A stretch of 64,000 bases of DNA. Source: Bacteroidia bacterium 43-41. Lineage in GTDB: Bacteria > Bacteroidota > Bacteroidia > Bacteroidales > Dysgonomonadaceae. The notes under the pieces were generated by a model. It did no database searches. It was not told the origin of the DNA and was given only the letters and a program-made list of their open reading frames with translations. The translations under genes were made by a program, and so were the position numbers. This document shows positions 1 through 64,000 of the stretch, piece after piece. How positions within the stretch are numbered: the stretch's first letter is position 1; each line of letters starts with the position of its first letter. The stretch lies in contig MKTD01000035.1 in the NCBI GenBank assembly GCA_001898165.1, positions 1 to 64,000 on the forward strand. The letters run 5' to 3'.

Positions 1-111
1 AAAAGTCGAAATTAAAAAGTTTATGTATTTTTAACAATGACAAATCTTTAGCTTAACTTGCTGATATTTTAGTACAAAGAATGGGGAATACTATAATTCG
101 ATAGAATTTTG

Positions 112-119
112 TATCTTTG
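112..119 (+). promoter_or_regulatory. Bacteroidetes -7 box (TATCTTTG) for the antitoxin gene
   Basis: TATCTTTG matches the Bacteroidetes primary-sigma -7 consensus TAnnTTTG and ends 17 bases before the antitoxin ATG at 137. I see no convincing -33 element at the right distance. Confidence 0.5.
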
Positions 120-136
120 AAAAAAATAATTGAGTT

Positions 137-367
137 ATGAAAACGGCAATACAATTAGAAGTAACATTTGATCAAGTTTTATCTTTGGTAAAACGCTTGC
201 CGAAAAAAGATAAAACAAGACTGACCAAAGAGTTAGAAAAAGACATTATCGATACAAAATTGACAAAACTTCTTAAATCATTTAAAACAGAAGACTTGTA
301 CTTAAGTAATATTAACAGCGAAGTTGAAAGCGTAAGACAAGAAATTTATGAAAAACAAAACGGTTAA
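137..367 (+). CDS. VapB-like antitoxin of a PIN-domain toxin-antitoxin pair
   Basis: A 76-residue, lysine- and glutamate-rich, mostly helical protein with no signal peptide or membrane segment. It is followed, with a 20-base overlap, by a PIN-domain reading frame starting at 348, which is the usual antitoxin-first arrangement of type II VapBC-like modules; small proteins with a motif like 'LVKRLPKKDK' commonly precede PIN toxins in Bacteroidetes. Its presumed role is to bind and inhibit the PIN ribonuclease and to repress its own promoter at 112-119. The partner toxin is broken, so the antitoxin may now be an orphan. The family call rests on context and general resemblance, not on a diagnostic motif. 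Confidence 0.6.
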   Translation: MKTAIQLEVTFDQVLSLVKRLPKKDKTRLTKELEKDIIDTKLTKLLKSFKTEDLYLSNINSEVESVRQEIYEKQNG

Positions 368-682
368 AGTCATCTTTGACACCAATGTTTGGATTAGTTT
401 CTTGATTGAAAACGTTTGTCGAAAATTAAACGACATATTTCCGACGGAAGTATTTTGATTGTTACCACAGAGCAACTTTTATCAGAAATCAAGATTGTTA
501 CAAGCAGGGAAAAGCTCAAAAAGTATTTCCCAAAAGAAAGCGTTAAAGAACTGATTGAACTTTTAGAAACAATCGCTGAAAAAGTAGAGATAAAACCTAC
601 GCATTTTATCAATCGAGACCCGAAAGACAATTTTTTGCTGGATTTGATTGACTACTCAATTGAAAAAATACCAACTCGCTAA
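348..682 (+). pseudogene. PIN-family toxin (VapC-like), frameshifted and C-terminally truncated
   Basis: Translation from the ATG at 348 gives a PIN-domain N-terminus (VIFDTNVWISFLI, with the first catalytic Asp in 'DTN') but hits a stop after about 36 residues. The next frame, from about 408 to 682, continues the same family (SKIKRHISDGSILIVTTEQL, then 'RDPKDNFLLDL' near the end). Adding one base in the run at 408-413 (attgaaaacg read as attggaaaacg) restores one continuous frame, FLIGKRLSKIKRHI. The frame ends right after 'LIDYS', where intact family members continue with a final acidic block of the active site ('TGDKDLL'-like) that is absent here. The gene therefore appears to carry two lesions. 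The frameshift alone could be an assembly error at an A run; the truncation could not be explained that way. Confidence 0.75.
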
Positions 683-785
683 CGTCGTGTAGACAAGAGA
701 ACGTATTGTTCAGGATTTAGGTGCGAACAATGTGACAAGGCATTTACGCAGCTGATACTGATGTGAATTAAAATATCGTACACAA

Positions 786-2363
786 ATGAGAAACTACCTG
801 ATAATTATACTGATCTTGATAAGCACATTGGCATTCAGTCAAGAGAGCAGGTATTCGTCCGATTTTGAATATTTCATTGAAAAATTAACAGAAACACATC
901 CGGATCCTTATTCCGGATTTGGTGGAAGAATTGAGTTTAGCAGAGAAAAAGAAAATACAAAAGGTCGCATTACCGATTCAATGACAAGTGATGAATTCAT
1001 TATTTTAATGAATCAGTTTCTCTCAAACCTGAATGACGGACATACGAGTTTGTATTTTGCCAAATCTGAAAATAAAGGGCGAAAAGTTTTTCCACTTCAA
1101 TTGAAAATTTCGTCAGATAAGATTTTCGTTCAGAATACAACTAAAGATTATGAAAATCTTACGGGAAGTTCAATCGTTGGGATTAATAACGTTTCGATAG
1201 ATAAGTGGTTATTAAAAACAAAATCTTTTTTCCCTTCAGAAAATATATCAGGAGAGTATTTCAATTTGGTAAAAATAATTACAGACCATCGACTTGCACA
1301 CAATTTTTTTAACTGCTCCGAAACTTTGGAAATAACCTTTAGCGATAACTCGAATGAGGAGTTTTCTAAAATAATTCCATTTCAGGAACAAGTATGCTTT
1401 CTTAATCGAAAATCAAAGATCGAATTCGATAATGATAATGGGTTGCTGCATTATTCAATGATTGGGGAAAATCATGATATTGGATATTTAGCCTGGAACA
1501 GCATCTTAAGCCGGGAAGTTGTCGAAAACACCCGCAAAAATTCTCCCGACGGGCTCCAGGGTATTTTAAGTTGGGCTTACAGCTACCTGAACGAAAAACA
1601 AACAGGGAATACAAAAGAGGATGTCTTAAAAATTCCTGCACTTTACGAGCAGTTTTATAAACTGTCGAAAGAAATGAGCGAAAAGAGTTCGAAATACCTT
1701 ATAATCGACTTACGGGAAAATAGTGGCGGGATGACTCCCATCGTGAATCCTCTATTGTATGTGCTATACGGAGACAGGTACTTAAACTTTGACTTTGGTG
1801 CTGAAATGATTAGGCGGATTTCTCCATTATATCTTCAAAAAATAGGATTTGGCACCATTAATGATTTTAATCAGTCGTACCGTTCAAATTTGAAAATCGG
1901 GGATTACCTCTTTGATCGTTTCGGGAATGTAGATCCAAACTTATCTTTAGAACAGAAAAGAGAAATGCTTCGAAGTGGCTATAACGGTTTTGGAGCTGAA
2001 TATTTGAGAAAAACCGAACCAATGACCGGAGTTGAAATCTTTGTATTATGTTCCCCGAAGACTTTTAGCGCAGCCTACCATTTTACATATTTTCTAAAAA
2101 GGCTTGGCAGAACAAAAATTATTGGAGTGGCATCAAGACAAGCAGGGAATGCATTTATGGAAACGACAAACCTGACTTTGCCCGAAACAGGAATAAGTGG
2201 TAGCATTTCAAATTCAAGACAAGTCCTGTTCAAAGAGACTTCTCAATCAGCTAAAATCTTAAAACCCGATTACGAAATGACTTGGGAGGAATTTAAAAAA
2301 TATGGATTTGATAAAAATGCTGAAATTATAAAAACGTTGGAACTAATTGAAAACAACAAATAA
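786..2363 (+). CDS. S41-family (C-terminal processing peptidase-like) secreted protein
   Basis: A 525-residue protein with an N-terminal signal peptide (hydrophobic residues 4-18, 'LAFSQ' cleavage region). Residues 40-110 resemble the N-terminal helical region of S41 peptidases ('LNDGHTSLY' is a family hallmark), a PDZ-like part follows, and the core has 'LIIDLRENSGG' near residues 303-313. The putative nucleophile is Ser428 in 'PKTFSAAYH'. The fold and motifs suggest a periplasmic serine protease or an interphotoreceptor-retinoid-binding-like relative; the substrate is unknown. It stands alone, is richer in A+T than the genes after 2.8 kb, and has no obvious promoter. Activity cannot be judged without a confirmed Lys/Glu partner for the serine. 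Confidence 0.75.
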   Translation: MRNYLIIILILISTLAFSQESRYSSDFEYFIEKLTETHPDPYSGFGGRIEFSREKENTKGRITDSMTSDEFIILMNQFLSNLNDGHTSLYFAKSENKGRKVFPLQLKISSDKIFVQNTTKDYENLTGSSIVGINNVSIDKWLLKTKSFFPSENISGEYFNLVKIITDHRLAHNFFNCSETLEITFSDNSNEEFSKIIPFQEQVCFLNRKSKIEFDNDNGLLHYSMIGENHDIGYLAWNSILSREVVENTRKNSPDGLQGILSWAYSYLNEKQTGNTKEDVLKIPALYEQFYKLSKEMSEKSSKYLIIDLRENSGGMTPIVNPLLYVLYGDRYLNFDFGAEMIRRISPLYLQKIGFGTINDFNQSYRSNLKIGDYLFDRFGNVDPNLSLEQKREMLRSGYNGFGAEYLRKTEPMTGVEIFVLCSPKTFSAAYHFTYFLKRLGRTKIIGVASRQAGNAFMETTNLTLPETGISGSISNSRQVLFKETSQSAKILKPDYEMTWEEFKKYGFDKNAEIIKTLELIENNK

Positions 2364-2479
2364 CGCCCGCTAAAATAGGATTGTTGATATTTTTCCACAC
2401 AGCCAGATGTTCCAAGGTGTTTTTGTGGGTTATCCATTTGTCAATTAATCTGCTTCCCCAAAGAACTGCAACTGACGGG

Positions 2480-2590
2480 ATGAAGATAGAAGATTTATAA
2501 AATCAAGTAAACGACCAAGTAAAGGAGATACTAAACAAAGAAGTAACACCTTTGGCAGAAAGAATAGATGATCTCAAGATTTTGATTTAG
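2480..2590 (+). pseudogene. Remnant of a short helical protein, interrupted by TAA
   Basis: From the ATG at 2480 the frame reads MKIEDL, meets TAA at 2498-2500, then continues in the same frame for 29 codons (NQVNDQVKEILNKEV and onward, ending at TAG 2588-2590). The amphipathic Lys/Glu/Leu content on both sides of the stop suggests one small coding region with a nonsense mutation. No family is recognised, and chance is possible in so short a stretch. Confidence 0.35.
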
Positions 2591-2701
2591 CCTTGTGTAT
2601 TGAAGTGCTTCAATCGCGATAAGCGTCTTTGATAAAATTCTTTTGCAGATACGACAAAAATTCCGAACTTTATCTTATTTAAGTTCTGCATAAATTCAAT
2701 T

Positions 2702-2771
2702 ACAGCTAAATTTAAGACATATAAATGTTTTGCGGGGTCACAAAACATGGTCAGACGCAAGATTTAGCTGT
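2702..2771. repeat. Nested inverted repeats upstream of sbcD
   Basis: ACAGCTAAAT (2702-2711) is the exact inverse complement of ATTTAGCTGT (2762-2771). Inside this pair, ATGTTTTG (2725-2732) and CAAAACAT (2741-2748) form an 8-bp stem around an 8-base loop. As DNA or RNA this would fold into one two-part stem of about 70 bases ending 51 bases before the sbcD start. There is no T run after it, so it is not an ordinary terminator. Confidence 0.55.
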
Positions 2772-2822
2772 ATTTATGAATGGTTGATAACTGCGTAAGT
2801 TCTATTATTTATTAAACGTGAT

Positions 2823-4073
2823 ATGATACATGTTTTACATACAGCGGACTGGCACATCGGACAGCTCTTTCATGAGTATGACCGCACTTATGAACATCAG
2901 CAATTCCTGAACTGGTTGTTAGGAACCCTAACCGCCGAACGGATCGACGTCCTGTTGATCTGCGGCGACCTGTTCGACCTATCCAATCCTTCGGCGGCAT
3001 CCGTAAAAATGTTCTACTCGTTCCTGAACCGGTCGGTGAGGAAAAATCCGGATTTGCAAATCATCGTTATCGCGGGGAATCACGATTCCGCTTCACGGCT
3101 GGAATCCCCTAAACCTCTGCTGGAATCGTCCAACATCCATATTACGGGCCTTGTGGAAAAGGATGAGGACGGGATGCCCGATTACAGCAAAATGACCATT
3201 CCCCTGAAGGATAAAGAGGGTAACACGGAAGCCTGGTGCATTGCGGCCCCGTTTTTACGGATCGGGGACTATCCCTCGATGCCGGACAGCGCCAATCCGT
3301 ATGCCGATGGCGTTGCGGCGTTTTACAAAGCAGCCTGCGAGTATGCCGCATCGCGAAAAAAGCCCGGACAAGCCATTATTGCCATGGGGCACCTGCATGC
3401 GCAACAAGCAGAAGTGGGCGATATGGACAAGACGGAAAGATTGATCATGGGAGGTGTGGAATCTATTTCGGCCACTGCATTTGATGACAATGTCCGGTAT
3501 GTGGCGCTGGGGCATATCCACAAAGCTCAATCTGTCGGAGGAAAAGAACATATCCGCTATTCCGGCAGCCCCTTACCCATGTCTTTTTCCGAAACGAATT
3601 ACAGGCATCAGGTCGTTCTCTTCGACATTGCGGACGACAACATCGGGAACCTGAGAACGATGGAGATTCCCGTTTCGGTACCGCTTCGGCGAATTTCCGA
3701 AGTACACAGCCACCTTACGGAAGTCCTTTCTTCCCTGCAACAATTAGAGCCTTTTGAAGGAGATTTACGTAATGCTCCGTATCTGGAGGTCCGTGTGTTA
3801 CTGGAAGGGCCGGAGCCGGGCCTGCGGCACAGGATAGAAACGGCGCTCTCCGGGAAGAATTTCAGGTTAGCGAAAATAGATGTGCGCTATCATTCATCAA
3901 CAGCTTCCGCCGATAAAGACAGGGTGACACATCCGGAGCAGTTGAACGAGCTGAAGCCGATTGAAGTACTGCACAAGGTGTATCAAAGCAAATACGACAA
4001 TCCCATCCCCGAAGGGCTGCAAAAACTTTTCCAACAGGTCACACAAGAAGTAAACGAATCGGAATATGAATAG
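2823..4073 (+). CDS. sbcD: Exonuclease SbcCD subunit D (Mre11-like nuclease)
   Basis: A 416-residue metallophosphoesterase, the nuclease subunit that with SbcC opens hairpins and cuts DNA ends during double-strand-break repair. All metal-binding motifs are visible in order: D9-x-H11 ('TADWHIG'), 'GDLFD' near residue 48, 'GNHDS' near 81, then 'GHLHA' and 'GHIHK' in the middle of the protein. The C-terminal part (from about 290) matches the usual capping and SbcC-binding region, and the length is normal. The ATG at 2823 is the natural start. sbcC follows on the same strand, but 254 bases away because a copy of the intergenic repeat lies between them; in most bacteria the two genes nearly touch. 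Confidence 0.95.
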   Translation: MIHVLHTADWHIGQLFHEYDRTYEHQQFLNWLLGTLTAERIDVLLICGDLFDLSNPSAASVKMFYSFLNRSVRKNPDLQIIVIAGNHDSASRLESPKPLLESSNIHITGLVEKDEDGMPDYSKMTIPLKDKEGNTEAWCIAAPFLRIGDYPSMPDSANPYADGVAAFYKAACEYAASRKKPGQAIIAMGHLHAQQAEVGDMDKTERLIMGGVESISATAFDDNVRYVALGHIHKAQSVGGKEHIRYSGSPLPMSFSETNYRHQVVLFDIADDNIGNLRTMEIPVSVPLRRISEVHSHLTEVLSSLQQLEPFEGDLRNAPYLEVRVLLEGPEPGLRHRIETALSGKNFRLAKIDVRYHSSTASADKDRVTHPEQLNELKPIEVLHKVYQSKYDNPIPEGLQKLFQQVTQEVNESEYE

Positions 4074-4092
4074 ATCCAACAAAGATGTAGGC

Positions 4093-4205
4093 GATTAAAG
4101 CGGAGACCTTTTAGCTATTTTACGGGGCACCCATAGCTCGCGATGAACGTAAAAAAAGAGTAGCTCTTTGAGCGAAGCGAGTTCTACTCTTTTCGTGGAG
4201 CGCGG
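4093..4205 (+). repeat. Dispersed intergenic repeat, copy 1
   Basis: Contains the shared core 'gagaccttttagctatttta' followed by cggggcacccatagctcg and cgatgaacgt, seen with variations at 9595, 14985, 21394 and 37602. Just after the core is a hairpin: AAAAGAGTAG (4154-4163) pairs with CTACTCTTTT (4184-4193) around a loop containing gagcgaagcgag. The element sits between sbcD and sbcC. Confidence 0.8.
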
Positions 4206-4327
4206 GCAAGGATGGGTCGTAAAATATCATCAGACGAACTATTGCGTTAAGCTGAATGAGCAGAAGGCAAGCAATAGTCTAACTTTAGTGAACGATTTAA
4301 TCGCCGATACATAACTTATAACATTAT

Positions 4328-7300
4328 ATGAAAATACAAGCCATACGCATTAAAAACCTGGCCTCCCTGGATGGCAATACCGAAATTGATTTTACACGGG
4401 AACCACTCTGTTCCGTAGGTATCTTTGCCATTACCGGCCCTACCGGAGCAGGGAAATCGACCATACTGGATGCCTTATGCCTTGCGCTTTACGCCAAAAC
4501 CCCCAGATACAGGCTGGCTGAGAATGGGGTGGATATTACCGATGTGAAAGGGAGCACGATCAAACAGGATGATGTGCGCGGAATTCTACGGGATGGCACC
4601 TCCAACGGGTATGCCGAAGTGGATTTTACGGGTATTGACGGACACTGTTATCGGGCGAATTGGTCTGTGAGAAGGGCATACAACAAGGAAGACGGCAGTT
4701 TGCAGCCTTACGAGATGTCCCTGAAAAATACCACTGCCAATCAGGATATACCCGGAAGGAAAACCGAATTGCTGGGCGAAATAGAGCGTCTGGTCGGATT
4801 GAATTTCGAACAGTTTACCCGGTCCGTCTTATTGGCGCAGGGGGATTTCACCGCTTTTCTGAAAGCCGGCAGGGACGAAAAATCCTCGTTGCTGGAAAAA
4901 CTGACCGGCACCCATATTTATTCCGAGATATCCAAAAAGGTTTTTGAGCATCACCGGGAAGAGCAGCAGAAACTGAGGGAGCTGAACCTGCAGCGTGAAG
5001 GAATAGCCACCCTCACCCCGGAAGAATTAATGGATCTACAGCAACAGAAAGCGGCATTGGCAACGGTAATTGAGGCCCATGAAAAGTCGAGGGACAATCT
5101 GAACAAGGAGATCAGCTGGCATGAACAATGGTCGAAACTCCGGGAAAATTGCCTGGCCGCCGAGTCGAAGCATCAACAGGCCATAGCGGCAAAAGTAGAG
5201 GCACAACCTCGGGAGCAGCGGCTACAGCAGATTGTCCGCGTGCAACCGGTCCGGCCGATGATCAACGATCTGCAAAACACACGGGAACAGATGGGTTTCA
5301 AGTCTAAGCAGCTTGAGGAAATTTCATCGGCGCTGACGTCCCTGGATGAACAGAAAAAAGTATCGGATAACACTTTTGAACGAGCAGCAACGGCATTAGA
5401 CATCAAGGTACAGGAGGAGGAACAGGCCCGTCCGTTGTTGAATATGGCAAAAGCGCTGGATGTACAGCTCACTGAGAAAACGGGACAGGTACAACAGGCC
5501 GCGGAAGAGTTGGCTAGTGTCCGTGAAAAAGAGACGAAACAAAAAGAACAATTATTCCGGACAGGGAAGGAGTTGGAAAATCTGGAAAAGGAGATTGCTC
5601 AGTTGGACCGGTGGAAGGCCGAGAATGAATCCCGCCGGCCGGTCGCCGAACAGGAGAGCCTTATTTTATCCAAATTGAGGGATGCCGGAGGAATATTGGA
5701 AAGCCTGAAAAACTATACCTCCCGCATCCGCTCCACCAAAGAGAAAGTAATCAGGTACCGACAAGAAGGGGAAACGTTGGAAAATCAACGGAAAGCCGTT
5801 CAGTCCTCCCTGCAGCAAGAGCGGAGCAAACAGGAAACGTTGCGCACTACCTTGTCGGCTATTCCCATACACGACATCGAAAGGGAGAAGTCCTCCGTGG
5901 ATGCAGCCATCGAAGAGCTGATCACCGCAGAAGCCCATTGGAAGTTATTGCATCAGGCCGTCAATGAGAAAGAGCACCTGTTCCAATCGCTGGAAAGCAA
6001 ACAAAAGGAACTGGAGCAGAACATGATCCGGTTGGTGGAGGCAGAAAGTCTTTTAAAAATAAAGAGATCGGAAAGAGACGCTTCGTTGAAAATGCTTGAA
6101 AAAGCGAAATTGGTGGCGGCCGAAAGTGTAGAGCGGCTTCGGAATCAATTGGAGCCGGAAGAACCTTGTCCGGTTTGTGGCAGCACCACACATCCTTATA
6201 CGGTTGACCATCCGGCGGTTGATCGACTGCTTTCCGAACTGGAAACCACCCATGCACAAAATGAAGCCGCTTATGCACAACAACTGGCTACCCTTAGCAG
6301 CCTCAACCAAAGCTGTACGGGACTCAAAAAATTAATCGGCGAACTGAAAGAAAAACGGACCGGTACAGAGGCGTCTCTCAAAGGGCTTGAAACCAGATGG
6401 ATGGAGTTTCAGTTTTATGAAGAATGTAACAAATATCCACTCCCGGAAAGAGCCGGTTGGTTAAAGGGACAGTTACAGCAGCACAAGAGCAAACAACAGC
6501 AATTGCAAGGGCAGGTACAATCTCACCGAAAACAAAAAGAGCAGTTAGATGCTCATACGGCACATCTTACAGAGCTGGACAAACAGTTAAACCATACCGA
6601 AAATCTGATCAGGGACAATGAAAGGGATCTGAAATCTCTACAGGAACTGCAGGAGAACGACAGTATAGAACAACAGAATGCCGACAAAAAGCTGGAAGAT
6701 GTGGAACAGACGTTGACCGTTTATTTTCCCGACGGAAAGTGGTTTGAAAACTGGCAGGCCGATCCCGAAGCATTTGCCACCCATATCCGGGAGTTCACCC
6801 TTGTGTGGAAAGCCAATATCATCCGGCTTGATCAACAGATCCGTCAGCAAGAGATGCTGGCCGAAAAAAGAAAAGGGATAGAGGAGCGGTTAAAAAGCAT
6901 CGGGGAAGAAGCAGGGGTAAAAGAACAATACCTGTCCAAACTGCAACTCCGGCACAAAGAACTGTCCGGCAAGAGAATATCCCTTTTTAACGGCGCTTCT
7001 GTCAACGAAGTGGAAACAACGCTGAAAGAGGCGATCAATTCGGCAAAGCAGGCATTGGAGCAACAAAGGGAAACGGTAGAAAAGATGCAGGCCGATATTA
7101 CACGAAACAGAGTGCAACAGGAGCAGTTGGAAAAGGATATAAACACTTTCATAAAACAGGAATCGGCACTGAATGAGCGGCTCGGGAGCTGGATCACCCA
7201 CCATAACCGGCAATACGATGCGGCACTGACTCAAGAGGAGCTGTGGCCTCTTTTAACTTTTACCCCGGATTGGATAGAAGCGGAAAGAAGCAGTTTACGG

Positions 7301-8059
7301 GAGATGGATGATGCGGTGATGCTGGCCGGATCTGTCCTGGAGGAACGAACTAAAGCGTTGGTCGCGCATGGGGAACAACGGCCTTCGGAAAGGACATTGG
7401 AAGAGTTGGCCGTGTTACAGGCGGAACTTCGGGAGACGCTGAAACAGAATACGCAACAGGCCAATGAGATTGATTTTAAGATGAAGGAAGACCGTTCCAA
7501 CAAGCTACGCATAGGCTCGCTGTTGCGGGATATAGAAAAACAAGCGGAAATCGTGGAGAATTGGGCAAAACTCAATGAGATCATCGGTTCAGCCGATGGA
7601 AAAAAATTCCGCCAGATTGCCCAGGAATATACGTTAGATGTGTTGCTTAGCTATGCCAATGTGCATCTGGAAGCTTTAAGTAAACGTTATGTGCTGCAAC
7701 GAATTCCCAATTCGTTAGGATTACAGGTTATTGATCAGGATATGGGAGATGAGATGCGTACGGTGTACTCTCTTTCCGGCGGCGAATCTTTTCTCGTCTC
7801 GCTGGCGCTGGCATTGGGGCTGGCTTCACTCTCTTCCAACCGAATGAAAGTGGAATCCCTGTTCATTGATGAAGGGTTCGGCTCACTCGACCCGACAACG
7901 CTCAACATCGCCATGGACGCGCTAGACCGCCTGCATAACCAGGGACGCAAGGTCGGCGTGATCTCCCACGTGCAGGAGATGACGGAGCGGATACCGGTAC
8001 AGATCAGGGTGAGCAAGCAACAGAGCGGGAAGAGCAAGGTAGAGGTGATTGGGATATAA
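4328..8059 (+). CDS. sbcC: Exonuclease SbcCD subunit C (Rad50-like ATPase)
   Basis: A 1243-residue SMC-type ATPase and partner of SbcD. The N-terminal ATPase half has Walker A 'GPTGAGKST' with Lys43. Long coiled coils follow to either side of the zinc hook 'CPVCGS' (Cys614 and Cys617), through which two SbcC molecules join. The C-terminal half carries the ABC signature 'LSGGESF' near residue 1147 and Walker B 'LFIDEGFGSLD'. Length and order are typical for Bacteroidetes SbcC. The stop lies one base from the stop of the convergent MATE gene, so there is no room for an intergenic terminator. Confidence 0.95.
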   Translation: MKIQAIRIKNLASLDGNTEIDFTREPLCSVGIFAITGPTGAGKSTILDALCLALYAKTPRYRLAENGVDITDVKGSTIKQDDVRGILRDGTSNGYAEVDFTGIDGHCYRANWSVRRAYNKEDGSLQPYEMSLKNTTANQDIPGRKTELLGEIERLVGLNFEQFTRSVLLAQGDFTAFLKAGRDEKSSLLEKLTGTHIYSEISKKVFEHHREEQQKLRELNLQREGIATLTPEELMDLQQQKAALATVIEAHEKSRDNLNKEISWHEQWSKLRENCLAAESKHQQAIAAKVEAQPREQRLQQIVRVQPVRPMINDLQNTREQMGFKSKQLEEISSALTSLDEQKKVSDNTFERAATALDIKVQEEEQARPLLNMAKALDVQLTEKTGQVQQAAEELASVREKETKQKEQLFRTGKELENLEKEIAQLDRWKAENESRRPVAEQESLILSKLRDAGGILESLKNYTSRIRSTKEKVIRYRQEGETLENQRKAVQSSLQQERSKQETLRTTLSAIPIHDIEREKSSVDAAIEELITAEAHWKLLHQAVNEKEHLFQSLESKQKELEQNMIRLVEAESLLKIKRSERDASLKMLEKAKLVAAESVERLRNQLEPEEPCPVCGSTTHPYTVDHPAVDRLLSELETTHAQNEAAYAQQLATLSSLNQSCTGLKKLIGELKEKRTGTEASLKGLETRWMEFQFYEECNKYPLPERAGWLKGQLQQHKSKQQQLQGQVQSHRKQKEQLDAHTAHLTELDKQLNHTENLIRDNERDLKSLQELQENDSIEQQNADKKLEDVEQTLTVYFPDGKWFENWQADPEAFATHIREFTLVWKANIIRLDQQIRQQEMLAEKRKGIEERLKSIGEEAGVKEQYLSKLQLRHKELSGKRISLFNGASVNEVETTLKEAINSAKQALEQQRETVEKMQADITRNRVQQEQLEKDINTFIKQESALNERLGSWITHHNRQYDAALTQEELWPLLTFTPDWIEAERSSLREMDDAVMLAGSVLEERTKALVAHGEQRPSERTLEELAVLQAELRETLKQNTQQANEIDFKMKEDRSNKLRIGSLLRDIEKQAEIVENWAKLNEIIGSADGKKFRQIAQEYTLDVLLSYANVHLEALSKRYVLQRIPNSLGLQVIDQDMGDEMRTVYSLSGGESFLVSLALALGLASLSSNRMKVESLFIDEGFGSLDPTTLNIAMDALDRLHNQGRKVGVISHVQEMTERIPVQIRVSKQQSGKSKVEVIGI

Positions 8060-8060
8060 G

Positions 8061-9419
8061 TCATTTATCCTCTTTTTCCATCTTGTTAAGCAGGCGGATC
8101 TGTATGATAAGCAGATAGGTTGATAAAATGGCAGACAGGACATCGGCCACGGGCATGGCGATCCAGAGACCGTCCAATCCCCAGAAACGAGGGAGTATGA
8201 TGATTCCGGGAACCAGGAAGATCAGCTGGCGGCTCAGGCTCTGTATGATGGATTTAGTAGCGTATCCCAAACTCTGGAAGAAGCTGGAGGCCACTATTTG
8301 CATCCCCACGAGCGGGAAGGCGGCGATGGTTATCCGAATCCCCTTTTCGGTGATCGAGAGCAGATCCGGATCGCTGGTGAAGGCCAGAGCAAACAGGTGC
8401 GGAAAGAACTGGCCGATGATGAAAGCCACAGTGGTGATTGTCGTTGCCACTTTCAACGAATAGTAGAGTGTTTGCTTCACCCTGCCGAAATCGCGGGCGC
8501 CGTAGTTGTACCCGATGATGGGCTGTGTACCCTGATTAAGCCCCAGTATGATCAGCAGGAAGGTCATGAGCACCGTATTGATGATGCCGTATGCTCCAAC
8601 CGCCAAGTCGCCCCCGTGACGCATGAGGGAAGTGTTCAGCAGTACCGCTACGCCGGAAGAGGCAACCTGCATACTGAACGGCGATAACCCTATGGAGATA
8701 ATGGCGCCGATAATCTTCTTGTCAAGCTTCAGGTTTTTCCACCGGAGGCGGATCAGGCTGCTTTCCTGCACGAAATGAACCATGACAAACAACATGCCGA
8801 TGAACATTGAGATTACCGTTGCCCAGGCCACCCCTTTTATTCCCAGATCAAACACGTAGAGGAAGATTGGTGTAAGGATGATGTTAAAGGCAGCGCCGAT
8901 AAGCATGGTAATCATCGCTTTCTTGGGATATCCCGAAGAGCGCATCATGGCGTTGAAGTTGTAGCAGAGGCTCACGAACACATTTCCCAACAGGACGATC
9001 TGCAGGTAATCGTGTGCGTAGGGAAGGGTGAGGTCGCTGGCGCCGAATGCCCTCAGGATGGGATCGAGAAAGATCATGAACAGGGTGATGAAGACGGCGT
9101 TAAGGATAACCGTGAGCGACAGTGAGTTGCCGAGGATCTTTTCAGCGGTCTGCTTGTCCCTTTTTCCCAAACTGATGGAGATACGGGCTGCACCGCCTGC
9201 TCCCACAAGCATCCCCAACGAGGAGGTAAGGTTCATCACGGGGAATGTGATGGCAAGGCCGGAGATAGCCAATGCCCCTACTCCCTGTCCGATAAAGATA
9301 CGCCCGATCACGTTGTACATCGCGGTGACCATCGTCCCCACAATACCGGGGAGAGCGTAATTCCATACTAACGCGCTAATCTTCTTAGTCCTAAAATCTT
9401 TCTCTCTGTCTGTCTGCAA
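8061..9419 (-). CDS. MATE-family multidrug/Na+ antiporter
   Basis: A 452-residue integral membrane protein with about twelve hydrophobic segments arranged as two similar halves, as in MATE exporters (NorM/MepA type). The N-terminus 'ALVWNYALPGIVGTMVTAMY' and the region 'YGIINTVLMTFLLIILGLNQGTQP' match MepA-like members. It would export cationic compounds in exchange for Na+ or H+; the substrate cannot be read from sequence. It is convergent with sbcC and its 5' region shares the 9420-9982 spacer with the threonine operon. No consensus -7 box was found upstream. Confidence 0.88.
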   Translation of the reverse strand: MQTDREKDFRTKKISALVWNYALPGIVGTMVTAMYNVIGRIFIGQGVGALAISGLAITFPVMNLTSSLGMLVGAGGAARISISLGKRDKQTAEKILGNSLSLTVILNAVFITLFMIFLDPILRAFGASDLTLPYAHDYLQIVLLGNVFVSLCYNFNAMMRSSGYPKKAMITMLIGAAFNIILTPIFLYVFDLGIKGVAWATVISMFIGMLFVMVHFVQESSLIRLRWKNLKLDKKIIGAIISIGLSPFSMQVASSGVAVLLNTSLMRHGGDLAVGAYGIINTVLMTFLLIILGLNQGTQPIIGYNYGARDFGRVKQTLYYSLKVATTITTVAFIIGQFFPHLFALAFTSDPDLLSITEKGIRITIAAFPLVGMQIVASSFFQSLGYATKSIIQSLSRQLIFLVPGIIILPRFWGLDGLWIAMPVADVLSAILSTYLLIIQIRLLNKMEKEDK

Positions 9420-9594
9420 AATTTCTATTTAATATTTTATCAGATGTTTCAATCTTTTTGTCGCAATATTCATCAGCCTCTTATCGGTGCGTCTGACAGG
9501 AAAAAACTATTCCCTGTCGCATAAGCAGATAAATATAAGCAAAGTGGGGCAAAATTAGTCAAAATCTTCCACATGTCCCGTTTTTTTTTTAATG

Positions 9595-9713
9595 ATTCAA
9601 CTTTTGCATGTTTCCCCGGATAGTACATGTGACTAAAGCATAGACCTTTAGATGTTTTACGGGGGTACCCCTGGCTCACGATAAACGTAAAAAGGAGTAG
9701 CTGTTCAAGCGGA
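9595..9713 (+). repeat. Dispersed intergenic repeat, copy 2
   Basis: Begins 'ttcaacttttgcatgtttcc', continues through a tagaccttta core, cgggggtacccctggctcacg and ataaacgtaaaaaggagtag. It carries the same left arm (cgcatgtttccccggatag-like) as copy 4 in reverse. It lies in the divergent spacer between the MATE gene and the threonine operon. Confidence 0.78.
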
Positions 9714-9771
9714 TTAAAACTATTTTTTTAGCAATTTTATTATTTTCTTCAAATATTCCTTTATCTTTGCA

Positions 9772-9779
9772 AGATATTT
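9772..9779 (+). promoter_or_regulatory. -7 box (TATCTTTG) of the threonine operon
   Basis: TATCTTTG fits TAnnTTTG. Transcription would begin about five bases further on, leaving only a very short untranslated lead before the leader peptide ATG at 9790. No clear -33 TTTG is visible. Confidence 0.55.
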
Positions 9780-9789
9780 AGACGTTGCA

Positions 9790-9858
9790 ATGAATTTTTC
9801 ACATTCAACATACACCACTCCTTTCACAATGACTATGACCCCCTGGGGGGTTATATAA
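9790..9858 (+). CDS. Threonine-rich leader peptide of the thr operon
   Basis: A 22-codon frame ATG 9790 to TAA 9856-9858 between the promoter at 9772 and thrA at 9983. Six codons are threonine (codons 7, 9, 10, 13, 15 and 17) and the last is isoleucine, far above chance for so short a frame, and it sits where an attenuation leader is expected. A shorter in-frame start at 9829 would keep only two threonines. A strong hairpin overlaps its last codons (9834-9855). The rest of the leader, 9864-9982, contains short self-complementary pieces (aaccggtt near 9900; ACCGTT/AACGGT around 9945-9960) that could form alternative structures. The role in sensing charged tRNA-Thr is inferred. Confidence 0.65.
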   Translation: MNFSHSTYTTPFTMTMTPWGVI

Positions 9859-9863
9859 TTTTT
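9834..9863 (+). terminator. Terminator-like hairpin inside the thr leader (candidate attenuator)
   Basis: TATGACCCC (9834-9842) pairs with GGGGTTATA (9847-9855) over nine base pairs, one of them G-T, with loop CTGG. A run of five T follows at 9859-9863 after TAA. It overlaps the final Thr-Pro-Trp-Gly codons of the leader peptide, so a ribosome stalled at threonine codons would cover its left arm. Confidence 0.55.
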
Positions 9864-9982
9864 CACATCCACACGGCAACGCTGTTTGTCACTTGCAAAT
9901 CAACCGGTTTGCCACTTATCATCCAACTTTTTTGTTTCATTAAAACCGTTCTCAACGGTAAAAAATATTCATAAACACCTAT

Positions 9983-12427
9983 ATGAAAGTTATGAAATTC
10001 GGAGGGACATCCGCAGGGACTCCCGAAAATATGCTTTTAGTCAAAAACATTATAGAATCTGAAAAAGAGCCTGTAATTGTTGTGGTTTCCGCTCTCGGAG
10101 GCGTTACCGACCGTCTTTTGCTGGCGGCAGATTTTGCATTAAACGCAAATCCGGGTTACCAGCCGGTATTGGAGGAAATCATTTTCCGTCACGAGGAGAT
10201 GATCGGGAAAATGGTGGTTTCTGCTGCCGCTAAAACCGAACTGAAACAGAAAATAGGCCCGATGTTCGAAGACCTTCGCAATATCTTGCGCGGAGTCTAT
10301 CTGATTGGCGACCTGTCACAAAAGACATCGGATAAGATTGTCAGTTACGGCGAGCGTTTTTCCTCACTCATCATGAGCAAAATAATAGACGGCGCCAGGG
10401 TCTATGACTCCACCCGGTTCATCAAAACCACAAAACTATTCAACCACCACATACCCGATATCGCTTATTCCAACGAACTTATCAGGCAGGCATTCTTAAA
10501 TGAACCGCTCCCCAAAGTGGCCATAGTGCCGGGATTTATCTCTTCGGCCAAGGAAGGGGACGACCTCACCAACCTGGGGCGCGGAGGCTCAGACTACACT
10601 GCCGCTATTATTGCTGCCGCGCTTGACGCTTCGGTCCTAGAGATATGGACGGATGTGGATGGTTTTATGACGGCCGATCCCAAAATCATCAATTCTGCTT
10701 ATGTAATTGAAGAACTTTCGTTTACTGAAGCTATTGAGTTGTCCAACTTCGGGGCGAAAGTGATCTATCCGCCAACCATCTTCCCCGTTTATCACAAGAG
10801 CATCCCTATCCGCGTAAAAAACACCTTCAGGCCCGATTCGGAAGGAACGCTTATCCGCAATATAGAGCCTACCCCTAACGGGAAAATAATCAAAGGCATT
10901 TCATCAATTAACGATACCGCCCTGATCACTATCCAGGGACTCGGCATGGTAGGCGTTATCGGTGTGAACAAGAGGATTTTCTCGGCACTGGCGGATAACG
11001 GCATCAGCGTGTTCCTGGTATCCCAGGCTTCGTCTGAAAACAGCACTTCCATCGGAGTCCGCACACAGGATGCTCCGCTTTCGCAGAAAGTACTCAGCAA
11101 AGAGTTTGCCAAAGAGATAAAAATGGGGAGTATCAATGAAATTATTGTCGAATACGACCTGGCAACCATTGCCGTGGTGGGGCAAAACATGAAACATGTA
11201 CCGGGTGTTGCGGGTAAGTTTTTCGGGACGTTAGGCAGGGGCGGCATCAGTGTTGTCGCACTGGCTCAAGGCGCATCAGAAACCAATATTTCCTGTGTCA
11301 TCGCCAAAAGTAACCTGAAAAAAGCACTCAACACTATCCACGATTCGTTTTTCCTGTCGCCTTATCAGGAATTAAACCTCTTTGTTATCGGTACCGGGAC
11401 GGTCGGAAGCAAATTACTGGCGCAGATCAATCAGCAAAAACGTACTCTCGAAGAACAAAACAAGTTGAAAATAAACATCGTGGGGATCGCAAACGGACGA
11501 AAGGCGATGTTCTCGCGCGATGGAATTTCCCTCGATAATTACTTCGACAACTTAATGTCCAACGGCGTCAAAAGTTCTCCCGAGCTTATCCGGGACGAAA
11601 TTCTTAAAATGAATATCTTCAACTCCGTTTTTGTGGATTGCACCGCAAGCAAAGCTATATCCGATTTGTACGAAAGCCTGATCTCAAGGAACATCTCGGT
11701 AGTGACAGCCAACAAGATCGCGGCGGCGTCCGACTATAAAAATTATCATCACCTGAAGGAAACCGCCCGGAAAACCGGGACAAAATTCCTTTTCGAAACC
11801 AACGTAGGAGCCGGATTACCCATTATCAACACGATGAACTCACTGACTAACTCGGGGGATAAGATCATTAAGCTCCAGGCGGTTCTATCGGGGACATTGA
11901 ACTTTATTTTCAATACGCTGAGCGAAGATATTCCTTTCAGCAAAGCCGTAAGAATGGCGGTTGACGCACAATTTGCCGAGCCCGATCCGCGCATCGATCT
12001 GAGCGGACTCGATGTTACCCGCAAATTGGTGATCCTCTCGCGGGAGGCAGGAGCTAAAGTTGAACAGGAAAATGTACAAAAGCACCTGTTCATACCGCAA
12101 AAGTATTTCGAGAGCACCCTCGATGAATTCTGGTCAACCATCCCCGAAATGGACGAAGCATTTGAAAACCGTAGAAAACAACTCGATAAAGAAGGGAAAA
12201 AGCTCCGCTTTATTGCTACGTACGACAATGGGTTATGCGAAGTTGGGTTACACGAAGTAGAAAAAGGGCACCCCTTCTACGATTTGGAAGGCAGCAACAA
12301 CATCATTATGATCACTACCGAGCGCTACAACGAGTACCCGATGGTTATAAAGGGTTATGGCGCGGGTGCGAGCGTTACGGCTGCCGGTGTTTTCTCCGAT
12401 ATTATTTCTATTGCGAATATACGGTGA
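9983..12427 (+). CDS. thrA: Bifunctional aspartokinase / homoserine dehydrogenase I
   Basis: An 814-residue fusion enzyme for the first and third steps of threonine biosynthesis from aspartate. Residues 1-290 are the aspartokinase ('MKVMKFGGTSAGTPENM', and 'GRGGSDYTAA' in the nucleotide site); residues about 310-460 are the paired ACT regulatory domains ('QGLGMVGVIGVNKRIFSAL', 'VAVVGQNMKHVPGVAGKFF'). From about 468 comes the homoserine dehydrogenase with its Rossmann motif 'GTGTVGS' and the later 'AEPDPRIDLSG' catalytic region. Length matches E. coli ThrA. It is the first structural gene after the threonine leader; the ACT domains imply feedback control by threonine as well. The next gene starts 38 bases downstream. 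Confidence 0.95.
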   Translation: MKVMKFGGTSAGTPENMLLVKNIIESEKEPVIVVVSALGGVTDRLLLAADFALNANPGYQPVLEEIIFRHEEMIGKMVVSAAAKTELKQKIGPMFEDLRNILRGVYLIGDLSQKTSDKIVSYGERFSSLIMSKIIDGARVYDSTRFIKTTKLFNHHIPDIAYSNELIRQAFLNEPLPKVAIVPGFISSAKEGDDLTNLGRGGSDYTAAIIAAALDASVLEIWTDVDGFMTADPKIINSAYVIEELSFTEAIELSNFGAKVIYPPTIFPVYHKSIPIRVKNTFRPDSEGTLIRNIEPTPNGKIIKGISSINDTALITIQGLGMVGVIGVNKRIFSALADNGISVFLVSQASSENSTSIGVRTQDAPLSQKVLSKEFAKEIKMGSINEIIVEYDLATIAVVGQNMKHVPGVAGKFFGTLGRGGISVVALAQGASETNISCVIAKSNLKKALNTIHDSFFLSPYQELNLFVIGTGTVGSKLLAQINQQKRTLEEQNKLKINIVGIANGRKAMFSRDGISLDNYFDNLMSNGVKSSPELIRDEILKMNIFNSVFVDCTASKAISDLYESLISRNISVVTANKIAAASDYKNYHHLKETARKTGTKFLFETNVGAGLPIINTMNSLTNSGDKIIKLQAVLSGTLNFIFNTLSEDIPFSKAVRMAVDAQFAEPDPRIDLSGLDVTRKLVILSREAGAKVEQENVQKHLFIPQKYFESTLDEFWSTIPEMDEAFENRRKQLDKEGKKLRFIATYDNGLCEVGLHEVEKGHPFYDLEGSNNIIMITTERYNEYPMVIKGYGAGASVTAAGVFSDIISIANIR

Positions 12428-12465
12428 TACAAGATACAAGATACAAATTACGAATTACTCACAAA

Positions 12466-13671
12466 ATGAAATATATTATAATTCTTGGCGACGGAATGGC
12501 CGATGAGCCCATTGCAAAACTTGGCAACAAAACTCCTCTGCAGGCGGCAAAAACGCCCTATATGGATGAGCTGGCGCAAAAAGGACGTAGCGGGATGCTC
12601 GACACCATTCCCGAAGGCATGTCTCCCGGAAGTGAGATTGCCAACCTTTCGGTTCTGGGATATGATGTCCCCGGGGTTTACGAAGGACGGGGCGTGCTGG
12701 AAGCGGCCAGTATGGGGGTGGACATTCTGCCGGATGAAATGGCGATGCGTTGTAACCTGGTCACTATTGAAGGCGACGCGCTGAAGAACCACTCAGCCGG
12801 GCATATTTCCACGCCTGAGGCTGCCGAACTGATCCATTTCCTGAACGACAAACTCGGAAATGAGCTGTTCAGTTTTTATCCCGGCGTTTCGTACCGGCAT
12901 TTGCTAAAGATGAAAGGTGGAAACAAAAACATCGTTTGTACTCCCCCACACGATGTCCCCGGCAAGCCCTTTCTCCCGTTGCTGGTCAAACCGGCCGACG
13001 AATCTGCTCAAAGCACTGCCGACGAACTGAACAAGCTGATCCTGGCTTCGCAGAAAATATTGCAACACCATCCCGTGAATCAAAAAAGAATTGCCGGGGG
13101 AAAAGAGCCGGCAAACAGTATCTGGGTGTGGTCGCCCGGATATCGTCCCGCCATGCAGCCGCTGAACAAGAAGTACCCCATTAAAAAAGGGGCGGTCATT
13201 TCGGCGGTTGACCTCATCAGGGGAATCGGCGTATATGCGGGATTGGAGGTTATCCGTGTAGAAGGCGCCACCGGATTGTACGACACCAATTACGAAGGGA
13301 AAGCCCGTGCTGCCTTAGATGCACTCAAAGAGAACGATTTTGTTTTCCTCCACATTGAGGCCAGCGACGAAGCAGGACACGAAGGCGACGTTGACCTGAA
13401 GGTAAAAACCATCGAATATCTTGATTCGCGCATCGTAAAACCCATTTACGAAGAGACACGGCAAATGGATGAAAACGTCCTTATCGCCATCCTCCCCGAT
13501 CATCCAACGCCATGTGCCATTCGTACGCACACCCGTGATGCCGTCCCTTTTGTTATTTACCACAAGGGGATTTTGCCCGACGGCGTAAAGACATACGATG
13601 AGTTCGCTGCAAAAGAAGGCGCTTTCGGCCTGCTTCGCGGGGATGAATTTATGAAAATGTTGATGAAATGA
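12466..13671 (+). CDS. apgM: apgM-like protein, probable homoserine kinase of the thr operon
   Basis: A 401-residue alkaline-phosphatase-superfamily protein of the cofactor-independent (archaeal-type) phosphoglycerate mutase family: 'IILGDGMADEP' at the N-terminus (metal-binding Asp9), 'GSEIANLSVLGYD' with the putative catalytic Ser, and a C-terminal metal site with 'DHPTP' and 'THT'. The ATG at 12466 is chosen because this motif starts the domain; upstream in-frame sequence lies inside thrA. It sits between thrA and thrC, where thrB (homoserine kinase) would be expected, and no GHMP-type thrB is present. The established family activity is interconversion of 3- and 2-phosphoglycerate; homoserine phosphorylation here is inferred from the operon. 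Its stop overlaps the thrC start (ATGA), suggesting translational coupling. Confidence 0.8.
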   Translation: MKYIIILGDGMADEPIAKLGNKTPLQAAKTPYMDELAQKGRSGMLDTIPEGMSPGSEIANLSVLGYDVPGVYEGRGVLEAASMGVDILPDEMAMRCNLVTIEGDALKNHSAGHISTPEAAELIHFLNDKLGNELFSFYPGVSYRHLLKMKGGNKNIVCTPPHDVPGKPFLPLLVKPADESAQSTADELNKLILASQKILQHHPVNQKRIAGGKEPANSIWVWSPGYRPAMQPLNKKYPIKKGAVISAVDLIRGIGVYAGLEVIRVEGATGLYDTNYEGKARAALDALKENDFVFLHIEASDEAGHEGDVDLKVKTIEYLDSRIVKPIYEETRQMDENVLIAILPDHPTPCAIRTHTRDAVPFVIYHKGILPDGVKTYDEFAAKEGAFGLLRGDEFMKMLMK

Positions 13672-14972
13672 ACTATTACAGCACCAACGGATCCGCACCC
13701 GGAGCATCGCTGCAGGAAGCGGTGGTGAGAGGGCTTGCGCCCGACAAAGGGCTTTATATGCCCGAAAAGATTTCCCGGCTTCCGAAAGAATTTTTCGATG
13801 AGATCGGCAATCCGGGATTGACAGACATTGCCAAAACAGTAGCTCATGCTTTCTTTGGTGGAGATATCCCGAAAGCAACGCTCGATAAGATGGTTGCCGA
13901 TACACTCAATTTCGAGATTCCGCTCGTTAAGGTGGAGGAGGGAGTTTACGTGCTGGAACTTTTTCACGGGCCAACGTTTGCCTTCAAAGACGTGGGCGCC
14001 CGGTTTATGGCGCGTATGTTATCCTATTTTGTGCAAGAGCAGGAACAAGAAGAGGTGAACGTGCTGGTCGCCACCTCAGGCGACACAGGAAGCGCGGTTG
14101 CTAACGGTTTTTTGGGAGTGAAAGGGATCCGGGTCTTTGTGTTGTATCCGTCGGGAAAGGTGAGCGATATTCAGGAAGCGCAGTTTACAACACTGGGACA
14201 GAATATCGTGGCGCTTGAAGTCGACGGAACGTTCGACGATTGTCAGTCGCTGGTAAAATCGGCGTTTATGGATGAAGAATTAAATTCGCAGATGAACCTC
14301 ACATCGGCTAACTCCATCAATGTCGCGCGGTTTATTCCGCAATCGTTCTATTATTTCCACGCATACGCGCAACTACCAAAACAGGGACTTGATACAGTAA
14401 TATCCGTTCCCAGCGGAAACCTGGGAAACCTTACCGCAGGGCTCTTCGCCAAACGAATGGGATTGCCGGTAAAACGGTTTATTGCCGCCAATAACCGCAA
14501 CGATGTATTCCGGGAGTACCTGCAATCGGGAAAATATTCCCCACGAGCCTCCGTGCAGACTGTTGCCAACGCCATGGATGTAGGCGCACCCAGCAACTTT
14601 CACCGCATCCTCGACCTGTACGGCCATTCTCACGAAGCTATCTCGAAAGATATCTCCGGATACCGGTTTTCCGACGAAGAGATAAAATCGGCCATCAAAC
14701 GGGTTTATGAGAGCTCGGGTTATCTTCTTGACCCGCACGGCGCCTGCGCTTACCTGGCATTGAAAGAGGGCAAAAAAGCCGGTGAGACCGGTATTTTCCT
14801 CGCCACCGCACACCCTGCCAAGTTTAAAGAAACCGTGGAGAATTGTATTGGAAAAGAGATCGAAATTCCCGAAGGGCTAAAAGCGTTTATGAAGCAAAAA
14901 AAACAATCACTCCCGCTCTCCAGGGAGTTCTCTCAATTTAAAAACTGTTTAAATTCCTTACGAAAGAAATAA
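13668..14972 (+). CDS. thrC: Threonine synthase
   Basis: A 434-residue PLP enzyme converting O-phosphohomoserine to threonine, the last step of the pathway. 'GPTFAFKDVG' holds the PLP-binding Lys107, 'SGDTGSA' is the phosphate-binding loop, and 'NSINVARFIPQ' is typical of the family. Length agrees with E. coli ThrC. The start overlaps the apgM stop by four bases. It ends the operon: repeat copy 3 follows, then the promoter of lptD. Confidence 0.95.
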   Translation: MNYYSTNGSAPGASLQEAVVRGLAPDKGLYMPEKISRLPKEFFDEIGNPGLTDIAKTVAHAFFGGDIPKATLDKMVADTLNFEIPLVKVEEGVYVLELFHGPTFAFKDVGARFMARMLSYFVQEQEQEEVNVLVATSGDTGSAVANGFLGVKGIRVFVLYPSGKVSDIQEAQFTTLGQNIVALEVDGTFDDCQSLVKSAFMDEELNSQMNLTSANSINVARFIPQSFYYFHAYAQLPKQGLDTVISVPSGNLGNLTAGLFAKRMGLPVKRFIAANNRNDVFREYLQSGKYSPRASVQTVANAMDVGAPSNFHRILDLYGHSHEAISKDISGYRFSDEEIKSAIKRVYESSGYLLDPHGACAYLALKEGKKAGETGIFLATAHPAKFKETVENCIGKEIEIPEGLKAFMKQKKQSLPLSREFSQFKNCLNSLRKK

Positions 14973-14984
14973 GAAGCTGGGTTA

Positions 14985-15060
14985 GGAGGCCTTTAGCTAT
15001 TTTACGGGGTATCCATAGCTCACGATGAGCGTATAACTTGACATATGCGAAAGTTCAGTA
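14985..15060 (+). repeat. Dispersed intergenic repeat, copy 3 (short form)
   Basis: Shares 'cctttagctattttacgggg', tatccatagctcacgatgagcgt with the other copies but lacks the GAGTAG/CTACTC hairpin. It ends in acatatgcgaaagttcag, the sequence that in copies 2, 4 and 5 lies at the opposite end and in inverted orientation, which hints that the element has inverted termini or was rearranged. Confidence 0.7.
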
Positions 15061-15150
15061 AATAAAAGACCTTCGTCTTAAAAAAGCGTTAATAAACTTG
15101 TCTTAAGCATTATTTTGGATATTTTTTAACGCTATTAAACCTAAATTGAT

Positions 15151-15158
15151 TAGTTTTG
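15151..15158 (+). promoter_or_regulatory. -7 box (TAGTTTTG) of lptD
   Basis: TAGTTTTG fits TAnnTTTG, 68 bases before the lptD ATG. Just upstream, AGCGTTAA (15085-15092) and TTAACGCT (15126-15133) form a spaced inverted repeat that might bind a regulator. Confidence 0.45.
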
Positions 15159-15225
15159 CGCTTAGAAACAGTGCATAAAAAAATTCAAAACAGTTTCTTA
15201 AAATAGAGATTGGGGCTTTTCGTTG

Positions 15226-17958
15226 ATGAAACAACTGATAACCGTTTTATATTTTCTAATCGCAACCACGCTTCTTCCTCAACTTTCTTTTTCTCAAACA
15301 AGAACGCTGAGCAGAGATTCGTTGCGCCAACCCGTCGATTCGGTTGCCACAGACTCCCTGTCGAAAAAAGAAAAGCTCACGGCGCCGGTATTCTACACTG
15401 CCAAGGATTCCATGGTTTTCATCAAAGGGAATATGGGCTATCTGTATGGCGAAGCCGATGTAAAATACGGAGACCTGGCCATTAAGGGAGAACAGATCAC
15501 GATGAACCTGGACAGCAACATCATCTCATCCACGTTCGGCCTCGATTCACTTGGGAAGGAGTTCGGTTATCCTGTATTTACACAGGGGGGCACCGAATAC
15601 GAAATGAAAAAGGTGCGCTATAATTTTGACACCGGTAAAGCATTTATATCCAATGTGGTAACGCAGCAAGGCGAGGGAAATATCGTTGCCAACACGGCTA
15701 AAAAGAATGCCGACAACTCGTTCTATGCGGTGAATGCCAAGTACACCACCTGCGACCTGCACGACCATCCGCATTTCTACCTGAATTTATCGAAGGCCAA
15801 GGTGCGTCCCGATAAAGACGTTGTCACGGGCCCTGCGTGGCTGGTGGTTGCCGATGTTCCTCTTTTCCCGATTGTCTTGCCCTTTGCTTTTTTTCCCTTC
15901 ACCAAAACCTATTCTTCGGGAATTATCATGCCGTCGTATGGTGACGAAATGGAACGCGGGTTTTATCTTCAAAATGGAGGATATTACTTTGCCATAAACG
16001 ATTACGTAGATTTGGCGCTCACCGGCGATATCTACACCAAAGGCTCCTGGGGAATCAGTGGAAGGTCTAACTATCGCAAGCGGTACAAATTTTCCGGTAA
16101 CATAAACGGCAGTTACCTGAATACCGTCATCGGAGACAAGGGATTGAAAGATCTGAATATTCCCGGCGCATATTCGGTATCCAAAGACTTCAGGATCAAC
16201 TGGACACACTCGCAAGACCCGAAAGCCAACATGTACCGGACCTTTTCCGCCAGCGTGAACTTCTCAACAAGCCGCGCCAACCTGAATGATTTATCCCGTC
16301 TCTATTCCCGTGAGGCATCCAACAACACCAAAAGCTCCAGCGTAAACATCACGCAACGCTTCCCCGATTCTCCGTGGAGCCTGTCGGCCTCCATGAACAT
16401 TAACCAGGTTTCGCGGGACTCTACCGTCTCTGCAACCTTACCCAACGTTTCCATTACCATGAACCGTATTTATCCCTTTAAGCGTAAAAAGATGGTGGGC
16501 GCCGAAAGATGGTACGAAAAAATATCGATGAGCTACTCGGGTGAATTCCGTAACTCGGTAAATTCAATCAAAGAAAATAAATTCTTCAAATCGAACCTCA
16601 TTAAAGACTGGCAAAACGGTATGCGTCACAGTATTCCGGTGAGCGCCACCTTTTCTCTGTTCGACGTGATCCAGATATCTCCATCGGTGACCTACACGGA
16701 ACGGTGGTACACCGGCGGAATAAAAGAGGCCTGGGATCCGGTGGAAAAGAAAAATGTGGTGGTGGATACCATAAACGGGTTCAAACGGGTGTACGACTAT
16801 AGCACATCGATAAGCGCAAATACAAAAATATACGGGATGTACGTCCCCTGGAAAATTTTCGGAGATAAGGTCCAAGCCATCCGCCACGTCTTTTCACCCA
16901 GCATCAGCCTGAGTTATAAACCCGATTTTGGAGATCCCCGCTACGGATTTTACGAAAAATATACCTACCGCAACGAATATGGAGAGGATGTGGAATATTC
17001 CTACTCACCCTATTCCCGGCTGATGTTCGGAACTGCTCCTGCAGGGGAGAGCGGGAGCATCGGATTCGACTTTAAGAACAACCTCGAAATGAAAGTGAAA
17101 AGCGAAAGCGACAGTACCGGGTTCAAGAAAATAAGCCTGATCGATGATCTGGGCATCAATTTCAGCTACAACATGATGGCCGATTCCATGAGATGGAGCA
17201 TGATCAATACCAACATTCGTTTGAAGTTGTCGAAATCCTATACCCTGAGCCTGAACGCTACCTGGGATCCGTACATGTATGAACTGGACAAGAACGACAG
17301 GCCGGTTGCCGTGAATAAGCTCCGCGTTCTTAATGGTAAAGGGATTGGCAAGCTGCAAAGTACCGGCACATCATTCTCCTACTCCATCAATCAGGATACC
17401 TTTAAAAAACTGTTTGGGAAAAAGGAGGCAGACGATAAGGAGAAGAAAGGCAACAAAGACACCGAGGCCAACCTCCCCGACGACGGCACATTGGGACGGA
17501 ACCCGAACGAAACTGCTCCGAAAAAAAGTGTTTTCGACCAGAGCGCCAATTCGATGGGAGAATTTGACGACGACGGTTACCTGAAAAATGAAATCCAGTG
17601 GAACCTTTCGTTCAACTATTCCGTAAGATACGGGTACGACATGAACAATTTTGATCGGGAAAAGATGGATTACCGGGGAAAGCTGACGCACAGCCTGGGT
17701 TTTAGCGGTTCCGTCCAGCCGACCAAAAACTGGAACTTTACATTTAACACCGATTACAACTTCGATTATAAAAAATTTACGAACATCAACTGCTCACTTA
17801 CCCGAAGCCTGCACTGCTGGAGCATGTCGGCCAGCTTTATCCCGATAGGACCGTATAAATCGTACAACTTCGTTATCCGCGCCAACTCATCCATGCTGCA
17901 GGATTTGAAGTGGGACGAACGCAGCTCGCCCTATGATAATATAAGCAAATGGTACTGA
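15226..17958 (+). CDS. lptD: Outer-membrane LPS-assembly protein LptD (Bacteroidetes type)
   Basis: A 910-residue protein with a signal peptide (hydrophobic residues 5-22, then 'SFSQT'). Residues about 60-220 form an OstA/LptA-like beta-jellyroll ('MVFIKGNMGYLYGEADVKYG'), and the rest is rich in alternating beta-strand sequence ending in 'DNISKWY', as expected of a large outer-membrane barrel. The family places lipopolysaccharide in the outer leaflet. ATG 15226 is preferred to the TTG one codon earlier. A charged low-complexity insert (EKKGNKDTEA) lies near residue 740. Bacteroidetes LptD is long and diverged, so the match is by architecture. It converges on rarA with a 14-base gap. Confidence 0.82.
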   Translation: MKQLITVLYFLIATTLLPQLSFSQTRTLSRDSLRQPVDSVATDSLSKKEKLTAPVFYTAKDSMVFIKGNMGYLYGEADVKYGDLAIKGEQITMNLDSNIISSTFGLDSLGKEFGYPVFTQGGTEYEMKKVRYNFDTGKAFISNVVTQQGEGNIVANTAKKNADNSFYAVNAKYTTCDLHDHPHFYLNLSKAKVRPDKDVVTGPAWLVVADVPLFPIVLPFAFFPFTKTYSSGIIMPSYGDEMERGFYLQNGGYYFAINDYVDLALTGDIYTKGSWGISGRSNYRKRYKFSGNINGSYLNTVIGDKGLKDLNIPGAYSVSKDFRINWTHSQDPKANMYRTFSASVNFSTSRANLNDLSRLYSREASNNTKSSSVNITQRFPDSPWSLSASMNINQVSRDSTVSATLPNVSITMNRIYPFKRKKMVGAERWYEKISMSYSGEFRNSVNSIKENKFFKSNLIKDWQNGMRHSIPVSATFSLFDVIQISPSVTYTERWYTGGIKEAWDPVEKKNVVVDTINGFKRVYDYSTSISANTKIYGMYVPWKIFGDKVQAIRHVFSPSISLSYKPDFGDPRYGFYEKYTYRNEYGEDVEYSYSPYSRLMFGTAPAGESGSIGFDFKNNLEMKVKSESDSTGFKKISLIDDLGINFSYNMMADSMRWSMINTNIRLKLSKSYTLSLNATWDPYMYELDKNDRPVAVNKLRVLNGKGIGKLQSTGTSFSYSINQDTFKKLFGKKEADDKEKKGNKDTEANLPDDGTLGRNPNETAPKKSVFDQSANSMGEFDDDGYLKNEIQWNLSFNYSVRYGYDMNNFDREKMDYRGKLTHSLGFSGSVQPTKNWNFTFNTDYNFDYKKFTNINCSLTRSLHCWSMSASFIPIGPYKSYNFVIRANSSMLQDLKWDERSSPYDNISKWY

Positions 17959-17972
17959 ACGGTATCACCTGG

Positions 17973-19244
17973 TTAGCCCCACAGTTTTTTCATCAACTCC
18001 CTCATTTTCGCCTCCGAAGGATTGGGTTGAGCCTGCCAAAATCTACTGTTTTTCAACTCTTTAGGCAGATATTCCTGTTTAACAAAGTTATTCTCGTAGT
18101 CGTGGGAATATTTGTATTCTTTGCCATAATCGAGCTCCTTCATCAGTGAGGTGGGCGCGTTGCGCAAATGTAGCGGAACAGGCAGGTTACCCGTTTGTTC
18201 CACCTTGGAGATGGCGCTATCGATAGCGAGATATGCGGAGTTGCTCTTAGGTGAAGTGGCTAAATAAATGGCCGTCTGCGCCAATACGATACGCCCTTCG
18301 GGCCATCCGATCTTTTGAAGCGTATCAAAACAGGCGTTTGCCAACAGCAGGGCGTTAGGGTTTGCCAACCCGATATCTTCCGCGGCAGAGATAACCAGCC
18401 TGCGGGCAATAAATTTCGGGTCTTCGCCTCCGGCAACCATCCGCGCCAGCCAGTAAACCGCTGCATCCGGGTCGCTCCCGCGAATGGATTTTATAAACGC
18501 CGAAATGATATCGTAGTGCATCTCGCCACCCTTATCGTACGCTGCCGGATTTTCCTGCAAGCGTTCCTTTACGCCTTTATCCGTAATAACGATTTTTTCT
18601 TCGGCCTCATCGGTCTCTTCCGCAGCAATGACCAGCTCCAGGATATTCAGCAGTTTGCGCGCATCACCACCCGAGAAACGGAAAAGAGCATCGGTCTCTT
18701 CAATTTCGATCTCTTTTTCCTTCAGAATAATATCTTCGGTAAGTGCGCGATCCGTCAAAACCTGTAAATCATTAATATCCATCGGCTTGAGCACGTAAAC
18801 CTGACAGCGCGAAAGCAACGGGCGAATCACTTCAAACGACGGATTTTCAGTGGTGGCACCGATGAGCGTAATGATCCCGGTCTCCACTGCATTCAGCAGG
18901 GAGTCTTGTTGTGATTTACTGAACCGGTGGATCTCATCAATAAATAAAATGGGAGAAGCGGTTTCAAAAAAGCGGCTGTTTTTTGCCTTGTCAATCACGT
19001 CGCGCACATCCTTTACTCCCGAATTTATGGCGCTCAGCTTATAAAATGGAGCATGCAGCGTATTGGCAATGATGTTTGCCAACGTAGTTTTTCCAACTCC
19101 CGGCGGCCCCCAGAAAATGATGGAAGGGATCCGGCCCGAATCGATCATCTTACGCAAAACAGCCCCCTTACCGACCAAATGTTTTTGCCCGATAAACTCG
19201 TCCAGGTTCTGCGGACGTAACCGTTCTGCTAAAGGTGCACTCAT
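17973..19244 (-). CDS. rarA: Replication-associated recombination protein A (AAA+ ATPase)
   Basis: A 423-residue member of the RarA/MgsA/WRNIP1 family, which acts at stalled replication forks. The N-terminus 'PLAERLRPQNLDEFIGQKHL' is a family hallmark, Walker A is 'GPPGVGKT' at residues 46-53, Walker B 'LFIDEIHRF', and sensor 1 'IGATTENPS'. The C-terminal half contains the MgsA tetramerisation region ('IRGSDPDAAVYWLARMVAGG'). Length is typical. It starts only five bases after the stop of the upstream zinc-ribbon membrane protein gene, with which it is probably cotranscribed from the promoter near 19980. Confidence 0.95.
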   Translation of the reverse strand: MSAPLAERLRPQNLDEFIGQKHLVGKGAVLRKMIDSGRIPSIIFWGPPGVGKTTLANIIANTLHAPFYKLSAINSGVKDVRDVIDKAKNSRFFETASPILFIDEIHRFSKSQQDSLLNAVETGIITLIGATTENPSFEVIRPLLSRCQVYVLKPMDINDLQVLTDRALTEDIILKEKEIEIEETDALFRFSGGDARKLLNILELVIAAEETDEAEEKIVITDKGVKERLQENPAAYDKGGEMHYDIISAFIKSIRGSDPDAAVYWLARMVAGGEDPKFIARRLVISAAEDIGLANPNALLLANACFDTLQKIGWPEGRIVLAQTAIYLATSPKSNSAYLAIDSAISKVEQTGNLPVPLHLRNAPTSLMKELDYGKEYKYSHDYENNFVKQEYLPKELKNSRFWQAQPNPSEAKMRELMKKLWG

Positions 19245-19249
19245 AATTT

Positions 19250-19948
19250 TTACTCGTTTGCTTCGCTCTCTTTCTCTGCACGCGCTTTTGCCGCCTGCTT
19301 CTCCTGTACCAGCCGGGCAATCTCTTCGGGACTCATCTTCGGCTTTTTTACCGGCTCGGCGGTTTTTGTTTGTTTTTTCGCGCCGCGCAACACTAAAGTA
19401 CCCGGAAGGATCACATTGATAAGATGTTTTCCCAACATACCCAACTGGACGGCAGTGGCAAGCGCTCCCAGTGAGAGAAGGAGGAAGTACCAGGGGTAGT
19501 CACCTCCCCGAAAAATTATTGCCTGAACAATGGAAAGCACAATTATAATAGCACTGAGGATTATTTTCTTGATCAACAGCGGTGTATTTATGGTTTTAAA
19601 CCGCACAAGCCCGTCTGCATAACCCGATATGGCCGATAAAATGAGTGTGAGCGGAAAGATATAGACCGAGAAAGCGATGACCGAATGGACGATCGTCGGT
19701 TCAAAACCGGGGAAAAGATAATGAAAAATGATGAGAAACGGGACAAGGGCTACAAACGTCTGCGACAAGTGAATGGCTATGGGATGGATATCCAGTGCCA
19801 AAAATCGCAAACGCCCGGAAGAGACCTTTTCCCGGTAAGGTTCGAACACCTCTCTGGGTAAACCACAAGCAGGGCAAACATCACCCAGCTCACTCTCTTT
19901 CATTACATAACCGCAAGGGCGGCAACGGACTAATTTTTCTTCTTTCAT
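19250..19948 (-). CDS. Zinc-ribbon membrane protein of unknown function
   Basis: A 232-residue protein. The N-terminus has a rubredoxin-like zinc ribbon with Cys9, Cys12, Cys25 and Cys28 ('CRPCGY...CPACGLP'). About four hydrophobic segments follow between residues 55 and 180, and the C-terminal 40 residues are a charged, Lys/Glu/Ala-rich tail that probably lies in the cytoplasm. No function is recognised. It leads the short operon with rarA. The cysteine pattern could bind zinc or iron. Confidence 0.75.
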   Translation of the reverse strand: MKEEKLVRCRPCGYVMKESELGDVCPACGLPREVFEPYREKVSSGRLRFLALDIHPIAIHLSQTFVALVPFLIIFHYLFPGFEPTIVHSVIAFSVYIFPLTLILSAISGYADGLVRFKTINTPLLIKKIILSAIIIVLSIVQAIIFRGGDYPWYFLLLSLGALATAVQLGMLGKHLINVILPGTLVLRGAKKQTKTAEPVKKPKMSPEEIARLVQEKQAAKARAEKESEANE

Positions 19949-19977
19949 GTTTATGCGAAGTTACTGATTATCTCTTG

Positions 19978-19985
19978 CAAAAATA
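19978..19985 (-). promoter_or_regulatory. -7 box (TATTTTTG) for the zinc-ribbon gene and rarA
   Basis: On the minus strand TATTTTTG fits TAnnTTTG and lies 30 bases before the start at 19948. It is divergent from the acyltransferase promoter 40 bases away. Confidence 0.45.
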
Positions 19986-20025
19986 GCAATTAATTTCGAT
20001 TGGGTATTTTATTCAATAAAAAAGT

Positions 20026-20033
20026 TATCTTTG
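20026..20033 (+). promoter_or_regulatory. -7 box (TATCTTTG) of the acyltransferase gene
   Basis: TATCTTTG fits TAnnTTTG, with a TTG about 23 bases upstream. Because transcription would begin near 20040, a coding start at 20031 is not possible and the ATG at 20118 is favoured. Confidence 0.5.
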
Positions 20034-20117
20034 CAGCCTATTGCCGCTTCTGTCGTTATTCGGAAAACCGGAACAAGCCAAGCCCGGCGGGAGATGTGCC
20101 CTATCGGTTGTAACATC

Positions 20118-21395
20118 ATGAAGTACGAATATAGCAAAGGATACGAAATTGTACGTTTTTTCGAACGGATTACCCTCAGCCTGCACTACAGGAAAATAGT
20201 TTACAAAGGGACGGAAAACATCAACGAAGATCACCCTGTTATTTTTGCGTCGAACCACCGCAACGCCGTTATTGATCCCTTTTTGTTGCTGAACGCCTGC
20301 AAAAAGGAACCGGTTTTTCTGGCCCGTGCCGATATATTCAGGAAGCCTGTCGTTGCCGGCATTATGAAGTGGCTGCACATTATGCCGGTGTACCGTATCC
20401 GGGACGGCGTGGAGAGTCTTGGGAACAACAACGAATCGTTCCGGTCAGGCGGTGAGTTGCTGAAAAAAAGAATCCCGATGGCGCTTTATCCCGAAGGAAA
20501 ACATAATCCCAAAATGTCATTGTTGCCTGTTCAAAAAGCCATTTCCCGAATTGTACTCCCCATAGAAGCGAGCGAGGGCTTCACACTGAACAGCGAAGTT
20601 ATTCCCGTAGGAGTACATTATCCCGATATTTTCGAATTCCTTTCCGATGCTTATGTGGTTTTCGGGAAGCCGATAAAAGTGGCGGATTACCAAAAACAAT
20701 ACGAAGAGAATCCTAATCTGGCAGCCAATCGTTTGCGGCGGGATCTGGAAAAGAGGATGCAGGAGCTGATCGTGAACATCTGGAACGATGAGTTCTACGA
20801 TGAGTATGTGTGGGCTATCGATTGGAATGCCCCCCGGTCGGCAAAAGATCACCTGTCGGCTTCGCAGGATGTTGTCCGCGCTTTGGATGAGATGTATCAA
20901 CAGGACAGAGCCTCTTTTGATATCCATATCGAAAATTTCCGCAACGCAAACCGCATGCTCAAAAAATACCGGTTATCCTCTAAAGACAATGTGGTGCAAC
21001 CTGCCTCAACGGCTTCAATCATTTGGCAACTACTGCCCTTGATTATTTCATTGCCCGTATCTGTTTTCGGGTTTGCAAACGGAATTCTACCGATACTTGG
21101 ATACAGGAAGCTGCTGGGAGTTTTTAAAGACAACCAGTTTATCCCAACGGTCCGCGTTGTCTCAGGCCTCTTTATCGTCCCCCTCTTTGTTTTAATCCAA
21201 TCCCTCGCCATGGGGTTCATATTCAATTGGCAGTGGGCGGCGGTTTATTTTTTTCTTATGCCCGCAACATTCTATTTTGCCTGCTGGTGGCGTAAATGGG
21301 CGAAATCGCTTGTCCGCAAATGGCGCATAAACCGGTTTGTGAAAAAGTTTCCCGACAAGTGGGAAAAATTAACAGGACTTATTAAAACTGAATAA
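20118..21395 (+). CDS. 1-acyl-glycerol-3-phosphate-type acyltransferase (PlsC domain)
   Basis: A 425-residue protein with an acyltransferase domain in its first 250 residues: 'SNHRNAVIDPF' (His47 and Asp53 as the catalytic pair) and 'LYPEGKHNP' (acyl-acceptor binding). The C-terminal third has two hydrophobic hairpins ('IIWQLLPLIISLPVSVFGF' and 'FLMPATFYFACWW') that anchor it in the membrane, followed by a basic tail. The probable role is adding a fatty acyl chain in phospholipid or lipid A-like synthesis; the exact acceptor is unknown. The start is set at 20118 because the promoter lies at 20026. Repeat copy 4 begins at its stop. Confidence 0.82.
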   Translation: MKYEYSKGYEIVRFFERITLSLHYRKIVYKGTENINEDHPVIFASNHRNAVIDPFLLLNACKKEPVFLARADIFRKPVVAGIMKWLHIMPVYRIRDGVESLGNNNESFRSGGELLKKRIPMALYPEGKHNPKMSLLPVQKAISRIVLPIEASEGFTLNSEVIPVGVHYPDIFEFLSDAYVVFGKPIKVADYQKQYEENPNLAANRLRRDLEKRMQELIVNIWNDEFYDEYVWAIDWNAPRSAKDHLSASQDVVRALDEMYQQDRASFDIHIENFRNANRMLKKYRLSSKDNVVQPASTASIIWQLLPLIISLPVSVFGFANGILPILGYRKLLGVFKDNQFIPTVRVVSGLFIVPLFVLIQSLAMGFIFNWQWAAVYFFLMPATFYFACWWRKWAKSLVRKWRINRFVKKFPDKWEKLTGLIKTE

Positions 21396-21529
21396 AGAGT
21401 ACAACTCGCTTCGCTTTGGACAACTACTCTTTTTTACGTTCATCGCGAGCTATGGGTACCCCGTAAAATAGCTAAAAGGTCTCTGCTTTAGTCGCATGCA
21501 CTATCCGGGGAAACATGCGAAAGTTGAAT
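21394..21529 (-). repeat. Dispersed intergenic repeat, copy 4 (longest, reverse orientation)
   Basis: Read on the minus strand it runs from ttcaactttcgcatgtttcc (21529) through gactaaagcagagacctttt, agctattttacggggtaccc, atagctcgcgatgaacgt to aaaaaagagtag...ctactc-like hairpin arms around tccaaagcgaagcgagttg. It contains every part seen in the other copies, so it is the best reference copy. Its hairpin starts at the acyltransferase stop and could act as its terminator. Confidence 0.8.
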
Positions 21530-21618
21530 TAAAAATAATTCTTTTTGAATAGCGAAACAAACTTAACCAGTCTCTAATAATTTCTTTGCAAATAATTTTC
21601 AAAACCGAATGCTTCGTG

Positions 21619-21626
21619 TATTTTTG
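21619..21626 (+). promoter_or_regulatory. -7 box (TATTTTTG) of the adenosine deaminase gene
   Basis: TATTTTTG fits TAnnTTTG and lies 21 bases before the ATG at 21648, which it supports over the upstream ATG at 21609. Confidence 0.5.
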
Positions 21627-21647
21627 CAAAATCAAACCGAAAATACA

Positions 21648-22667
21648 ATGGACGAAAATTTAAAAAGATACATTGAATTGATTCCCAAGGCAGAGTTGCA
21701 TGTGCATGTAGAAGGGACGTTCGAGCCCGAACGGATATTCGAAATTGCACAAAGGAACAACGTTCCTCTGAAGTACAACTCCGTGGAAGATCTGCGTAAA
21801 GCATACAAATTCAATAACCTGCAAGATTTTCTGGACATTTACTACGGTGCGGCGAAAGTGCTTTTACACGAGCAGGATTTTTATGACCTCACTATGGACT
21901 ATTTGCGGAAAGCACATGCCAACAATGTGGTGCATACAGAGGTGTTTTTCGACCCGCAAACGCATACCACCCGCGGCGTGAGCTTCGTAACGGTAATCAA
22001 CGGCATCACCCGGGCGATGGATGACGCCAAAACCGAAGTCGGAGTTTCTTCAAAACTGATCATGTGCTTTTTGCGCCATTTAAGCGAAAAATCAGCCATG
22101 GAAACATTGGAGTCTGCCCTGTTGCACAAAGATAAAATTATTGCCATAGGACTCGACTCTTCCGAAAATGGACATCCGCCGAGTAAGTTTTTCAATGTTT
22201 TCAACCGGGTACGCGAAGAGGGATTTTTTGTGGTTGCCCACGCCGGAGAAGAGGGCCCTGCGGAATACATTTGGGAAGCCATCGACTTGCTGGAGGCTGT
22301 ACGGATCGACCACGGAGTCAGTTCTGTGGATGATCCCGGTTTGATAGAGGAACTACGCGATCGGGAAATTCCCCTGACCGTATGCCCGTTATCCAACCTC
22401 AAACTGAAGGTGGTAGAAAACCTGGAAAACATTCCGGTTAAAATGTTTCTCGAAAAAGGGATCCGCGTTACCCTCAATTCCGACGATCCATCCTACTTTG
22501 GGGGCTACGTGAACAACAACTACCTGCAAACGGCAGAAGCCCTCAACCTATCGAGAAACGACATTTACACATTGGCAAAGAACTCGTTCCTGGCATCGTT
22601 CATTACGGAAAAAGAGAGGGATGTATTCCTGGAAAAACTTCTGGATTTCGAGAATTCTTTTATTTAG
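21648..22667 (+). CDS. add: Adenosine deaminase
   Basis: A 339-residue zinc hydrolase that converts adenosine to inosine in purine salvage. Zinc and catalytic residues are all in place: 'HVHVEG' (His18 and His20), 'AHAGEEG' (zinc His and catalytic Glu), 'DHGVSS', and 'LNSDDPSYFG' (zinc Asp and its neighbour). The preference of this family may be adenosine or adenine, and sequence reading cannot settle it. The ATG at 21648 begins exactly at the domain. It is a single gene with its own promoter; the lysine operon follows after 287 bases. Confidence 0.9.
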   Translation: MDENLKRYIELIPKAELHVHVEGTFEPERIFEIAQRNNVPLKYNSVEDLRKAYKFNNLQDFLDIYYGAAKVLLHEQDFYDLTMDYLRKAHANNVVHTEVFFDPQTHTTRGVSFVTVINGITRAMDDAKTEVGVSSKLIMCFLRHLSEKSAMETLESALLHKDKIIAIGLDSSENGHPPSKFFNVFNRVREEGFFVVAHAGEEGPAEYIWEAIDLLEAVRIDHGVSSVDDPGLIEELRDREIPLTVCPLSNLKLKVVENLENIPVKMFLEKGIRVTLNSDDPSYFGGYVNNNYLQTAEALNLSRNDIYTLAKNSFLASFITEKERDVFLEKLLDFENSFI

Positions 22668-22859
22668 AAACTGTTTATCAATAAAAATCCATTGCCGATA
22701 AAAATTTGACACATCTTTTTCGTATGCTGCGAAAAAGTGTAAGCTATCTTGCCTTTTACTTACCATAAAGACAATACATACAACTATATGTCAACCATTT
22801 ACAGGTTGTGAAATTTTCTCTTTTCTTAAAAAAAAGGTTGTACATCAAAAATATTTTGC

Positions 22860-22867
22860 TACTTTTG
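22860..22867 (+). promoter_or_regulatory. Promoter of the lysine fermentation operon (TACTTTTG with TTG 19 bases upstream)
   Basis: TACTTTTG at 22860-22867 fits TAnnTTTG, and TTG at 22838-22840 stands 19 bases before it, the spacing expected for a Bacteroidetes promoter. The untranslated lead to atoD would be about 80 bases. The rest of 22668-22954 holds two small hairpins (CTTTTTCG/CGAAAAAG near 22720 and CAACC/GGTTG near 22795) but no gene. Confidence 0.6.
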
Positions 22868-22954
22868 CATTACCTTATTTGTCATTATTCAACCATACAA
22901 TAACAAAATGTAAGCAAACCATAACGTGTTATAGCTTTTAATAAATCAGAACCT

Positions 22955-23602
22955 ATGAATAAATTAATATCATACTGCGATGCCGCCGCCAAAATAAAAG
23001 ACGGAATGACCGTTATGGTTGGGGGATTTTTAGGACACGGAGCTCCCGATACCATCATTGATGAACTGGTACGCACCGGGGTGAAAAATCTCACACTCAT
23101 CGTAAACGATTCGGGATATCCCGATAAAGGATGTGGCAAACTCGTATCCAACCATCTGGTGAAGAAACTTATCGTTTCACACATCGGCACCAATCCCGAT
23201 TCGGGACGAAAAATGAACAGCGGTGAAATGGAAATCGAATTCAGCCCGCAGGGAACTCTTGCCGAGCGTATCCGTTGCGGCGGATCGGGATTAGGCGGAG
23301 TACTCACGCCCGTTGGACTGGGAACCGTGATTGAAGAAGGAAAAGAGGTCATCCGTGTGGACGGTAAAGATTATCTGCTCGAAAAACCCATTAAAGCCGA
23401 TGTGGCCATCATAAGGGCAAGCGTAAGCGACGAGTGGGGAAACCTGATATACAAAGGCACAATGAAAAACTTTAACCCGCTTATGGCAATGGCTGCAGAC
23501 ACTGTCATTGTGGAAGCAGATGAAATTGTCCCTATCGGCTCATTGAGCCCCGAAACCGTTCATACGCCTCATATATTTGTGGATTATATAGTTAAACATT
23601 AA
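22955..23602 (+). CDS. atoD: Butyryl-CoA:acetoacetate CoA-transferase, alpha subunit
   Basis: A 215-residue CoA-transferase family I alpha subunit. 'MVGGFLGHGAPDTIID' is the glycine-rich CoA-binding signature, and 'GKDYLLEKPIKADVAIIRA' and 'GNLIYKGTMKNFNP' are typical. With AtoA it moves CoA from butyryl-CoA to the acetoacetate made by Kce, giving butyrate and acetoacetyl-CoA. It is the first gene of the operon, whereas its partner atoA lies 8.5 kb away after kamE, so the subunits flank the lysine genes. Twelve bases separate it from kal. Confidence 0.93.
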   Translation: MNKLISYCDAAAKIKDGMTVMVGGFLGHGAPDTIIDELVRTGVKNLTLIVNDSGYPDKGCGKLVSNHLVKKLIVSHIGTNPDSGRKMNSGEMEIEFSPQGTLAERIRCGGSGLGGVLTPVGLGTVIEEGKEVIRVDGKDYLLEKPIKADVAIIRASVSDEWGNLIYKGTMKNFNPLMAMAADTVIVEADEIVPIGSLSPETVHTPHIFVDYIVKH

Positions 23603-23613
23603 AATAGTTATCA

Positions 23614-24018
23614 ATGAAGAAATCACTTATCAGAGTGCGGATGAGCGCTCACGATGCCCATTATGGCGGCAACCTGGTTGACGGTGCAAAGATGCTCCAG
23701 CTTTTCGGCGATGTGGCCACGGAGTTACTCATTATCAACGACGGCGACGAAGGCCTTTTCGTAGCTTACGACAATGTGGAGTTTCTGGCTCCCGTTTATG
23801 CCGGAGATTATATTGAAGCAACGGGCGAGATAACGCATATAGGAAATTCCTCACGCAAGATGACGTTTGAAGCGAAGAAGATCATTAAACCCCGTCCCGA
23901 TATTTCAGCATCGGCGGCCGATGTGCTTGAAGAGCCCATCCTGGTATGCCGTGCCAGCGGAACATGCGTGGTACCGAAAAGTTGCCAGAGAAACCGGGAA
24001 ATAATTCATAATGCATAA
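23614..24018 (+). CDS. kal: 3-Aminobutyryl-CoA ammonia-lyase
   Basis: A 134-residue single-domain hotdog-fold protein. '[28 protein letters not shown]' region and '[17 protein letters not shown]' match Kal of lysine fermenters, with the conserved 'DAHYGG' near residue 15 in the active site. It removes ammonia from L-3-aminobutyryl-CoA to give crotonyl-CoA. Size matches characterised Kal proteins. It lies between atoD and kce in close spacing. Confidence 0.92.
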
Positions 24019-24029
24019 TTTGAATTACA

Positions 24030-24860
24030 ATGGAAAAACTAATCATTACAGCCGCCATTTGCGGAGCGGAAGTGACCAAAGAACATAATCCCGCAGTACC
24101 CTATACAGTAGAAGAACTGGTACGCGAGGCGGTATCGGCTTACGATGCCGGGGCAGCTGTCGTGCACGTGCATGTACGCGAAGACGACGGCACGCCCACG
24201 CAAAGCAAAGAGCGTTTCCGCGTCTGCATGGACGCCATAAAGGCAGCCCGCCCCGATCTTATTTTACTCCCTTCCACTGGCGGGGCGGTAGGTATGACCG
24301 CCGAGGAACGCCTGCAACCCACCGAGCTGTTTCCCGAAATGGCAACGCTCGACTGCGGGACCTGCAACTTTGGCGATGAGGTATTTGAAAACACCATCCC
24401 GATGATGCGTGATTTCGGGAAAAGGATGATTGAGAACGATATTAAGCCCGAATACGAATGTTTTGAAATGGGACATCTGGAAACGGCACTCCACCTGGCT
24501 GCCAAAGGACAGGTTCCCGGCGCACCGATGCAGTTCAATTTTGTCCTCGGTGTTCCCGGATGCGCGTCGGCGTCGGTTGAAAATCTGGTATGGATGGTGA
24601 ACCGGCTCCCTGCAGGATCAACATGGACAGCTACCGGAATCGGACGAAGCGAATTTACCCTTGCCGCACACGCCATTGCCATGGGCGGCCACGTACGCGT
24701 AGGTTTCGAAGACAACCTCTATTTGTCGCGCGGCGTCTTGGCAAAATCCAACGGCGAACTCGTGGGCAAAGTGGTGGAAATGGCAAAACTGTTGGGACGT
24801 GAAATTGCCACACCGGCAGAAGCCAGAAAAATATTGGGATTGAAACCAGGAATTGTATAA
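24030..24860 (+). CDS. kce: 3-Keto-5-aminohexanoate cleavage enzyme
   Basis: A 276-residue zinc TIM-barrel enzyme of the BKACE (DUF849) family. 'AVVHVHVRED' gives the zinc ligands His46 and His48, the same numbering as characterised Kce. It condenses 5-amino-3-oxohexanoate with acetyl-CoA and releases L-3-aminobutyryl-CoA and acetoacetate. DUF849 members vary in substrate, but the neighbours kal and kdd fix the assignment. A 78-base gap before kdd is the largest inside this part of the operon. Confidence 0.93.
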   Translation: MEKLIITAAICGAEVTKEHNPAVPYTVEELVREAVSAYDAGAAVVHVHVREDDGTPTQSKERFRVCMDAIKAARPDLILLPSTGGAVGMTAEERLQPTELFPEMATLDCGTCNFGDEVFENTIPMMRDFGKRMIENDIKPEYECFEMGHLETALHLAAKGQVPGAPMQFNFVLGVPGCASASVENLVWMVNRLPAGSTWTATGIGRSEFTLAAHAIAMGGHVRVGFEDNLYLSRGVLAKSNGELVGKVVEMAKLLGREIATPAEARKILGLKPGIV

Positions 24861-24938
24861 AATATCCGCCCAAAATCAAATCAGCCAACCTGTCTTGGCT
24901 CTTGGTTCCAGGCTCTTAAAATCTAAAAAAACAAACAG

Positions 24939-25979
24939 ATGAAAAAAGGAAACAAGTACGGCACACACCGCGTCATTGAGCCGAAAGGTGTGCTGCCACA
25001 ACCGGCTAACAAATTAGATAACAACATGGATGAGATTTACGACAACGAGATCCTCATTGATGTGCAAACCCTCAACATCGACTCGGCATCGTTTACCGAT
25101 ATTTCGGCACGTGCGGGGGGCGACCACGGGAAGATAAAAGAGATTATGTTCGACATCGTCGCCAAACAGGGGAAACACCGTAACCCTTGGACCGGCTCGG
25201 GCGGGATGTTGTTGGGAACGGTTGAAAAAATAGGCGATGCGCTCGTTGGAAAAACCGATTTGAAAGTAGGGGACAAAATCGCTACCCTGGTTTCACTTTC
25301 ACTCACCCCACTGCGTATCGACAACATCAAGGAGATCCGCGACGAAGTGGACCAGGTGGATATCGACGGAAAAGCCATTCTGTTTGAAAGCGGGATCTAT
25401 GCCAAGATACCCTCCGATATGCCCGAAAAACTAGCCCTCTCGGCGTTAGACGTCGCAGGTGCACCGGCACAAACAGCCAAACTGGTGAAACCGGGCAACA
25501 CGGTGGTGATCATCGGAGCCGGCGGAAAATCGGGAATGCTCTGCTGCTACGAAGCAAAAAAACGCGCCGGCGTTACCGGAAAAGTTATCGGGATCACCCA
25601 CTCGCAAAAGAGTACCGACCGCCTGACCGCACTCGGCTTCTGCGACCATGTGTTCTCTGCCGATGCCACACAACCGGTAGCTGTTCTCGAAAAAATAGAA
25701 GAACTCACCGGAGGACAACTTGCCGACGTAACCATCAATAACGTCAATATCCCCGATACCGAAATGACCAGTATCCTGATCACCAAAGATACGGGAGTGG
25801 TTTATTTCTTCTCTATGGCAACCAGTTTCACCAAAGCCGCTCTCGGCGCCGAAGGGGTAGGCAGCGACGTCACAATGATTGTAGGCAACGGCTATACCCG
25901 CGGACACGCCGAAATCACACTGCAACTCCTCCGGGAATCGGAAAAACTGCGTAATATTTTTACTGAATTGTACGCTTAA
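24939..25979 (+). CDS. kdd: L-erythro-3,5-diaminohexanoate dehydrogenase
   Basis: A 346-residue NAD(P)-dependent enzyme with a medium-chain-dehydrogenase-like Rossmann domain, 'VVIIGAGGKSGM' at residues about 188-199, and an N-terminal substrate domain starting 'GNKYGTHRVIEPKGVLPQ', which is characteristic of Kdd. It oxidises and deaminates 3,5-diaminohexanoate to 5-amino-3-oxohexanoate, yielding NADH and the first ammonia. Length equals that of known Kdd proteins. It precedes kamA by 21 bases. Confidence 0.94.
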   Translation: MKKGNKYGTHRVIEPKGVLPQPANKLDNNMDEIYDNEILIDVQTLNIDSASFTDISARAGGDHGKIKEIMFDIVAKQGKHRNPWTGSGGMLLGTVEKIGDALVGKTDLKVGDKIATLVSLSLTPLRIDNIKEIRDEVDQVDIDGKAILFESGIYAKIPSDMPEKLALSALDVAGAPAQTAKLVKPGNTVVIIGAGGKSGMLCCYEAKKRAGVTGKVIGITHSQKSTDRLTALGFCDHVFSADATQPVAVLEKIEELTGGQLADVTINNVNIPDTEMTSILITKDTGVVYFFSMATSFTKAALGAEGVGSDVTMIVGNGYTRGHAEITLQLLRESEKLRNIFTELYA

Positions 25980-26000
25980 TGATCCCAAATCTAAAAAGTT

Positions 26001-27239
26001 ATGAACAAATCAACCCGCCAATTTTTTTCCCATGTTCCTGATGAACAATGGAACGACTGGAAATGGCAAGTGAAAAACCGCATTGAAACACTCGAAGACC
26101 TGAAGAAATACATCCGCCTGACTCAAGAAGAAGAGGAAGGTGTACGCGAATCGTTAAAAACATTGCGGATGGCCATCACGCCCTACTACCTGAGCCTGAT
26201 AAACACGGAAGACCCGTATTGCCCCATCCGCAAGCAGGCCATCCCAACCATCAACGAATTGCACATCTCCCGGGGAGACCTCGACGATCCCCTGCACGAA
26301 GACGGTGACTCGCCCGTACCCGGACTCACGCACCGATATCCCGACCGTGTGCTCTTTCTCATCACCGATATGTGCGCCATGTATTGCCGGCACTGTACGC
26401 GCCGCCGCTTTGCCGGACAAAAGGATGCCGGCGCACCCGCCGAACGTATCGAAAACTGCATCAATTATATTGCCAGGACCCCGGAAATACGGGACGTGCT
26501 GCTTTCCGGCGGAGACGCGCTGCTGATGAGCGACGACCGCATAGAATACATCCTCCGGCGCCTGCGCGAAATACCGCACGTCGAAATCATTCGTTTCGGT
26601 ACACGCGTGCCCGTGGTTATGCCGCAACGCATCACGGATGAGTTTTGCGAAATGATTAAAAAGTACCATCCCATCTGGCTCAATACGCACTTTAATCACC
26701 CCAACGAAATTACACCCGAAGCCGCCGAAGCCTGCAACAAACTCTCTGCTGCCGGGGTCCCGCTCGGTAACCAAACGGTACTGCTGCGCGGCATCAACGA
26801 CTGCACCTACGTCATGCGTGAACTCGTGCATGGTCTGGGACGCATTCGCGTACGGCCGTACTACATCTACATTTGCGACCAATCGAAAGGCATCGGCCAC
26901 TTCCGCACGCCTATATCAAAAGGCATCGAGATCATTGAAAATCTGCGGGGGCATACATCCGGTTACCTCGTGCCGACCTTTGTGATAGATGCGCCGGGTG
27001 GAGGTGGAAAGGTTCCCGTGATGCCCACTTATATGATTTCGCAATCGCCCAACCGCGTCATCGTGCGGAATTACGAAGGCGTTATCAGCGCCTACACCGA
27101 ACCTGAAGACTACAAAGAAGATTGCCATTGTCCCGAATGTGCCAAACAGAAAAAAGAAGGGGTGGCGGCATTGCTCTCGGGACGGCAATTATCGTTGGAA
27201 CCGAAGGATTTGAACAGGTTTAAACGGAACGGACATTGA
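26001..27239 (+). CDS. kamA: L-lysine 2,3-aminomutase
   Basis: A 412-residue radical-SAM, PLP enzyme that converts L-lysine to L-beta-lysine, the entry step. The iron-sulfur triad is Cys125, Cys129 and Cys132 ('CAMYCRHC'), and the PLP lysine is Lys337 in 'GGGGKVPVMP'; both numbers equal those of the well-studied clostridial enzyme. A C-terminal zinc motif, 'CHCPECAKQ', is present near residue 380. The close match argues for a true fermentative KamA rather than an EpmB-like translation-factor modifier. The kamB GTG start follows one base after its stop. Confidence 0.97.
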   Translation: MNKSTRQFFSHVPDEQWNDWKWQVKNRIETLEDLKKYIRLTQEEEEGVRESLKTLRMAITPYYLSLINTEDPYCPIRKQAIPTINELHISRGDLDDPLHEDGDSPVPGLTHRYPDRVLFLITDMCAMYCRHCTRRRFAGQKDAGAPAERIENCINYIARTPEIRDVLLSGGDALLMSDDRIEYILRRLREIPHVEIIRFGTRVPVVMPQRITDEFCEMIKKYHPIWLNTHFNHPNEITPEAAEACNKLSAAGVPLGNQTVLLRGINDCTYVMRELVHGLGRIRVRPYYIYICDQSKGIGHFRTPISKGIEIIENLRGHTSGYLVPTFVIDAPGGGGKVPVMPTYMISQSPNRVIVRNYEGVISAYTEPEDYKEDCHCPECAKQKKEGVAALLSGRQLSLEPKDLNRFKRNGH

Positions 27240-27240
27240 A

Positions 27241-28242
27241 GTGCCCTTTATCGATAACATATTGTTCCACAGCAGCGTTTCCATCGTAGGGCTCGAAAAG
27301 AACACGGGAAAAACCGAAACGTTGAACTACATCCTGAACAGGTTGAGGACGATGGATGTGCAAGTGGCGCTGACATCCATCGGCGTGGACGGTGAGCATA
27401 CCGACAGCGTGACGCGAACGCCCAAACCGGAAATAACGCTGTTCGACGGAATGATTTTTGTGACCTCCGAGAAGCATTACTCCGAACGCAAAATCACCTC
27501 GGAAATTCTGGAGGTAAGCGAAATGCGGACGGCATTGGGCAGGTTGATAACGGCACGTGCCAAATCGTGGGGGAAAGTGATCCTTTCGGGACCATCGGAC
27601 ACGGCAGGGATCAAAAGACTGATCGATGGAATGGCGCGTTTTGACGTTCAAACCACGATAGTGGATGGCGCACTGTCGCGCCTGAGCCTGGCCTCGCCCG
27701 CCGTTACCGAGGCAATGGTTTTGGCAACGGGGGCAGCACTCTCGGCAAACATCCCGCAGTTGGTACGCGAAACGCGTTTCGTGCAGCAGCTTATCGAATT
27801 ACCGGCCGTTGAGGCCAAACTTGCCGGAGAACTGCAAACGATAAAGGGCGGGATATGGGCCATAGATGCCGAAGATCGTCTGCATGACTTGGAAATACCA
27901 TCGGTATTCCTCCTCGATAAAAGGGAGGAGGATATCTTCCGGTTTGGCACACGAATTTATGTGTCGGGAGCCGTAAGCGACAAACTGCTCTCATTCCTGC
28001 GAATACAGAACAAAAACGTAGAACTGGCCGTGAGCGATTTCACAAAACTGTTTGTCTCGCAAAAAGAGTTCAACGCATTCCTGAAAAGCGGGAATTCAAT
28101 AAAGAGCGTCTTGCGAAGCAAACTCATTGCAGTAACGGTAAACCCATTATCGCCAAGCGGTTTCCTGCTCGATTCCGACACGTTGCAACGGGAAATGAAA
28201 AAAGCGCTGAATGTGCCGGTGTATGATGTAAAAAACATGTAA
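27241..28242 (+). CDS. kamB: KamB: P-loop protein of the lysine aminomutase cluster
   Basis: A 333-residue cytoplasmic protein starting with GTG right after kamA. It has a Walker A motif, 'GLEKNTGKT' at residues 17-25, like MobB/dethiobiotin-synthetase-type NTPases, and no membrane segment. Proteins of this kind and a MutS-like protein (next gene) accompany kamDE in lysine fermenters. No reaction in the pathway is left for it, so a role in assembly or reactivation of the B12-dependent aminomutase is a reasonable inference, not a demonstrated one. The symbol follows use in lysine cluster annotation. Confidence 0.8.
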   Translation: MPFIDNILFHSSVSIVGLEKNTGKTETLNYILNRLRTMDVQVALTSIGVDGEHTDSVTRTPKPEITLFDGMIFVTSEKHYSERKITSEILEVSEMRTALGRLITARAKSWGKVILSGPSDTAGIKRLIDGMARFDVQTTIVDGALSRLSLASPAVTEAMVLATGAALSANIPQLVRETRFVQQLIELPAVEAKLAGELQTIKGGIWAIDAEDRLHDLEIPSVFLLDKREEDIFRFGTRIYVSGAVSDKLLSFLRIQNKNVELAVSDFTKLFVSQKEFNAFLKSGNSIKSVLRSKLIAVTVNPLSPSGFLLDSDTLQREMKKALNVPVYDVKNM

Positions 28243-28266
28243 TTTGAAGAACAGTAAATAGTTATT

Positions 28267-29664
28267 TTGAGTATAAAACAAGCCATAAAACAGATCAGCG
28301 GGTTCAACTACATCGTAAACTCGTTGAATATACGCTCTTCCGCCGGGAGAAAGCAGCTGTTCTCTTTGCCGTTCCTGACAAACGGAGACGACATAGAAAC
28401 GGCTCTGGATGAGACCGAAACGGCTGTTGGGATCGTTAATGCACCGGAAAACGAAAAACGGCTGTCGATGCTCTTTTCCAAGCTGATGCAGTTGCACGAT
28501 ATATCGGGAACCATCAGGATCCTCTCGGACAAAAACATATTGGACGATGTAGAACTGTTCGAAATAAAATATTTCGCCTTGCTCGCAGAGTCCATACGGG
28601 AACACGCCGGACAATTGAAAATCTCTTTTATAGATATTCCGTCTCTCGCAAAGGTTATCGATATTCTCGATCCCGAAAAAAAACGTATTCCACACTTTTA
28701 CGTGTACGATCAATATTCACCGGACCTGGCCTCGCTGCGTGCACAACTGAACAGGATGCCGGATCAGGGCTATAGCGAACAGGAAATAGAGCAGGCTCGC
28801 CTTCAGGCGCAACAATTGGAAGATGAAATCCGAAAAAAAATCACGCAACAGCTTTATCCGCATGCCCGGGCCTTATTGAAAGCATTGCACGAAATTGCCC
28901 GGCTGGATGTCGTGCTGGCCAAAGCCCGCCAGGCAAAAGAATTGGGATTATGCAAACCGGCAATCGGCGACAAAAAAACATTTTACACCGGACTTTTCCA
29001 TCCCGAAATCAGGAACCTGTTGAGGCAGCAACACAAAGATTTTCAGCCGGTGGATATTTCCATCCCGATGCAACCCACCGTGATCACCGGAGCCAATATG
29101 GCAGGCAAAAGCGTTCTACTCAAAAGCGTGGCGCTGGCGCAGACAATGATGCAGTTCGGGTTTTATGTTGCGGCGCAATCGGCGGCGATCATCCCTGTAG
29201 AACAGATAGTTATAAGTATAAGCGACGGTGAGGACGAACTGAAAGGACTCTCCTCTTTTGCTGCCGAAATGCTTCGCCTGAACACCACCATCGACAACAC
29301 ACGCCAACACATCAGTCAACTGGTGCTTATCGATGAGCTTGCCCGCACCACCAATCCGACAGAGGGTAAAGCGATCGTGTGCGGGATACTCGACTTCTTT
29401 ATTCAACACAATGTGCAATCGCTTATCACCACACACTACGGCATAGATATGCCCTGCCGGAAACTGCGCGTGAAAGGCTTCACGGAAAATAAGAACAACG
29501 AAAAAATAACGATCGACAATATCAACTCTTTCATTGATTATTCGCTGGAAGAAACCACGGAAAAAGAGGTCCCGCACGAAGCAGTAAAAATTGCGGAGAT
29601 CATCGGGGTGAATGCGGCTATTTTAGAACGGGCAAAAAAATATTTGAAGAATGATGTTCAGTAG
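28267..29664 (+). CDS. kamC: KamC: MutS-like ATPase of the lysine aminomutase cluster
   Basis: A 465-residue protein starting with TTG at 28267. The C-terminal half is a MutS-type ABC ATPase: Walker A 'GANMAGKS' at residues 275-282, the ABC-like signature stretch 'GLSSFAAEM', and Walker B 'LVLIDELARTTNPTEG'. The N-terminal half is helical and lacks the mismatch-binding domain of true MutS, so DNA mismatch repair is unlikely. Similar MutS-like genes stand beside ornithine and lysine aminomutase genes elsewhere. The inferred role is ATP-driven exchange of damaged cobalamin in KamDE, together with KamB. Confidence 0.85.
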   Translation: MSIKQAIKQISGFNYIVNSLNIRSSAGRKQLFSLPFLTNGDDIETALDETETAVGIVNAPENEKRLSMLFSKLMQLHDISGTIRILSDKNILDDVELFEIKYFALLAESIREHAGQLKISFIDIPSLAKVIDILDPEKKRIPHFYVYDQYSPDLASLRAQLNRMPDQGYSEQEIEQARLQAQQLEDEIRKKITQQLYPHARALLKALHEIARLDVVLAKARQAKELGLCKPAIGDKKTFYTGLFHPEIRNLLRQQHKDFQPVDISIPMQPTVITGANMAGKSVLLKSVALAQTMMQFGFYVAAQSAAIIPVEQIVISISDGEDELKGLSSFAAEMLRLNTTIDNTRQHISQLVLIDELARTTNPTEGKAIVCGILDFFIQHNVQSLITTHYGIDMPCRKLRVKGFTENKNNEKITIDNINSFIDYSLEETTEKEVPHEAVKIAEIIGVNAAILERAKKYLKNDVQ

Positions 29665-29686
29665 TTATTTAACTTAATAAACTTAT

Positions 29687-31273
29687 ATGCAAAAAAGTAA
29701 ACTCGGAATAGATTTCAATAAAGTGCAACACGCACGCGACGTTGCCGGCAAAATTGCCGCCGACGTGCAGCGCTTTGCCGACAATTATACCACGGTTGCC
29801 GTTGAAAGGACACTCTGCCGTCTGGTGGGAATAGATGATGTGGACGATGCCGGGGTACCGTTTCCGAACGTGCTGGCAGACGATTTGAAAAATAAAAACG
29901 TGTTGGAGCACGGCACACTTTTCTTTTTGGGGAATGCCATTATCGGAACAGGGCAAACGCCGCAACAAATTGCCGAACGGGTAGCGTCTGGAAGCTTGGA
30001 TATCACGGCTTTTCCGTTTCGCCCGAAAGAAGAAATTGCCCGTGCATTGCAACCGTTTGTCGATGCAAGCATCCGCCAAATATCGGAAAGGCGGAAAAAA
30101 AGAGAACATTATCTTGAAACCATCGGCGAAGGAAGACGCCCGTATCTTTACGTGATTGTTGCTACCGGAAACATCTACGAAGACGTGGTGCAGGCCGAAG
30201 CCGCGGCCAGGCAAGGAGCAGACATTATTGCCGTGATCCGCACCACCGGACAAAGCTTGCTCGATTATGTCCCCTACGGCGCCACTACCGAAGGTTTCGG
30301 CGGGACGTATGCCACGCAGGAGAACTTCCGCATCATGCGCAGCGCTCTGGATAAAGTGGGTGAAGAGATCGGAAGGTACATCCGTTTGTGCAACTATTGC
30401 TCCGGATTGTGCATGCCTGAAATCGCCGCGATGGGTGCGCTGGAAGGATTGGACGTCATGCTGAACGATGCGCTTTACGGCATCCTTTTCCGCGACATCA
30501 ATATGCAGCGCACAATGGTGGACCAGTTTATGTCGCGCGTGATAAACGGCTTTGCCGGCGTGATCATCAATACCGGAGAAGACAATTACCTCACCACCGC
30601 CGATGCCGTGGAAGAGGCGCACACCGTACTGGCCTCGGACCTGATCAACGAGCAGCTGGCGTTACTTGCCGGGCTTCCCGAAGAACAAATGGGGCTGGGA
30701 CATGCTTTTGAGATGGATCCCGACCTCGAAAACGGGTTCCTTCTCGAACTCGCGCAAGCGCAACTGATCCGCGAGATATTCCCCAAAGCGCCGCTGAAAT
30801 ACATGCCGCCCACGAAATTCATGACGGGAAATATTTTCAAAGGACATCTGCAAGACGCCCTCTTCAATACGGTTGGCGTTTGGACATCGCAAGGGATCCA
30901 ACTGCTGGGAATGCCCACCGAAGCCATTCACACGCCGTTTATGAGCGACCGCTACCTCTCCATAGAGAACGCCCGGTATATCTTCAACAATATGCGTAAT
31001 ATTGGCGACGAGGTGGAGTTTAAAGAGGGAGGAATCATCCAGGGCCGGGCCAAGGAAGTGTTGGATAAAACCATTGCACTGCTCGAGGAGCTTCAGGAAG
31101 AAGGGCTTTTTAGGGCCCTGGAAAAAGGAATTTTCGGAAACATTAAACGCGCCAAGACCGGAGGAAAAGGATTGGCCGGCGTATCGGTGAAAGGAGAGCA
31201 CTATTACAATCCGTTCATCAACTTAATGAACCCGGAACATAAGACACGTAACACGAAACACGAGAAATTATGA
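29687..31273 (+). CDS. kamD: D-lysine/beta-lysine 5,6-aminomutase, alpha subunit
   Basis: A 528-residue TIM-barrel subunit, close in length to clostridial KamD (516). 'KLGIDFNKVQHARDVAGKIA' at the start and 'TTEGFGGTYATQENFRIMR' and 'YCSGLCMPEIAAMGALEGLD' inside are typical. It binds PLP substrate aldimine and, with KamE, moves the terminal amino group of beta-lysine to C5, giving 3,5-diaminohexanoate. The 3' end overlaps kamE by ATGA. The last 20 codons include a degenerate spacer-like tract (cataagacacgtaacacgaa), possibly an added tail beyond the conserved domain. Confidence 0.95.
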   Translation: MQKSKLGIDFNKVQHARDVAGKIAADVQRFADNYTTVAVERTLCRLVGIDDVDDAGVPFPNVLADDLKNKNVLEHGTLFFLGNAIIGTGQTPQQIAERVASGSLDITAFPFRPKEEIARALQPFVDASIRQISERRKKREHYLETIGEGRRPYLYVIVATGNIYEDVVQAEAAARQGADIIAVIRTTGQSLLDYVPYGATTEGFGGTYATQENFRIMRSALDKVGEEIGRYIRLCNYCSGLCMPEIAAMGALEGLDVMLNDALYGILFRDINMQRTMVDQFMSRVINGFAGVIINTGEDNYLTTADAVEEAHTVLASDLINEQLALLAGLPEEQMGLGHAFEMDPDLENGFLLELAQAQLIREIFPKAPLKYMPPTKFMTGNIFKGHLQDALFNTVGVWTSQGIQLLGMPTEAIHTPFMSDRYLSIENARYIFNNMRNIGDEVEFKEGGIIQGRAKEVLDKTIALLEELQEEGLFRALEKGIFGNIKRAKTGGKGLAGVSVKGEHYYNPFINLMNPEHKTRNTKHEKL

Positions 31274-32067
31274 GCGAAGGATTATACAACACACGTTCTA
31301 ACGATTTCGATCAAACGCTCGACCTGACCGGAATAAAACCGTACGGCGACACCATGAACGACGGTAAAACCCAACTGAGTTTCACCCTGCCCGTTCCCGC
31401 CGGAGACGAAGCCATTGAAGCAGCCAGACAATTGTTGCGAAAAATGGGGTTTAACAACCCGCAGGTTGTTTATTACAAAGAGCTGAAAGAAGGATTTACG
31501 TTTTTCAACTGCTACGGAAGTTATACCGGAAGTATCGACTACACGCAGATCCGTGTACCCAAAGTATCTTCAACGAAATGGGATATTCCTCAAACCGACG
31601 AGTTCATCAAAGAGCGAATCGGCAGAAAAATAGTGGTGGTTGGGGCAAGCACCGGAAGTGACGCGCACACCGTCGGCATCGACGCCATCATGAACATGAA
31701 AGGGTTCGCCGGAAGATACGGCCTGGAAAGATACAGCATGTTCGAAGCCGTGAACATGGGAAGCCAGGTACTTAATGAGGACCTTATTGCCAAAGGCATA
31801 GAGATGAATGCCGATGCGCTGCTGGTATCCCAAACCGTTACGCAGAAAGATGTACATATAAAAAACATGATCGAACTGGTGGAGATGCTTGAGGCCGAAG
31901 GACTGCGCGAAAAGGTGATCCTTTGCGCCGGCGGACCCCGCATTTCGCACGAGTTGGCAAAAGAACTCGGCTACGATGCCGGATTCGGGATGAATACGTA
32001 TGCCGATGACGTGGCATCATTTATCGCACAGGAGATGGAAAGAAGAATAAATAAAACCCCAACTTAG
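31270..32067 (+). CDS. kamE: Lysine 5,6-aminomutase, beta (B12-binding) subunit
   Basis: A 265-residue subunit carrying the adenosylcobalamin. The 'DxHxxG' motif is Asp131-Ala-His133-Thr-Val-Gly136, where the histidine is the lower cobalt ligand, and the internal PLP lysine is Lys144 in 'MNMKGFAG', the same number as in the clostridial enzyme. Translational coupling to kamD through ATGA suits a fixed subunit ratio. Three bases separate its stop from atoA. Confidence 0.96.
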   Translation: MSEGLYNTRSNDFDQTLDLTGIKPYGDTMNDGKTQLSFTLPVPAGDEAIEAARQLLRKMGFNNPQVVYYKELKEGFTFFNCYGSYTGSIDYTQIRVPKVSSTKWDIPQTDEFIKERIGRKIVVVGASTGSDAHTVGIDAIMNMKGFAGRYGLERYSMFEAVNMGSQVLNEDLIAKGIEMNADALLVSQTVTQKDVHIKNMIELVEMLEAEGLREKVILCAGGPRISHELAKELGYDAGFGMNTYADDVASFIAQEMERRINKTPT

Positions 32068-32070
32068 TTT

Positions 32071-32733
32071 ATGGACAAAAACCAAATCAGGGAAGTTATC
32101 GCCCGGCGCGTCGCGCTCGAATTAAAAGACAATGATGTGGTTAACCTGGGAATCGGAATTCCTACCTGGGTCCCCAATTATTTGAAACCCGAAGTACACG
32201 TGGTATTACAATCGGAGAACGGGATGATTGGAATGGGAAAAACTCCCGCAGCGGGAGAAGAAGACCCGCATTTCGCCAACGCCGGAGGCGCCCCTGTGTT
32301 GCCCGGCTTAGGTGCGGCCTGTTTTGACAGTGCCACATCATTTGCCATCATCCGTGGAGGGCACGTCGATGTGAGCGTGTTGGGGGCGTTGCAGGTGGAT
32401 GAAGAGGGTAATCTGGCCAACTGGAACATTCCCGGAAAAATGGTTCCCGGAATGGGTGGGGCCATGGATCTGCTTACCGGAACCCGCAAGGTGATCCTGG
32501 CGATGGAGCACACGGCAAAAGGAAGTCCCAAAATCATGAAACGGTGCACGCTTCCGCTCACTGCAAAAGGGCAGGTGGATATGATTGTAACCGAGATGTG
32601 TGTGATTGAAGTTACCGATAACGGCTTGCTCGTTACCGAGATTCATCCCGAGTTTACCGCAGAAGACGTGCAAGCAGCTACCGAAGCCACGTTACGTTTC
32701 AGCGAAAACCTGAAATTAATGCGTGATCTATAA
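32071..32733 (+). CDS. atoA: Butyryl-CoA:acetoacetate CoA-transferase, beta subunit
   Basis: A 220-residue CoA-transferase family I beta subunit. The catalytic glutamate is Glu49 in 'QSENGMIGMG', and 'GGHVDVSVLGALQVDEEGNLANW' is characteristic. It pairs with AtoD, encoded at the other end of the lysine genes. It completes the butyrate-forming step and returns CoA to acetoacetyl-CoA for thiolase. Confidence 0.94.
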   Translation: MDKNQIREVIARRVALELKDNDVVNLGIGIPTWVPNYLKPEVHVVLQSENGMIGMGKTPAAGEEDPHFANAGGAPVLPGLGAACFDSATSFAIIRGGHVDVSVLGALQVDEEGNLANWNIPGKMVPGMGGAMDLLTGTRKVILAMEHTAKGSPKIMKRCTLPLTAKGQVDMIVTEMCVIEVTDNGLLVTEIHPEFTAEDVQAATEATLRFSENLKLMRDL

Positions 32734-32758
32734 ATTCTTGATATCTAACAATAAAAAT

Positions 32759-33964
32759 ATGAAAAAAATCTTTATCGTATCAGCAAAACGCACGCCCATC
32801 GGAAAATTTATGGGCAGCCTTTCGACCATTAAGCCGGGACAACTGGGCGCGATGGTCATCAAAGCCATTCTGGAAGAAACCGGTATGGAGAGTTCAAAAA
32901 TCGATTCCGTTATTGCCGGAAACGTGTTATCTGCCGGACAGGGACAGGGCGTAGCCCGCCAGTGTGCCATCTACGCGGGTATTCCCGCCGAAGTTCCCGC
33001 CTACAGCATCAATATGGTGTGCGGCAGCGGAATGAAAGCCGTGATGAACGCCGTTTCGGAAATCCGGAGCGGTGCGGCAGCGGTAATCATCGCGGGAGGA
33101 GTTGAAAACATGTCCGATGCCGGATATATCCTGCCTTCATCGGTGCGCAACGGCATTAAAATGGGTAATTTCAATGTAGTCGATCACATGGTGAACGACG
33201 GGCTGACCGATGTGTTCAACAACTATCACATGGGAATTACGGCAGAGAACGTAGCTGAAAAGTCAGGCATTTCCCGCGAAGCGCAAGATGCTTTTGCCTA
33301 CCGTTCACAACAAAAAGCCATCGCAGCCGTGGATGGGGATAAATTTAAAGAAGAAATTGTTCCTGTGGAAATTGTATCGAGAAAAGAGACCGTCGTATTC
33401 GACAAAGACGAATTCCCGAACCGGACAAGTACACCCGAAAAACTGGCGGCATTGCGTCCGGCTTTCAAAAAGGACGGCACCGTTACGGCAGGGAACGCAT
33501 CGGGGATTAACGACGGTGCCTCTTTCGTGATGCTTGCCGATGAAGAAGCCGTTGCCAAATACGGACTGGAACCGCTGGCTGAAATCGTAGCCGTAGCCGA
33601 AAGCGGCGTAGCTCCCGAAATAATGGGACTGGGGCCTGTTCCTGCCATCCGCAAAGTATTGCAACGTGCCGGCATGAAACTTTCGGATATGGAGATTATT
33701 GAGCTGAATGAAGCCTTTGCAGCACAATCGCTCGGCGTCATCGAAAGTTTGTGCGATGAGCACGGCGTCTCACACGAGTGGATGGATGAACGTTGCAACG
33801 TTCACGGCGGAGCGATCGCTTTGGGACATCCCATCGGCGCATCGGGCAACCGCATTATCGTCTCGCTTGTTCACGAAATGAAAATGTACGGCAAGAAGGT
33901 TGGGCTGGCATCACTCTGTATCGGCGGAGGGATGGGAACAGCGATAATAGTTAAAAGGCCATGA
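32759..33964 (+). CDS. thl: Acetyl-CoA acetyltransferase (thiolase)
   Basis: A 401-residue thiolase. 'KKIFIVSAKRTPIGKF' at the N-terminus, nucleophile Cys88 in 'NMVCGSGMKAV', 'GGAIALGHPIGASG' with the catalytic His, and 'CIGGGMG' with the second Cys. ATG 32759 is the start; upstream in-frame codons overlap atoA and are not conserved. It cleaves acetoacetyl-CoA to two acetyl-CoA, giving ATP via acetate, or runs in reverse for butyrate synthesis from acetyl-CoA. Its stop overlaps the crt start (ATGA). Confidence 0.95.
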   Translation: MKKIFIVSAKRTPIGKFMGSLSTIKPGQLGAMVIKAILEETGMESSKIDSVIAGNVLSAGQGQGVARQCAIYAGIPAEVPAYSINMVCGSGMKAVMNAVSEIRSGAAAVIIAGGVENMSDAGYILPSSVRNGIKMGNFNVVDHMVNDGLTDVFNNYHMGITAENVAEKSGISREAQDAFAYRSQQKAIAAVDGDKFKEEIVPVEIVSRKETVVFDKDEFPNRTSTPEKLAALRPAFKKDGTVTAGNASGINDGASFVMLADEEAVAKYGLEPLAEIVAVAESGVAPEIMGLGPVPAIRKVLQRAGMKLSDMEIIELNEAFAAQSLGVIESLCDEHGVSHEWMDERCNVHGGAIALGHPIGASGNRIIVSLVHEMKMYGKKVGLASLCIGGGMGTAIIVKRP

Positions 33965-34749
33965 GCATGGAAGAAGAAAAAAAAATAATCATTCAAAAGG
34001 ATAATCACATTGCTACGGTTGTCATTAATGAGCCTAAAACGTTGAACGCCCTGAACGGGCAGATGTTGCAAGAATTGAGCGCCGCTTTCGACAAACTGGC
34101 AAACGACAGGGAGACCCGCGTGATTGTTCTCACCGGAGCCGACCGCGCGTTTGTCGCCGGAGCCAATATCCAGGAGATGTGCGGGATGGACTACGAAGAA
34201 GCGAAAGCTTTTGGTACAACCGGCTCATCGATTTTCAGGAAGATAGAAACTTGTCCCCAACCCGTTATCGCGGCCGTAAACGGATTTGCACTGGGTGGTG
34301 GTTGCGAATTGGCATTGGCGTGCGATATCCGTATTGCATCGGAAAAAGCGAAATTCGGGCAACCTGAAGTCGGCCTGGGCATCACACCCGGATTTTCGGG
34401 GACACAACGTCTGGCAAGGCTTGTAGGATTTGCAAAAGCAAAAGAACTTATTTTTACAGGGAAAGTGATAACAGCAGGCGAAGCTTTGGCCATCGGGCTG
34501 GTAAACCGGGTGGTCGCGCCGGAATCGCTGATGGAGGAAGTTCGCGACGTAGCTTCTGCCATAGCCAAACAGGCGCCGGTAGCCGTCCAGAAATCGAAGG
34601 AAGCCATCAATAACGGGTGGGATCTACCGATTTCCGAAGGGATCGAGCTTGAGGTGGAACTGTTTGCCCGATGCTTCGAGACCGAAGATCAGAAAAACGG
34701 AATGAACGCGTTTTTAAAGAAACAGAAAACGGAATTTAAAGGAAAATAG
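33961..34749 (+). CDS. crt: Enoyl-CoA hydratase / crotonase
   Basis: A 262-residue crotonase-fold enzyme: oxyanion-hole region 'AGANIQEM', catalytic glutamates in 'GGGCELALACDIRIA' and 'QPEVGLGITPG'. It interconverts crotonyl-CoA and 3-hydroxybutyryl-CoA. An alternative ATG two codons in (33967) is possible. With hbd and thl it links crotonyl-CoA from lysine to acetoacetyl-CoA, or makes crotonyl-CoA from acetyl-CoA. Confidence 0.93.
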   Translation: MSMEEEKKIIIQKDNHIATVVINEPKTLNALNGQMLQELSAAFDKLANDRETRVIVLTGADRAFVAGANIQEMCGMDYEEAKAFGTTGSSIFRKIETCPQPVIAAVNGFALGGGCELALACDIRIASEKAKFGQPEVGLGITPGFSGTQRLARLVGFAKAKELIFTGKVITAGEALAIGLVNRVVAPESLMEEVRDVASAIAKQAPVAVQKSKEAINNGWDLPISEGIELEVELFARCFETEDQKNGMNAFLKKQKTEFKGK

Positions 34750-34759
34750 ATAGACCGAT

Positions 34760-35605
34760 ATGAAAATAGGAATTATAGGAACAGGCACGATGGGCAACGG
34801 GATTGCACAGGCGTTTGCACAAGGAGGATATCGTGTGGTCATGAAAGACCTGTCGGATGAACTGCTGCAAAATGCGGTGGAGAATATCGACAAAAGCCTG
34901 TCGCGATTGGTGGCAAAAGAGAAGTTGAGCGAAAACGACAAACGGCAGATTCTCGCCCGCATCGCCACCACATTGTCGTACAACGATTTCAACGATTGCG
35001 GGTTGGTGGTAGAAGCCGTTGCCGAAAATATGGAGTTGAAAAAGAAAGTGTTCCGGGAATTAGATGAAACCTGCCCGCCCGAAACCATCCTGGCAACCAA
35101 CTCATCATCCCTCTCCATTACCGGGATTGCAGCATGCACCAAACGTCCCGAAAAAGTGATCGGCATGCACTTTTTTAATCCTGTCCCGGTATTGAAACTG
35201 GTAGAAGTGATTCGGGGACAACTCACTGCGGACAGTGTTTTCGACTGCGTATCGGACATCGCGAAAAACATAGGGAAAGTGCCCGTAACGGTAAATGAAG
35301 CGCCCGGATTTTTAGTAAACAGGTTGCTTATACCCATGATAAACGAGGGCATTGGCGTATTTGCCGAAGGCGTCGCATCCAAAGAAGAAATAGACGAAGC
35401 CATGAAGCTGGGTGCAGGACACCCTATCGGCCCACTGGCGCTTGCCGATTTAATCGGGTTGGATGTCTGCCTGGCAATAATGGAAGTGCTGCATCACGAA
35501 TTCGGCGACGACAAATACCGTCCGCATCCGTTGCTGCGCAAGATGGTCCGTGCCAATCTGCTTGGAAGAAAAACCGGAATCGGATTTTACGATTACCGGA
35601 GCTAA
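34760..35605 (+). CDS. hbd: 3-Hydroxybutyryl-CoA dehydrogenase
   Basis: A 281-residue NAD(P)-dependent dehydrogenase. Rossmann motif 'IGTGTMGNGIAQAFAQGG' at the N-terminus, 'MHFFNPVPVLKLVEV' with the catalytic His, and 'GHPIGPLALADLIGLD' in the C-terminal domain. It converts 3-hydroxybutyryl-CoA and acetoacetyl-CoA into one another. It is the last gene of the thirteen-gene operon; a strong terminator lies 20 bases after its stop. Confidence 0.95.
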   Translation: MKIGIIGTGTMGNGIAQAFAQGGYRVVMKDLSDELLQNAVENIDKSLSRLVAKEKLSENDKRQILARIATTLSYNDFNDCGLVVEAVAENMELKKKVFRELDETCPPETILATNSSSLSITGIAACTKRPEKVIGMHFFNPVPVLKLVEVIRGQLTADSVFDCVSDIAKNIGKVPVTVNEAPGFLVNRLLIPMINEGIGVFAEGVASKEEIDEAMKLGAGHPIGPLALADLIGLDVCLAIMEVLHHEFGDDKYRPHPLLRKMVRANLLGRKTGIGFYDYRS

Positions 35606-35625
35606 AAGTAGGGTTTATAGTGTGG

Positions 35626-35660
35626 AAAGAGAGTAAAGTTGCGACTTTACTCTCTTTTTT
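35626..35660. terminator. Bidirectional intrinsic terminator after hbd
   Basis: AAAGAGAGTAAAGT (35626-35639) pairs perfectly with ACTTTACTCTCTTT (35644-35657) around TGCG and runs into T residues to 35660. On the other strand the flanking A/T also gives a U run, so it can stop transcription of both hbd and the convergent MFS gene, whose last codons lie inside the stem. Confidence 0.9.
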
Positions 35661-36843
35661 GTTTTTGCCCTGTAATCACAAACACCACCATCAGCAATGC
35701 AGACAAAACAGCGGTAACCGCCCCAAAGTAAAACGGTATGCTCGAATTGACTTTGTCGTATAGCGTCCCTGCAATCAGGCTTGCCGGCAACAGCGTGATT
35801 CCGAGCAAAGCATTGTATATACCCAATCCGGTACCTTTTTTATTTTTATCGGCCAAATCCGAAACAAGCGCTTTTTGTACTCCGTCGGTTAAGGCCGAAT
35901 ATACGCCGTAAAGCGCAAATAGTGCGACAATGGTGTAGATGTTCCCGGTAATCCCGAATCCAAAATAGACCACGGCATAGGTCAAAAAACCTACGATAAG
36001 CAGTTTCTCGCGCCCAATTCTATCCGACCATGAACCGAACGGGATGGCCAATGCAACTGAAACAACACTCGAAACAAGATAAACCAACGGAATAAAAGTA
36101 ACTTTTACGCCCACCTCATTGGCTTTTACAATGAGAAGCGCATCAGTGGAATTCCCCAGCGTGAAAATAAAAATTATGGCAAGGAACAGGTAAAAACGCT
36201 TCGGGAAATCCCGGAATCTGAACTTTTGCAATAAATTCTCTTTCTTCTTTTTGGCTTCTTTTATTCCGAAGATCAGGACCAAAATGCCCAATATTCCCGG
36301 TATGGCCGAAAGTAAGAAAATAAATCGAAAACTATCGGGCTTAAGGGAGAGAACAAAAAAGGCAAGCAAAGGCCCGACAATAGCTCCACTGTTGTCCATT
36401 GCTTTATGTAAACCGAAACTTTTACCCGTCTCGTTTTTTTCTACCGAGCCGGCTACCAGGCTATCGCGCGGAGCAGTGCGAATCCCTTTTCCTATACGCT
36501 CGGCAAACCGGTAAAACAACATCTGCAACGGAGTGACCACCGTGGCATAAAGCGGCATAATGAGCGTTGATAGCCCGTATCCGATTAACATAAAAGGCTT
36601 GTTCTTGCCGATCTTATCGCTCCAATAACCCGAAAAAGCCTTCAGCAGGGAGGCGGTGCTCTCCGCCACTCCTTCGATCAACGAAAGGCTTGTTTTGGAT
36701 ACGCCGAGAGACATCAAAAACATCGGCATAACGGAATAGACCATCTTGGCGGATGTATCCGTTAAAAAACTGACTATCCCCGTGTAGAACACGTTGGGAG
36801 AAAAGCCAAAAATCTTTTTTTGTACCATTTCTTTAGACATCAT
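35647..36843 (-). CDS. MFS transporter
   Basis: A 398-residue membrane protein with about twelve transmembrane segments. 'GYWSDKIGKNKPFMLIGYG' is the MFS loop 2-3 motif (G-x-x-x-D-x-x-G), with a repeat in the second half 'GSWSDRIGREKLLIVGF'. 'RFAERIGKGIRTAPRDSL' is typical of a group of uncharacterised MFS exporters in Bacteroidetes and other bacteria. Substrate unknown. It is convergent with the lysine operon, so it is not clearly part of lysine use. Confidence 0.88.
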   Translation of the reverse strand: MMSKEMVQKKIFGFSPNVFYTGIVSFLTDTSAKMVYSVMPMFLMSLGVSKTSLSLIEGVAESTASLLKAFSGYWSDKIGKNKPFMLIGYGLSTLIMPLYATVVTPLQMLFYRFAERIGKGIRTAPRDSLVAGSVEKNETGKSFGLHKAMDNSGAIVGPLLAFFVLSLKPDSFRFIFLLSAIPGILGILVLIFGIKEAKKKKENLLQKFRFRDFPKRFYLFLAIIFIFTLGNSTDALLIVKANEVGVKVTFIPLVYLVSSVVSVALAIPFGSWSDRIGREKLLIVGFLTYAVVYFGFGITGNIYTIVALFALYGVYSALTDGVQKALVSDLADKNKKGTGLGIYNALLGITLLPASLIAGTLYDKVNSSIPFYFGAVTAVLSALLMVVFVITGQKQKRE

Positions 36844-36854
36844 GCAGCAAAAAG

Positions 36855-36862
36855 CAAAATTA
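36855..36862 (-). promoter_or_regulatory. -7 box (TAATTTTG) of the MFS gene
   Basis: On the minus strand TAATTTTG fits TAnnTTTG and lies 12 bases before the start codon at 36843, leaving a very short untranslated lead. Confidence 0.4.
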
Positions 36863-36915
36863 ACTTTTGCCTGCAGGAACGATTAGTTGTAGTTCTGTGG
36901 TATAGAATCAGGCGG

Positions 36916-37581
36916 CTAAGACAGAATCAACCCAATGTTCTCGAACCGCTCGTTATAATCCTCAACGGCGTAGCGGATAATTTCGAGAGCCTCATCGCGA
37001 CCGTAAACGTGGGTGATTTCGGTGTTCCGGTCTTCGCCCGGCATATCCTTATAGGTAAGGAAGTAGTGCTCCAGGCGTTGAATAACAATTTTTGGAACGT
37101 CGTCTATATTGTCGTAAAGTCCGTAAACGGTATCGTTTTTCAGGATGGCGATGATCTTATCGTCCGCCTGGTTACCGTCGATCATCCGGAAACCGCCGAT
37201 AGGGATGGCACTGACCAGCAAATCACCGTGCGAAAGGTCTTTCTCCGTTAACACGCAGATATCCATAGGGTCTCCGTCGCCCACAACATCGGTTCTCCCG
37301 TTTTTTTTGTTGCAAAAGTCACCAACCCTCCTGCCGCAATAGGTCTGCGGAATAAATCCGTACAGGGCAGGAACCACATTTGAAAATTTTTGCGGACGGT
37401 CCACGCGTAAATACCCGCTTATTTTATCTATTTCGTATTTTACCGTATCGGTAGGAACTACTTCTATAAATGCCGTTACTTCTTCGGGAGCATGATCGCC
37501 GATAGAAATTCCGTGCCAGGGATGAGATTTATAACGCAATCCCATCAATCGGCCAATCGGATCTGAGAGTTTGTCAACCAT
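36916..37581 (-). CDS. ppa: Inorganic pyrophosphatase
   Basis: A 221-residue family I soluble pyrophosphatase. 'GDGDPMDICVL' holds the metal-binding aspartates (D-x-D-P-x-D), with 'KYEIDKISGYLRVDRP' near the N-terminus and 'DDKIIAIL' after it. The enzyme removes pyrophosphate from biosynthetic reactions. The protein is slightly longer than the E. coli enzyme, as usual in Bacteroidetes. Repeat copy 5 lies directly upstream of its start. Confidence 0.95.
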   Translation of the reverse strand: MVDKLSDPIGRLMGLRYKSHPWHGISIGDHAPEEVTAFIEVVPTDTVKYEIDKISGYLRVDRPQKFSNVVPALYGFIPQTYCGRRVGDFCNKKNGRTDVVGDGDPMDICVLTEKDLSHGDLLVSAIPIGGFRMIDGNQADDKIIAILKNDTVYGLYDNIDDVPKIVIQRLEHYFLTYKDMPGEDRNTEITHVYGRDEALEIIRYAVEDYNERFENIGLILS

Positions 37582-37601
37582 GAATTATCATTTTATTTAA
37601 C

Positions 37602-37693
37602 CTTCATTACTCGCTATGGATTCCCCGCAAAATAGCTAAAAGGTCTCCCGCTTTAGTTGCATACATTCCATCAGGTGTACTTGCGAAAGTCCG
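37602..37693 (-). repeat. Dispersed intergenic repeat, copy 5 (reverse orientation)
   Basis: Read on the minus strand: actttcgcaagtacacctga, tggaatgtatgcaactaaagcgg, gagaccttttagctattttg, cggggaatccatagcgagtaatgaagg. It shares the left arm and core with copies 2 and 4 but ends before the GAGTAG hairpin. It lies between namZ and ppa. Confidence 0.75.
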
Positions 37694-37787
37694 GTTATTT
37701 TTCTTACAAATGTATAGTATTTTTTTGTGTTTAAGAGGATTTCAAAGTAAAATGTTTGCCTCAATGCGATAACCGCCCAACAGCCCA

Positions 37788-38951
37788 TTATTCCCCATAT
37801 AACAAATACGGGCGGCGTTGCTGCTTAAACTTCACTACGTCGCAATACCATTTGTCTTTTATCTCCTGAGCCGATTTCCCGGCAATAATATCCTGCCGGA
37901 TATAATCCACTCCCACTAATTTCTCAAAGAAGCCGGTGAAAAACTTATCGCCCATTTTCAGATTTTTGTAGGCATCGATAACGTAGGATAGATCAAAGCC
38001 GTTTTCCCAAATATATTCCTGCGAAACATTCCGAAGATCAACACCGTAACATTTTTTGTTGAGTAACGGCGGATTTTTGGCTCCCGGAACACTGCGCGGA
38101 GTAAAGGAAAAATCGGAACCTTTATAATCCGGATGCCCGTAAACCTGAAACGGAAAAGATGTCCCACGCCCTAAACTCACAACCGTACCTTCAAACAGGC
38201 AGGTGGAGGGATAGAGATAAATGGACTGGGTATTCGGCAGGTTGGGAGAAGGAGCAACCGGTAATTCATACCTTGTCTGGTGCGTGTAATTTTGGCAGGG
38301 GATAACCGTCACATCACAAATCCGGCCTTGCGGAAGCCACTTTTCGCCGTTAATCATCAAAGCGAGCTCACCCAATGTCATTCCATGCACAACAGGGATG
38401 GGCAACCAACCTACCCCCGATTTGTGTTTCATATCCAAAATGGGGCCATCCACAAAAAATCCGTTTGGATTAGGGCGATCGAGCATAATCATTTTCTTGC
38501 TGTGTTCGGCACAAGCATCCATTAAACGGGCCATACTGGCGTAGTAGGTATAAAATCGCAACCCAACGTCCTGAAGGTCGAAAAGGAGCACATCGAACTT
38601 CTCCATCTTATCGGCAGACGGCTTACCGCTTCCACTACCGTATAGCGACCAAACGGGCACTCCCGTTTTCTCATCCACCGAATTGGCCACATGTTCCCCC
38701 GCATCGGCTGTTCCGCGAAAACCGTGTTCGGGGGAGAAAATTCCAACTACGTTAAACTTATTCCGGATAAGCAAATCCACTAAATGTTCGTTCCCTACCC
38801 TTCCCGTTTGATTGCTCATCACCGCAACCCGTTTCCCCCGGATCAGCGGGAAATAGGCATCGGTTATTTCGGCGCCAACTTTTACTGTTTGCGCCTGTAC
38901 GGCAATGGAGGAAAGGATTAATGCGATAAAAAGTATTTTCTTCATTCTCAT
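37788..38951 (-). CDS. namZ: Exo-beta-N-acetylmuramidase NamZ-like (DUF1343) secreted protein
   Basis: A 387-residue protein with a signal peptide (hydrophobic residues 5-17, 'VQAQT'). The mature part is a DUF1343 domain: 'LIRGKRVAVMSNQTGRVG', 'GIFSPEHGFRGTADAGE', 'FDLQDVGLRFYTYYASM', 'LDRPNPNGF' and 'VHGMTLGELALMINGE' are hallmark stretches. Members characterised as NamZ remove terminal MurNAc from peptidoglycan fragments, so the likely role is cell-wall turnover or recycling. Its ATG overlaps the stop of the upstream merR-family gene (ATGA), although a second ATG two codons in is also possible. Confidence 0.88.
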   Translation of the reverse strand: MRMKKILFIALILSSIAVQAQTVKVGAEITDAYFPLIRGKRVAVMSNQTGRVGNEHLVDLLIRNKFNVVGIFSPEHGFRGTADAGEHVANSVDEKTGVPVWSLYGSGSGKPSADKMEKFDVLLFDLQDVGLRFYTYYASMARLMDACAEHSKKMIMLDRPNPNGFFVDGPILDMKHKSGVGWLPIPVVHGMTLGELALMINGEKWLPQGRICDVTVIPCQNYTHQTRYELPVAPSPNLPNTQSIYLYPSTCLFEGTVVSLGRGTSFPFQVYGHPDYKGSDFSFTPRSVPGAKNPPLLNKKCYGVDLRNVSQEYIWENGFDLSYVIDAYKNLKMGDKFFTGFFEKLVGVDYIRQDIIAGKSAQEIKDKWYCDVVKFKQQRRPYLLYGE

Positions 38952-39340
38952 TCGATCTCCGTTTTACTGTATTTTTGCTGCTCGTGCAACCGGTCAAACT
39001 CCTCTTCCAGCGAGAGCAGCTCCTTCCTGATTTCCTTGAGTTTTTCCAACGCCTCCACACGCTTTACCTCAGCGTCTTTTTTCGATTTCAACGATTGGCG
39101 CGCACCTTCCAGCGTCAATCCGCTCTCTTTGACCAAATGATACACAATCTCCACCTGTTGAATGTCTTCTTTGGTATATTGACGCGTGCCCCCAGCTGTT
39201 TTTTTCGGATTGATATTTTCAAACTCCTTTTCCCAAAACCTTAAGAGCGATACATTTACGGCAAAATGGTCAGCCACCTCCTGAATGGAATAGTAAAGCC
39301 GTTTATCGTTGAACTGTATTGGTTTTTTTCGCTTGCCCAT
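38948..39340 (-). CDS. MerR-family transcriptional regulator
   Basis: A 130-residue protein. 'YYSIQEVADHFAVNVSLLRFWEKEF' is a MerR winged-helix at residues 15-40, 'GGTRQYTKEDIQQVEIVYHL' completes the domain, and the C-terminal 50 residues form a coiled coil for dimerisation. No cysteine-rich or large ligand domain is present, so the signal is unknown. It is common as a conserved gene in Bacteroidetes. Translation is coupled to namZ downstream. Confidence 0.9.
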   Translation of the reverse strand: MGKRKKPIQFNDKRLYYSIQEVADHFAVNVSLLRFWEKEFENINPKKTAGGTRQYTKEDIQQVEIVYHLVKESGLTLEGARQSLKSKKDAEVKRVEALEKLKEIRKELLSLEEEFDRLHEQQKYSKTEIE

Positions 39341-39366
39341 TTCTTTATCAAAGTTTTGAACCTTGG

Positions 39367-39374
39367 CAAAGATA
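39367..39374 (-). promoter_or_regulatory. -7 box (TATCTTTG) for merR-namZ
   Basis: On the minus strand TATCTTTG fits TAnnTTTG, 27 bases before the merR-type start at 39340. It is divergent from the alaS promoter. Confidence 0.5.
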
Positions 39375-39445
39375 CAAATTAGAATTAAGAAAGTGTTTTG
39401 AATTTTACGAATTATTTTTGCTTATGTTTTGACGCAAGAAAATTG

Positions 39446-39453
39446 TATCTTTG
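39446..39453 (+). promoter_or_regulatory. -7 box (TATCTTTG) of alaS
   Basis: TATCTTTG fits TAnnTTTG. Transcription would start near 39459, so the coding start upstream of that point is excluded and ATG 39517 is favoured. Confidence 0.55.
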
Positions 39454-39480
39454 TGCCTTAAAAGCAAAATGTCGGGCTTT

Positions 39481-39516
39481 CAACCCGAAACCCGTAACTC
39501 GAAACTCGTAACCCGT
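39481..39516 (+). repeat. Degenerate 8-10 base tandem tract before alaS
   Basis: The untranslated lead contains four near-copies of a unit like acccgaaa / cccgtaact / cgaaactcgta / acccgta. Similar short tracts are found before apgM (gatacaagatacaag, 12425-12450) and at the end of kamD (31240-31265). Confidence 0.5.
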
Positions 39517-42138
39517 ATGACTTCAAAAGAAATTCGCCAATCGTTTAAAGATTTTTTTGCATCCAAAGGCCATCAGATCGTTCCCTCTGCCCCAATGGTG
39601 ATCAAGGACGACCCTACGCTAATGTTTACCAATGCCGGCATGAATCAGTTTAAAGATATTATCCTGGGTAATGCTCCTGTTAAACATCCGCGCGTGGCGG
39701 ACTCGCAAAAATGCCTGCGCGTGAGCGGCAAGCACAACGACTTGGAAGAGGTGGGGCACGATACGTATCACCACACGATGTTTGAGATGTTGGGGAACTG
39801 GTCGTTTGGCGATTATTTCAAGAAAGAAGCCATTGCCTGGGCGTGGGAATATCTCGTGGATGTGCTGAAACTCGACCCGGCCCGGCTTTACGCAACGGTT
39901 TTTGAAGGAAGCCCCGGGGAAGATCTGGAACGCGACAATGAAGCCGCCGGTTATTGGTTGCAGTATCTCCCCAAAGAGCGCATTATCAACGGGAACAAGA
40001 AAGACAACTTTTGGGAAATGGGCGACACGGGGCCGTGCGGGCCGTGTTCCGAAATTCATATTGATATCCGTCCGGAGGAGGAACGTGCCAAGGTGGATGG
40101 GCTCTTGCTCGTGAACCAAAGCCATCCGCAAGTTATAGAGATCTGGAACCTGGTGTTTATGCAATACAACCGCAAAGCCGATGGATCACTGGAACCGCTT
40201 CCGGCCAAAGTAATAGATACAGGTATGGGATTCGAGCGCCTCTCGATGGCGGTACAAGGAAAAACATCGAACTACGACACCGATGTTTTCCAGCCGATCA
40301 TCGCTGAAATTGGAAAAATCACAGGCGTGCAATACGGCGAAGAGGCCAAAAAAGACATTGCCATGCGCGTGATTGCCGATCATATCCGTACCATCGCTTT
40401 CTCGATAACCGACGGACAATTGCCGTCGAATGCCAAAGCAGGGTATGTTATCCGACGTATCTTGCGCCGCGCCGTCCGTTACGGATACACGTTCCTCAAC
40501 ATGCACGAAGCATTTATGTATAAGCTCGTGCAGACGCTCATAGAGGTTATGGGGGATGCTTATCCCGAACTGGAAGCGCAAAAGACATTGCTTAAAAAAG
40601 TTATCAAAGAAGAGGAAAACTCGTTCTTAAGAACGCTCGAAACCGGGATCCGGCTGCTTGACAAGGAGATTGCGGAACATAAAAAATCGGACAGGAATGA
40701 ACTGGAAGGAGAGATTGCTTTTCAGCTTTACGACACGTTCGGTTTTCCACTCGACTTAACCGAACTCATTCTTCGTGAACACGATATGGCCGTTAACCGC
40801 AAAGGTTTTGATGCCGAAATGCAAAAACAAAAAGAGCGTGCACGCCATGCCGCCGCAATTGAAACCGGAGATTGGGTTAAAGTACGTGACGGCGAAACCG
40901 AATTTGTGGGTTACGACGAAACCGAAAGCGAAACGCAAGTGATCCGTTACCGGAAAGTGAAACAGAAAAACAGAGAGTTTTATCAGATTGTACTTTCCAA
41001 ATCGCCGTTCTATGCCGAAATGGGAGGACAGGTAGGCGATAGCGGCTGGCTTATTAACGATAACGGCGAAAAAACCGATATCTTCGATACCAAACGTGAA
41101 AATAATCTCCCCGTTCACCTGGCAAACAAGCTGCCGCAACCTGTCGAAGGCACTTTCCGCGCTAAAATAGATACCGATAAGCGTACGGCAACCGAATGCA
41201 ATCACACCGGGACACACCTGCTGCACGAGGCATTACGTGAAGTATTGGGAACGCATGTAGAGCAAAAAGGGTCGTACGTCTCCCCCGAAGTTTTGCGGTT
41301 CGACTTTTCGCACTTCCAGAAAATGACTCCCGAAGAAATTCGCGCCGTGGAACGAAAAGTTACTGAAAAAATCCGCAGCAATTTCAGCATTGAGGAACAT
41401 CGCCACGTTCCAATCAATGAAGCCAGGGCACAAGGCGCAATAGCACTGTTCGGTGAAAAATACGGCGACGATGTCCGTACGGTCCGTTTTGGGTCATCCA
41501 TTGAACTTTGCGGAGGAACGCATATCTCTTCTACCGGGCGCATCGGCACGTTCCGCATTGTGAGCGAGAGCGCCATCGCCGCCGGTGTCCGCCGTATTGA
41601 AGCCGTTACGGCCAAAGGCTGTGAAAATTATTTGTATGCAATGGATGATACGCTTCGGAACGTGAAAGAGACCTTATCGGGCAACGCCCCCGAAATAATG
41701 GTGGGATTGCATAAGCTGATGAGCGAAAACGATGAGATGCGTCAAAAAATAGAAGCGTTCACGAAAGAGCGTACCGAGCATTTAAAGAATGCCATTATTC
41801 AGAAAAAAGAGGTGGTTAACGACATTACGCTCTTTAAACTCGAAGGAATATTCGCGTCACCCGAAATCATAAAAAACATTGCTTTTCAACTGAGAGGAGA
41901 GTTCCCGCAACACATGGCTTTTGTGGCAGCATTCAGCGTTAACAGCAAACCCAGCCTGACCGTGATGCTGAGCGACGACTTAGTGGCGGGCGGGCTCAAT
42001 GCCGGAACCATTGTACGTGAAGCCGCCAAACATATCGAGGGAGGAGGAGGAGGACAGCCTCACTTTGCCACCGCCGGGGGCAAAAATAACGATGGATTGA
42101 AATTGGCTATGGCAACCATGTTGCAATATTTATCGTAA
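39517..42138 (+). CDS. alaS: Alanyl-tRNA synthetase
   Basis: An 873-residue class II synthetase. The catalytic core begins '[18 protein letters not shown]' with motif 1-2 residues 'NAGMNQFKD' and '[11 protein letters not shown]'. The editing domain has zinc ligands 'HTGTH' (about His563 and His567) and 'CGGTH' (Cys665 and His669, nearly the E. coli numbers). The C-terminal C-Ala domain ends with a glycine-rich '[15 protein letters not shown]'. ATG 39517 gives the family start; the in-frame upstream part crosses the promoter. Essential for charging tRNA-Ala. Confidence 0.97.
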
Positions 42139-42185
42139 ATCTGGAAAAAACTCCCCGGTTTTGTCGTTCAAGCTTCTTTTTTTCA

Positions 42186-42266
42186 TATATTTGTACAATA
42201 TAGGATGCGCCTCGGCAGAGCTTACGAACAAGTTCGACACTCTGCTCCCGGCTTTCGCTATATTTG
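42186..42266 (+). promoter_or_regulatory. Two -7 boxes (TATATTTG) before the lacI-type gene
   Basis: TATATTTG occurs at 42186-42193 and again at 42259-42266; both fit TAnnTTTG. The second is 23 bases before the ATG at 42290. Either could drive the regulator. Confidence 0.45.
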
Positions 42267-42289
42267 AGCTGCTTTTAAATCTCAATAAT

Positions 42290-43321
42290 ATGGATAGGCG
42301 ACAAATTACCCTGAAAGATATTGCCAAGGAGCTGGATTTATCACCGTCAACAGTATCCCGTGCGCTAAGGGACCATCCTGCCATCAGTAAAGAAACGAAA
42401 ACGCTCGTGCAGGAATATGCGGTGAAGAACAAGTACAAACCCAATACGCTTGCGCTTCAGCTCCGCACGAATCGCAACAATACCATTGGCGTGATTGTTC
42501 CCGAAATTGTGCACTATTTCTTTTCATCGGTACTTGCCGGAATTCAGGAAGAGGCGGAGAAAGAGAATTTTAACCTGATCATCTGCCACTCCAACGAGGA
42601 TTATCATCGTGAAGTAAAGAGCGTGGAAACCCTTTTGGATGCGAGGGTACGGGGGATTCTGGCCTCACAGGCCAAATCGACCGAAGAATTCTCTCACTTC
42701 CAGGACATTATAGACAACGGGACACACTTGGTATTTTTCGATCGTATCTGCACCGGGATCAATACCGATAAGGTGGTGATAGACGACTACGACGGCGCTT
42801 ATAATGCCGTCGATCATTTAATTAAGGGCGGGTGCACAAGAATTGCATTCCTGGGGTCCAATCCGCATTTGCCCATAGCCAACAACAGGAGAATGGGCTA
42901 CGAAGATGCCTTGCGAAAACACAATATTCCCGTTGATAAAACCCTTATGCGGATGTGCGACACCATAGAGCTTGCCCGGCAAATAGTTCCTGTTTTGTTG
43001 GAGGTAGATCCTGTTCCCGACGCTTTCTTTTGTATTAACGACGAAGTAGCGGCTTATTGCCTTCAGATCTGTAAATCGGCAGGATACAAGATTCCGCAGG
43101 ACATCTCGGTCTGCGGATTTACCAATTCATACATCACTGATGTGACCGACCCTACGCTTACCAGCGTGGATCAACATGGCTTTGAGATGGGAAAAGTTGC
43201 TGCGCGCCTGCTTATCAACCGTATAGAAGGTATCGAAAAGAAGACGGGAATCGTGAGCAAGGTCATTAAAACGAAGTTGGTGGTCAGGAATTCAACCCGC
43301 CAACCCCTCAATAGCCAATAG
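42290..43321 (+). CDS. LacI-family transcriptional regulator
   Basis: A 343-residue repressor or activator. The N-terminal helix-turn-helix 'ITLKDIAKELDLSPSTVSRAL' region is followed by the hinge and a periplasmic-binding-protein-like sugar domain ('NTIGVIVPEIVHYFFSSVLAG', 'GYKIPQDISVCGFTN'). ATG 42290 starts immediately before the DNA-binding domain. The downstream symporter and GH13 genes are its likely targets; a perfect 14-bp palindrome overlaps their promoter (43382-43395). The inducer is probably an alpha-glucoside, by context. Confidence 0.92.
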   Translation: MDRRQITLKDIAKELDLSPSTVSRALRDHPAISKETKTLVQEYAVKNKYKPNTLALQLRTNRNNTIGVIVPEIVHYFFSSVLAGIQEEAEKENFNLIICHSNEDYHREVKSVETLLDARVRGILASQAKSTEEFSHFQDIIDNGTHLVFFDRICTGINTDKVVIDDYDGAYNAVDHLIKGGCTRIAFLGSNPHLPIANNRRMGYEDALRKHNIPVDKTLMRMCDTIELARQIVPVLLEVDPVPDAFFCINDEVAAYCLQICKSAGYKIPQDISVCGFTNSYITDVTDPTLTSVDQHGFEMGKVAARLLINRIEGIEKKTGIVSKVIKTKLVVRNSTRQPLNSQ

Positions 43322-43324
43322 CCA

Positions 43325-43348
43325 ATGCATTCGATTGCATCATTTTTT
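43325..43348 (+). terminator. Weak hairpin with T run after the lacI-type gene
   Basis: ATGCA (43325-43329) pairs with TGCAT (43336-43340), followed by CATTTTTT. The stem is short, so this is a weak terminator; it may instead be a second operator because it shares ATGCA/TGCAT with the palindrome at 43382. Confidence 0.35.
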
Positions 43349-43381
43349 CAACTCTTTTACTCCAAATAGAGCATTTTAATG

Positions 43382-43395
43382 TATAATGCATTATA
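43382..43395. promoter_or_regulatory. Perfect 14-bp palindrome, probable operator of the LacI-type regulator
   Basis: TATAATGCATTATA is its own reverse complement. Its last two bases overlap the first two of the -7 box of the symporter gene, a position where a bound repressor would block transcription. Confidence 0.5.
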
Positions 43396-43401
43396 AATTT
43401 G
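43394..43401 (+). promoter_or_regulatory. -7 box (TAAATTTG) of the symporter-amylase operon
   Basis: TAAATTTG fits TAnnTTTG, 32 bases before the ATG at 43434. Confidence 0.5.
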
Positions 43402-43433
43402 CCTCTTACAACACAGAAGAAAAACATCACAAC

Positions 43434-44954
43434 ATGAAGAAAAGACACCTCTCTTTTTGGGAAATATGGAACATGAGTTTCGGATTTCTGGGAATTCAAT
43501 TCGGCTTTGCGCTTCAAAATGCCAATGTCAGCCGTATTTTTGAGACACTGGGCGCACGGGTGGAAGATATTCCTATTCTCTGGATTGCCGCTCCGCTTAC
43601 CGGACTAATCGTTCAGCCCATCATCGGACATCTCAGTGATAAAACCTGGAACCGGTTCGGCCGGCGCAGGCCATATTTCACTACCGGCGCCATTTTTACC
43701 ACGCTGGCATTGTTCATCATGCCCAACTCCCCGGCACTGTGGATTGCTGCCGGAATGTTATGGATTATGGATGCCTCCATCAATATCTCCATGGAACCGT
43801 TCCGTGCTTTTGTAGGCGATAACCTACCAACGGAACAACGCACAATGGGATTCGCCATGCAAAGCTTTTTTATAGGTGTGGGGGCCGTTATTGCTTCGGC
43901 GTTGCCCTACATTTTAACCAATTGGTTCGGTGTTCCCAATACTGCTGCCGAAGGCTTAATACCCCAATCGGTTAAACTCTCGTTCTATATCGGCGGGGTT
44001 GTTTTGCTGGCATCGGTCTTATATACAGTCTTCACATCAAAAGAGTATTCTCCCGAAGAATTGGCTGCGTTTGAGCAGGAAAAGGAGAAAATATCCGGAC
44101 TTAAACCCGAAGTAAAACCGCCGGTTTCCTCTGATCAGTTTCTTAAAAATGGTTCTGTCTGGACAACTGCCGGAATTATTGCAACAGCGATAATCGCTTT
44201 ATCGAAGCTTGATGTCCAACTCTATATTGTTTCGGGTTTGTTATTGGTTTTTGGGATCATCTTATTGATATCCGGAGCATTGACTAAAAAAGACAACTCC
44301 CGGAACGGCATGGTAGGCATAATGAACGATCTGCTTCATATGCCGAAGACCATGAGGCAACTGGCTGTTGTCCAGTTTTTTTCGTGGCTGTCGTTTTACG
44401 CCATGTGGATTTACACCACGCCTGCCGTAACACAGCATGTCTTTGGAACGAGCGACACAGCTTCCGAGCTCTATAATCAGGGTGCCGACTGGGTAGGGGT
44501 CCTTTTTGCCGTTTACAATGCCGTATCGGCCATGTCGGCATTTTTGCTTCCGGTCCTTGCCAAACAAATTGGGCGTAGAGCTACCCACTCCATCGCACTG
44601 GCAGTGGGCGGAATTTCATTTATATCGTTCTTTTTCATCAAAGACCCCCAAATCCTTATTCTGCCGATGATTGGAATCGGATTCACGTGGGGAAGTATCC
44701 TCTCTATGCCGTATGCCATTCTCACGGGCGCGCTTCCGGCAGATAAGATGGGAACATATATGGGGATTTTTAATTTCTTCATCGTAATTCCGCAAATTTT
44801 AGCCGCCAGCATCCTGGGATTTGTCACGAAAGATATTTTTGGGGGACAAGTTATTTTCACAATGGTACTTGCCGGATGTTCGCTTATTATCGGAGCTTTA
44901 TCCGTCTTCTTCGTACAAGACAGGGACGATGTGTATAAACTAAAAAAATCATAA
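43434..44954 (+). CDS. GPH/SLC45-type sugar:cation symporter
   Basis: A 506-residue membrane protein with about twelve transmembrane segments. '[31 protein letters not shown]' region and '[22 protein letters not shown]' are typical of the maltose/sucrose-type SLC45 relatives found with alpha-glucan utilisation genes in Bacteroidetes. It would import maltose or a related disaccharide or oligosaccharide with H+ or Na+. A soluble stretch of about 40 charged residues near 220-260 separates the halves. ATG 43434 follows the promoter at 43394. The GH13 gene begins eight bases later. Confidence 0.88.
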
Positions 44955-44961
44955 CCGGATA

Positions 44962-46296
44962 ATGAAAAAATTATTTTTATTGCTTGCTGCTTCCACAATC
45001 TTATTTGCGTGCGGAAAGCCCACACTTACCGTTCATCCGGAATGGGTGTACAATGCGACTATTTATGAAGTAAATACCCGGCAGTTCACACCGGAAGGGA
45101 CATTCAATGCTTTTGCCGCCCATTTGCCGCGGCTAAAAGAACTGGGCGTGGACATATTGTGGCTCATGCCTGTTCAACCCATCGGCGAAAAAGATAGAAA
45201 GGGAACATTGGGGAGCTATTATTCCATAAAGGACTACACAGAAGTGAACAGTGAATTCGGTTCTATGGACGACTTAAAAAGTGTGGTGAAACAAGCACAC
45301 GATCTGGGCTTGAAGGTGATTCTGGACTGGGTGCCCAACCATACCTCACGCGACCACACGTGGGTAACGGAACACCCCGACTGGTACAAGAGGGACAGCT
45401 TGGGAAACCCGATAATTATGTACGACTGGACGGACATCGCTCCGCTGGATTACGACAAAACCGAAATGCGTACGGCTATGATTGAAGCCATGATGTTTTG
45501 GGTGCGTGAGGCCGATATCGACGGTTTCCGCTGCGATGTGGCTTATGAGGTGCCGACTGATTTTTGGGAAACAGCAAAGGACTCGCTCAAGAGGCTGAAA
45601 TCGGATATTTTCATGCTTGCCGAGGCCGAAAAACCGGAACTCAACGAGTCGGTTTTCGATGCCTATTATGCGTGGGATTTCCACCACAAAATGAATCTGG
45701 TGGCACAGGGAAAAGAGAACGTGGATTCTCTCCGGTCATCGCTAAAGCGGATGAACGACAGATTTTCGCCCAATGCCATTCCGATGTATTTCACTTCCAA
45801 TCACGATGAAAACTCATGGAACGGAACGGAGTTCGAACGAATGGGCGAAGCTGCCAAAACATTTGCCGTACTCACTTACATGCTTCCCGGCATACCGTTG
45901 ATCTACAGTGGACAGGAGGTTGGATTGAACCGCAGGTTGCAATTCTTTGAAAAAGACAGCATCAGCTGGATGGACAACGGCGGTTTTACCGATTTATATA
46001 CGTCGCTCAACGCCTTCAAAAAAGCGAATAAAGCGTTGCTGTCACAGGAACAGGACGGAAAGATGACCGAAATTGTGAACGATAACCCTGCAAGTGTCTT
46101 CTCTTTTAAACGTGTGAATGAAGGGAATGAAATTGTTTGCGTTTTCAATCTCAGCAAGGAGAGCGTAAAAGTTGCTTTCAACGATGAAGTTCCGGGTGCA
46201 GGCTTTACAGCTTTCCCTCATGCCGGAACAGCGACCTCCGTTAAAGAAATGGAATTGGCCCCCTGGGAATACCGGATATTTGCTAAAACTTCATAG
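44962..46296 (+). CDS. GH13 alpha-amylase-family lipoprotein
   Basis: A 444-residue glycoside hydrolase. The N-terminus is a lipoprotein signal (hydrophobic residues 4-15, 'LFACG', lipid on Cys17). GH13 residues are visible: 'DWVPNHTSRDH' (region I), nucleophile Asp192 in 'DGFRCDVAY', acid/base Glu221 in 'MLAEAEKPE', and Asp282 in 'SNHDENSW'. It probably trims alpha-1,4-glucans at the outer membrane or in the periplasm, feeding the adjacent symporter. Small size means no extra carbohydrate-binding module. The last six bases overlap the end of corA on the other strand. Confidence 0.92.
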   Translation: MKKLFLLLAASTILFACGKPTLTVHPEWVYNATIYEVNTRQFTPEGTFNAFAAHLPRLKELGVDILWLMPVQPIGEKDRKGTLGSYYSIKDYTEVNSEFGSMDDLKSVVKQAHDLGLKVILDWVPNHTSRDHTWVTEHPDWYKRDSLGNPIIMYDWTDIAPLDYDKTEMRTAMIEAMMFWVREADIDGFRCDVAYEVPTDFWETAKDSLKRLKSDIFMLAEAEKPELNESVFDAYYAWDFHHKMNLVAQGKENVDSLRSSLKRMNDRFSPNAIPMYFTSNHDENSWNGTEFERMGEAAKTFAVLTYMLPGIPLIYSGQEVGLNRRLQFFEKDSISWMDNGGFTDLYTSLNAFKKANKALLSQEQDGKMTEIVNDNPASVFSFKRVNEGNEIVCVFNLSKESVKVAFNDEVPGAGFTAFPHAGTATSVKEMELAPWEYRIFAKTS

Positions 46297-47235
46297 CCAT
46301 TTCTTCTTCTTGAAATACAACAAGATGGCCAGCGACGAAAGCACCATCATCCCAATAGATACGGGATACCCCCATTCCGCTTTCAGTTCCGGCATGGCCG
46401 TAAAATTCATCCCGTAAATACTGGCGATAAGCGTGGGCGGCATAAAAATCACCGACACAATGGTAAAGATCTTGATGATCTTGTTCTGTTCGATATTAAC
46501 ATAACCCAAAAACGTGTCCTGCAGGTAATCCAACCGGTCGAAGCTGAACTTGATGTGCTCCACCAGCGAGTTAATGTCCCGGATCATCATCGATAGTTTC
46601 GGCTGCAACTCCTTCGAAATAAAATCGCTGCGCAACATACTCGAAACAGTACGTTGCTTATCGATAATGTTCTCGCGAAGCATCATGGTCTTTTCCTGTA
46701 AGTTCTTGATCTCACCCAGCAATTCCTTATCGGCTTCCTGCAGGCTCAGGCTGTTACTGAGTTGAGTGATTTTGTGCGTCATGTTCTCAATCATATCGGC
46801 ATCGAACTCTACCCGGGTTTCAAGTAAAGCCACCAAAACATCAGCGCCGGTATTGTACCCTTTAGGGTTTGCCGATATCTTTTTTACGGTCTCGTGAAAC
46901 GAAATAAGTTCTTCGCTGTGGACCGTAACCAATATATTGTTTTTGAGGATAAACGAAACAGGATCGCTTTCGAAATTCGACAAAAGGAAGTTCGAGTTAA
47001 CCACCAACGTATCCTGTGTTTCAATGTATCGCGACGACATCTCGATCTCGATCATCTCTTCCTCTTCCTGAATGTAAATCTTCAAAAAATCTTCGAGTTC
47101 GTTTTCTACTTCCTCGTCAACGTCGTTGAGGTCTATCCAAAGAAAACTCTGGATAGGGTTTGACTTGAGAAAATCAAGGCTGCGGCTAAGTCTGATCACG
47201 CCGTCTTTGTGGTAAAAGAGTTTGATTTCCGCCAT
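46291..47235 (-). CDS. corA: CorA-type magnesium/cobalt transporter
   Basis: A 314-residue channel protein. The N-terminal 240 residues form the cytoplasmic funnel rich in acidic and helical sequence ('DLNDVDEEVENELEDF'), followed by two transmembrane helices joined by the selectivity motif 'YGMNF' near residue 275. The C-terminus is basic ('YFKKKKW'). It converges with the amylase gene (overlap of six bases) and lies 28 bases downstream of rsmA on the same strand. Confidence 0.93.
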   Translation of the reverse strand: MAEIKLFYHKDGVIRLSRSLDFLKSNPIQSFLWIDLNDVDEEVENELEDFLKIYIQEEEEMIEIEMSSRYIETQDTLVVNSNFLLSNFESDPVSFILKNNILVTVHSEELISFHETVKKISANPKGYNTGADVLVALLETRVEFDADMIENMTHKITQLSNSLSLQEADKELLGEIKNLQEKTMMLRENIIDKQRTVSSMLRSDFISKELQPKLSMMIRDINSLVEHIKFSFDRLDYLQDTFLGYVNIEQNKIIKIFTIVSVIFMPPTLIASIYGMNFTAMPELKAEWGYPVSIGMMVLSSLAILLYFKKKKWL

Positions 47236-47263
47236 GATGTTTCGGTTTTTAATCGATGAATAA

Positions 47264-48070
47264 TCAGTTCTTGTTTTCTTCCGAGAAATTTTTGCCGGTT
47301 AAGGGTTCGAGCAGGTTGGTAAGCTGTTCGAATTGTTCGATCGACAGCTGCTCGGGTCGTTTCGCGAGCATCGGGTCGTCGGGCAAAGGGGTTTCTTCGG
47401 GCAGCAGCGACTTGATGGAGTTTCTCAGCATTTTCCTTCGCTGGTTGAAACTTGTTTTCACTACCGACTTGAACAGTTTTTCATTGCAGTTGAGCCGCTT
47501 TCGTTTGTTTCGTGTAAGCCGCACAACTGCCGATTTGACCTTGGGCGGAGGAATAAACGCCTGTTCGCTTACCGTGAAAAGGTACTCTATATCGTACCAG
47601 GCTTGCAGTAAAACGCTAAGTATGCCATAAGCTTTGCTGCCGGGCGAAGCGATTATGCGTTCAGCCACCTCCTTTTGTATCATACCCGAGCAGCAAGGAA
47701 TCCGGTCTTTGTTGTCGAGCACTTTAAAGAAAATTTGCGATGATATATTGTAAGGATAATTGCCAATAACACAAAACGGCCCGTCGTAATACTCCGCAAA
47801 GTTCATGGTCAGAAAATTTTGCTGCAAAATACTTCCGTTTAACGAAGGGAAATGCTTCTTGAGGTAAGCGATTGATTCCCTGTCGATTTCCACAACCGTA
47901 AGGATTCTGCCTTTCGACAACAAAAATTGCGTAAGCATACCGGTGCCCGGCCCCACTTCGAGAATGGGGAGCGGCGCAAAAGCATCGAGCGTGTCGGCAA
48001 TACGACTGGCAATTGCCGGGTCTTTCAGAAAGTGCTGCCCGAGATTTTTTTTGGGTTTTACCGATATCAT
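47264..48070 (-). CDS. rsmA: 16S rRNA dimethyladenosine transferase
   Basis: A 268-residue methyltransferase (KsgA) that dimethylates two adjacent adenines near the 3' end of 16S rRNA. 'KPKKNLGQHFLKD' at the N-terminus, SAM motif 'EVGPGTGMLTQFLL', and catalytic 'IGNYPYNISSQIFF' (N-x-P-Y). ATG 48070 is preferred over TTG 48076 because ATG is usual and fits the family start. A promoter lies at 48106. corA follows 28 bases downstream and may be cotranscribed. Confidence 0.95.
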   Translation of the reverse strand: MISVKPKKNLGQHFLKDPAIASRIADTLDAFAPLPILEVGPGTGMLTQFLLSKGRILTVVEIDRESIAYLKKHFPSLNGSILQQNFLTMNFAEYYDGPFCVIGNYPYNISSQIFFKVLDNKDRIPCCSGMIQKEVAERIIASPGSKAYGILSVLLQAWYDIEYLFTVSEQAFIPPPKVKSAVVRLTRNKRKRLNCNEKLFKSVVKTSFNQRRKMLRNSIKSLLPEETPLPDDPMLAKRPEQLSIEQFEQLTNLLEPLTGKNFSEENKN

Positions 48071-48105
48071 TGTCAATTAGCGATTATTAGCTATCTTTAC
48101 GGTCG

Positions 48106-48113
48106 CAAAGGTA
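48106..48113 (-). promoter_or_regulatory. -7 box (TACCTTTG) of rsmA
   Basis: On the minus strand TACCTTTG fits TAnnTTTG, about 35 bases before the start codon. Confidence 0.5.
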
Positions 48114-48200
48114 ACTAATTATTTAAAAATTTTAGCAACCAACAGCTAAAAAAGGATAGAACAATAAGTTAAATTCGAAGAAGCTCCCTATTCAAATAAG

Positions 48201-49223
48201 ATGAACTCAAAGCGCATAAAGGATATTCTAAAGACAGTATTATCTCTTGCACTTGGCGTGGCTATAGTTTGGCTGCTCTATCGCAAAACCAATTTAAAAG
48301 AAGTATGGGAAATTGCAAAATCCGCGCATTTTGGGATTATTGCGTCATCGCTCGTATTCGGGCTTTTAGGTAACTATTTCCGCGCATTACGTTGGGAGCT
48401 TCTCATTAATTCTCTGGGGTACAATCCAAAGAGAGAGAGCATCGTGTTTGCCACTTTTGGAAATTACGCTGTGAATTTTCTCTTGCCCCGTGCCGGAGAC
48501 CTCTGGCGATGCGGGATAGTAACCAAGTACGATCAGATCCCTTTCTCCAAAACTTTCGAAACTTTTGTTGTAGATAAAATCCTCGATATTCTGGCGGGCG
48601 TTGTTCTTGTCATCATCAGCCTGGCACTTTATGTGGACTTCTTTGTATCTTATTTCAACCAAAACCCCGGTTTTGCTGAAAACTTTACAAAAATATTCAC
48701 TTCCGTTTGGTTATACCTGCTTCTGGCACTAATTATCGGCGGGGTGTTTGTGATGTTTTTCTATTTTAAGGAGAGCCCCATAGTAAAGAAAGTCAACAAA
48801 CTTATCCAGGTTGTCAGGTACGATATGGTGTTGATTACTCAGATGAAGTCGAAAGGAAGAATAATTATTTACACTATTCTCGCCTGGTTGAGTTTTTATG
48901 TGTATTTTTACATTTGCTTTTACGCTTTCGATTTTACAAAAGATCTGGGCCCTGTAATCGGATGGATTGTGTACGCCATGAGTAACGTCGGTGTTGCAGT
49001 GCCCGTTCAGGGAGGTGTTGGGACGTGGCACTTCATGGTGATCTCTTCCCTGGTCATTTTCGGTGTAGGTTACGAAGAAGCCAGTGCATTTGCAGGAGCA
49101 ATCTTCACCGTTCAATCGATCTGGATCATCCTTTTAGGTGTGATGGGGATTTTGGCCCTTCCTTATGTAAAAAGGGAGAAAGAAAATTTAGGATTACAGG
49201 TAATTGAAAATCAGAAACAATAA
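48201..49223 (+). CDS. Lysylphosphatidylglycerol synthase TM-region (UPF0104) family protein
   Basis: A 340-residue protein with about eight hydrophobic segments. 'SALVFGLLGNYFRALRWELL'-like, 'GNYAVNFLLPRAGDLWRCGI' and 'AVPVQGGVGTWHFM' regions are the conserved parts of the UPF0104/AglD-like membrane domain related to MprF flippases. There is no synthase domain, so lipid flipping or binding is the most that can be said. It precedes pepD by nine bases. Confidence 0.85.
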   Translation: MNSKRIKDILKTVLSLALGVAIVWLLYRKTNLKEVWEIAKSAHFGIIASSLVFGLLGNYFRALRWELLINSLGYNPKRESIVFATFGNYAVNFLLPRAGDLWRCGIVTKYDQIPFSKTFETFVVDKILDILAGVVLVIISLALYVDFFVSYFNQNPGFAENFTKIFTSVWLYLLLALIIGGVFVMFFYFKESPIVKKVNKLIQVVRYDMVLITQMKSKGRIIIYTILAWLSFYVYFYICFYAFDFTKDLGPVIGWIVYAMSNVGVAVPVQGGVGTWHFMVISSLVIFGVGYEEASAFAGAIFTVQSIWIILLGVMGILALPYVKREKENLGLQVIENQKQ

Positions 49224-49232
49224 ATATAAATT

Positions 49233-50699
49233 ATGGCAACATCAGAAATTTTAAACTTAAGTCCCCAAGGGGTTTGGAAACACTTTCACGAGCTAAATCA
49301 AATTCCGCGTCCAACCGGACAAATGGAGAAAGTTACGAAATTTATAATGGATTTCGGCCAATCGCTCAACTTGGAAACCAGACAGGATAAAGCAGGAAAT
49401 GTGCTCATCAAAAAGCCGGCATCGAAAGGATACGAAAGCGGGGAAACCATCATTCTACAATCGCATCTGGATATGGTTCCGCAAAAAAATTCCGATGTTA
49501 CGCACGATTTCTCCAAAGATCCCATTCAAACATATATCGACGGAGAATGGGTGAAAGCCCGGTCCACAACGCTGGGAGCCGACAACGGCATTGGTTGCGC
49601 CATGATGATGGCGGTGCTGGAAGACAATACACTGAATCACCCGCCCATTGAAGCGCTTTTTACCGTAGATGAAGAAGTGGGGATGGACGGCGCCTTTGGC
49701 TTGCAGAAAGGTTTTCTGAGCGGCACAACAATGTTGAATTTAGATACCGAAGAAGAGGGCGATCTCTGCGTCGGTTGCGCAGGCGGCACAGACGTAAACG
49801 TATCGTTCCGGTTTAAGCCCGATGAAGAAATTGAGAAAGGCGACGCGGCCTTTAAAATAAACCTTACCGGTCTGAAAGGCGGGCACTCGGGAACACAGAT
49901 CCACCTGGGGCACGCAAATGCCAACAAACTGATGAACCGGTTTCTGAAAGACGTTGTCAGGAACTACGAAGCGCGTCTTGCAAGTATCCACGGAGGCTCA
50001 CTGCGAAACGCCATCCCGCGCGAATCGTTTGCAGTTATTACTATCCCCGAACAACTTTCGGACGACCTTGTCGATTTAGTGAACGAATATGAATCTCTTT
50101 TCAGGGAAGAATTTTCGGGAATCGAAAACTCAATCTCTTTTAAAGCTGAAAAAACAGATCTGCCGAAATCGTTGATCCCCATCGAAGTTCAGGACGACCT
50201 GATCAACGCCGTGGAGGGCTGTCCGAACGGAGTAATCAGTATGCTTGCCGAATTTCCGGGTGTGGTGGAGAGCTCGCTCAACCTGGCGCTTGTTCAGTCC
50301 ACTGAAGGAGAGATTGATGTGAAACTGCTGGTTCGCAGCTCATCGGAAAGCCGAAAAGAATGGGTTTGCTCATCGGTTGAAAGCGTGTTTATGCTTGCCG
50401 GGGCAAAAGTGGAGTTCGATGGCGCCTACCCCGGCTGGCAACCCGATGCAAACTCTCAACTGCTTACCACGATGACGAAAATATACATGGAAAAATATGG
50501 TCAGCGTCCCAATGTGAACGTTATTCATGCCGGCCTGGAATGCGGAATCATCCAATCGAATGCCGGACATAAACTCGATATTGTTTCGTTCGGACCCACC
50601 ATCACCGGTGCACATTCGCCCGACGAAGCCGTCCATATCAAGGCCGTTGGGAAATCGTACGATTACCTGATAACTATTCTGGAACAAATAAATAATTGA
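49233..50699 (+). CDS. pepD: Aminoacyl-histidine dipeptidase (M20C peptidase)
   Basis: A 488-residue di-zinc peptidase. 'ILQSHLDMVPQ' and 'LGADNGIG' give metal ligands His and Asp, and 'FTVDEEVGMDGA' gives the catalytic and ligand glutamates; the internal lid domain follows ('LTGLKGGHSGTQIHLGHANA'). It hydrolyses Xaa-His and other dipeptides in the cytoplasm, consistent with growth on peptides and with the lysine fermentation operon, though not linked to it in position. Confidence 0.94.
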   Translation: MATSEILNLSPQGVWKHFHELNQIPRPTGQMEKVTKFIMDFGQSLNLETRQDKAGNVLIKKPASKGYESGETIILQSHLDMVPQKNSDVTHDFSKDPIQTYIDGEWVKARSTTLGADNGIGCAMMMAVLEDNTLNHPPIEALFTVDEEVGMDGAFGLQKGFLSGTTMLNLDTEEEGDLCVGCAGGTDVNVSFRFKPDEEIEKGDAAFKINLTGLKGGHSGTQIHLGHANANKLMNRFLKDVVRNYEARLASIHGGSLRNAIPRESFAVITIPEQLSDDLVDLVNEYESLFREEFSGIENSISFKAEKTDLPKSLIPIEVQDDLINAVEGCPNGVISMLAEFPGVVESSLNLALVQSTEGEIDVKLLVRSSSESRKEWVCSSVESVFMLAGAKVEFDGAYPGWQPDANSQLLTTMTKIYMEKYGQRPNVNVIHAGLECGIIQSNAGHKLDIVSFGPTITGAHSPDEAVHIKAVGKSYDYLITILEQINN

Positions 50700-50724
50700 T
50701 GGATCCCGAAAAGGAATGCGTCTC

Positions 50725-50934
50725 ATGGTTCTAAAGAATAAAAGATACATTTTTCTGCCATTGGCATTAGCTGTTTACGCTATTGCCATGGCGGTTATCG
50801 GGTATCCCAATTATAAACAGTCGGGTAACCTTAAAGAGTTTTGGATAATTGTCGGCGTATGTCTCGCCATGGCGGTCTTGCTCCACTTCGTACTGAAACG
50901 AAGAGAGAAAAACCGGGAAAAATTCAAAAAATAA
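50725..50934 (+). CDS. Small membrane protein of unknown function
   Basis: A 69-residue protein counted from ATG 50725; a start three codons earlier (50716) is also open. Two hydrophobic helices (residues about 7-24 and 35-55) join through a short loop, and the C-terminus is strongly basic ('KRREKNREKFKK'), so both ends are probably cytoplasmic. It follows pepD by about 25 bases. No family is recognised. Confidence 0.6.
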   Translation: MVLKNKRYIFLPLALAVYAIAMAVIGYPNYKQSGNLKEFWIIVGVCLAMAVLLHFVLKRREKNREKFKK

Positions 50935-51021
50935 TCCTTTGTTGTCACAAATCTAATCGATCTTCGTCTTCTTTTTAAAGGGAGGATAAGTCTCCTTTTG
51001 CCATCATCTAAATTCAATTTT

Positions 51022-51495
51022 ATGAAGAGAGGTCTATCACTCATTTTGTTGTGCGGATTATTGTCACTAACCGTTTATTGTCAGGCGCAAGTCTCATTGG
51101 AGCACCTGTATAATCGGTTTGCGCAAGAAAAGAACGTAGAAAAAGTTAAGGTTGGCGGATTGCTGATGTTTTTAACCAAACCCCTTGTGGCAAGATATAC
51201 CGACGGTTTAAACATTTCGAGCGTGCATGTTCTTGCGTTGGACGAATGTTCGCACGATGTAAAACTCCGGTTTAATGCGTTGGCGGAAAAACTGAATGAC
51301 GAAAAGTATGAAGTCCTGCTGAAAGCGAACGAAAAGGATGAAAAAACAAGAATTCTCGCACGATTTCGTAACGACGTAATCTGTGAGCTGGTAATTGTTT
51401 CAATGGGCGAGGATCCGGCCCTCGTACACATCAAAGGAAAAATAAAACCCGAAGCTGTACAAAAATTAGTGAACTCGAACAGCAATGAGCAATGA
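51022..51495 (+). CDS. DUF4252 protein, upstream copy in the ECF sigma operon
   Basis: A 157-residue secreted protein with an N-terminal signal peptide (hydrophobic 6-20, cleavage near 'YCQAQ'). It resembles the second DUF4252 protein at 52481 in layout: a lead 'LYNRFAQEKNVEKVKVGGLLMFL' region, a middle with 'DLNIS..ALD', and a C-terminus 'IKGKIKPEAVQKLV'. Such proteins occur in Bacteroidetes beside ECF sigma genes. The function is not known. ATG 51022 is chosen over TTG 50998 because it starts the signal peptide. Its end overlaps the sigma gene by 11 bases. Confidence 0.75.
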   Translation: MKRGLSLILLCGLLSLTVYCQAQVSLEHLYNRFAQEKNVEKVKVGGLLMFLTKPLVARYTDGLNISSVHVLALDECSHDVKLRFNALAEKLNDEKYEVLLKANEKDEKTRILARFRNDVICELVIVSMGEDPALVHIKGKIKPEAVQKLVNSNSNEQ

Positions 51496-51991
51496 CGAAT
51501 TTAAAAAGCGTTTTTTATCCTTTCATCCATTGATTTATCGAATTTCGTACAGTATTCTCGAAAACCGGGATGACGCGGATGACGTTGCTCAGGAAGTCTA
51601 TATAAAGCTCTGGGAACAGAGGAGCAATCTCGAAAATATCCGTAACGATGAAGCCTTTGTGGTAACAATGACCAAGAACTTATCAATCGATCTGCTCAGG
51701 AACAATCACCGCAAAACCACATCAATCATTGAAAACAAAGAGATGGTTTGCGAAAATCGGGAAGAAGAGAGAATGGATGCCCGCAACGAATTATCTCATT
51801 TGATGAAATGTATGAGCGATTTGCCGCAAGCGCAACAGGAAGTGATCAGGCTCAGGCACTTCGCCGATCTGTCGATCAGGGAGATTGCCGAAACAACCAG
51901 GCAGACTGAAACCAATATCCGGCAATTGTTATCGCGGGCAAGACGTGCAATGAAAGAAAAATTAAACAGAAACGGAAATGAATACAAATGA
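51485..51991 (+). CDS. ECF-type RNA polymerase sigma factor
   Basis: A 168-residue sigma-70 family protein. Region 2 contains 'DADDVAQEVYIKLWEQ' for core binding and -10 recognition, and region 4 contains 'LSIREIAETTRQTETNIRQLLSRARRAM', the -35 helix-turn-helix. It overlaps the genes on both sides (11 and 14 bases), so the operon is translationally coupled. It probably directs transcription of its own operon; I could not pick out a matching promoter by eye. Confidence 0.92.
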   Translation: MSNDEFKKRFLSFHPLIYRISYSILENRDDADDVAQEVYIKLWEQRSNLENIRNDEAFVVTMTKNLSIDLLRNNHRKTTSIIENKEMVCENREEERMDARNELSHLMKCMSDLPQAQQEVIRLRHFADLSIREIAETTRQTETNIRQLLSRARRAMKEKLNRNGNEYK

Positions 51992-52469
51992 TATAAAAAA
52001 CTTGTTAGAAAGGTTCTACGGGGGAAATACTTCGTTGGAAGAAGAGAAAATACTTGCTGATTTTCTCCTTCGCCAAGATGTTCCCGATGAGTTCTTATCC
52101 GATAAAAAACTATTTTGCGCCTTGAATGCCCATCCGGTTGAAATCCCGGACGAATCAACCAAAGCCATAGAATCGCTTATCGACTCGTTTAAAGAGGTAC
52201 AACCATCGGATAAAAAAACAATATATTGGGTTATTGGCATTGCAGCATCGTTAGCGCTTATTTTTGGAGTAAGGCAATTTCAGAAAAGTCAACAGCCGGA
52301 ACCACCACTTTTTACCGATACTTACAAGAATCCCGACGATGCATACCGGGCAACCGTAAATGCCTTACAACTCTTTTCGGAAAATTTTTCCAAGGGAACC
52401 GAATCGGTTGAAAAAGCAAACATGCACCTGGGAAAAGCACAAAAAATAATCAATCAATCACTTAAATAA
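51978..52469 (+). CDS. Probable anti-sigma factor, single-pass membrane protein
   Basis: A 163-residue protein. The first 75 residues are soluble and helical ('NDIKNLLERFYGGNTSLEEE' is like the start of many Bacteroidetes FecR-less anti-sigma proteins), one transmembrane helix lies at about residues 78-95 ('YWVIGIAASLALIFGV'), and the rest is periplasmic. Position right after the sigma gene and this topology suggest that it holds the sigma factor at the membrane. No zinc-binding His-x3-Cys-x2-Cys motif is present. Confidence 0.65.
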   Translation: MNTNDIKNLLERFYGGNTSLEEEKILADFLLRQDVPDEFLSDKKLFCALNAHPVEIPDESTKAIESLIDSFKEVQPSDKKTIYWVIGIAASLALIFGVRQFQKSQQPEPPLFTDTYKNPDDAYRATVNALQLFSENFSKGTESVEKANMHLGKAQKIINQSLK

Positions 52470-52480
52470 GGTATAAACAG

Positions 52481-52957
52481 ATGAAAAAAACAATCTTATC
52501 CATACTGTTACTGGCAAGCTTCACGTTCACCTTTGCACAAAAAAACCCGTTTGAACAATTTTCCGATATGGACGGTGTGACCTCGGTTTATATTTCAAAA
52601 ACGATGTTGTCTTTGATTCCCAAAAATTCAAAGATGGATTACGGCGGTGTAAAGGTAGGAGGTTTCTTGAATAAATTAACATCGATCCTTATCCTCACAT
52701 CCGAAGATAAAAAAATTGCACCTCAAATGCTTTCCATGGCCAACGAGCGCGTAAAAGGACGGGATTACGAACTGCTGATGCGCGTGAAATCGGACGACAA
52801 CGACAACATCAATTTTTTCATGAAAGGTAAGCCCGAAGATATCCGCGAACTGATTATGATTGTTGCCGGCAACGACGGTGAAAATGTAGTGATGCAGTTT
52901 TTGGGAAATTTCACACTCCAGGATATACAACAAATGACGGAAGGATTCAATAAGTAA
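52481..52957 (+). CDS. DUF4252 protein, downstream copy in the ECF sigma operon
   Basis: A 158-residue protein with signal peptide (hydrophobic 4-18, 'FTFAQ'). 'GVTSVYISKTMLSLIPK' and 'GGVKVGGFLNKLTSILIL' and the C-terminal 'FTLQDIQQMTEGF' are typical of DUF4252. It is longer-conserved than the first copy in this operon. Localised to the periplasm or cell surface; function unknown. The operon appears to end here, since a new promoter follows at 52984. Confidence 0.82.
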   Translation: MKKTILSILLLASFTFTFAQKNPFEQFSDMDGVTSVYISKTMLSLIPKNSKMDYGGVKVGGFLNKLTSILILTSEDKKIAPQMLSMANERVKGRDYELLMRVKSDDNDNINFFMKGKPEDIRELIMIVAGNDGENVVMQFLGNFTLQDIQQMTEGFNK

Positions 52958-52983
52958 TTCGTGCGGATTTTTCTTTTTTTGTG

Positions 52984-52991
52984 TATATTTG
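52984..52991 (+). promoter_or_regulatory. -7 box (TATATTTG) of the subtilase gene
   Basis: TATATTTG fits TAnnTTTG, 25 bases before ATG 53017. Confidence 0.5.
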
Positions 52992-53016
52992 CCATTCCAT
53001 CATTTATTGAGATAGA

Positions 53017-54657
53017 ATGAAATTACCCGGCATCGCCCTTTTCTTGTTTTTCAGCGTCGCTTTGTCTGCTCAAAACACGCAGTTGCAATATAAATTCAGG
53101 GTTTACCTGAAAGACAAGGGAAACAGGGCATTTTCGGTTTCCGAGCCTGAGAAATTTCTTACCCCGGAAGCCATTGAGCGCAAAAAACAGCAGCAAGTAA
53201 AAATAGATCAATCCGATTTTCCTATTTCACCCGACTACTTCAATCAACTGAAAAATGCGGGAGGAAAACCGATTTCACACAGCAAATGGTTTAAAACCAT
53301 TGTGATTCAGTTGAGAGACAGTTCTCAGATCGAGGATATTTTACGGTTGCCGTTTGTGGATTCTGCCAAGTACGTTTGGCGCGGTATTGAACGGAATTAC
53401 CGTAACCCTGTCCGCCCCCGCCTCGGATTGCCCGATTGCCCGGAAGAAAACAAGGCGGAAAACCATTTCGGGCTTACCGAAGAACAATTTGCGCTACATA
53501 ATGCCCGGAACATGTCGTTGAGCGGATTCACCGGAAAAGGTATAAATGTCGCCGTTATTGACGCAGGATTCACCAACGTCGATGTCATCCCGCAATTCGG
53601 GGAAATGAACATTGCAGGTTTCAAAAACTTTGTTCCTGAAGGTGAGATTTTCGCATCGAGCGACCACGGCACCAAAGTCTTCTCGACCATGGCGGTAAAC
53701 TTACCCGAAGTAATGGTGGGCTCAGCTCCGTCTGCAATGTATTATCTGCTTCGTTCCGAAGATGTTACAAGCGAATTTCCCGTGGAAGAAGATTATTGGA
53801 CCCGGGCCGTCGAATATGCCGACAGCATCGGGATTGACTTGATAAATACTTCGCTGGGATACACCACCTTCGACGATAAAAGCCTGAATTACAAATACGA
53901 AAATTTAGATGGAAAAACATCCTTTATGACCCTCGCTGCCGATAAAGCCTACGAGAAAGGAATGATCCTGGTGGCAAGCGCAGGGAACGAAGGGAATAAG
54001 CCGTGGCAAAAAATATCAACTCCTGCCGATGCAAAAAATGCCCTGACGGTGGGTGCAATTGGGACGGACAGTGTTATCGCGTCGTTCAGCTCAAAAGGTT
54101 TTACTGCCGATAATCGCCTGAAACCCGATATTGTTTCCGTAGGGAGGGGTACCGTAACAATAGGCTATAACGGATTATTCGATTTTACGAACGGGACATC
54201 GCTCTCGTCACCCTTTGTGGCCGGGCTTGTGGCTTCGTTGTGGTCGATAAATCCCGAAATGCACCGGGCAGAAGTTTTGGATATCGTTCGACAGTCGTCC
54301 GACCGCTATAATCACCCTGATTCTGTTTATGGATACGGCATCCCCGATTTTGGGAAGGCGATGAAAACCGTTTTGGGCAAACTGGAAAACAACGAAAAAT
54401 CGGTTTCCGAAAAATATTTTTCCATATCGCGTCCCGCAAAAAACAGTTTCGAAATAACAATTACCGAACCCGATTTTTCATTCGACGCATATCAGGTAAA
54501 TTTGTTGGACGAATCGGGAAATTTGATTTCAACGCATGAATTCGAAAATGAACGGCTTACTGTTCCTATTACGAAGGAAGTAGAGGAAGCGAACCGGTTC
54601 GTACATTTCGTTTTCAAATCGCCTTATACACAGAAAACCGTCCGATTTAAATTGTAA
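53017..54657 (+). CDS. Secreted S8 (subtilisin-like) serine protease
   Basis: A 546-residue protein with a signal peptide (hydrophobic 4-18, 'ALSAQ'). An N-terminal region of about 150 residues may be a propeptide. The catalytic triad is Asp182 ('VAVIDAGF'), His217 ('SDHGTKV') and Ser395 ('GTSLSSPFVAG'), with the oxyanion Asn in 'ASAGNEGN'. The C-terminal 80 residues form a beta-rich domain that does not clearly match the type IX secretion signal. It is expected to degrade proteins outside the cytoplasm, supplying peptides to a proteolytic lifestyle. xseA starts nine bases later. Confidence 0.93.
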   Translation: MKLPGIALFLFFSVALSAQNTQLQYKFRVYLKDKGNRAFSVSEPEKFLTPEAIERKKQQQVKIDQSDFPISPDYFNQLKNAGGKPISHSKWFKTIVIQLRDSSQIEDILRLPFVDSAKYVWRGIERNYRNPVRPRLGLPDCPEENKAENHFGLTEEQFALHNARNMSLSGFTGKGINVAVIDAGFTNVDVIPQFGEMNIAGFKNFVPEGEIFASSDHGTKVFSTMAVNLPEVMVGSAPSAMYYLLRSEDVTSEFPVEEDYWTRAVEYADSIGIDLINTSLGYTTFDDKSLNYKYENLDGKTSFMTLAADKAYEKGMILVASAGNEGNKPWQKISTPADAKNALTVGAIGTDSVIASFSSKGFTADNRLKPDIVSVGRGTVTIGYNGLFDFTNGTSLSSPFVAGLVASLWSINPEMHRAEVLDIVRQSSDRYNHPDSVYGYGIPDFGKAMKTVLGKLENNEKSVSEKYFSISRPAKNSFEITITEPDFSFDAYQVNLLDESGNLISTHEFENERLTVPITKEVEEANRFVHFVFKSPYTQKTVRFKL

Positions 54658-54665
54658 ATAGCTAT

Positions 54666-55925
54666 ATGGCCGAAATTTCACTTACGTTATCGGAGCTCAA
54701 CGGCCAGGTGCGCGACGCTATCCGCGACCACCTGCCCGATGTCTGTTGGGTACGTGCCGAGACAAGCGATGTGCGCCGTAACCGAAACGGACATTGCTAT
54801 TTAGAGTTTATCGAAAAAGATGCCAGGGGGCAAAACATTGTTGCGCGTGCGCGCGGAGTGATTTGGAATAATGTGTTCGAGATGCTTTCGTCGTATTTCG
54901 AAACGGAAACAGGACAGCAATTTGCATCGGGATTAAGTGTTTTAGTACGGGTGTCGGTAGATTTTCACGAACTTTACGGCTATTCGCTTTCGGTGGTCGA
55001 TATAGATCCTTCATATACCATCGGCGAAATTGCCCGAAACCGGCAACTCGTCCTCAAACAGTTGGAGGAAGAAGGTGTTCTAACACTGAACAAAGAGCTT
55101 ACGTTTCCCGAACTTGCTAACCGGATTGCCGTAATTTCATCGCCCACAGCTGCCGGATACGAGGATTTTTGCGATCAACTGACAAAAAATCCGTACGGAT
55201 TTGTGTTTTACACCAAGCTGTTCCCGGCAATCATGCAAGGCGAGCGGAGCGAATCATCAGTCATTTCTGCCCTGGAAAAAATTTACGGGTACAAAGAGCA
55301 TTTCGATGCCGTTGCCATTATTCGCGGCGGTGGTTCATCATCCGATTTAAGCTGTTTCGACTCTTACTTACTGGCAACAAACTGTGCACAGTTCCCACTT
55401 CCTGTCATCAGCGGAATCGGTCACGAACGAGATGTCACCGTGGTTGACATGGTTGCCCACACCCGGGCAAAAACTCCGACAGCAGTGGCCGAATTCCTGA
55501 TCTCACACGCTTCCCAAACCGCGGCAGACCTGATGGATTTACAACAACGTTTGGTAGAGGAGAGTGAGCTCATCCTGCAAACGGCACAAAATCAGTTGAA
55601 TGAATTATCACGGCGGATGATTCACTCATCCAATATTTTTATTCGGGAGGAACTTTCCGGGATACAGCAATTGTCGGTTATCCTCAAGCACCAGGCCAAC
55701 CGATTACTGCAGGTCGAGAGTCATTTTGTATCCGAAAAAAGCCAGTACATCCGTATGGTTTCGCCCGAAAACATCCTGAAACGAGGATATACATTGACAT
55801 TGAAAAACGGAAAAATCATCAAATCGGCAAAAGAGTTGCTGGAGGATGATGTTATCGAAACTCTGTTTACAGATGGGAGCACTTTATCGGAAGTCAAAAA
55901 AATAAATAGAAAAACAGGTATATGA
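54666..55925 (+). CDS. xseA: Exodeoxyribonuclease VII, large subunit
   Basis: A 419-residue nuclease subunit. N-terminal OB fold ('TLSELNGQVRDAIRDHLPDV' start), conserved 'AVISSPTAAGYEDF' and 'IRGGGSSSDLSCFD', then 'IGHERDVTVVDMVAHTRAKTPTAVAEFL', the core of the XseA domain, and a C-terminal coiled coil binding XseB. It degrades single-stranded DNA into short acid-soluble oligonucleotides. The stop overlaps xseB (ATGA). Confidence 0.95.
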   Translation: MAEISLTLSELNGQVRDAIRDHLPDVCWVRAETSDVRRNRNGHCYLEFIEKDARGQNIVARARGVIWNNVFEMLSSYFETETGQQFASGLSVLVRVSVDFHELYGYSLSVVDIDPSYTIGEIARNRQLVLKQLEEEGVLTLNKELTFPELANRIAVISSPTAAGYEDFCDQLTKNPYGFVFYTKLFPAIMQGERSESSVISALEKIYGYKEHFDAVAIIRGGGSSSDLSCFDSYLLATNCAQFPLPVISGIGHERDVTVVDMVAHTRAKTPTAVAEFLISHASQTAADLMDLQQRLVEESELILQTAQNQLNELSRRMIHSSNIFIREELSGIQQLSVILKHQANRLLQVESHFVSEKSQYIRMVSPENILKRGYTLTLKNGKIIKSAKELLEDDVIETLFTDGSTLSEVKKINRKTGI

Positions 55926-56113
55926 AAGCACTTACTTACTCGCAAGCTAAACAGGAACTCGAAAAAATTGTTTCGGCAATAGAATCGGGTGAGCTGGATG
56001 TAGATGCGTTGACTGAAAAAGTAAAACGCGCATCGGAGTTGATTGCATTCTGCAAAGAAAAACTCACGAAAACCGATGAGGAACTGCAGAGAATTCTAGA
56101 GAACTTATCGTAA
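55922..56113 (+). CDS. xseB: Exodeoxyribonuclease VII, small subunit
   Basis: A 63-residue helical protein of normal XseB size. 'YSQAKQELEKIVSAIESGELDVDALTEKVKRASEL' is the family pattern, of which the first helix and the 'E-x-G-E-L' turn are most conserved. Several copies wrap the coiled coil of XseA. Translation is coupled to xseA. Confidence 0.93.
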   Translation: MKALTYSQAKQELEKIVSAIESGELDVDALTEKVKRASELIAFCKEKLTKTDEELQRILENLS

Positions 56114-56166
56114 AGTTATTCGATGCTCCTCGTCAGCACAACCAATAGTACAAACAAAATGAGCAA

Positions 56167-56856
56167 ATGAGCAAATTACAACATTTCAGTGTAGTTATCG
56201 TTGCCGGCGGCAAAGGATTGAGAGCCGGCGGAGAAATCCCGAAACAGTTTCAGCCCATTGGCGAAAAGCCTATGTTGATGCGTACGATAGAGGCCTTTTA
56301 CAACTTTGACGACCAAATGCGGATTGTAATTGTGCTGCCCGAAGAATTTCGCCATCTCTGGAACGAGCTTTGCGAAAAACACAATTTCAGGTTATCGCAC
56401 ACCATTGTTAGCGGCGGCGAGACACGTTTCCACTCCGTGAAAAACGGATTATCGGAAATTTCGGAAGACGAGATTGTAGGTATTCACGATGCTGCGCGAC
56501 CGTTCGTATCAAAGGAGGTGATCGGGCGGTGCTACCGTGAAGCTTTCGATTTCCGTTGCGGAATCATTCCGGTTATCGAAGAGAGAAACAGTGTACGCAT
56601 CCTCACTGCATACGAAAACAAAGCTTTTGATCGTGAAAGAATCCGCGTAGTGCAAACCCCGCAGGTCTTTCCGGCCGGTCTGCTTAAAAATGCGTACGAA
56701 ACACCCTACCGGGAAGAATTTACCGACGACGCTTCGGTGGCCGAAGACGATGGGATTCAGATAAAACTGGTGGAAGGCGATGAAAAAAATATAAAGATCA
56801 CTACACCTCTCGATTTGAGATTTGCAGAGTTTTTGTATCGGGATAACCTCATTTGA
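56167..56856 (+). CDS. ispD: 2-C-methyl-D-erythritol 4-phosphate cytidylyltransferase
   Basis: A 229-residue enzyme of the MEP isoprenoid pathway. 'VIVAGGKGLRAGGEIPKQF' holds the nucleotide-binding glycine-rich loop and the Lys; 'GIHDAARPFVS' and 'QTPQVFPAGLL' are further signatures. The family signature arginine position is replaced by the pattern 'GKGLRAGG', as in other Bacteroidetes. It follows xseB by 53 bases and may share its transcript. Confidence 0.93.
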   Translation: MSKLQHFSVVIVAGGKGLRAGGEIPKQFQPIGEKPMLMRTIEAFYNFDDQMRIVIVLPEEFRHLWNELCEKHNFRLSHTIVSGGETRFHSVKNGLSEISEDEIVGIHDAARPFVSKEVIGRCYREAFDFRCGIIPVIEERNSVRILTAYENKAFDRERIRVVQTPQVFPAGLLKNAYETPYREEFTDDASVAEDDGIQIKLVEGDEKNIKITTPLDLRFAEFLYRDNLI

Positions 56857-56964
56857 ATAACTTTTTGTAAACGATTAATTGATATTTAACCCCCATTTCG
56901 TGTTAAAAATACCCGTTTTTTGAAAAATTCTTTTCAAAATGCTATTTTATTTTGACTTTTTCTC

Positions 56965-56972
56965 TATCTTTG
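56965..56972 (+). promoter_or_regulatory. -7 box (TATCTTTG) of the Lrp-type gene
   Basis: TATCTTTG fits TAnnTTTG and lies 25 bases before ATG 56998. Confidence 0.5.
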
Positions 56973-56997
56973 ACCCATTATTTTAAAACGAATTCCC

Positions 56998-57471
56998 ATG
57001 GAAAAAATTGACAAACTAGACAGACAGATACTTGAAATTATTTCGCAAAACGCCCGCATCCCTTTCAGAGACGTAGCGGATCAATGTGGAGTTTCGCGCG
57101 CAGCCATTCATCAACGCGTTCAGCGTATGGTGGAAAACAATGTGATAACAGGATCGGGCTATCACGTCAATCCCAAAATACTTGGATATGCTGCAAGCGC
57201 TTATATCGGCGTAAAACTCGAAAAAGGATCGATGTATAAGAACGTGATTCCCGAGTTTGAAAAAATTCCCGAAGTAACCGAGTGTCATTTTACCACAGGA
57301 CCTTATACCCTCCTTATCAAGCTTTTTGCCAAGGATAATGAACACCTCATGGATTTGTTAAATAATAAAATTCAGGAAATCCCGGGCGTAGTGGCAACTG
57401 AAACCATGATTTCATTGAGCCAGAGCGTGAAAAGAGAAATTCCAATCATAAAAGAATCTCCCCGCGAATAA
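56998..57471 (+). CDS. Lrp/AsnC-family transcriptional regulator
   Basis: A 157-residue regulator. The N-terminal winged helix 'KLDRQILEIISQNARIPFRDVADQCGVSRAAIHQRVQRM' stretch and the C-terminal RAM/ACT-like effector domain ('GSMYKNVIPEFEKIPEVTEC', 'PYTLLIKLFAKD') are complete. Members sense amino acids; in this genome lysine or branched-chain amino acids are possible ligands but nothing here identifies one. It stands alone. Confidence 0.9.
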   Translation: MEKIDKLDRQILEIISQNARIPFRDVADQCGVSRAAIHQRVQRMVENNVITGSGYHVNPKILGYAASAYIGVKLEKGSMYKNVIPEFEKIPEVTECHFTTGPYTLLIKLFAKDNEHLMDLLNNKIQEIPGVVATETMISLSQSVKREIPIIKESPRE

Positions 57472-57802
57472 TTAAAAAACCGTTTTAACGATAATTGCCG
57501 AGCTATTTGATTCAAAACCTTTTATTTACCTCTTTCGTAAGAAACGAGCATGTAAACCATTTTCACCCAAGAACATGATTAAAGCGAGTTCCATACGATA
57601 CTTTTGAATTAATAATTCTAGCCGCATGAAAATTAAATAGTTCCTATAAAACAGTGTATAGGAAAATTCAAAACTACTTCCAGTAATATTAAATAAAGTT
57701 AAATTATCAGCTGTTTTTATTTGCAAATATGATTTATAATATAAACTGATTTATATTTGTATTGTGTTTTGATTATAAACAAATAAAAAACAAATCAAAG
57801 TT
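57472..57802. other. Intergenic stretch with promoter of the following gene
   Basis: 331 AT-rich bases. TATATTTG at 57752-57759 fits a -7 box for the membrane protein gene at 57803. TTCCTATA (57641-57648) and TATAGGAA (57657-57664) form an inverted repeat with an 8-base loop. I see no gene in it. Confidence 0.5.
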
Positions 57803-58390
57803 ATGGAAGACAAACAATTAAACGAAAAAGAGAGCCTGGAGCTTATCGCCCAAATGATCCGCAACACGCAAAAAAAAATGGAAAAAGGAAGCGGCATACC
57901 GTTTCTCATTTGGGGTTATGTTACCATTGCCGTTTCATTAACAGTGTGGTATTTGCTTGGTAAAACCGGTAATCCGAACTGGAATTTTCTCTGGTTTGCC
58001 ATTCCTGTCATCGGATTTCCCGTGATGTTACTCACCATGAGGAAGAAAACAGCGCTCCCCAAAACGTACATCGACAAAGTGATTAGCTATGTGTGGATTG
58101 TTGTGGGGGTTTCGGCACTTATCCCTTCGATGGCGGCAGCCGTTATACACGATTTTCCGGTACTGTTCCTGGTGGTTCTGCTCATCAGTATCGGCACGGC
58201 AATTACGGGATTTGTCATTAAGTTTTTGCCGCTTGTTATCTCCGGTTTCATGGGAATGCTTCTGTCGATTTTGTGCCTGACTTTACGGGCGTCGCTCGAT
58301 TCAATTCTTGTTTTTGCAGCCCTTTTCTTGCTTGTGCAGGTTATTCCGGGACATATTCTGAACTATAAAAGCCGGAGAAGCCATGTTTAA
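57803..58390 (+). CDS. Membrane protein of unknown function paired with a regulator
   Basis: A 195-residue protein. The first 40 residues are soluble ('EKESLELIAQMIRNTQKKME'), followed by about five transmembrane segments between residues 40 and 185 and a short basic tail. The 3' end overlaps the winged-helix regulator gene by 8 bases. Such membrane-protein/regulator pairs are common in Bacteroidetes. No function is recognised. Confidence 0.78.
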   Translation: MEDKQLNEKESLELIAQMIRNTQKKMEKGSGIPFLIWGYVTIAVSLTVWYLLGKTGNPNWNFLWFAIPVIGFPVMLLTMRKKTALPKTYIDKVISYVWIVVGVSALIPSMAAAVIHDFPVLFLVVLLISIGTAITGFVIKFLPLVISGFMGMLLSILCLTLRASLDSILVFAALFLLVQVIPGHILNYKSRRSHV

Positions 58391-58667
58391 GGAACTCGAC
58401 CCGCTACTCCATTCCGAGCTCCGACTGGCAATTATGTCGATTCTTTTATCGGTGGAAGAAGCTGATTTTGTTTACTTGAAAGAGCAGACAAAAGCGACAT
58501 CCGGCAACCTGAGCGTGCAAATCGACAAACTGAATGAAGCAGGATACATTAAAGTGGAAAGGGGATTTCAAGGGAAACGCACCCGTACCGTTTGTAAAAT
58601 CACGCCGGTTGGAGTGAAAGCTTTTGAAGATTATGTGGAATCGCTAAAAGGATATTTGAATTTGTAA
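58383..58667 (+). CDS. Small winged-helix transcriptional regulator
   Basis: A 94-residue protein that is almost entirely a winged-helix domain of the HTH_27 type ('LRLAIMSILLSVEEADFVYLKEQTKATSGNLSVQIDKLNEAGYIKVERGF' region with recognition helix about residues 35-50). It probably controls its own operon. Such regulators usually precede a third, larger gene; here only a nine-codon frame (ATG 58686) is found after it. Confidence 0.85.
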   Translation: MFKELDPLLHSELRLAIMSILLSVEEADFVYLKEQTKATSGNLSVQIDKLNEAGYIKVERGFQGKRTRTVCKITPVGVKAFEDYVESLKGYLNL

Positions 58668-59026
58668 ATTATTAAAAACAAAAAAATGAAGACGGAAAAC
58701 ACAACAGCTCATTGAAATACAATGCGAGGAGTTAGCTCTACCAAAATTTCCCGCTTTTTCCTTTGCCAACTAAAAAACATTCAGGATGATCCTATTTTAT
58801 GACCGGCATTGTCCAATCAGACAATGCCGGTATAGGGCTATTTTATATAACCAATGAGGCGTCGATTGTACCGGTTCCGTACAGGATCACAATTTGTGAT
58901 CTTAAAGAATCATACTTCGGCTATTTTATTGAAAAAAAATACATTTTAATTGGAAAAACGACTGTAAAGTTGGATACTATGAAAAATCATAGTAAATTTA
59001 CAGGGTAATTGAAAGCAGACAAGGAT
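58668..59026. other. Stretch with two hairpins and no convincing gene
   Basis: An ATG at 58686 opens only nine codons. ACCGGCATTGTC (58802-58813) and GACAATGCCGGT (58820-58831) form a perfect 12-bp stem with loop CAATCA. Further on, CTGTAAA (58962-58968) pairs with TTTACAG (58997-59003) outside ACTATGA (58976-58982) / TCATAGT (58987-58993) with loop AAAA. A 69-codon frame across this region (58799-59008) begins in the first hairpin and looks non-coding. Confidence 0.55.
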
Positions 59027-59191
59027 ATGAAACTGACAAAGGAAGAAAAGGAACTGATCGAAGTGATCAGGAACTACAGAAAATCAAGAATTTTCTTCAA
59101 CTGGACGTATGAATTCTACATCAGAGAGATCTTTGATAATCTGCTTTCAAAAGATTACGATCCCGGTGAGGACAAAGAAAGAGAAGAGTAA
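59027..59191 (+). CDS. Small charged protein, unknown function
   Basis: A 54-residue cytoplasmic protein counted from ATG 59027 (aaggat just upstream may serve the ribosome); a TTG start at 59009 would add six residues. The sequence is rich in Lys/Glu with 'EKELIEVIRNYRKSR' and 'DNLLSKDYDPGE'. It lies 64 bases before the DUF5053 gene and is commonly seen beside it in Bacteroidetes. No function is recognised. Confidence 0.6.
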   Translation: MKLTKEEKELIEVIRNYRKSRIFFNWTYEFYIREIFDNLLSKDYDPGEDKEREE

Positions 59192-59254
59192 CCGGAGAAA
59201 AGCGCCGCCAAGACGGTAGCGCTTCAAAACATTAACTATTTAAAACGAACGTGT

Positions 59255-59500
59255 ATGAAAACAATGACTGCAGAAAAAGTATCCACCAAGGAACAGTTGA
59301 AAGATATCGCCCTGGATGTAACCTGGGCAAAGATAGCACAGAAGTATTTTGGTAAATCCTCCTCCTGGATTTACAATAAGATCAATGAAGTGGACGGTAA
59401 TGGCGGCAAAGGCGGTTTTACCGAAGATGAAAAGCAACAATTTAAAGGGGCGCTGTATGATCTCGCCGAACGTATCCGCCGGACCGCAGATGATTTTTAA
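59255..59500 (+). CDS. DUF5053 protein
   Basis: An 81-residue protein. 'LKDIALDVTWAKIAQKYFGKSSSWIYNKINEVDGNGG' and 'FTEDEKQQFKGALYDLAERI' are the pattern of DUF5053, small Bacteroidetes proteins with a helix-turn-helix-like centre ('WAKIAQKYFGKSSSWIYNKI'), so DNA binding is possible. An internal ATG at 59264 is an alternative start. A terminator follows directly. Confidence 0.78.
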   Translation: MKTMTAEKVSTKEQLKDIALDVTWAKIAQKYFGKSSSWIYNKINEVDGNGGKGGFTEDEKQQFKGALYDLAERIRRTADDF

Positions 59501-59510
59501 TTACACCTTT

Positions 59511-59539
59511 CCCACGCTTGAGCCGGCGTGGGATTTTTT
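59511..59539 (+). terminator. Intrinsic terminator after the DUF5053 gene
   Basis: CCCACGC (59511-59517) pairs with GCGTGGG (59526-59532) and runs into ATTTTTT. Good stem and T run. Confidence 0.8.
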
Positions 59540-59763
59540 GTCCTTATGCAAACTGCCCTTTCATTAAGTCTTGGCGGAGTGTACGATAATATCGGTAATA
59601 GGGAGTTTCGGGGTTGTTGAAAATTCGACATTTTTTTTACGCCTCCAAAAAATTACATTCCAGAAGCGTAAAAAAGTATGCCTGACTGTTGTCCCGTACC
59701 CGTCCCGGCATTTCTTTGCGACTATTCGCAAATACTTTGCTGTTGCAGTTTTGGACTTTTTTG

Positions 59764-59837
59764 TCGGGATGAGGTGACTCGAACACCCGACCTCCACGTC
59801 CCGAACGTGGCGCGCTAGCCAACTGTGCTACATCCCG
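59764..59837 (-). tRNA. tRNA-Pro (anticodon CGG)
   Basis: On the minus strand the 7-bp acceptor CGGGATG/CATCCCG, D arm, anticodon stem CCACG/CGTGG with loop TTCGGGA (anticodon CGG), and T arm with TTCGAGT are all formed in 74 bases. CCA is not encoded. Confidence 0.95.
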
Positions 59838-59852
59838 ATTATTTTGTGGATG

Positions 59853-59860
59853 CAAAGGTA
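59853..59860 (-). promoter_or_regulatory. -7 box (TACCTTTG) of tRNA-Pro
   Basis: On the minus strand TACCTTTG fits TAnnTTTG, about 15 bases before the tRNA 5' end at 59837. Confidence 0.5.
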
Positions 59861-59934
59861 CAATATTTTTTGTTCGTTCGGAACAAAATCGAAAAAAACT
59901 CGTGCTAAACAGGTAAATCAATCGAAAAAACTGT

Positions 59935-59942
59935 TACATTTG
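59935..59942 (+). promoter_or_regulatory. -7 box (TACATTTG) of tRNA-Gly
   Basis: TACATTTG fits TAnnTTTG, 11 bases before the tRNA 5' end at 59954. Confidence 0.5.
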
Positions 59943-59953
59943 CAAAACTATTT

Positions 59954-60026
59954 GCGGCAATAGCTCAGTCGGTAGAGCATTAGCTTCCCAAGCTGAGGGT
60001 CGCAAGTTCGAATCTCGTTTGCCGCT
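59954..60026 (+). tRNA. tRNA-Gly (anticodon CCC)
   Basis: Acceptor GCGGCAA/TTGCCGC, D stem GCTC/GAGC, anticodon stem TTAGC/GCTGA with loop TTCCCAA (anticodon CCC) and T loop TTCGAAT in 73 bases. The T stem GCAAG/CTCGT contains one A-C mismatch and a G-T end pair. CCA is not encoded. Mobile DNA begins within about 550 bases of its 3' end. Confidence 0.93.
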
Positions 60027-60037
60027 CATTCAAAATC

Positions 60038-60075
60038 AAGCACTTACAGGGTCATTCCGGTAAGTGCTTTTCTTT
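60038..60075 (+). terminator. Terminator after tRNA-Gly
   Basis: AAGCACTTAC (60038-60047) pairs with GTAAGTGCTT (60060-60069), followed by TTCTTTTT. GTCGAGC occurs twice just beyond (60079-60085 and 60090-60096). Confidence 0.8.
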
Positions 60076-60583
60076 TTGGTCGAGCTATAGTCGAGCAAAA
60101 ATACATAAACATCAAAAATAAAACATTCACTATAACTATTCATTGAATCCAATTTTGCCTCTGTATATCACAATCGTTTACCCGCTTTACCCGATCAACC
60201 CCAATATTCCGTCCTGTCACAACCTGTCGATGTTCCCTTCAATTATTTCACCCAAGAAACATCCTGTTTCAATAACAAAACCATAACTACCCGAAAATCG
60301 TTTAGTAATTATAATAGAGGTGTAAATCACTATCATAGCGTGAATCTATACCTGCACGCCATGATAGTTAGAGAGGATTGAAAAATTGACAGAATCTGAT
60401 TATTCTTTTGCGCAACAATTCGGCCACTGTTTTTGTGCCCTACCTCTGGGCCACCGGATATCGGGTTATCTATATTGAATAATCTTGTCAGGTTCATTGT
60501 GTAACCCAACAGAATAGCTTGGGTAATTATTATCTGAATTTTGGTTAGAAGTTTTTCATGTCGTATTAGAGAATGAATGTATT
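60076..60583. other. Gene-free left edge of the mobile element, with a 14-bp inverted repeat
   Basis: About 500 bases without a convincing gene. It holds the direct repeat GTCGAGC (60079-60085, 60090-60096) and an inverted repeat: ACTATCATAGCGTG (60329-60342) against CACGCCATGATAGT (60355-60368), 13 of 14 positions paired, loop 12. A 30-codon TTG frame at 60386-60478 is probably chance. This may be the attachment and control region of the element that starts at 60584. Confidence 0.45.
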
Positions 60584-62071
60584 ATGAGAGCCAAAGAATA
60601 CCTTGAGATTAATAAGAAAAAAATTTACCATTATGATCTGGTAAAAAAAGCTGTTTACGATCTTTACCCTTTGAGAAATAATAAAAGACAGACAGAAGCC
60701 TATTTCAATCGGTATCTTTTTGCGGATGCACGATACCGGAGTCATGCACAATATTATGCAGATAACGCACCCTCAGCAATTTTCAATGAAAGTGAGAATG
60801 AAATTGACAAAACCATTGCCCATAAGGTCAGGATGGAAATACTCAATGTTATCTCCGGGGACGATACATTTGTTTTCGCCTACAATATTATAGCATTGGG
60901 AGCAAATAAGTACGATGACAACCATCCAATAATGACCGTTAACCTGAAAGAAGAAAATCTGAATACTGTTTCCTACATTGAAGATGTATGTAAAAAGTAC
61001 AAGGAGGATTACCCCAAGGCCAGTTTGGCGGATTATTTATTGGATGATGACAATAGGGCGATTTTTTACAATAAAAGATGCGACTTGCTGAAAGATGAAG
61101 AATGGTGGCTTTGTGCTTTCAATAAAGCCTATGAGATTTTTGACCGGCTACGTGTCAAGATCTCTGATCCGTTCAAAGCGCAATACATTGTGAAAAATAT
61201 CTACTTCAATGATAAAGTCCTGGAAAGTACCATCGTTGGAATTATTAAAAGCCTTATCGACAATTACACTTATGATCTGACCGACGCACAGAAGAAAAAG
61301 TTTGCAATGTTATCTGATAATATCAATGGATATGGGAATGACCGTTTCAAAAAAATAGATGAAACGTATCTGGCAAATATATATGACATAAATTTGGACG
61401 AAACAAACTGGCTCAAATCGACACAGATGTTTAATTACGATATTATCTTCATGTGGGCCACACATGAAGCGTTTAGTCTCGAACAAAGACTGCATATTAT
61501 CGAGCTTATAGAAAATAGATACCTCATCGAGAGGGAAAAACACCCCGATATTTTTATTTACGATCTCTCACAGTTCTTTGTTTCACTTCGTGAGCATGTC
61601 TGTACCAATTGTGTGGGAGAATCCGGTGAAGGCCGTTATTCACAAACCCGATCGGAGAGGGTAGAGGAACTTAAAGAACAGATACTGCAACTCAATCAGA
61701 TCATCAATGAAAAATCGGAAGAAATTGAAAAACTTAAAGCAGGACACACCCTCGAAATGCAGGCACTCAAAGATAGAATAACCCTACTCACAACCGACGC
61801 CAAGACCAAGGGAATGACCATGCCCCAGCAGGTATTGGCATTCTATTATCTTTTCAACGAGATGGGGATAAACTTCAATAACTCCGACAAAACTCAATGG
61901 GCAAGATTTATCAATACATTCACCGGAAAGAATTTCCAGAACATCCGGACCGAACTCAATATCGATTTCGAGTGCAAGAAAACACAGAAGAATCTTAGGG
62001 TAGTCTCCGATCTTTTCGCCGAATTATTTCCAAGAATCCAACAAAAAGTAATAAATGATAGTCAAATCTAA
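60584..62071 (+). CDS. Unknown 495-residue protein at the start of a mobile element
   Basis: No signal peptide or transmembrane segment. Residues 1-350 are largely helical with many Tyr, Asp and Lys and no motif I know. Residues 365-405 form a clear coiled coil ('RVEELKEQILQLNQIINEKS'), and the last 80 residues look like a separate small helical domain ('MPQQVLAFYYLFNEMGINF', 'LRVVSDLFAELFPRIQQKV'), of a kind I associate with accessory genes in Bacteroidetes mobile DNA. It is lower in G+C than the chromosomal genes before it. Function unknown; a regulatory role for the element is only a guess. Confidence 0.7.
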   Translation: MRAKEYLEINKKKIYHYDLVKKAVYDLYPLRNNKRQTEAYFNRYLFADARYRSHAQYYADNAPSAIFNESENEIDKTIAHKVRMEILNVISGDDTFVFAYNIIALGANKYDDNHPIMTVNLKEENLNTVSYIEDVCKKYKEDYPKASLADYLLDDDNRAIFYNKRCDLLKDEEWWLCAFNKAYEIFDRLRVKISDPFKAQYIVKNIYFNDKVLESTIVGIIKSLIDNYTYDLTDAQKKKFAMLSDNINGYGNDRFKKIDETYLANIYDINLDETNWLKSTQMFNYDIIFMWATHEAFSLEQRLHIIELIENRYLIEREKHPDIFIYDLSQFFVSLREHVCTNCVGESGEGRYSQTRSERVEELKEQILQLNQIINEKSEEIEKLKAGHTLEMQALKDRITLLTTDAKTKGMTMPQQVLAFYYLFNEMGINFNNSDKTQWARFINTFTGKNFQNIRTELNIDFECKKTQKNLRVVSDLFAELFPRIQQKVINDSQI

Positions 62072-62146
62072 AATTGTAGCACCCGATGTAGTCCGGAAGG
62101 TAGCCTATAATCCTCACTACAAGGTTATTATTGCTTCTCATATTTG

Positions 62147-62176
62147 AACCACTTCCTCAAAGTCGAGGAAGTGGTT
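62147..62176. repeat. Perfect 12-bp inverted repeat before the HTH genes
   Basis: AACCACTTCCTC (62147-62158) and GAGGAAGTGGTT (62165-62176) with loop AAAGTC. No proper T run follows, so it may be an operator or RNA control hairpin rather than a terminator. CGGTAGTA occurs twice nearby (62193-62200 and 62212-62219), 19 bases apart, just before the HTH gene start. Confidence 0.65.
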
Positions 62177-62221
62177 TACTTTCCTATTGGTACGGTAGTA
62201 GACCTATATACCGGTAGTATC

Positions 62222-62566
62222 ATGACTGAAAAAACAATCACTTTTAACGATGTACCTGAAGCAATGACCTACCTGATTGAAAAATTCGACAGGTTAGAAA
62301 ATTTAATCGAATCCGCAGTCTCTCCTAAAACCGATGAGGTACAATGGTTGGATATCGATGCCCTATGCGAGTATCTCCCCGACAAACCCGCCAAACAGAC
62401 AGTCTACGGATGGGTATGCAAGAAAACTATCCCCTTCCACAAAAAAGGAAAAAAGTTACAGTTCCTGAAAAGTGAAATCGACCGCTGGTTGCTCTCCGAC
62501 GAAGCACTACCGGAAGAACAACCCGAAGTATTCCGGATCTCCCCCAGACGGAGAAAAAACTACTAA
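62222..62566 (+). CDS. Helix-turn-helix (excisionase-like) protein
   Basis: A 114-residue protein. 'WLDIDALCEYLPDKPAKQTVYGWVCKKTIPFHKKGKKLQFLKSEIDRWL' region (residues about 42-90) is an HTH_17/AlpA-type DNA-binding domain, as in excisionases and element regulators. The first 40 residues form a helix with 'DVPEAMTYLIEKFDRLENLI', common in Bacteroidetes element proteins. ATG 62222 is chosen because upstream in-frame codons cross the inverted repeat at 62147. It is followed by a second HTH gene two bases later. Confidence 0.85.
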   Translation: MTEKTITFNDVPEAMTYLIEKFDRLENLIESAVSPKTDEVQWLDIDALCEYLPDKPAKQTVYGWVCKKTIPFHKKGKKLQFLKSEIDRWLLSDEALPEEQPEVFRISPRRRKNY

Positions 62567-62567
62567 G

Positions 62568-62801
62568 ATGGCCGACAGTAAACATACCGGTAGCCATCAT
62601 GACAGGAACGATTGGAGCGACTGGATCGATGCGCAGGATGTAATGCAAAAATTGCATATCTCGCTGCGCACGCTCCAAACATGGAGAACCAACGGAATCC
62701 TGCCCTATTCACGAATCCGGGGAAAGCTCTATTACCGGAAATCCGATATCCTATTCCTGTTGGAAGAAAATTACAATGGAAAGAAAGGAGAACCAGTATG
62801 A
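62568..62801 (+). CDS. Second helix-turn-helix (MerR/HTH_17-like) protein
   Basis: A 77-residue protein. 'WIDAQDVMQKLHISLRTLQTWRTNGILPYSRIRGKLYYRKSDILFLLE' region is again an HTH_17 domain filling most of the protein. It starts at ATG 62568, right after the stop of the previous gene, and its stop overlaps the start of the primase gene (ATGA). The tandem pair of HTH genes before a primase is usual in Bacteroidetes integrative elements. Confidence 0.87.
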   Translation: MADSKHTGSHHDRNDWSDWIDAQDVMQKLHISLRTLQTWRTNGILPYSRIRGKLYYRKSDILFLLEENYNGKKGEPV

Positions 62802-64000
62802 TGGGAAAAACAAATGCCAGCACTTTGGAAATGAGTATCAATAACGAATTTTCTTTAGAAAACTCCGATTTTATCGATATCCTTGAAATGGACTTGCAGA
62901 AATTCAGGAGCCAATTCAATGCGATCCAGGAGGAACCGGCAATAGATCATTCCAAAATACTCAATTCATTATTTGAACAGATCGATGAAGTGGATTTTCG
63001 GGAAGAAGCCGGGTTTACCAATGAAGACCAGAAACTATCAAAGAAACACTACCTGGTTACATGCATCGAAAAAATTCTCGAAACAGCCAACCTCAACAAC
63101 TGGGGAATCTGCCGGAACCACGATTTTATCTATCTGTATAATGGCGAGTATTGGAGTTTGTTGGATAACATAGAATACCAGACCTTTTTGGGGATCGCTG
63201 CAGAGAAGATGGGAGTAGATAGGTTTGATGCCAGGCTATACACCTTCCGGGAACAACTGTTGAAGCAATTCCTTGCCGTGGCCAATCTACCCAATCCACC
63301 CCAATCCGATAAAGTCCTGGTCAACCTGAAAAACGGAACCTTTGAAATAGACGAAGGACGGCTGAATCTACGCAAACCCGACAGGAACGATTTCCTCACC
63401 TACCAACTTCCATTCTGTTATGATGTGAGTGCCAAATGTCCTGTCTTCGATTATTACCTCAACACCGTTCTACCCGAAATTGAAAAGCAACAGATACTCG
63501 CCGAGTATCTGGGATATCTCTTTATAAAACCTTCGGTTTTAAAACTCGAAAAAGCATTGCTGTTGTACGGCAAAGGAGCCAATGGAAAATCCGTTTTCTT
63601 CGAGATCGTGAGTGCTCTCTTGGGAGGAACCGAGAATGTAAGCAGCTATTCGCTGCAAAACCTGACCAACGAAAACGGTTACTACCGGGCCATGTTGGCC
63701 AATAAACTGGTCAACTATGCCAGCGAGATAAACGGCAAACTCGAAGCATCCATATTCAAACAACTGGTTTCCGGTGAACCGGTAGAAGCTCGACTGCCAT
63801 ACGGAGAACCATTTACCCTGATTAATTACGCCAAACTGATCTTCAATTGCAACGAGCTTCCCAAAGAAGTCGAGCAGACAACAGCCTATTTTCGCAGGTT
63901 CCTTATTATCCCTTTCGATATCACCATTCCTGAAGAAAGGCAGGATAAACAGATAGCACAGAAAATAATCAGGAATGAGTTGTCCGGTGTCTTTAACTGG
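62798..64000 (+). CDS. P4/D5-type phage primase-helicase, cut by the window end
   Basis: An open frame of 401 codons running to the last base with no stop. ATG 62798 overlaps the previous stop; ATG 62801 is also possible. Residues about 60-240 fit the D5_N region that precedes the helicase in such proteins ('LVNLKNGTFEIDEGRLNLRKPDRNDFLTYQ' region, 'CPVFDYYLNTVLP'), and the superfamily 3 helicase starts with Walker A 'YGKGANGKS' (Gly258 to Ser265). 'FNCNELPKE' and 'AYFRRFLIIPFD' are the later helicase motifs. It would drive replication of the element. A primase domain proper may be absent or short at the N-terminus. Confidence 0.9.
   Translation, partial: MMGKTNASTLEMSINNEFSLENSDFIDILEMDLQKFRSQFNAIQEEPAIDHSKILNSLFEQIDEVDFREEAGFTNEDQKLSKKHYLVTCIEKILETANLNNWGICRNHDFIYLYNGEYWSLLDNIEYQTFLGIAAEKMGVDRFDARLYTFREQLLKQFLAVANLPNPPQSDKVLVNLKNGTFEIDEGRLNLRKPDRNDFLTYQLPFCYDVSAKCPVFDYYLNTVLPEIEKQQILAEYLGYLFIKPSVLKLEKALLLYGKGANGKSVFFEIVSALLGGTENVSSYSLQNLTNENGYYRAMLANKLVNYASEINGKLEASIFKQLVSGEPVEARLPYGEPFTLINYAKLIFNCNELPKEVEQTTAYFRRFLIIPFDITIPEERQDKQIAQKIIRNELSGVFNW

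Follow-up and report, generated by a model that had tools for sequence, protein, structure and literature searches.

A predicted threonine leader peptide with an overlapping hairpin upstream of thrA in Bacteroidia

The window, that is, the whole 64,000-nt stretch of DNA that was analyzed, contains a forward-strand operon whose function, production of threonine, coincides with the identity of the codon repeated in the leader upstream of it. The first gene, thrA (9983..12427), encodes bifunctional aspartate kinase/homoserine dehydrogenase I (NF006959, 993.8 bits versus a cut-off of 726), and thrC (13668..14972) encodes threonine synthase (TIGR00260, 316.5 bits versus a cut-off of 167.1). The gene between them (12466..13671) is proposed to encode a homoserine kinase of the ApgM type in the role of ThrB (TIGR02535, 558.8 bits versus a cut-off of 446.3); its product is scored higher by NF003242, a phosphoglycerate mutase model.

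The leader upstream of thrA, on the same strand, starts with a -7 promoter box read from the sequence, TATCTTTG (9762..9769), of the TAnnTTTG type, the Bacteroidetes -7 consensus. It is followed by a leader open reading frame (9790..9858) of 22 codons that runs from the ATG at 9790 to the TAA at 9856-9858 and encodes the peptide MNFSHSTYTTPFTMTMTPWGVI; six Thr codons and one Ile codon are read directly, and the Thr codons are kept in orthologues. The frame between the -7 box and thrA is therefore as the earlier note had described it. The end of the frame is overlapped by a 9-bp hairpin, H1 (UAUGACCCC / CUGG / GGGGUUAUA, 9834..9855), predicted from the fold and from covariation of its closing pair. 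Its arms (9834-9842 and 9847-9855; loop CTGG) form four G-C, four A-U, and one G-U pair. The bases of H1 come from the last Thr codon and the final part of the frame: the hairpin begins in the codon preceding the last Met-Thr pair, and the last sense codon closes it. The TAA stop is followed by five T residues (9859-9863), and the segment 9856..9863 carries a putative U-tract, proposed from the sequence and from the T fraction in the clade defined below. The nine-base-pair hairpin over the last codons and the five-T tail reported previously are thus both present, except that the tail does not adjoin the stem, the three bases of the stop codon lying between them.

Three further hairpins are predicted between the stop codon and thrA. 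The consensus fold of 16 clade leaders contains H2 (GGCAA/UUGUC, 9875..9890), which shows little covariation, and H3 (GCAAAUC/AACC/GGUUUGC, 9895..9912), a rival candidate for a 3:4 hairpin. A run of six T residues (9928..9933) lies about 15 nt past H3 and recurs in the alignment of the same 16 leaders. H4 (ACCGUU/AACGGU, 9945..9959), seen in the sequence and in the consensus fold, is followed by an A-rich stretch up to thrA; H4 as a switch of translation was considered and set aside. H2, H3, and H4 are kept in the 16 close relatives, and both sides are changed in 2 of 18 pairs, hence the little covariation. The whole leader of the window folds somewhat better than its shuffles (z -1.90; 9 of 200 shuffles equally good). 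A near-repeat was also observed in the leader, AATTTTTCACATTCAACA at the start of the frame (9793-9810) resembling AATTTTTCACATCCACAC directly past its stop (9857-9874).

To compare regions upstream of thrA, we used five sets: the clade (60 loci with a ThrA identity of 72% or more), lower-identity relatives in the same family (24), the order (39), other orders within the class (20), and named loci (79), which overlap the clade set. The other-order sample comprised 20 of 41 matches from the same class, chosen for diversity, and included none of the 105 matches from outside the class. Clade loci L035 and L043 (less than 200 nt upstream) and the named locus L155 (starting within the gene) were left out of the scan, and G007, G093, G095, and G097 (partial thrA) and G182 (53 nt upstream) were not included. 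A region was scored as a match if it contained an open reading frame with at least three Thr codons among the last 15 and a hairpin at the stop; dinucleotide shuffles served as the control.

The scan matched 53 of 58 upstream regions in the clade (shuffles, 8 of 580), 10 of 39 in the order (3 of 390), 10 of 20 in other Bacteroidia orders (2 of 200), and 28 of the 79 named loci that overlap the clade set (3 of 790). Among the lower-identity relatives of the same family no match was found in 24 regions (shuffles, 1 of 240). In the clade and in part of the other Bacteroidia, the comparative search for Thr codons and a hairpin before thrA, which had been proposed as a check, came out in favor of a conserved Thr leader. 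Named holders that pass the scan include Petrimonas sp. IBARAKI, whose ThrA is the closest named one (94% identical), Proteiniphilum acetatigenes, Bacteroides pyogenes, B. ndongoniae, B. ilei, and Coprobacter secundus. Of the 53 clade members having the H1 core, 52 carry a -7 type box, TA..TTTG, 67-86 nt upstream of it. A search of the genome with ACCCCNNNNGGGGTTAT for other copies of the H1 core returned the thr leader as the sole match. By comparison, the Thr codons, their position relative to H1, and H1 itself are supported as parts of the predicted element.

Five clade loci fail the scan (L012, L019, L063, L070, and L071). In L063, H1 is present and the Thr codons are few. L019, L070, and L071 branch deeply within the clade and carry a leader of another kind (for example, MYNLYSIYSTSYPMPRLGKK), poor in Thr codons and with a hairpin other than H1. 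In two loci of Proteiniphilum acetatigenes (L032 and L154), the leader is about 240 nt farther from thrA than that of the window, with the H1 core at -379.

The placement of Thr codons was examined in 79 leaders that were picked for the H1 core and include close relatives, so that the counts given here are uninformative on frequency. Across the 12 codons preceding the core, the frame set by the final ACC has 3.73 Thr on average, versus 0.13 and 0.24 in the other frames. The third frame is also open across the 12 codons in 71 of 79 leaders; thus, the peptide frame is marked by its Thr content and not by openness. Thr codons are denser in the seven codons beside H1 (220 of 553 positions) than in the following five (75 of 395). 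The assumed frame lacks Thr altogether in L166 and L193, and L190 carries its Thr codons in a different frame. The peptides are otherwise dissimilar (compare that of the window with MMFWQLHITTTTTTTPAGV and MEIFITYTTSYHVAATATTTTFTTTR), suggesting that the Thr codons are kept rather than one peptide. The stop codon lies 6 bases past the A of ACC, within the hairpin loop, in 16 leaders, whereas in the others it is found at 12 bases (16 leaders), 15 bases (6), 18 bases (33), or further (8).

The closing pair of H1 in the clade (9834-9855) joins the base preceding AUG to the last codon's wobble base. The clade has 14 distinct flank pairs, of which four are GC, four CG, three TA, and one AT, with two unpaired, and the total of 12 paired was reached by none of 2000 permutations. 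Outside the clade, 38 of 39 leaders retain the A-U pair beside the core and the remaining one has G-U there, and pairing of the outer stem does not exceed chance (observed 81 versus 74.0 permuted; 163 of 2000 permutations as good). This pattern suggests that the widely shared part is the Thr codons with a short hairpin of the last Thr codon, having the stop within or beside it.

Amino-acid attenuators have been best described in Proteobacteria. Like the enterobacterial thr leader thrL, the leader in the window encodes a Thr-rich peptide before the same operon function, for which codon-based sensing is the natural reading; unlike thrL, it has a very different peptide, far fewer Ile codons, and no recognizable separate terminator. 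The Rfam family Thr_leader (RF00506) was not matched: at the gathering score the window has only a tRNA match and 20 related loci have none. The literature searched, mostly open access, yielded no description of a Bacteroidetes thr leader; a comparative study of attenuation by Lopatovskaya et al. (2010) may cover it. In B. thetaiotaomicron, according to a transcriptome study, some long 5' UTRs hold small open reading frames reminiscent of leader peptides (PMC7366714).

Two leaders of the same genome provide a closer comparison. Upstream of hisG (L225 1353-1467, G000 contig C60), a His-rich frame (MKVNRLHHHHFHTCSQAS) is followed 35 nt past its stop by a predicted terminator with a T7 tail and a score of d +35.9, where d is a terminator score of the d'Aubenton-Carafa type computed here; on its sequence, this is a classical his attenuator. 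Upstream of leuA (L227 1320-1456, G000 contig C33), a branched-chain leader rich in Ile and Leu (MNNQYIAILVISILLLEDFGG) has a terminator 48 nt past the stop (T7, d +26.0). In both, a leader strand is complementary to the 5' arm of the terminator, with duplex energies, calculated without a shuffle control, of -11.9 (his) and -16.1 (leu) kcal/mol. Since the genome has these leaders with strong terminators, control by leader peptides is to be expected there. No leader was found upstream of trpE and ilvD, as these genes seem to lie within operons. The thr leader shares with the his and leu leaders a short peptide rich in the amino acid of the operon, encoded upstream of its first gene; it differs from them in having no separate strong terminator, T7 tail, or complementary leader strand.

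Taken together, the conserved Thr leader, the Thr-specific frame, and the covariation of the closing pair lend good support to threonine attenuation. The stretch leads into the operon thrA-(apgM-type homoserine kinase)-thrC and probably attenuates it in response to threonine by way of a translating ribosome. Such control by a leader peptide, as suggested in the earlier note, remains the best reading because the Thr codons lie both beside and inside the 5' arm of the hairpin and this arrangement is conserved well beyond the genus. In the proposed mechanism, a ribosome would follow RNA polymerase closely while translating the Thr-rich peptide. A shortage of charged tRNA-Thr would make it wait at the Thr codons that abut and enter the 5' arm of H1, H1 would be unable to fold, and the operon would be transcribed. 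When threonine is plentiful, the ribosome would clear the peptide, H1 would fold, and fewer polymerases would get to thrA. We infer the stalling, the role of H1 as the switch, and the direction of control. H1 could be blocked by a ribosome stalled on Thr codons, the blocking being imposed in our folds. Two features sit badly with pure threonine sensing. The earliest Thr codons of the window (7, 9, and 10) are too far upstream for a ribosome stalled on them to cover H1, so that a stall there would favor its folding. In addition, Parabacteroides-like leaders (L156, L159, L163, L166, L184, and L186) keep the H1 core with a YYTWALMTPWGV-like peptide that has 0-3 Thr in 12 codons, and they have no U-tract. 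Orthologous leaders without Thr codons had been named as an argument against attenuation; the clade does not show this loss, and the Thr-poor Parabacteroides-like leaders with H1 do so in part.

A chance combination of a frame and a hairpin hardly comes into consideration: small open reading frames are frequent in short AT-rich leaders, but neither the excess of clade matches over shuffles nor the concentration of Thr in a single frame is explained in this way. The other readings of the leader differ in what H1 does. According to the earlier note, H1 is an intrinsic terminator that overlaps the end of the peptide gene and is blocked directly by the stalled ribosome, a layout like that of pyrBI with Thr codons being read; we consider this reading somewhat more doubtful than likely. 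H1 is the sole terminator-like site in 9400-10050 (one found; shuffles, mean 0.3, sd 0.6), and in 28 of 38 clade members no terminator candidate in the leader scores higher than the hairpin overlapping H1. The clade tail is enriched in T (fraction 0.46, compared with 0.30 elsewhere in the leader), and 36 of 54 sequences have five or more T in eight positions. Blocking H1 barely alters the rest of the fold, a ribosome footprint on the Thr codons, which blocks H1 by construction, changing downstream pairing in the window by at most 0.08. In the distant leaders L097, L099, and L109 the hairpin with the stop in its loop scores as a real terminator (d +18.2, +8.0, and +4.0, respectively). These are the three of 36 other leaders examined with d above zero, and the remaining 33, as well as 37 of 38 clade members, are below it. 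For H1 of the window d is -27, compared with +35.9 and +26.0 for the his and leu terminators, and the U-tract is modest; the claim that H1 is a terminator is not supported by this score. The d score was derived from E. coli terminators, so that a low value does not exclude function; two ends of convergent genes tested in the window as a yardstick gave 30.1 and -4.0.

Classical attenuators have their first (1:2) hairpin over the stop codon, where H1 also sits, and in the E. coli trp leader the regulatory codons and the stop codon lie in the first hairpin, similarly to H1; the 2:3 antiterminator and 3:4 terminator of trp, in contrast, were not recognized in the window. The E. coli pyrBI leader senses pyrimidines via polymerase pausing and not via codons, and there a lagging ribosome leads to more termination, a sign opposite to that needed by the thr leader. 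The pyrBI terminator lies inside the leader peptide gene, and ribosome and hairpin compete directly (PMC4824070); H1 overlaps its own frame with a low d. With these precedents, the contrast to the classical layout drawn in the earlier note is weaker than claimed. Experiments in E. coli showed nearly complete repression of a terminator separated from a stop codon by no more than a few bases (PMC4824070), and another paper has the ribosome covering up to 12 nt past the stop (PMC4833913). Accordingly, a ribosome completing the peptide in the normal way would keep H1 open as well. The earlier statement that a stalled ribosome would directly block the hairpin thus meets a problem of sign: because the finishing ribosome covers H1, this model has no means of terminating at plentiful threonine, except where the polymerase is delayed or the ribosome falls behind.

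Alternatively, the leader could be a four-region attenuator in which H1 is the 1:2 (pause) hairpin and its 3' arm, freed by the stalled ribosome, pairs downstream and prevents a 3:4 hairpin (H3 or extended H3 with the T6 run), a reading that we regard as possible but doubtful. It agrees with the position of H1 over the stop codon, with the retention of H2-H4 in the 16 clade leaders, and with separate terminators found in other Bacteroidia thrA leaders (L137, d +8.5; L139, +36.8; L141, +30.0); these terminators, some in Thr/Ile-rich leaders, suggest that the classical form is also present before thrA in the class. When 28 clade leaders were folded with the ribosome footprint, the median downstream change was 0.33 and the freed arm paired downstream with a median maximum probability of 0.52, with partners that vary between leaders; by this modeling, a downstream switch may operate in part of the clade. 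In 75 leaders, which were picked for the H1 core with close relatives included and are uninformative on frequency, the 3' arm has an above-chance downstream partner (z < -2) in four (L008, L099, L143, and L214), but the search revealed no general partner of this arm (region 2; mean z +0.19, window +1.48), which rules it out as an antiterminator strand common to the group. Nor does the window leader contain a canonical intrinsic terminator downstream of H1 by score: extended H3 with the T6 run is the best rival there (d -8.4), yet it is below zero and loosely closed, and the run lies at some distance from H3. The absence of such a terminator in the window would suit an improbable third reading based on Rho or processing, in which the peptide sets the ribosome-free time of an unstructured pyrimidine-rich leader past the stop and H1 merely aids release or pausing; the tail TTTTCACATCC is largely common to close clade members. 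However, this reading leaves the retention of H1 unexplained.

For the clade as a whole, a direct output of H1, as a weak terminator or as a pause leading to termination, has nearly an even prospect of being correct; the output of a classical 1:2 hairpin is a lesser possibility, and other outputs such as Rho are unlikely. Within threonine attenuation, we tentatively propose, while holding it to be rather unlikely, a one-hairpin design for Bacteroidia: the last Thr codon would form the 5' arm, the stop would lie in the loop or at the 3' edge, no antiterminator would be required, and the residence time of the ribosome on this codon by itself would set transcription. This core would be kept across orders while the peptide, the outer stem, and the downstream leader are replaced, and it would have become a full terminator in L097, L099, and L109.

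On sequence evidence, this is a predicted widespread Bacteroidia Thr leader with no Rfam match and an unusual one-hairpin layout. If true, a Thr leader before thrA in several Bacteroidia orders, including named gut genera, would represent a regulatory element absent from Rfam. The layout, in which a regulatory codon forms the hairpin and the stop codon falls inside or next to it, is at odds with the textbook two-state model. Within the same genome, the his and leu attenuators, whose design is ordinary, would provide a built-in comparison for a hairpin that is also covered by the finishing ribosome.

Several variants of the downstream leader were noted in the course of the comparison. In the window, CGUUGC at the 5' end could pair with GCAACG of H2 by eye, and this pairing was rejected as it is absent from L005 and L014. 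In L139, L141, and L142, which belong to other Bacteroidia orders, the region before thrA combines a leader rich in Thr and Ile with a separate, GC-rich terminator, as in the classical form. In the Bacteroides-type leaders L181, L200, L206, and L223, inspection by eye revealed a GATAGAAACA-like sequence before the frame and ACTATCC early in the frame, with complementary sequence directly past H1 (GGATAGT, TGTTTCTAC); the resulting long-range helix would enclose the whole frame.
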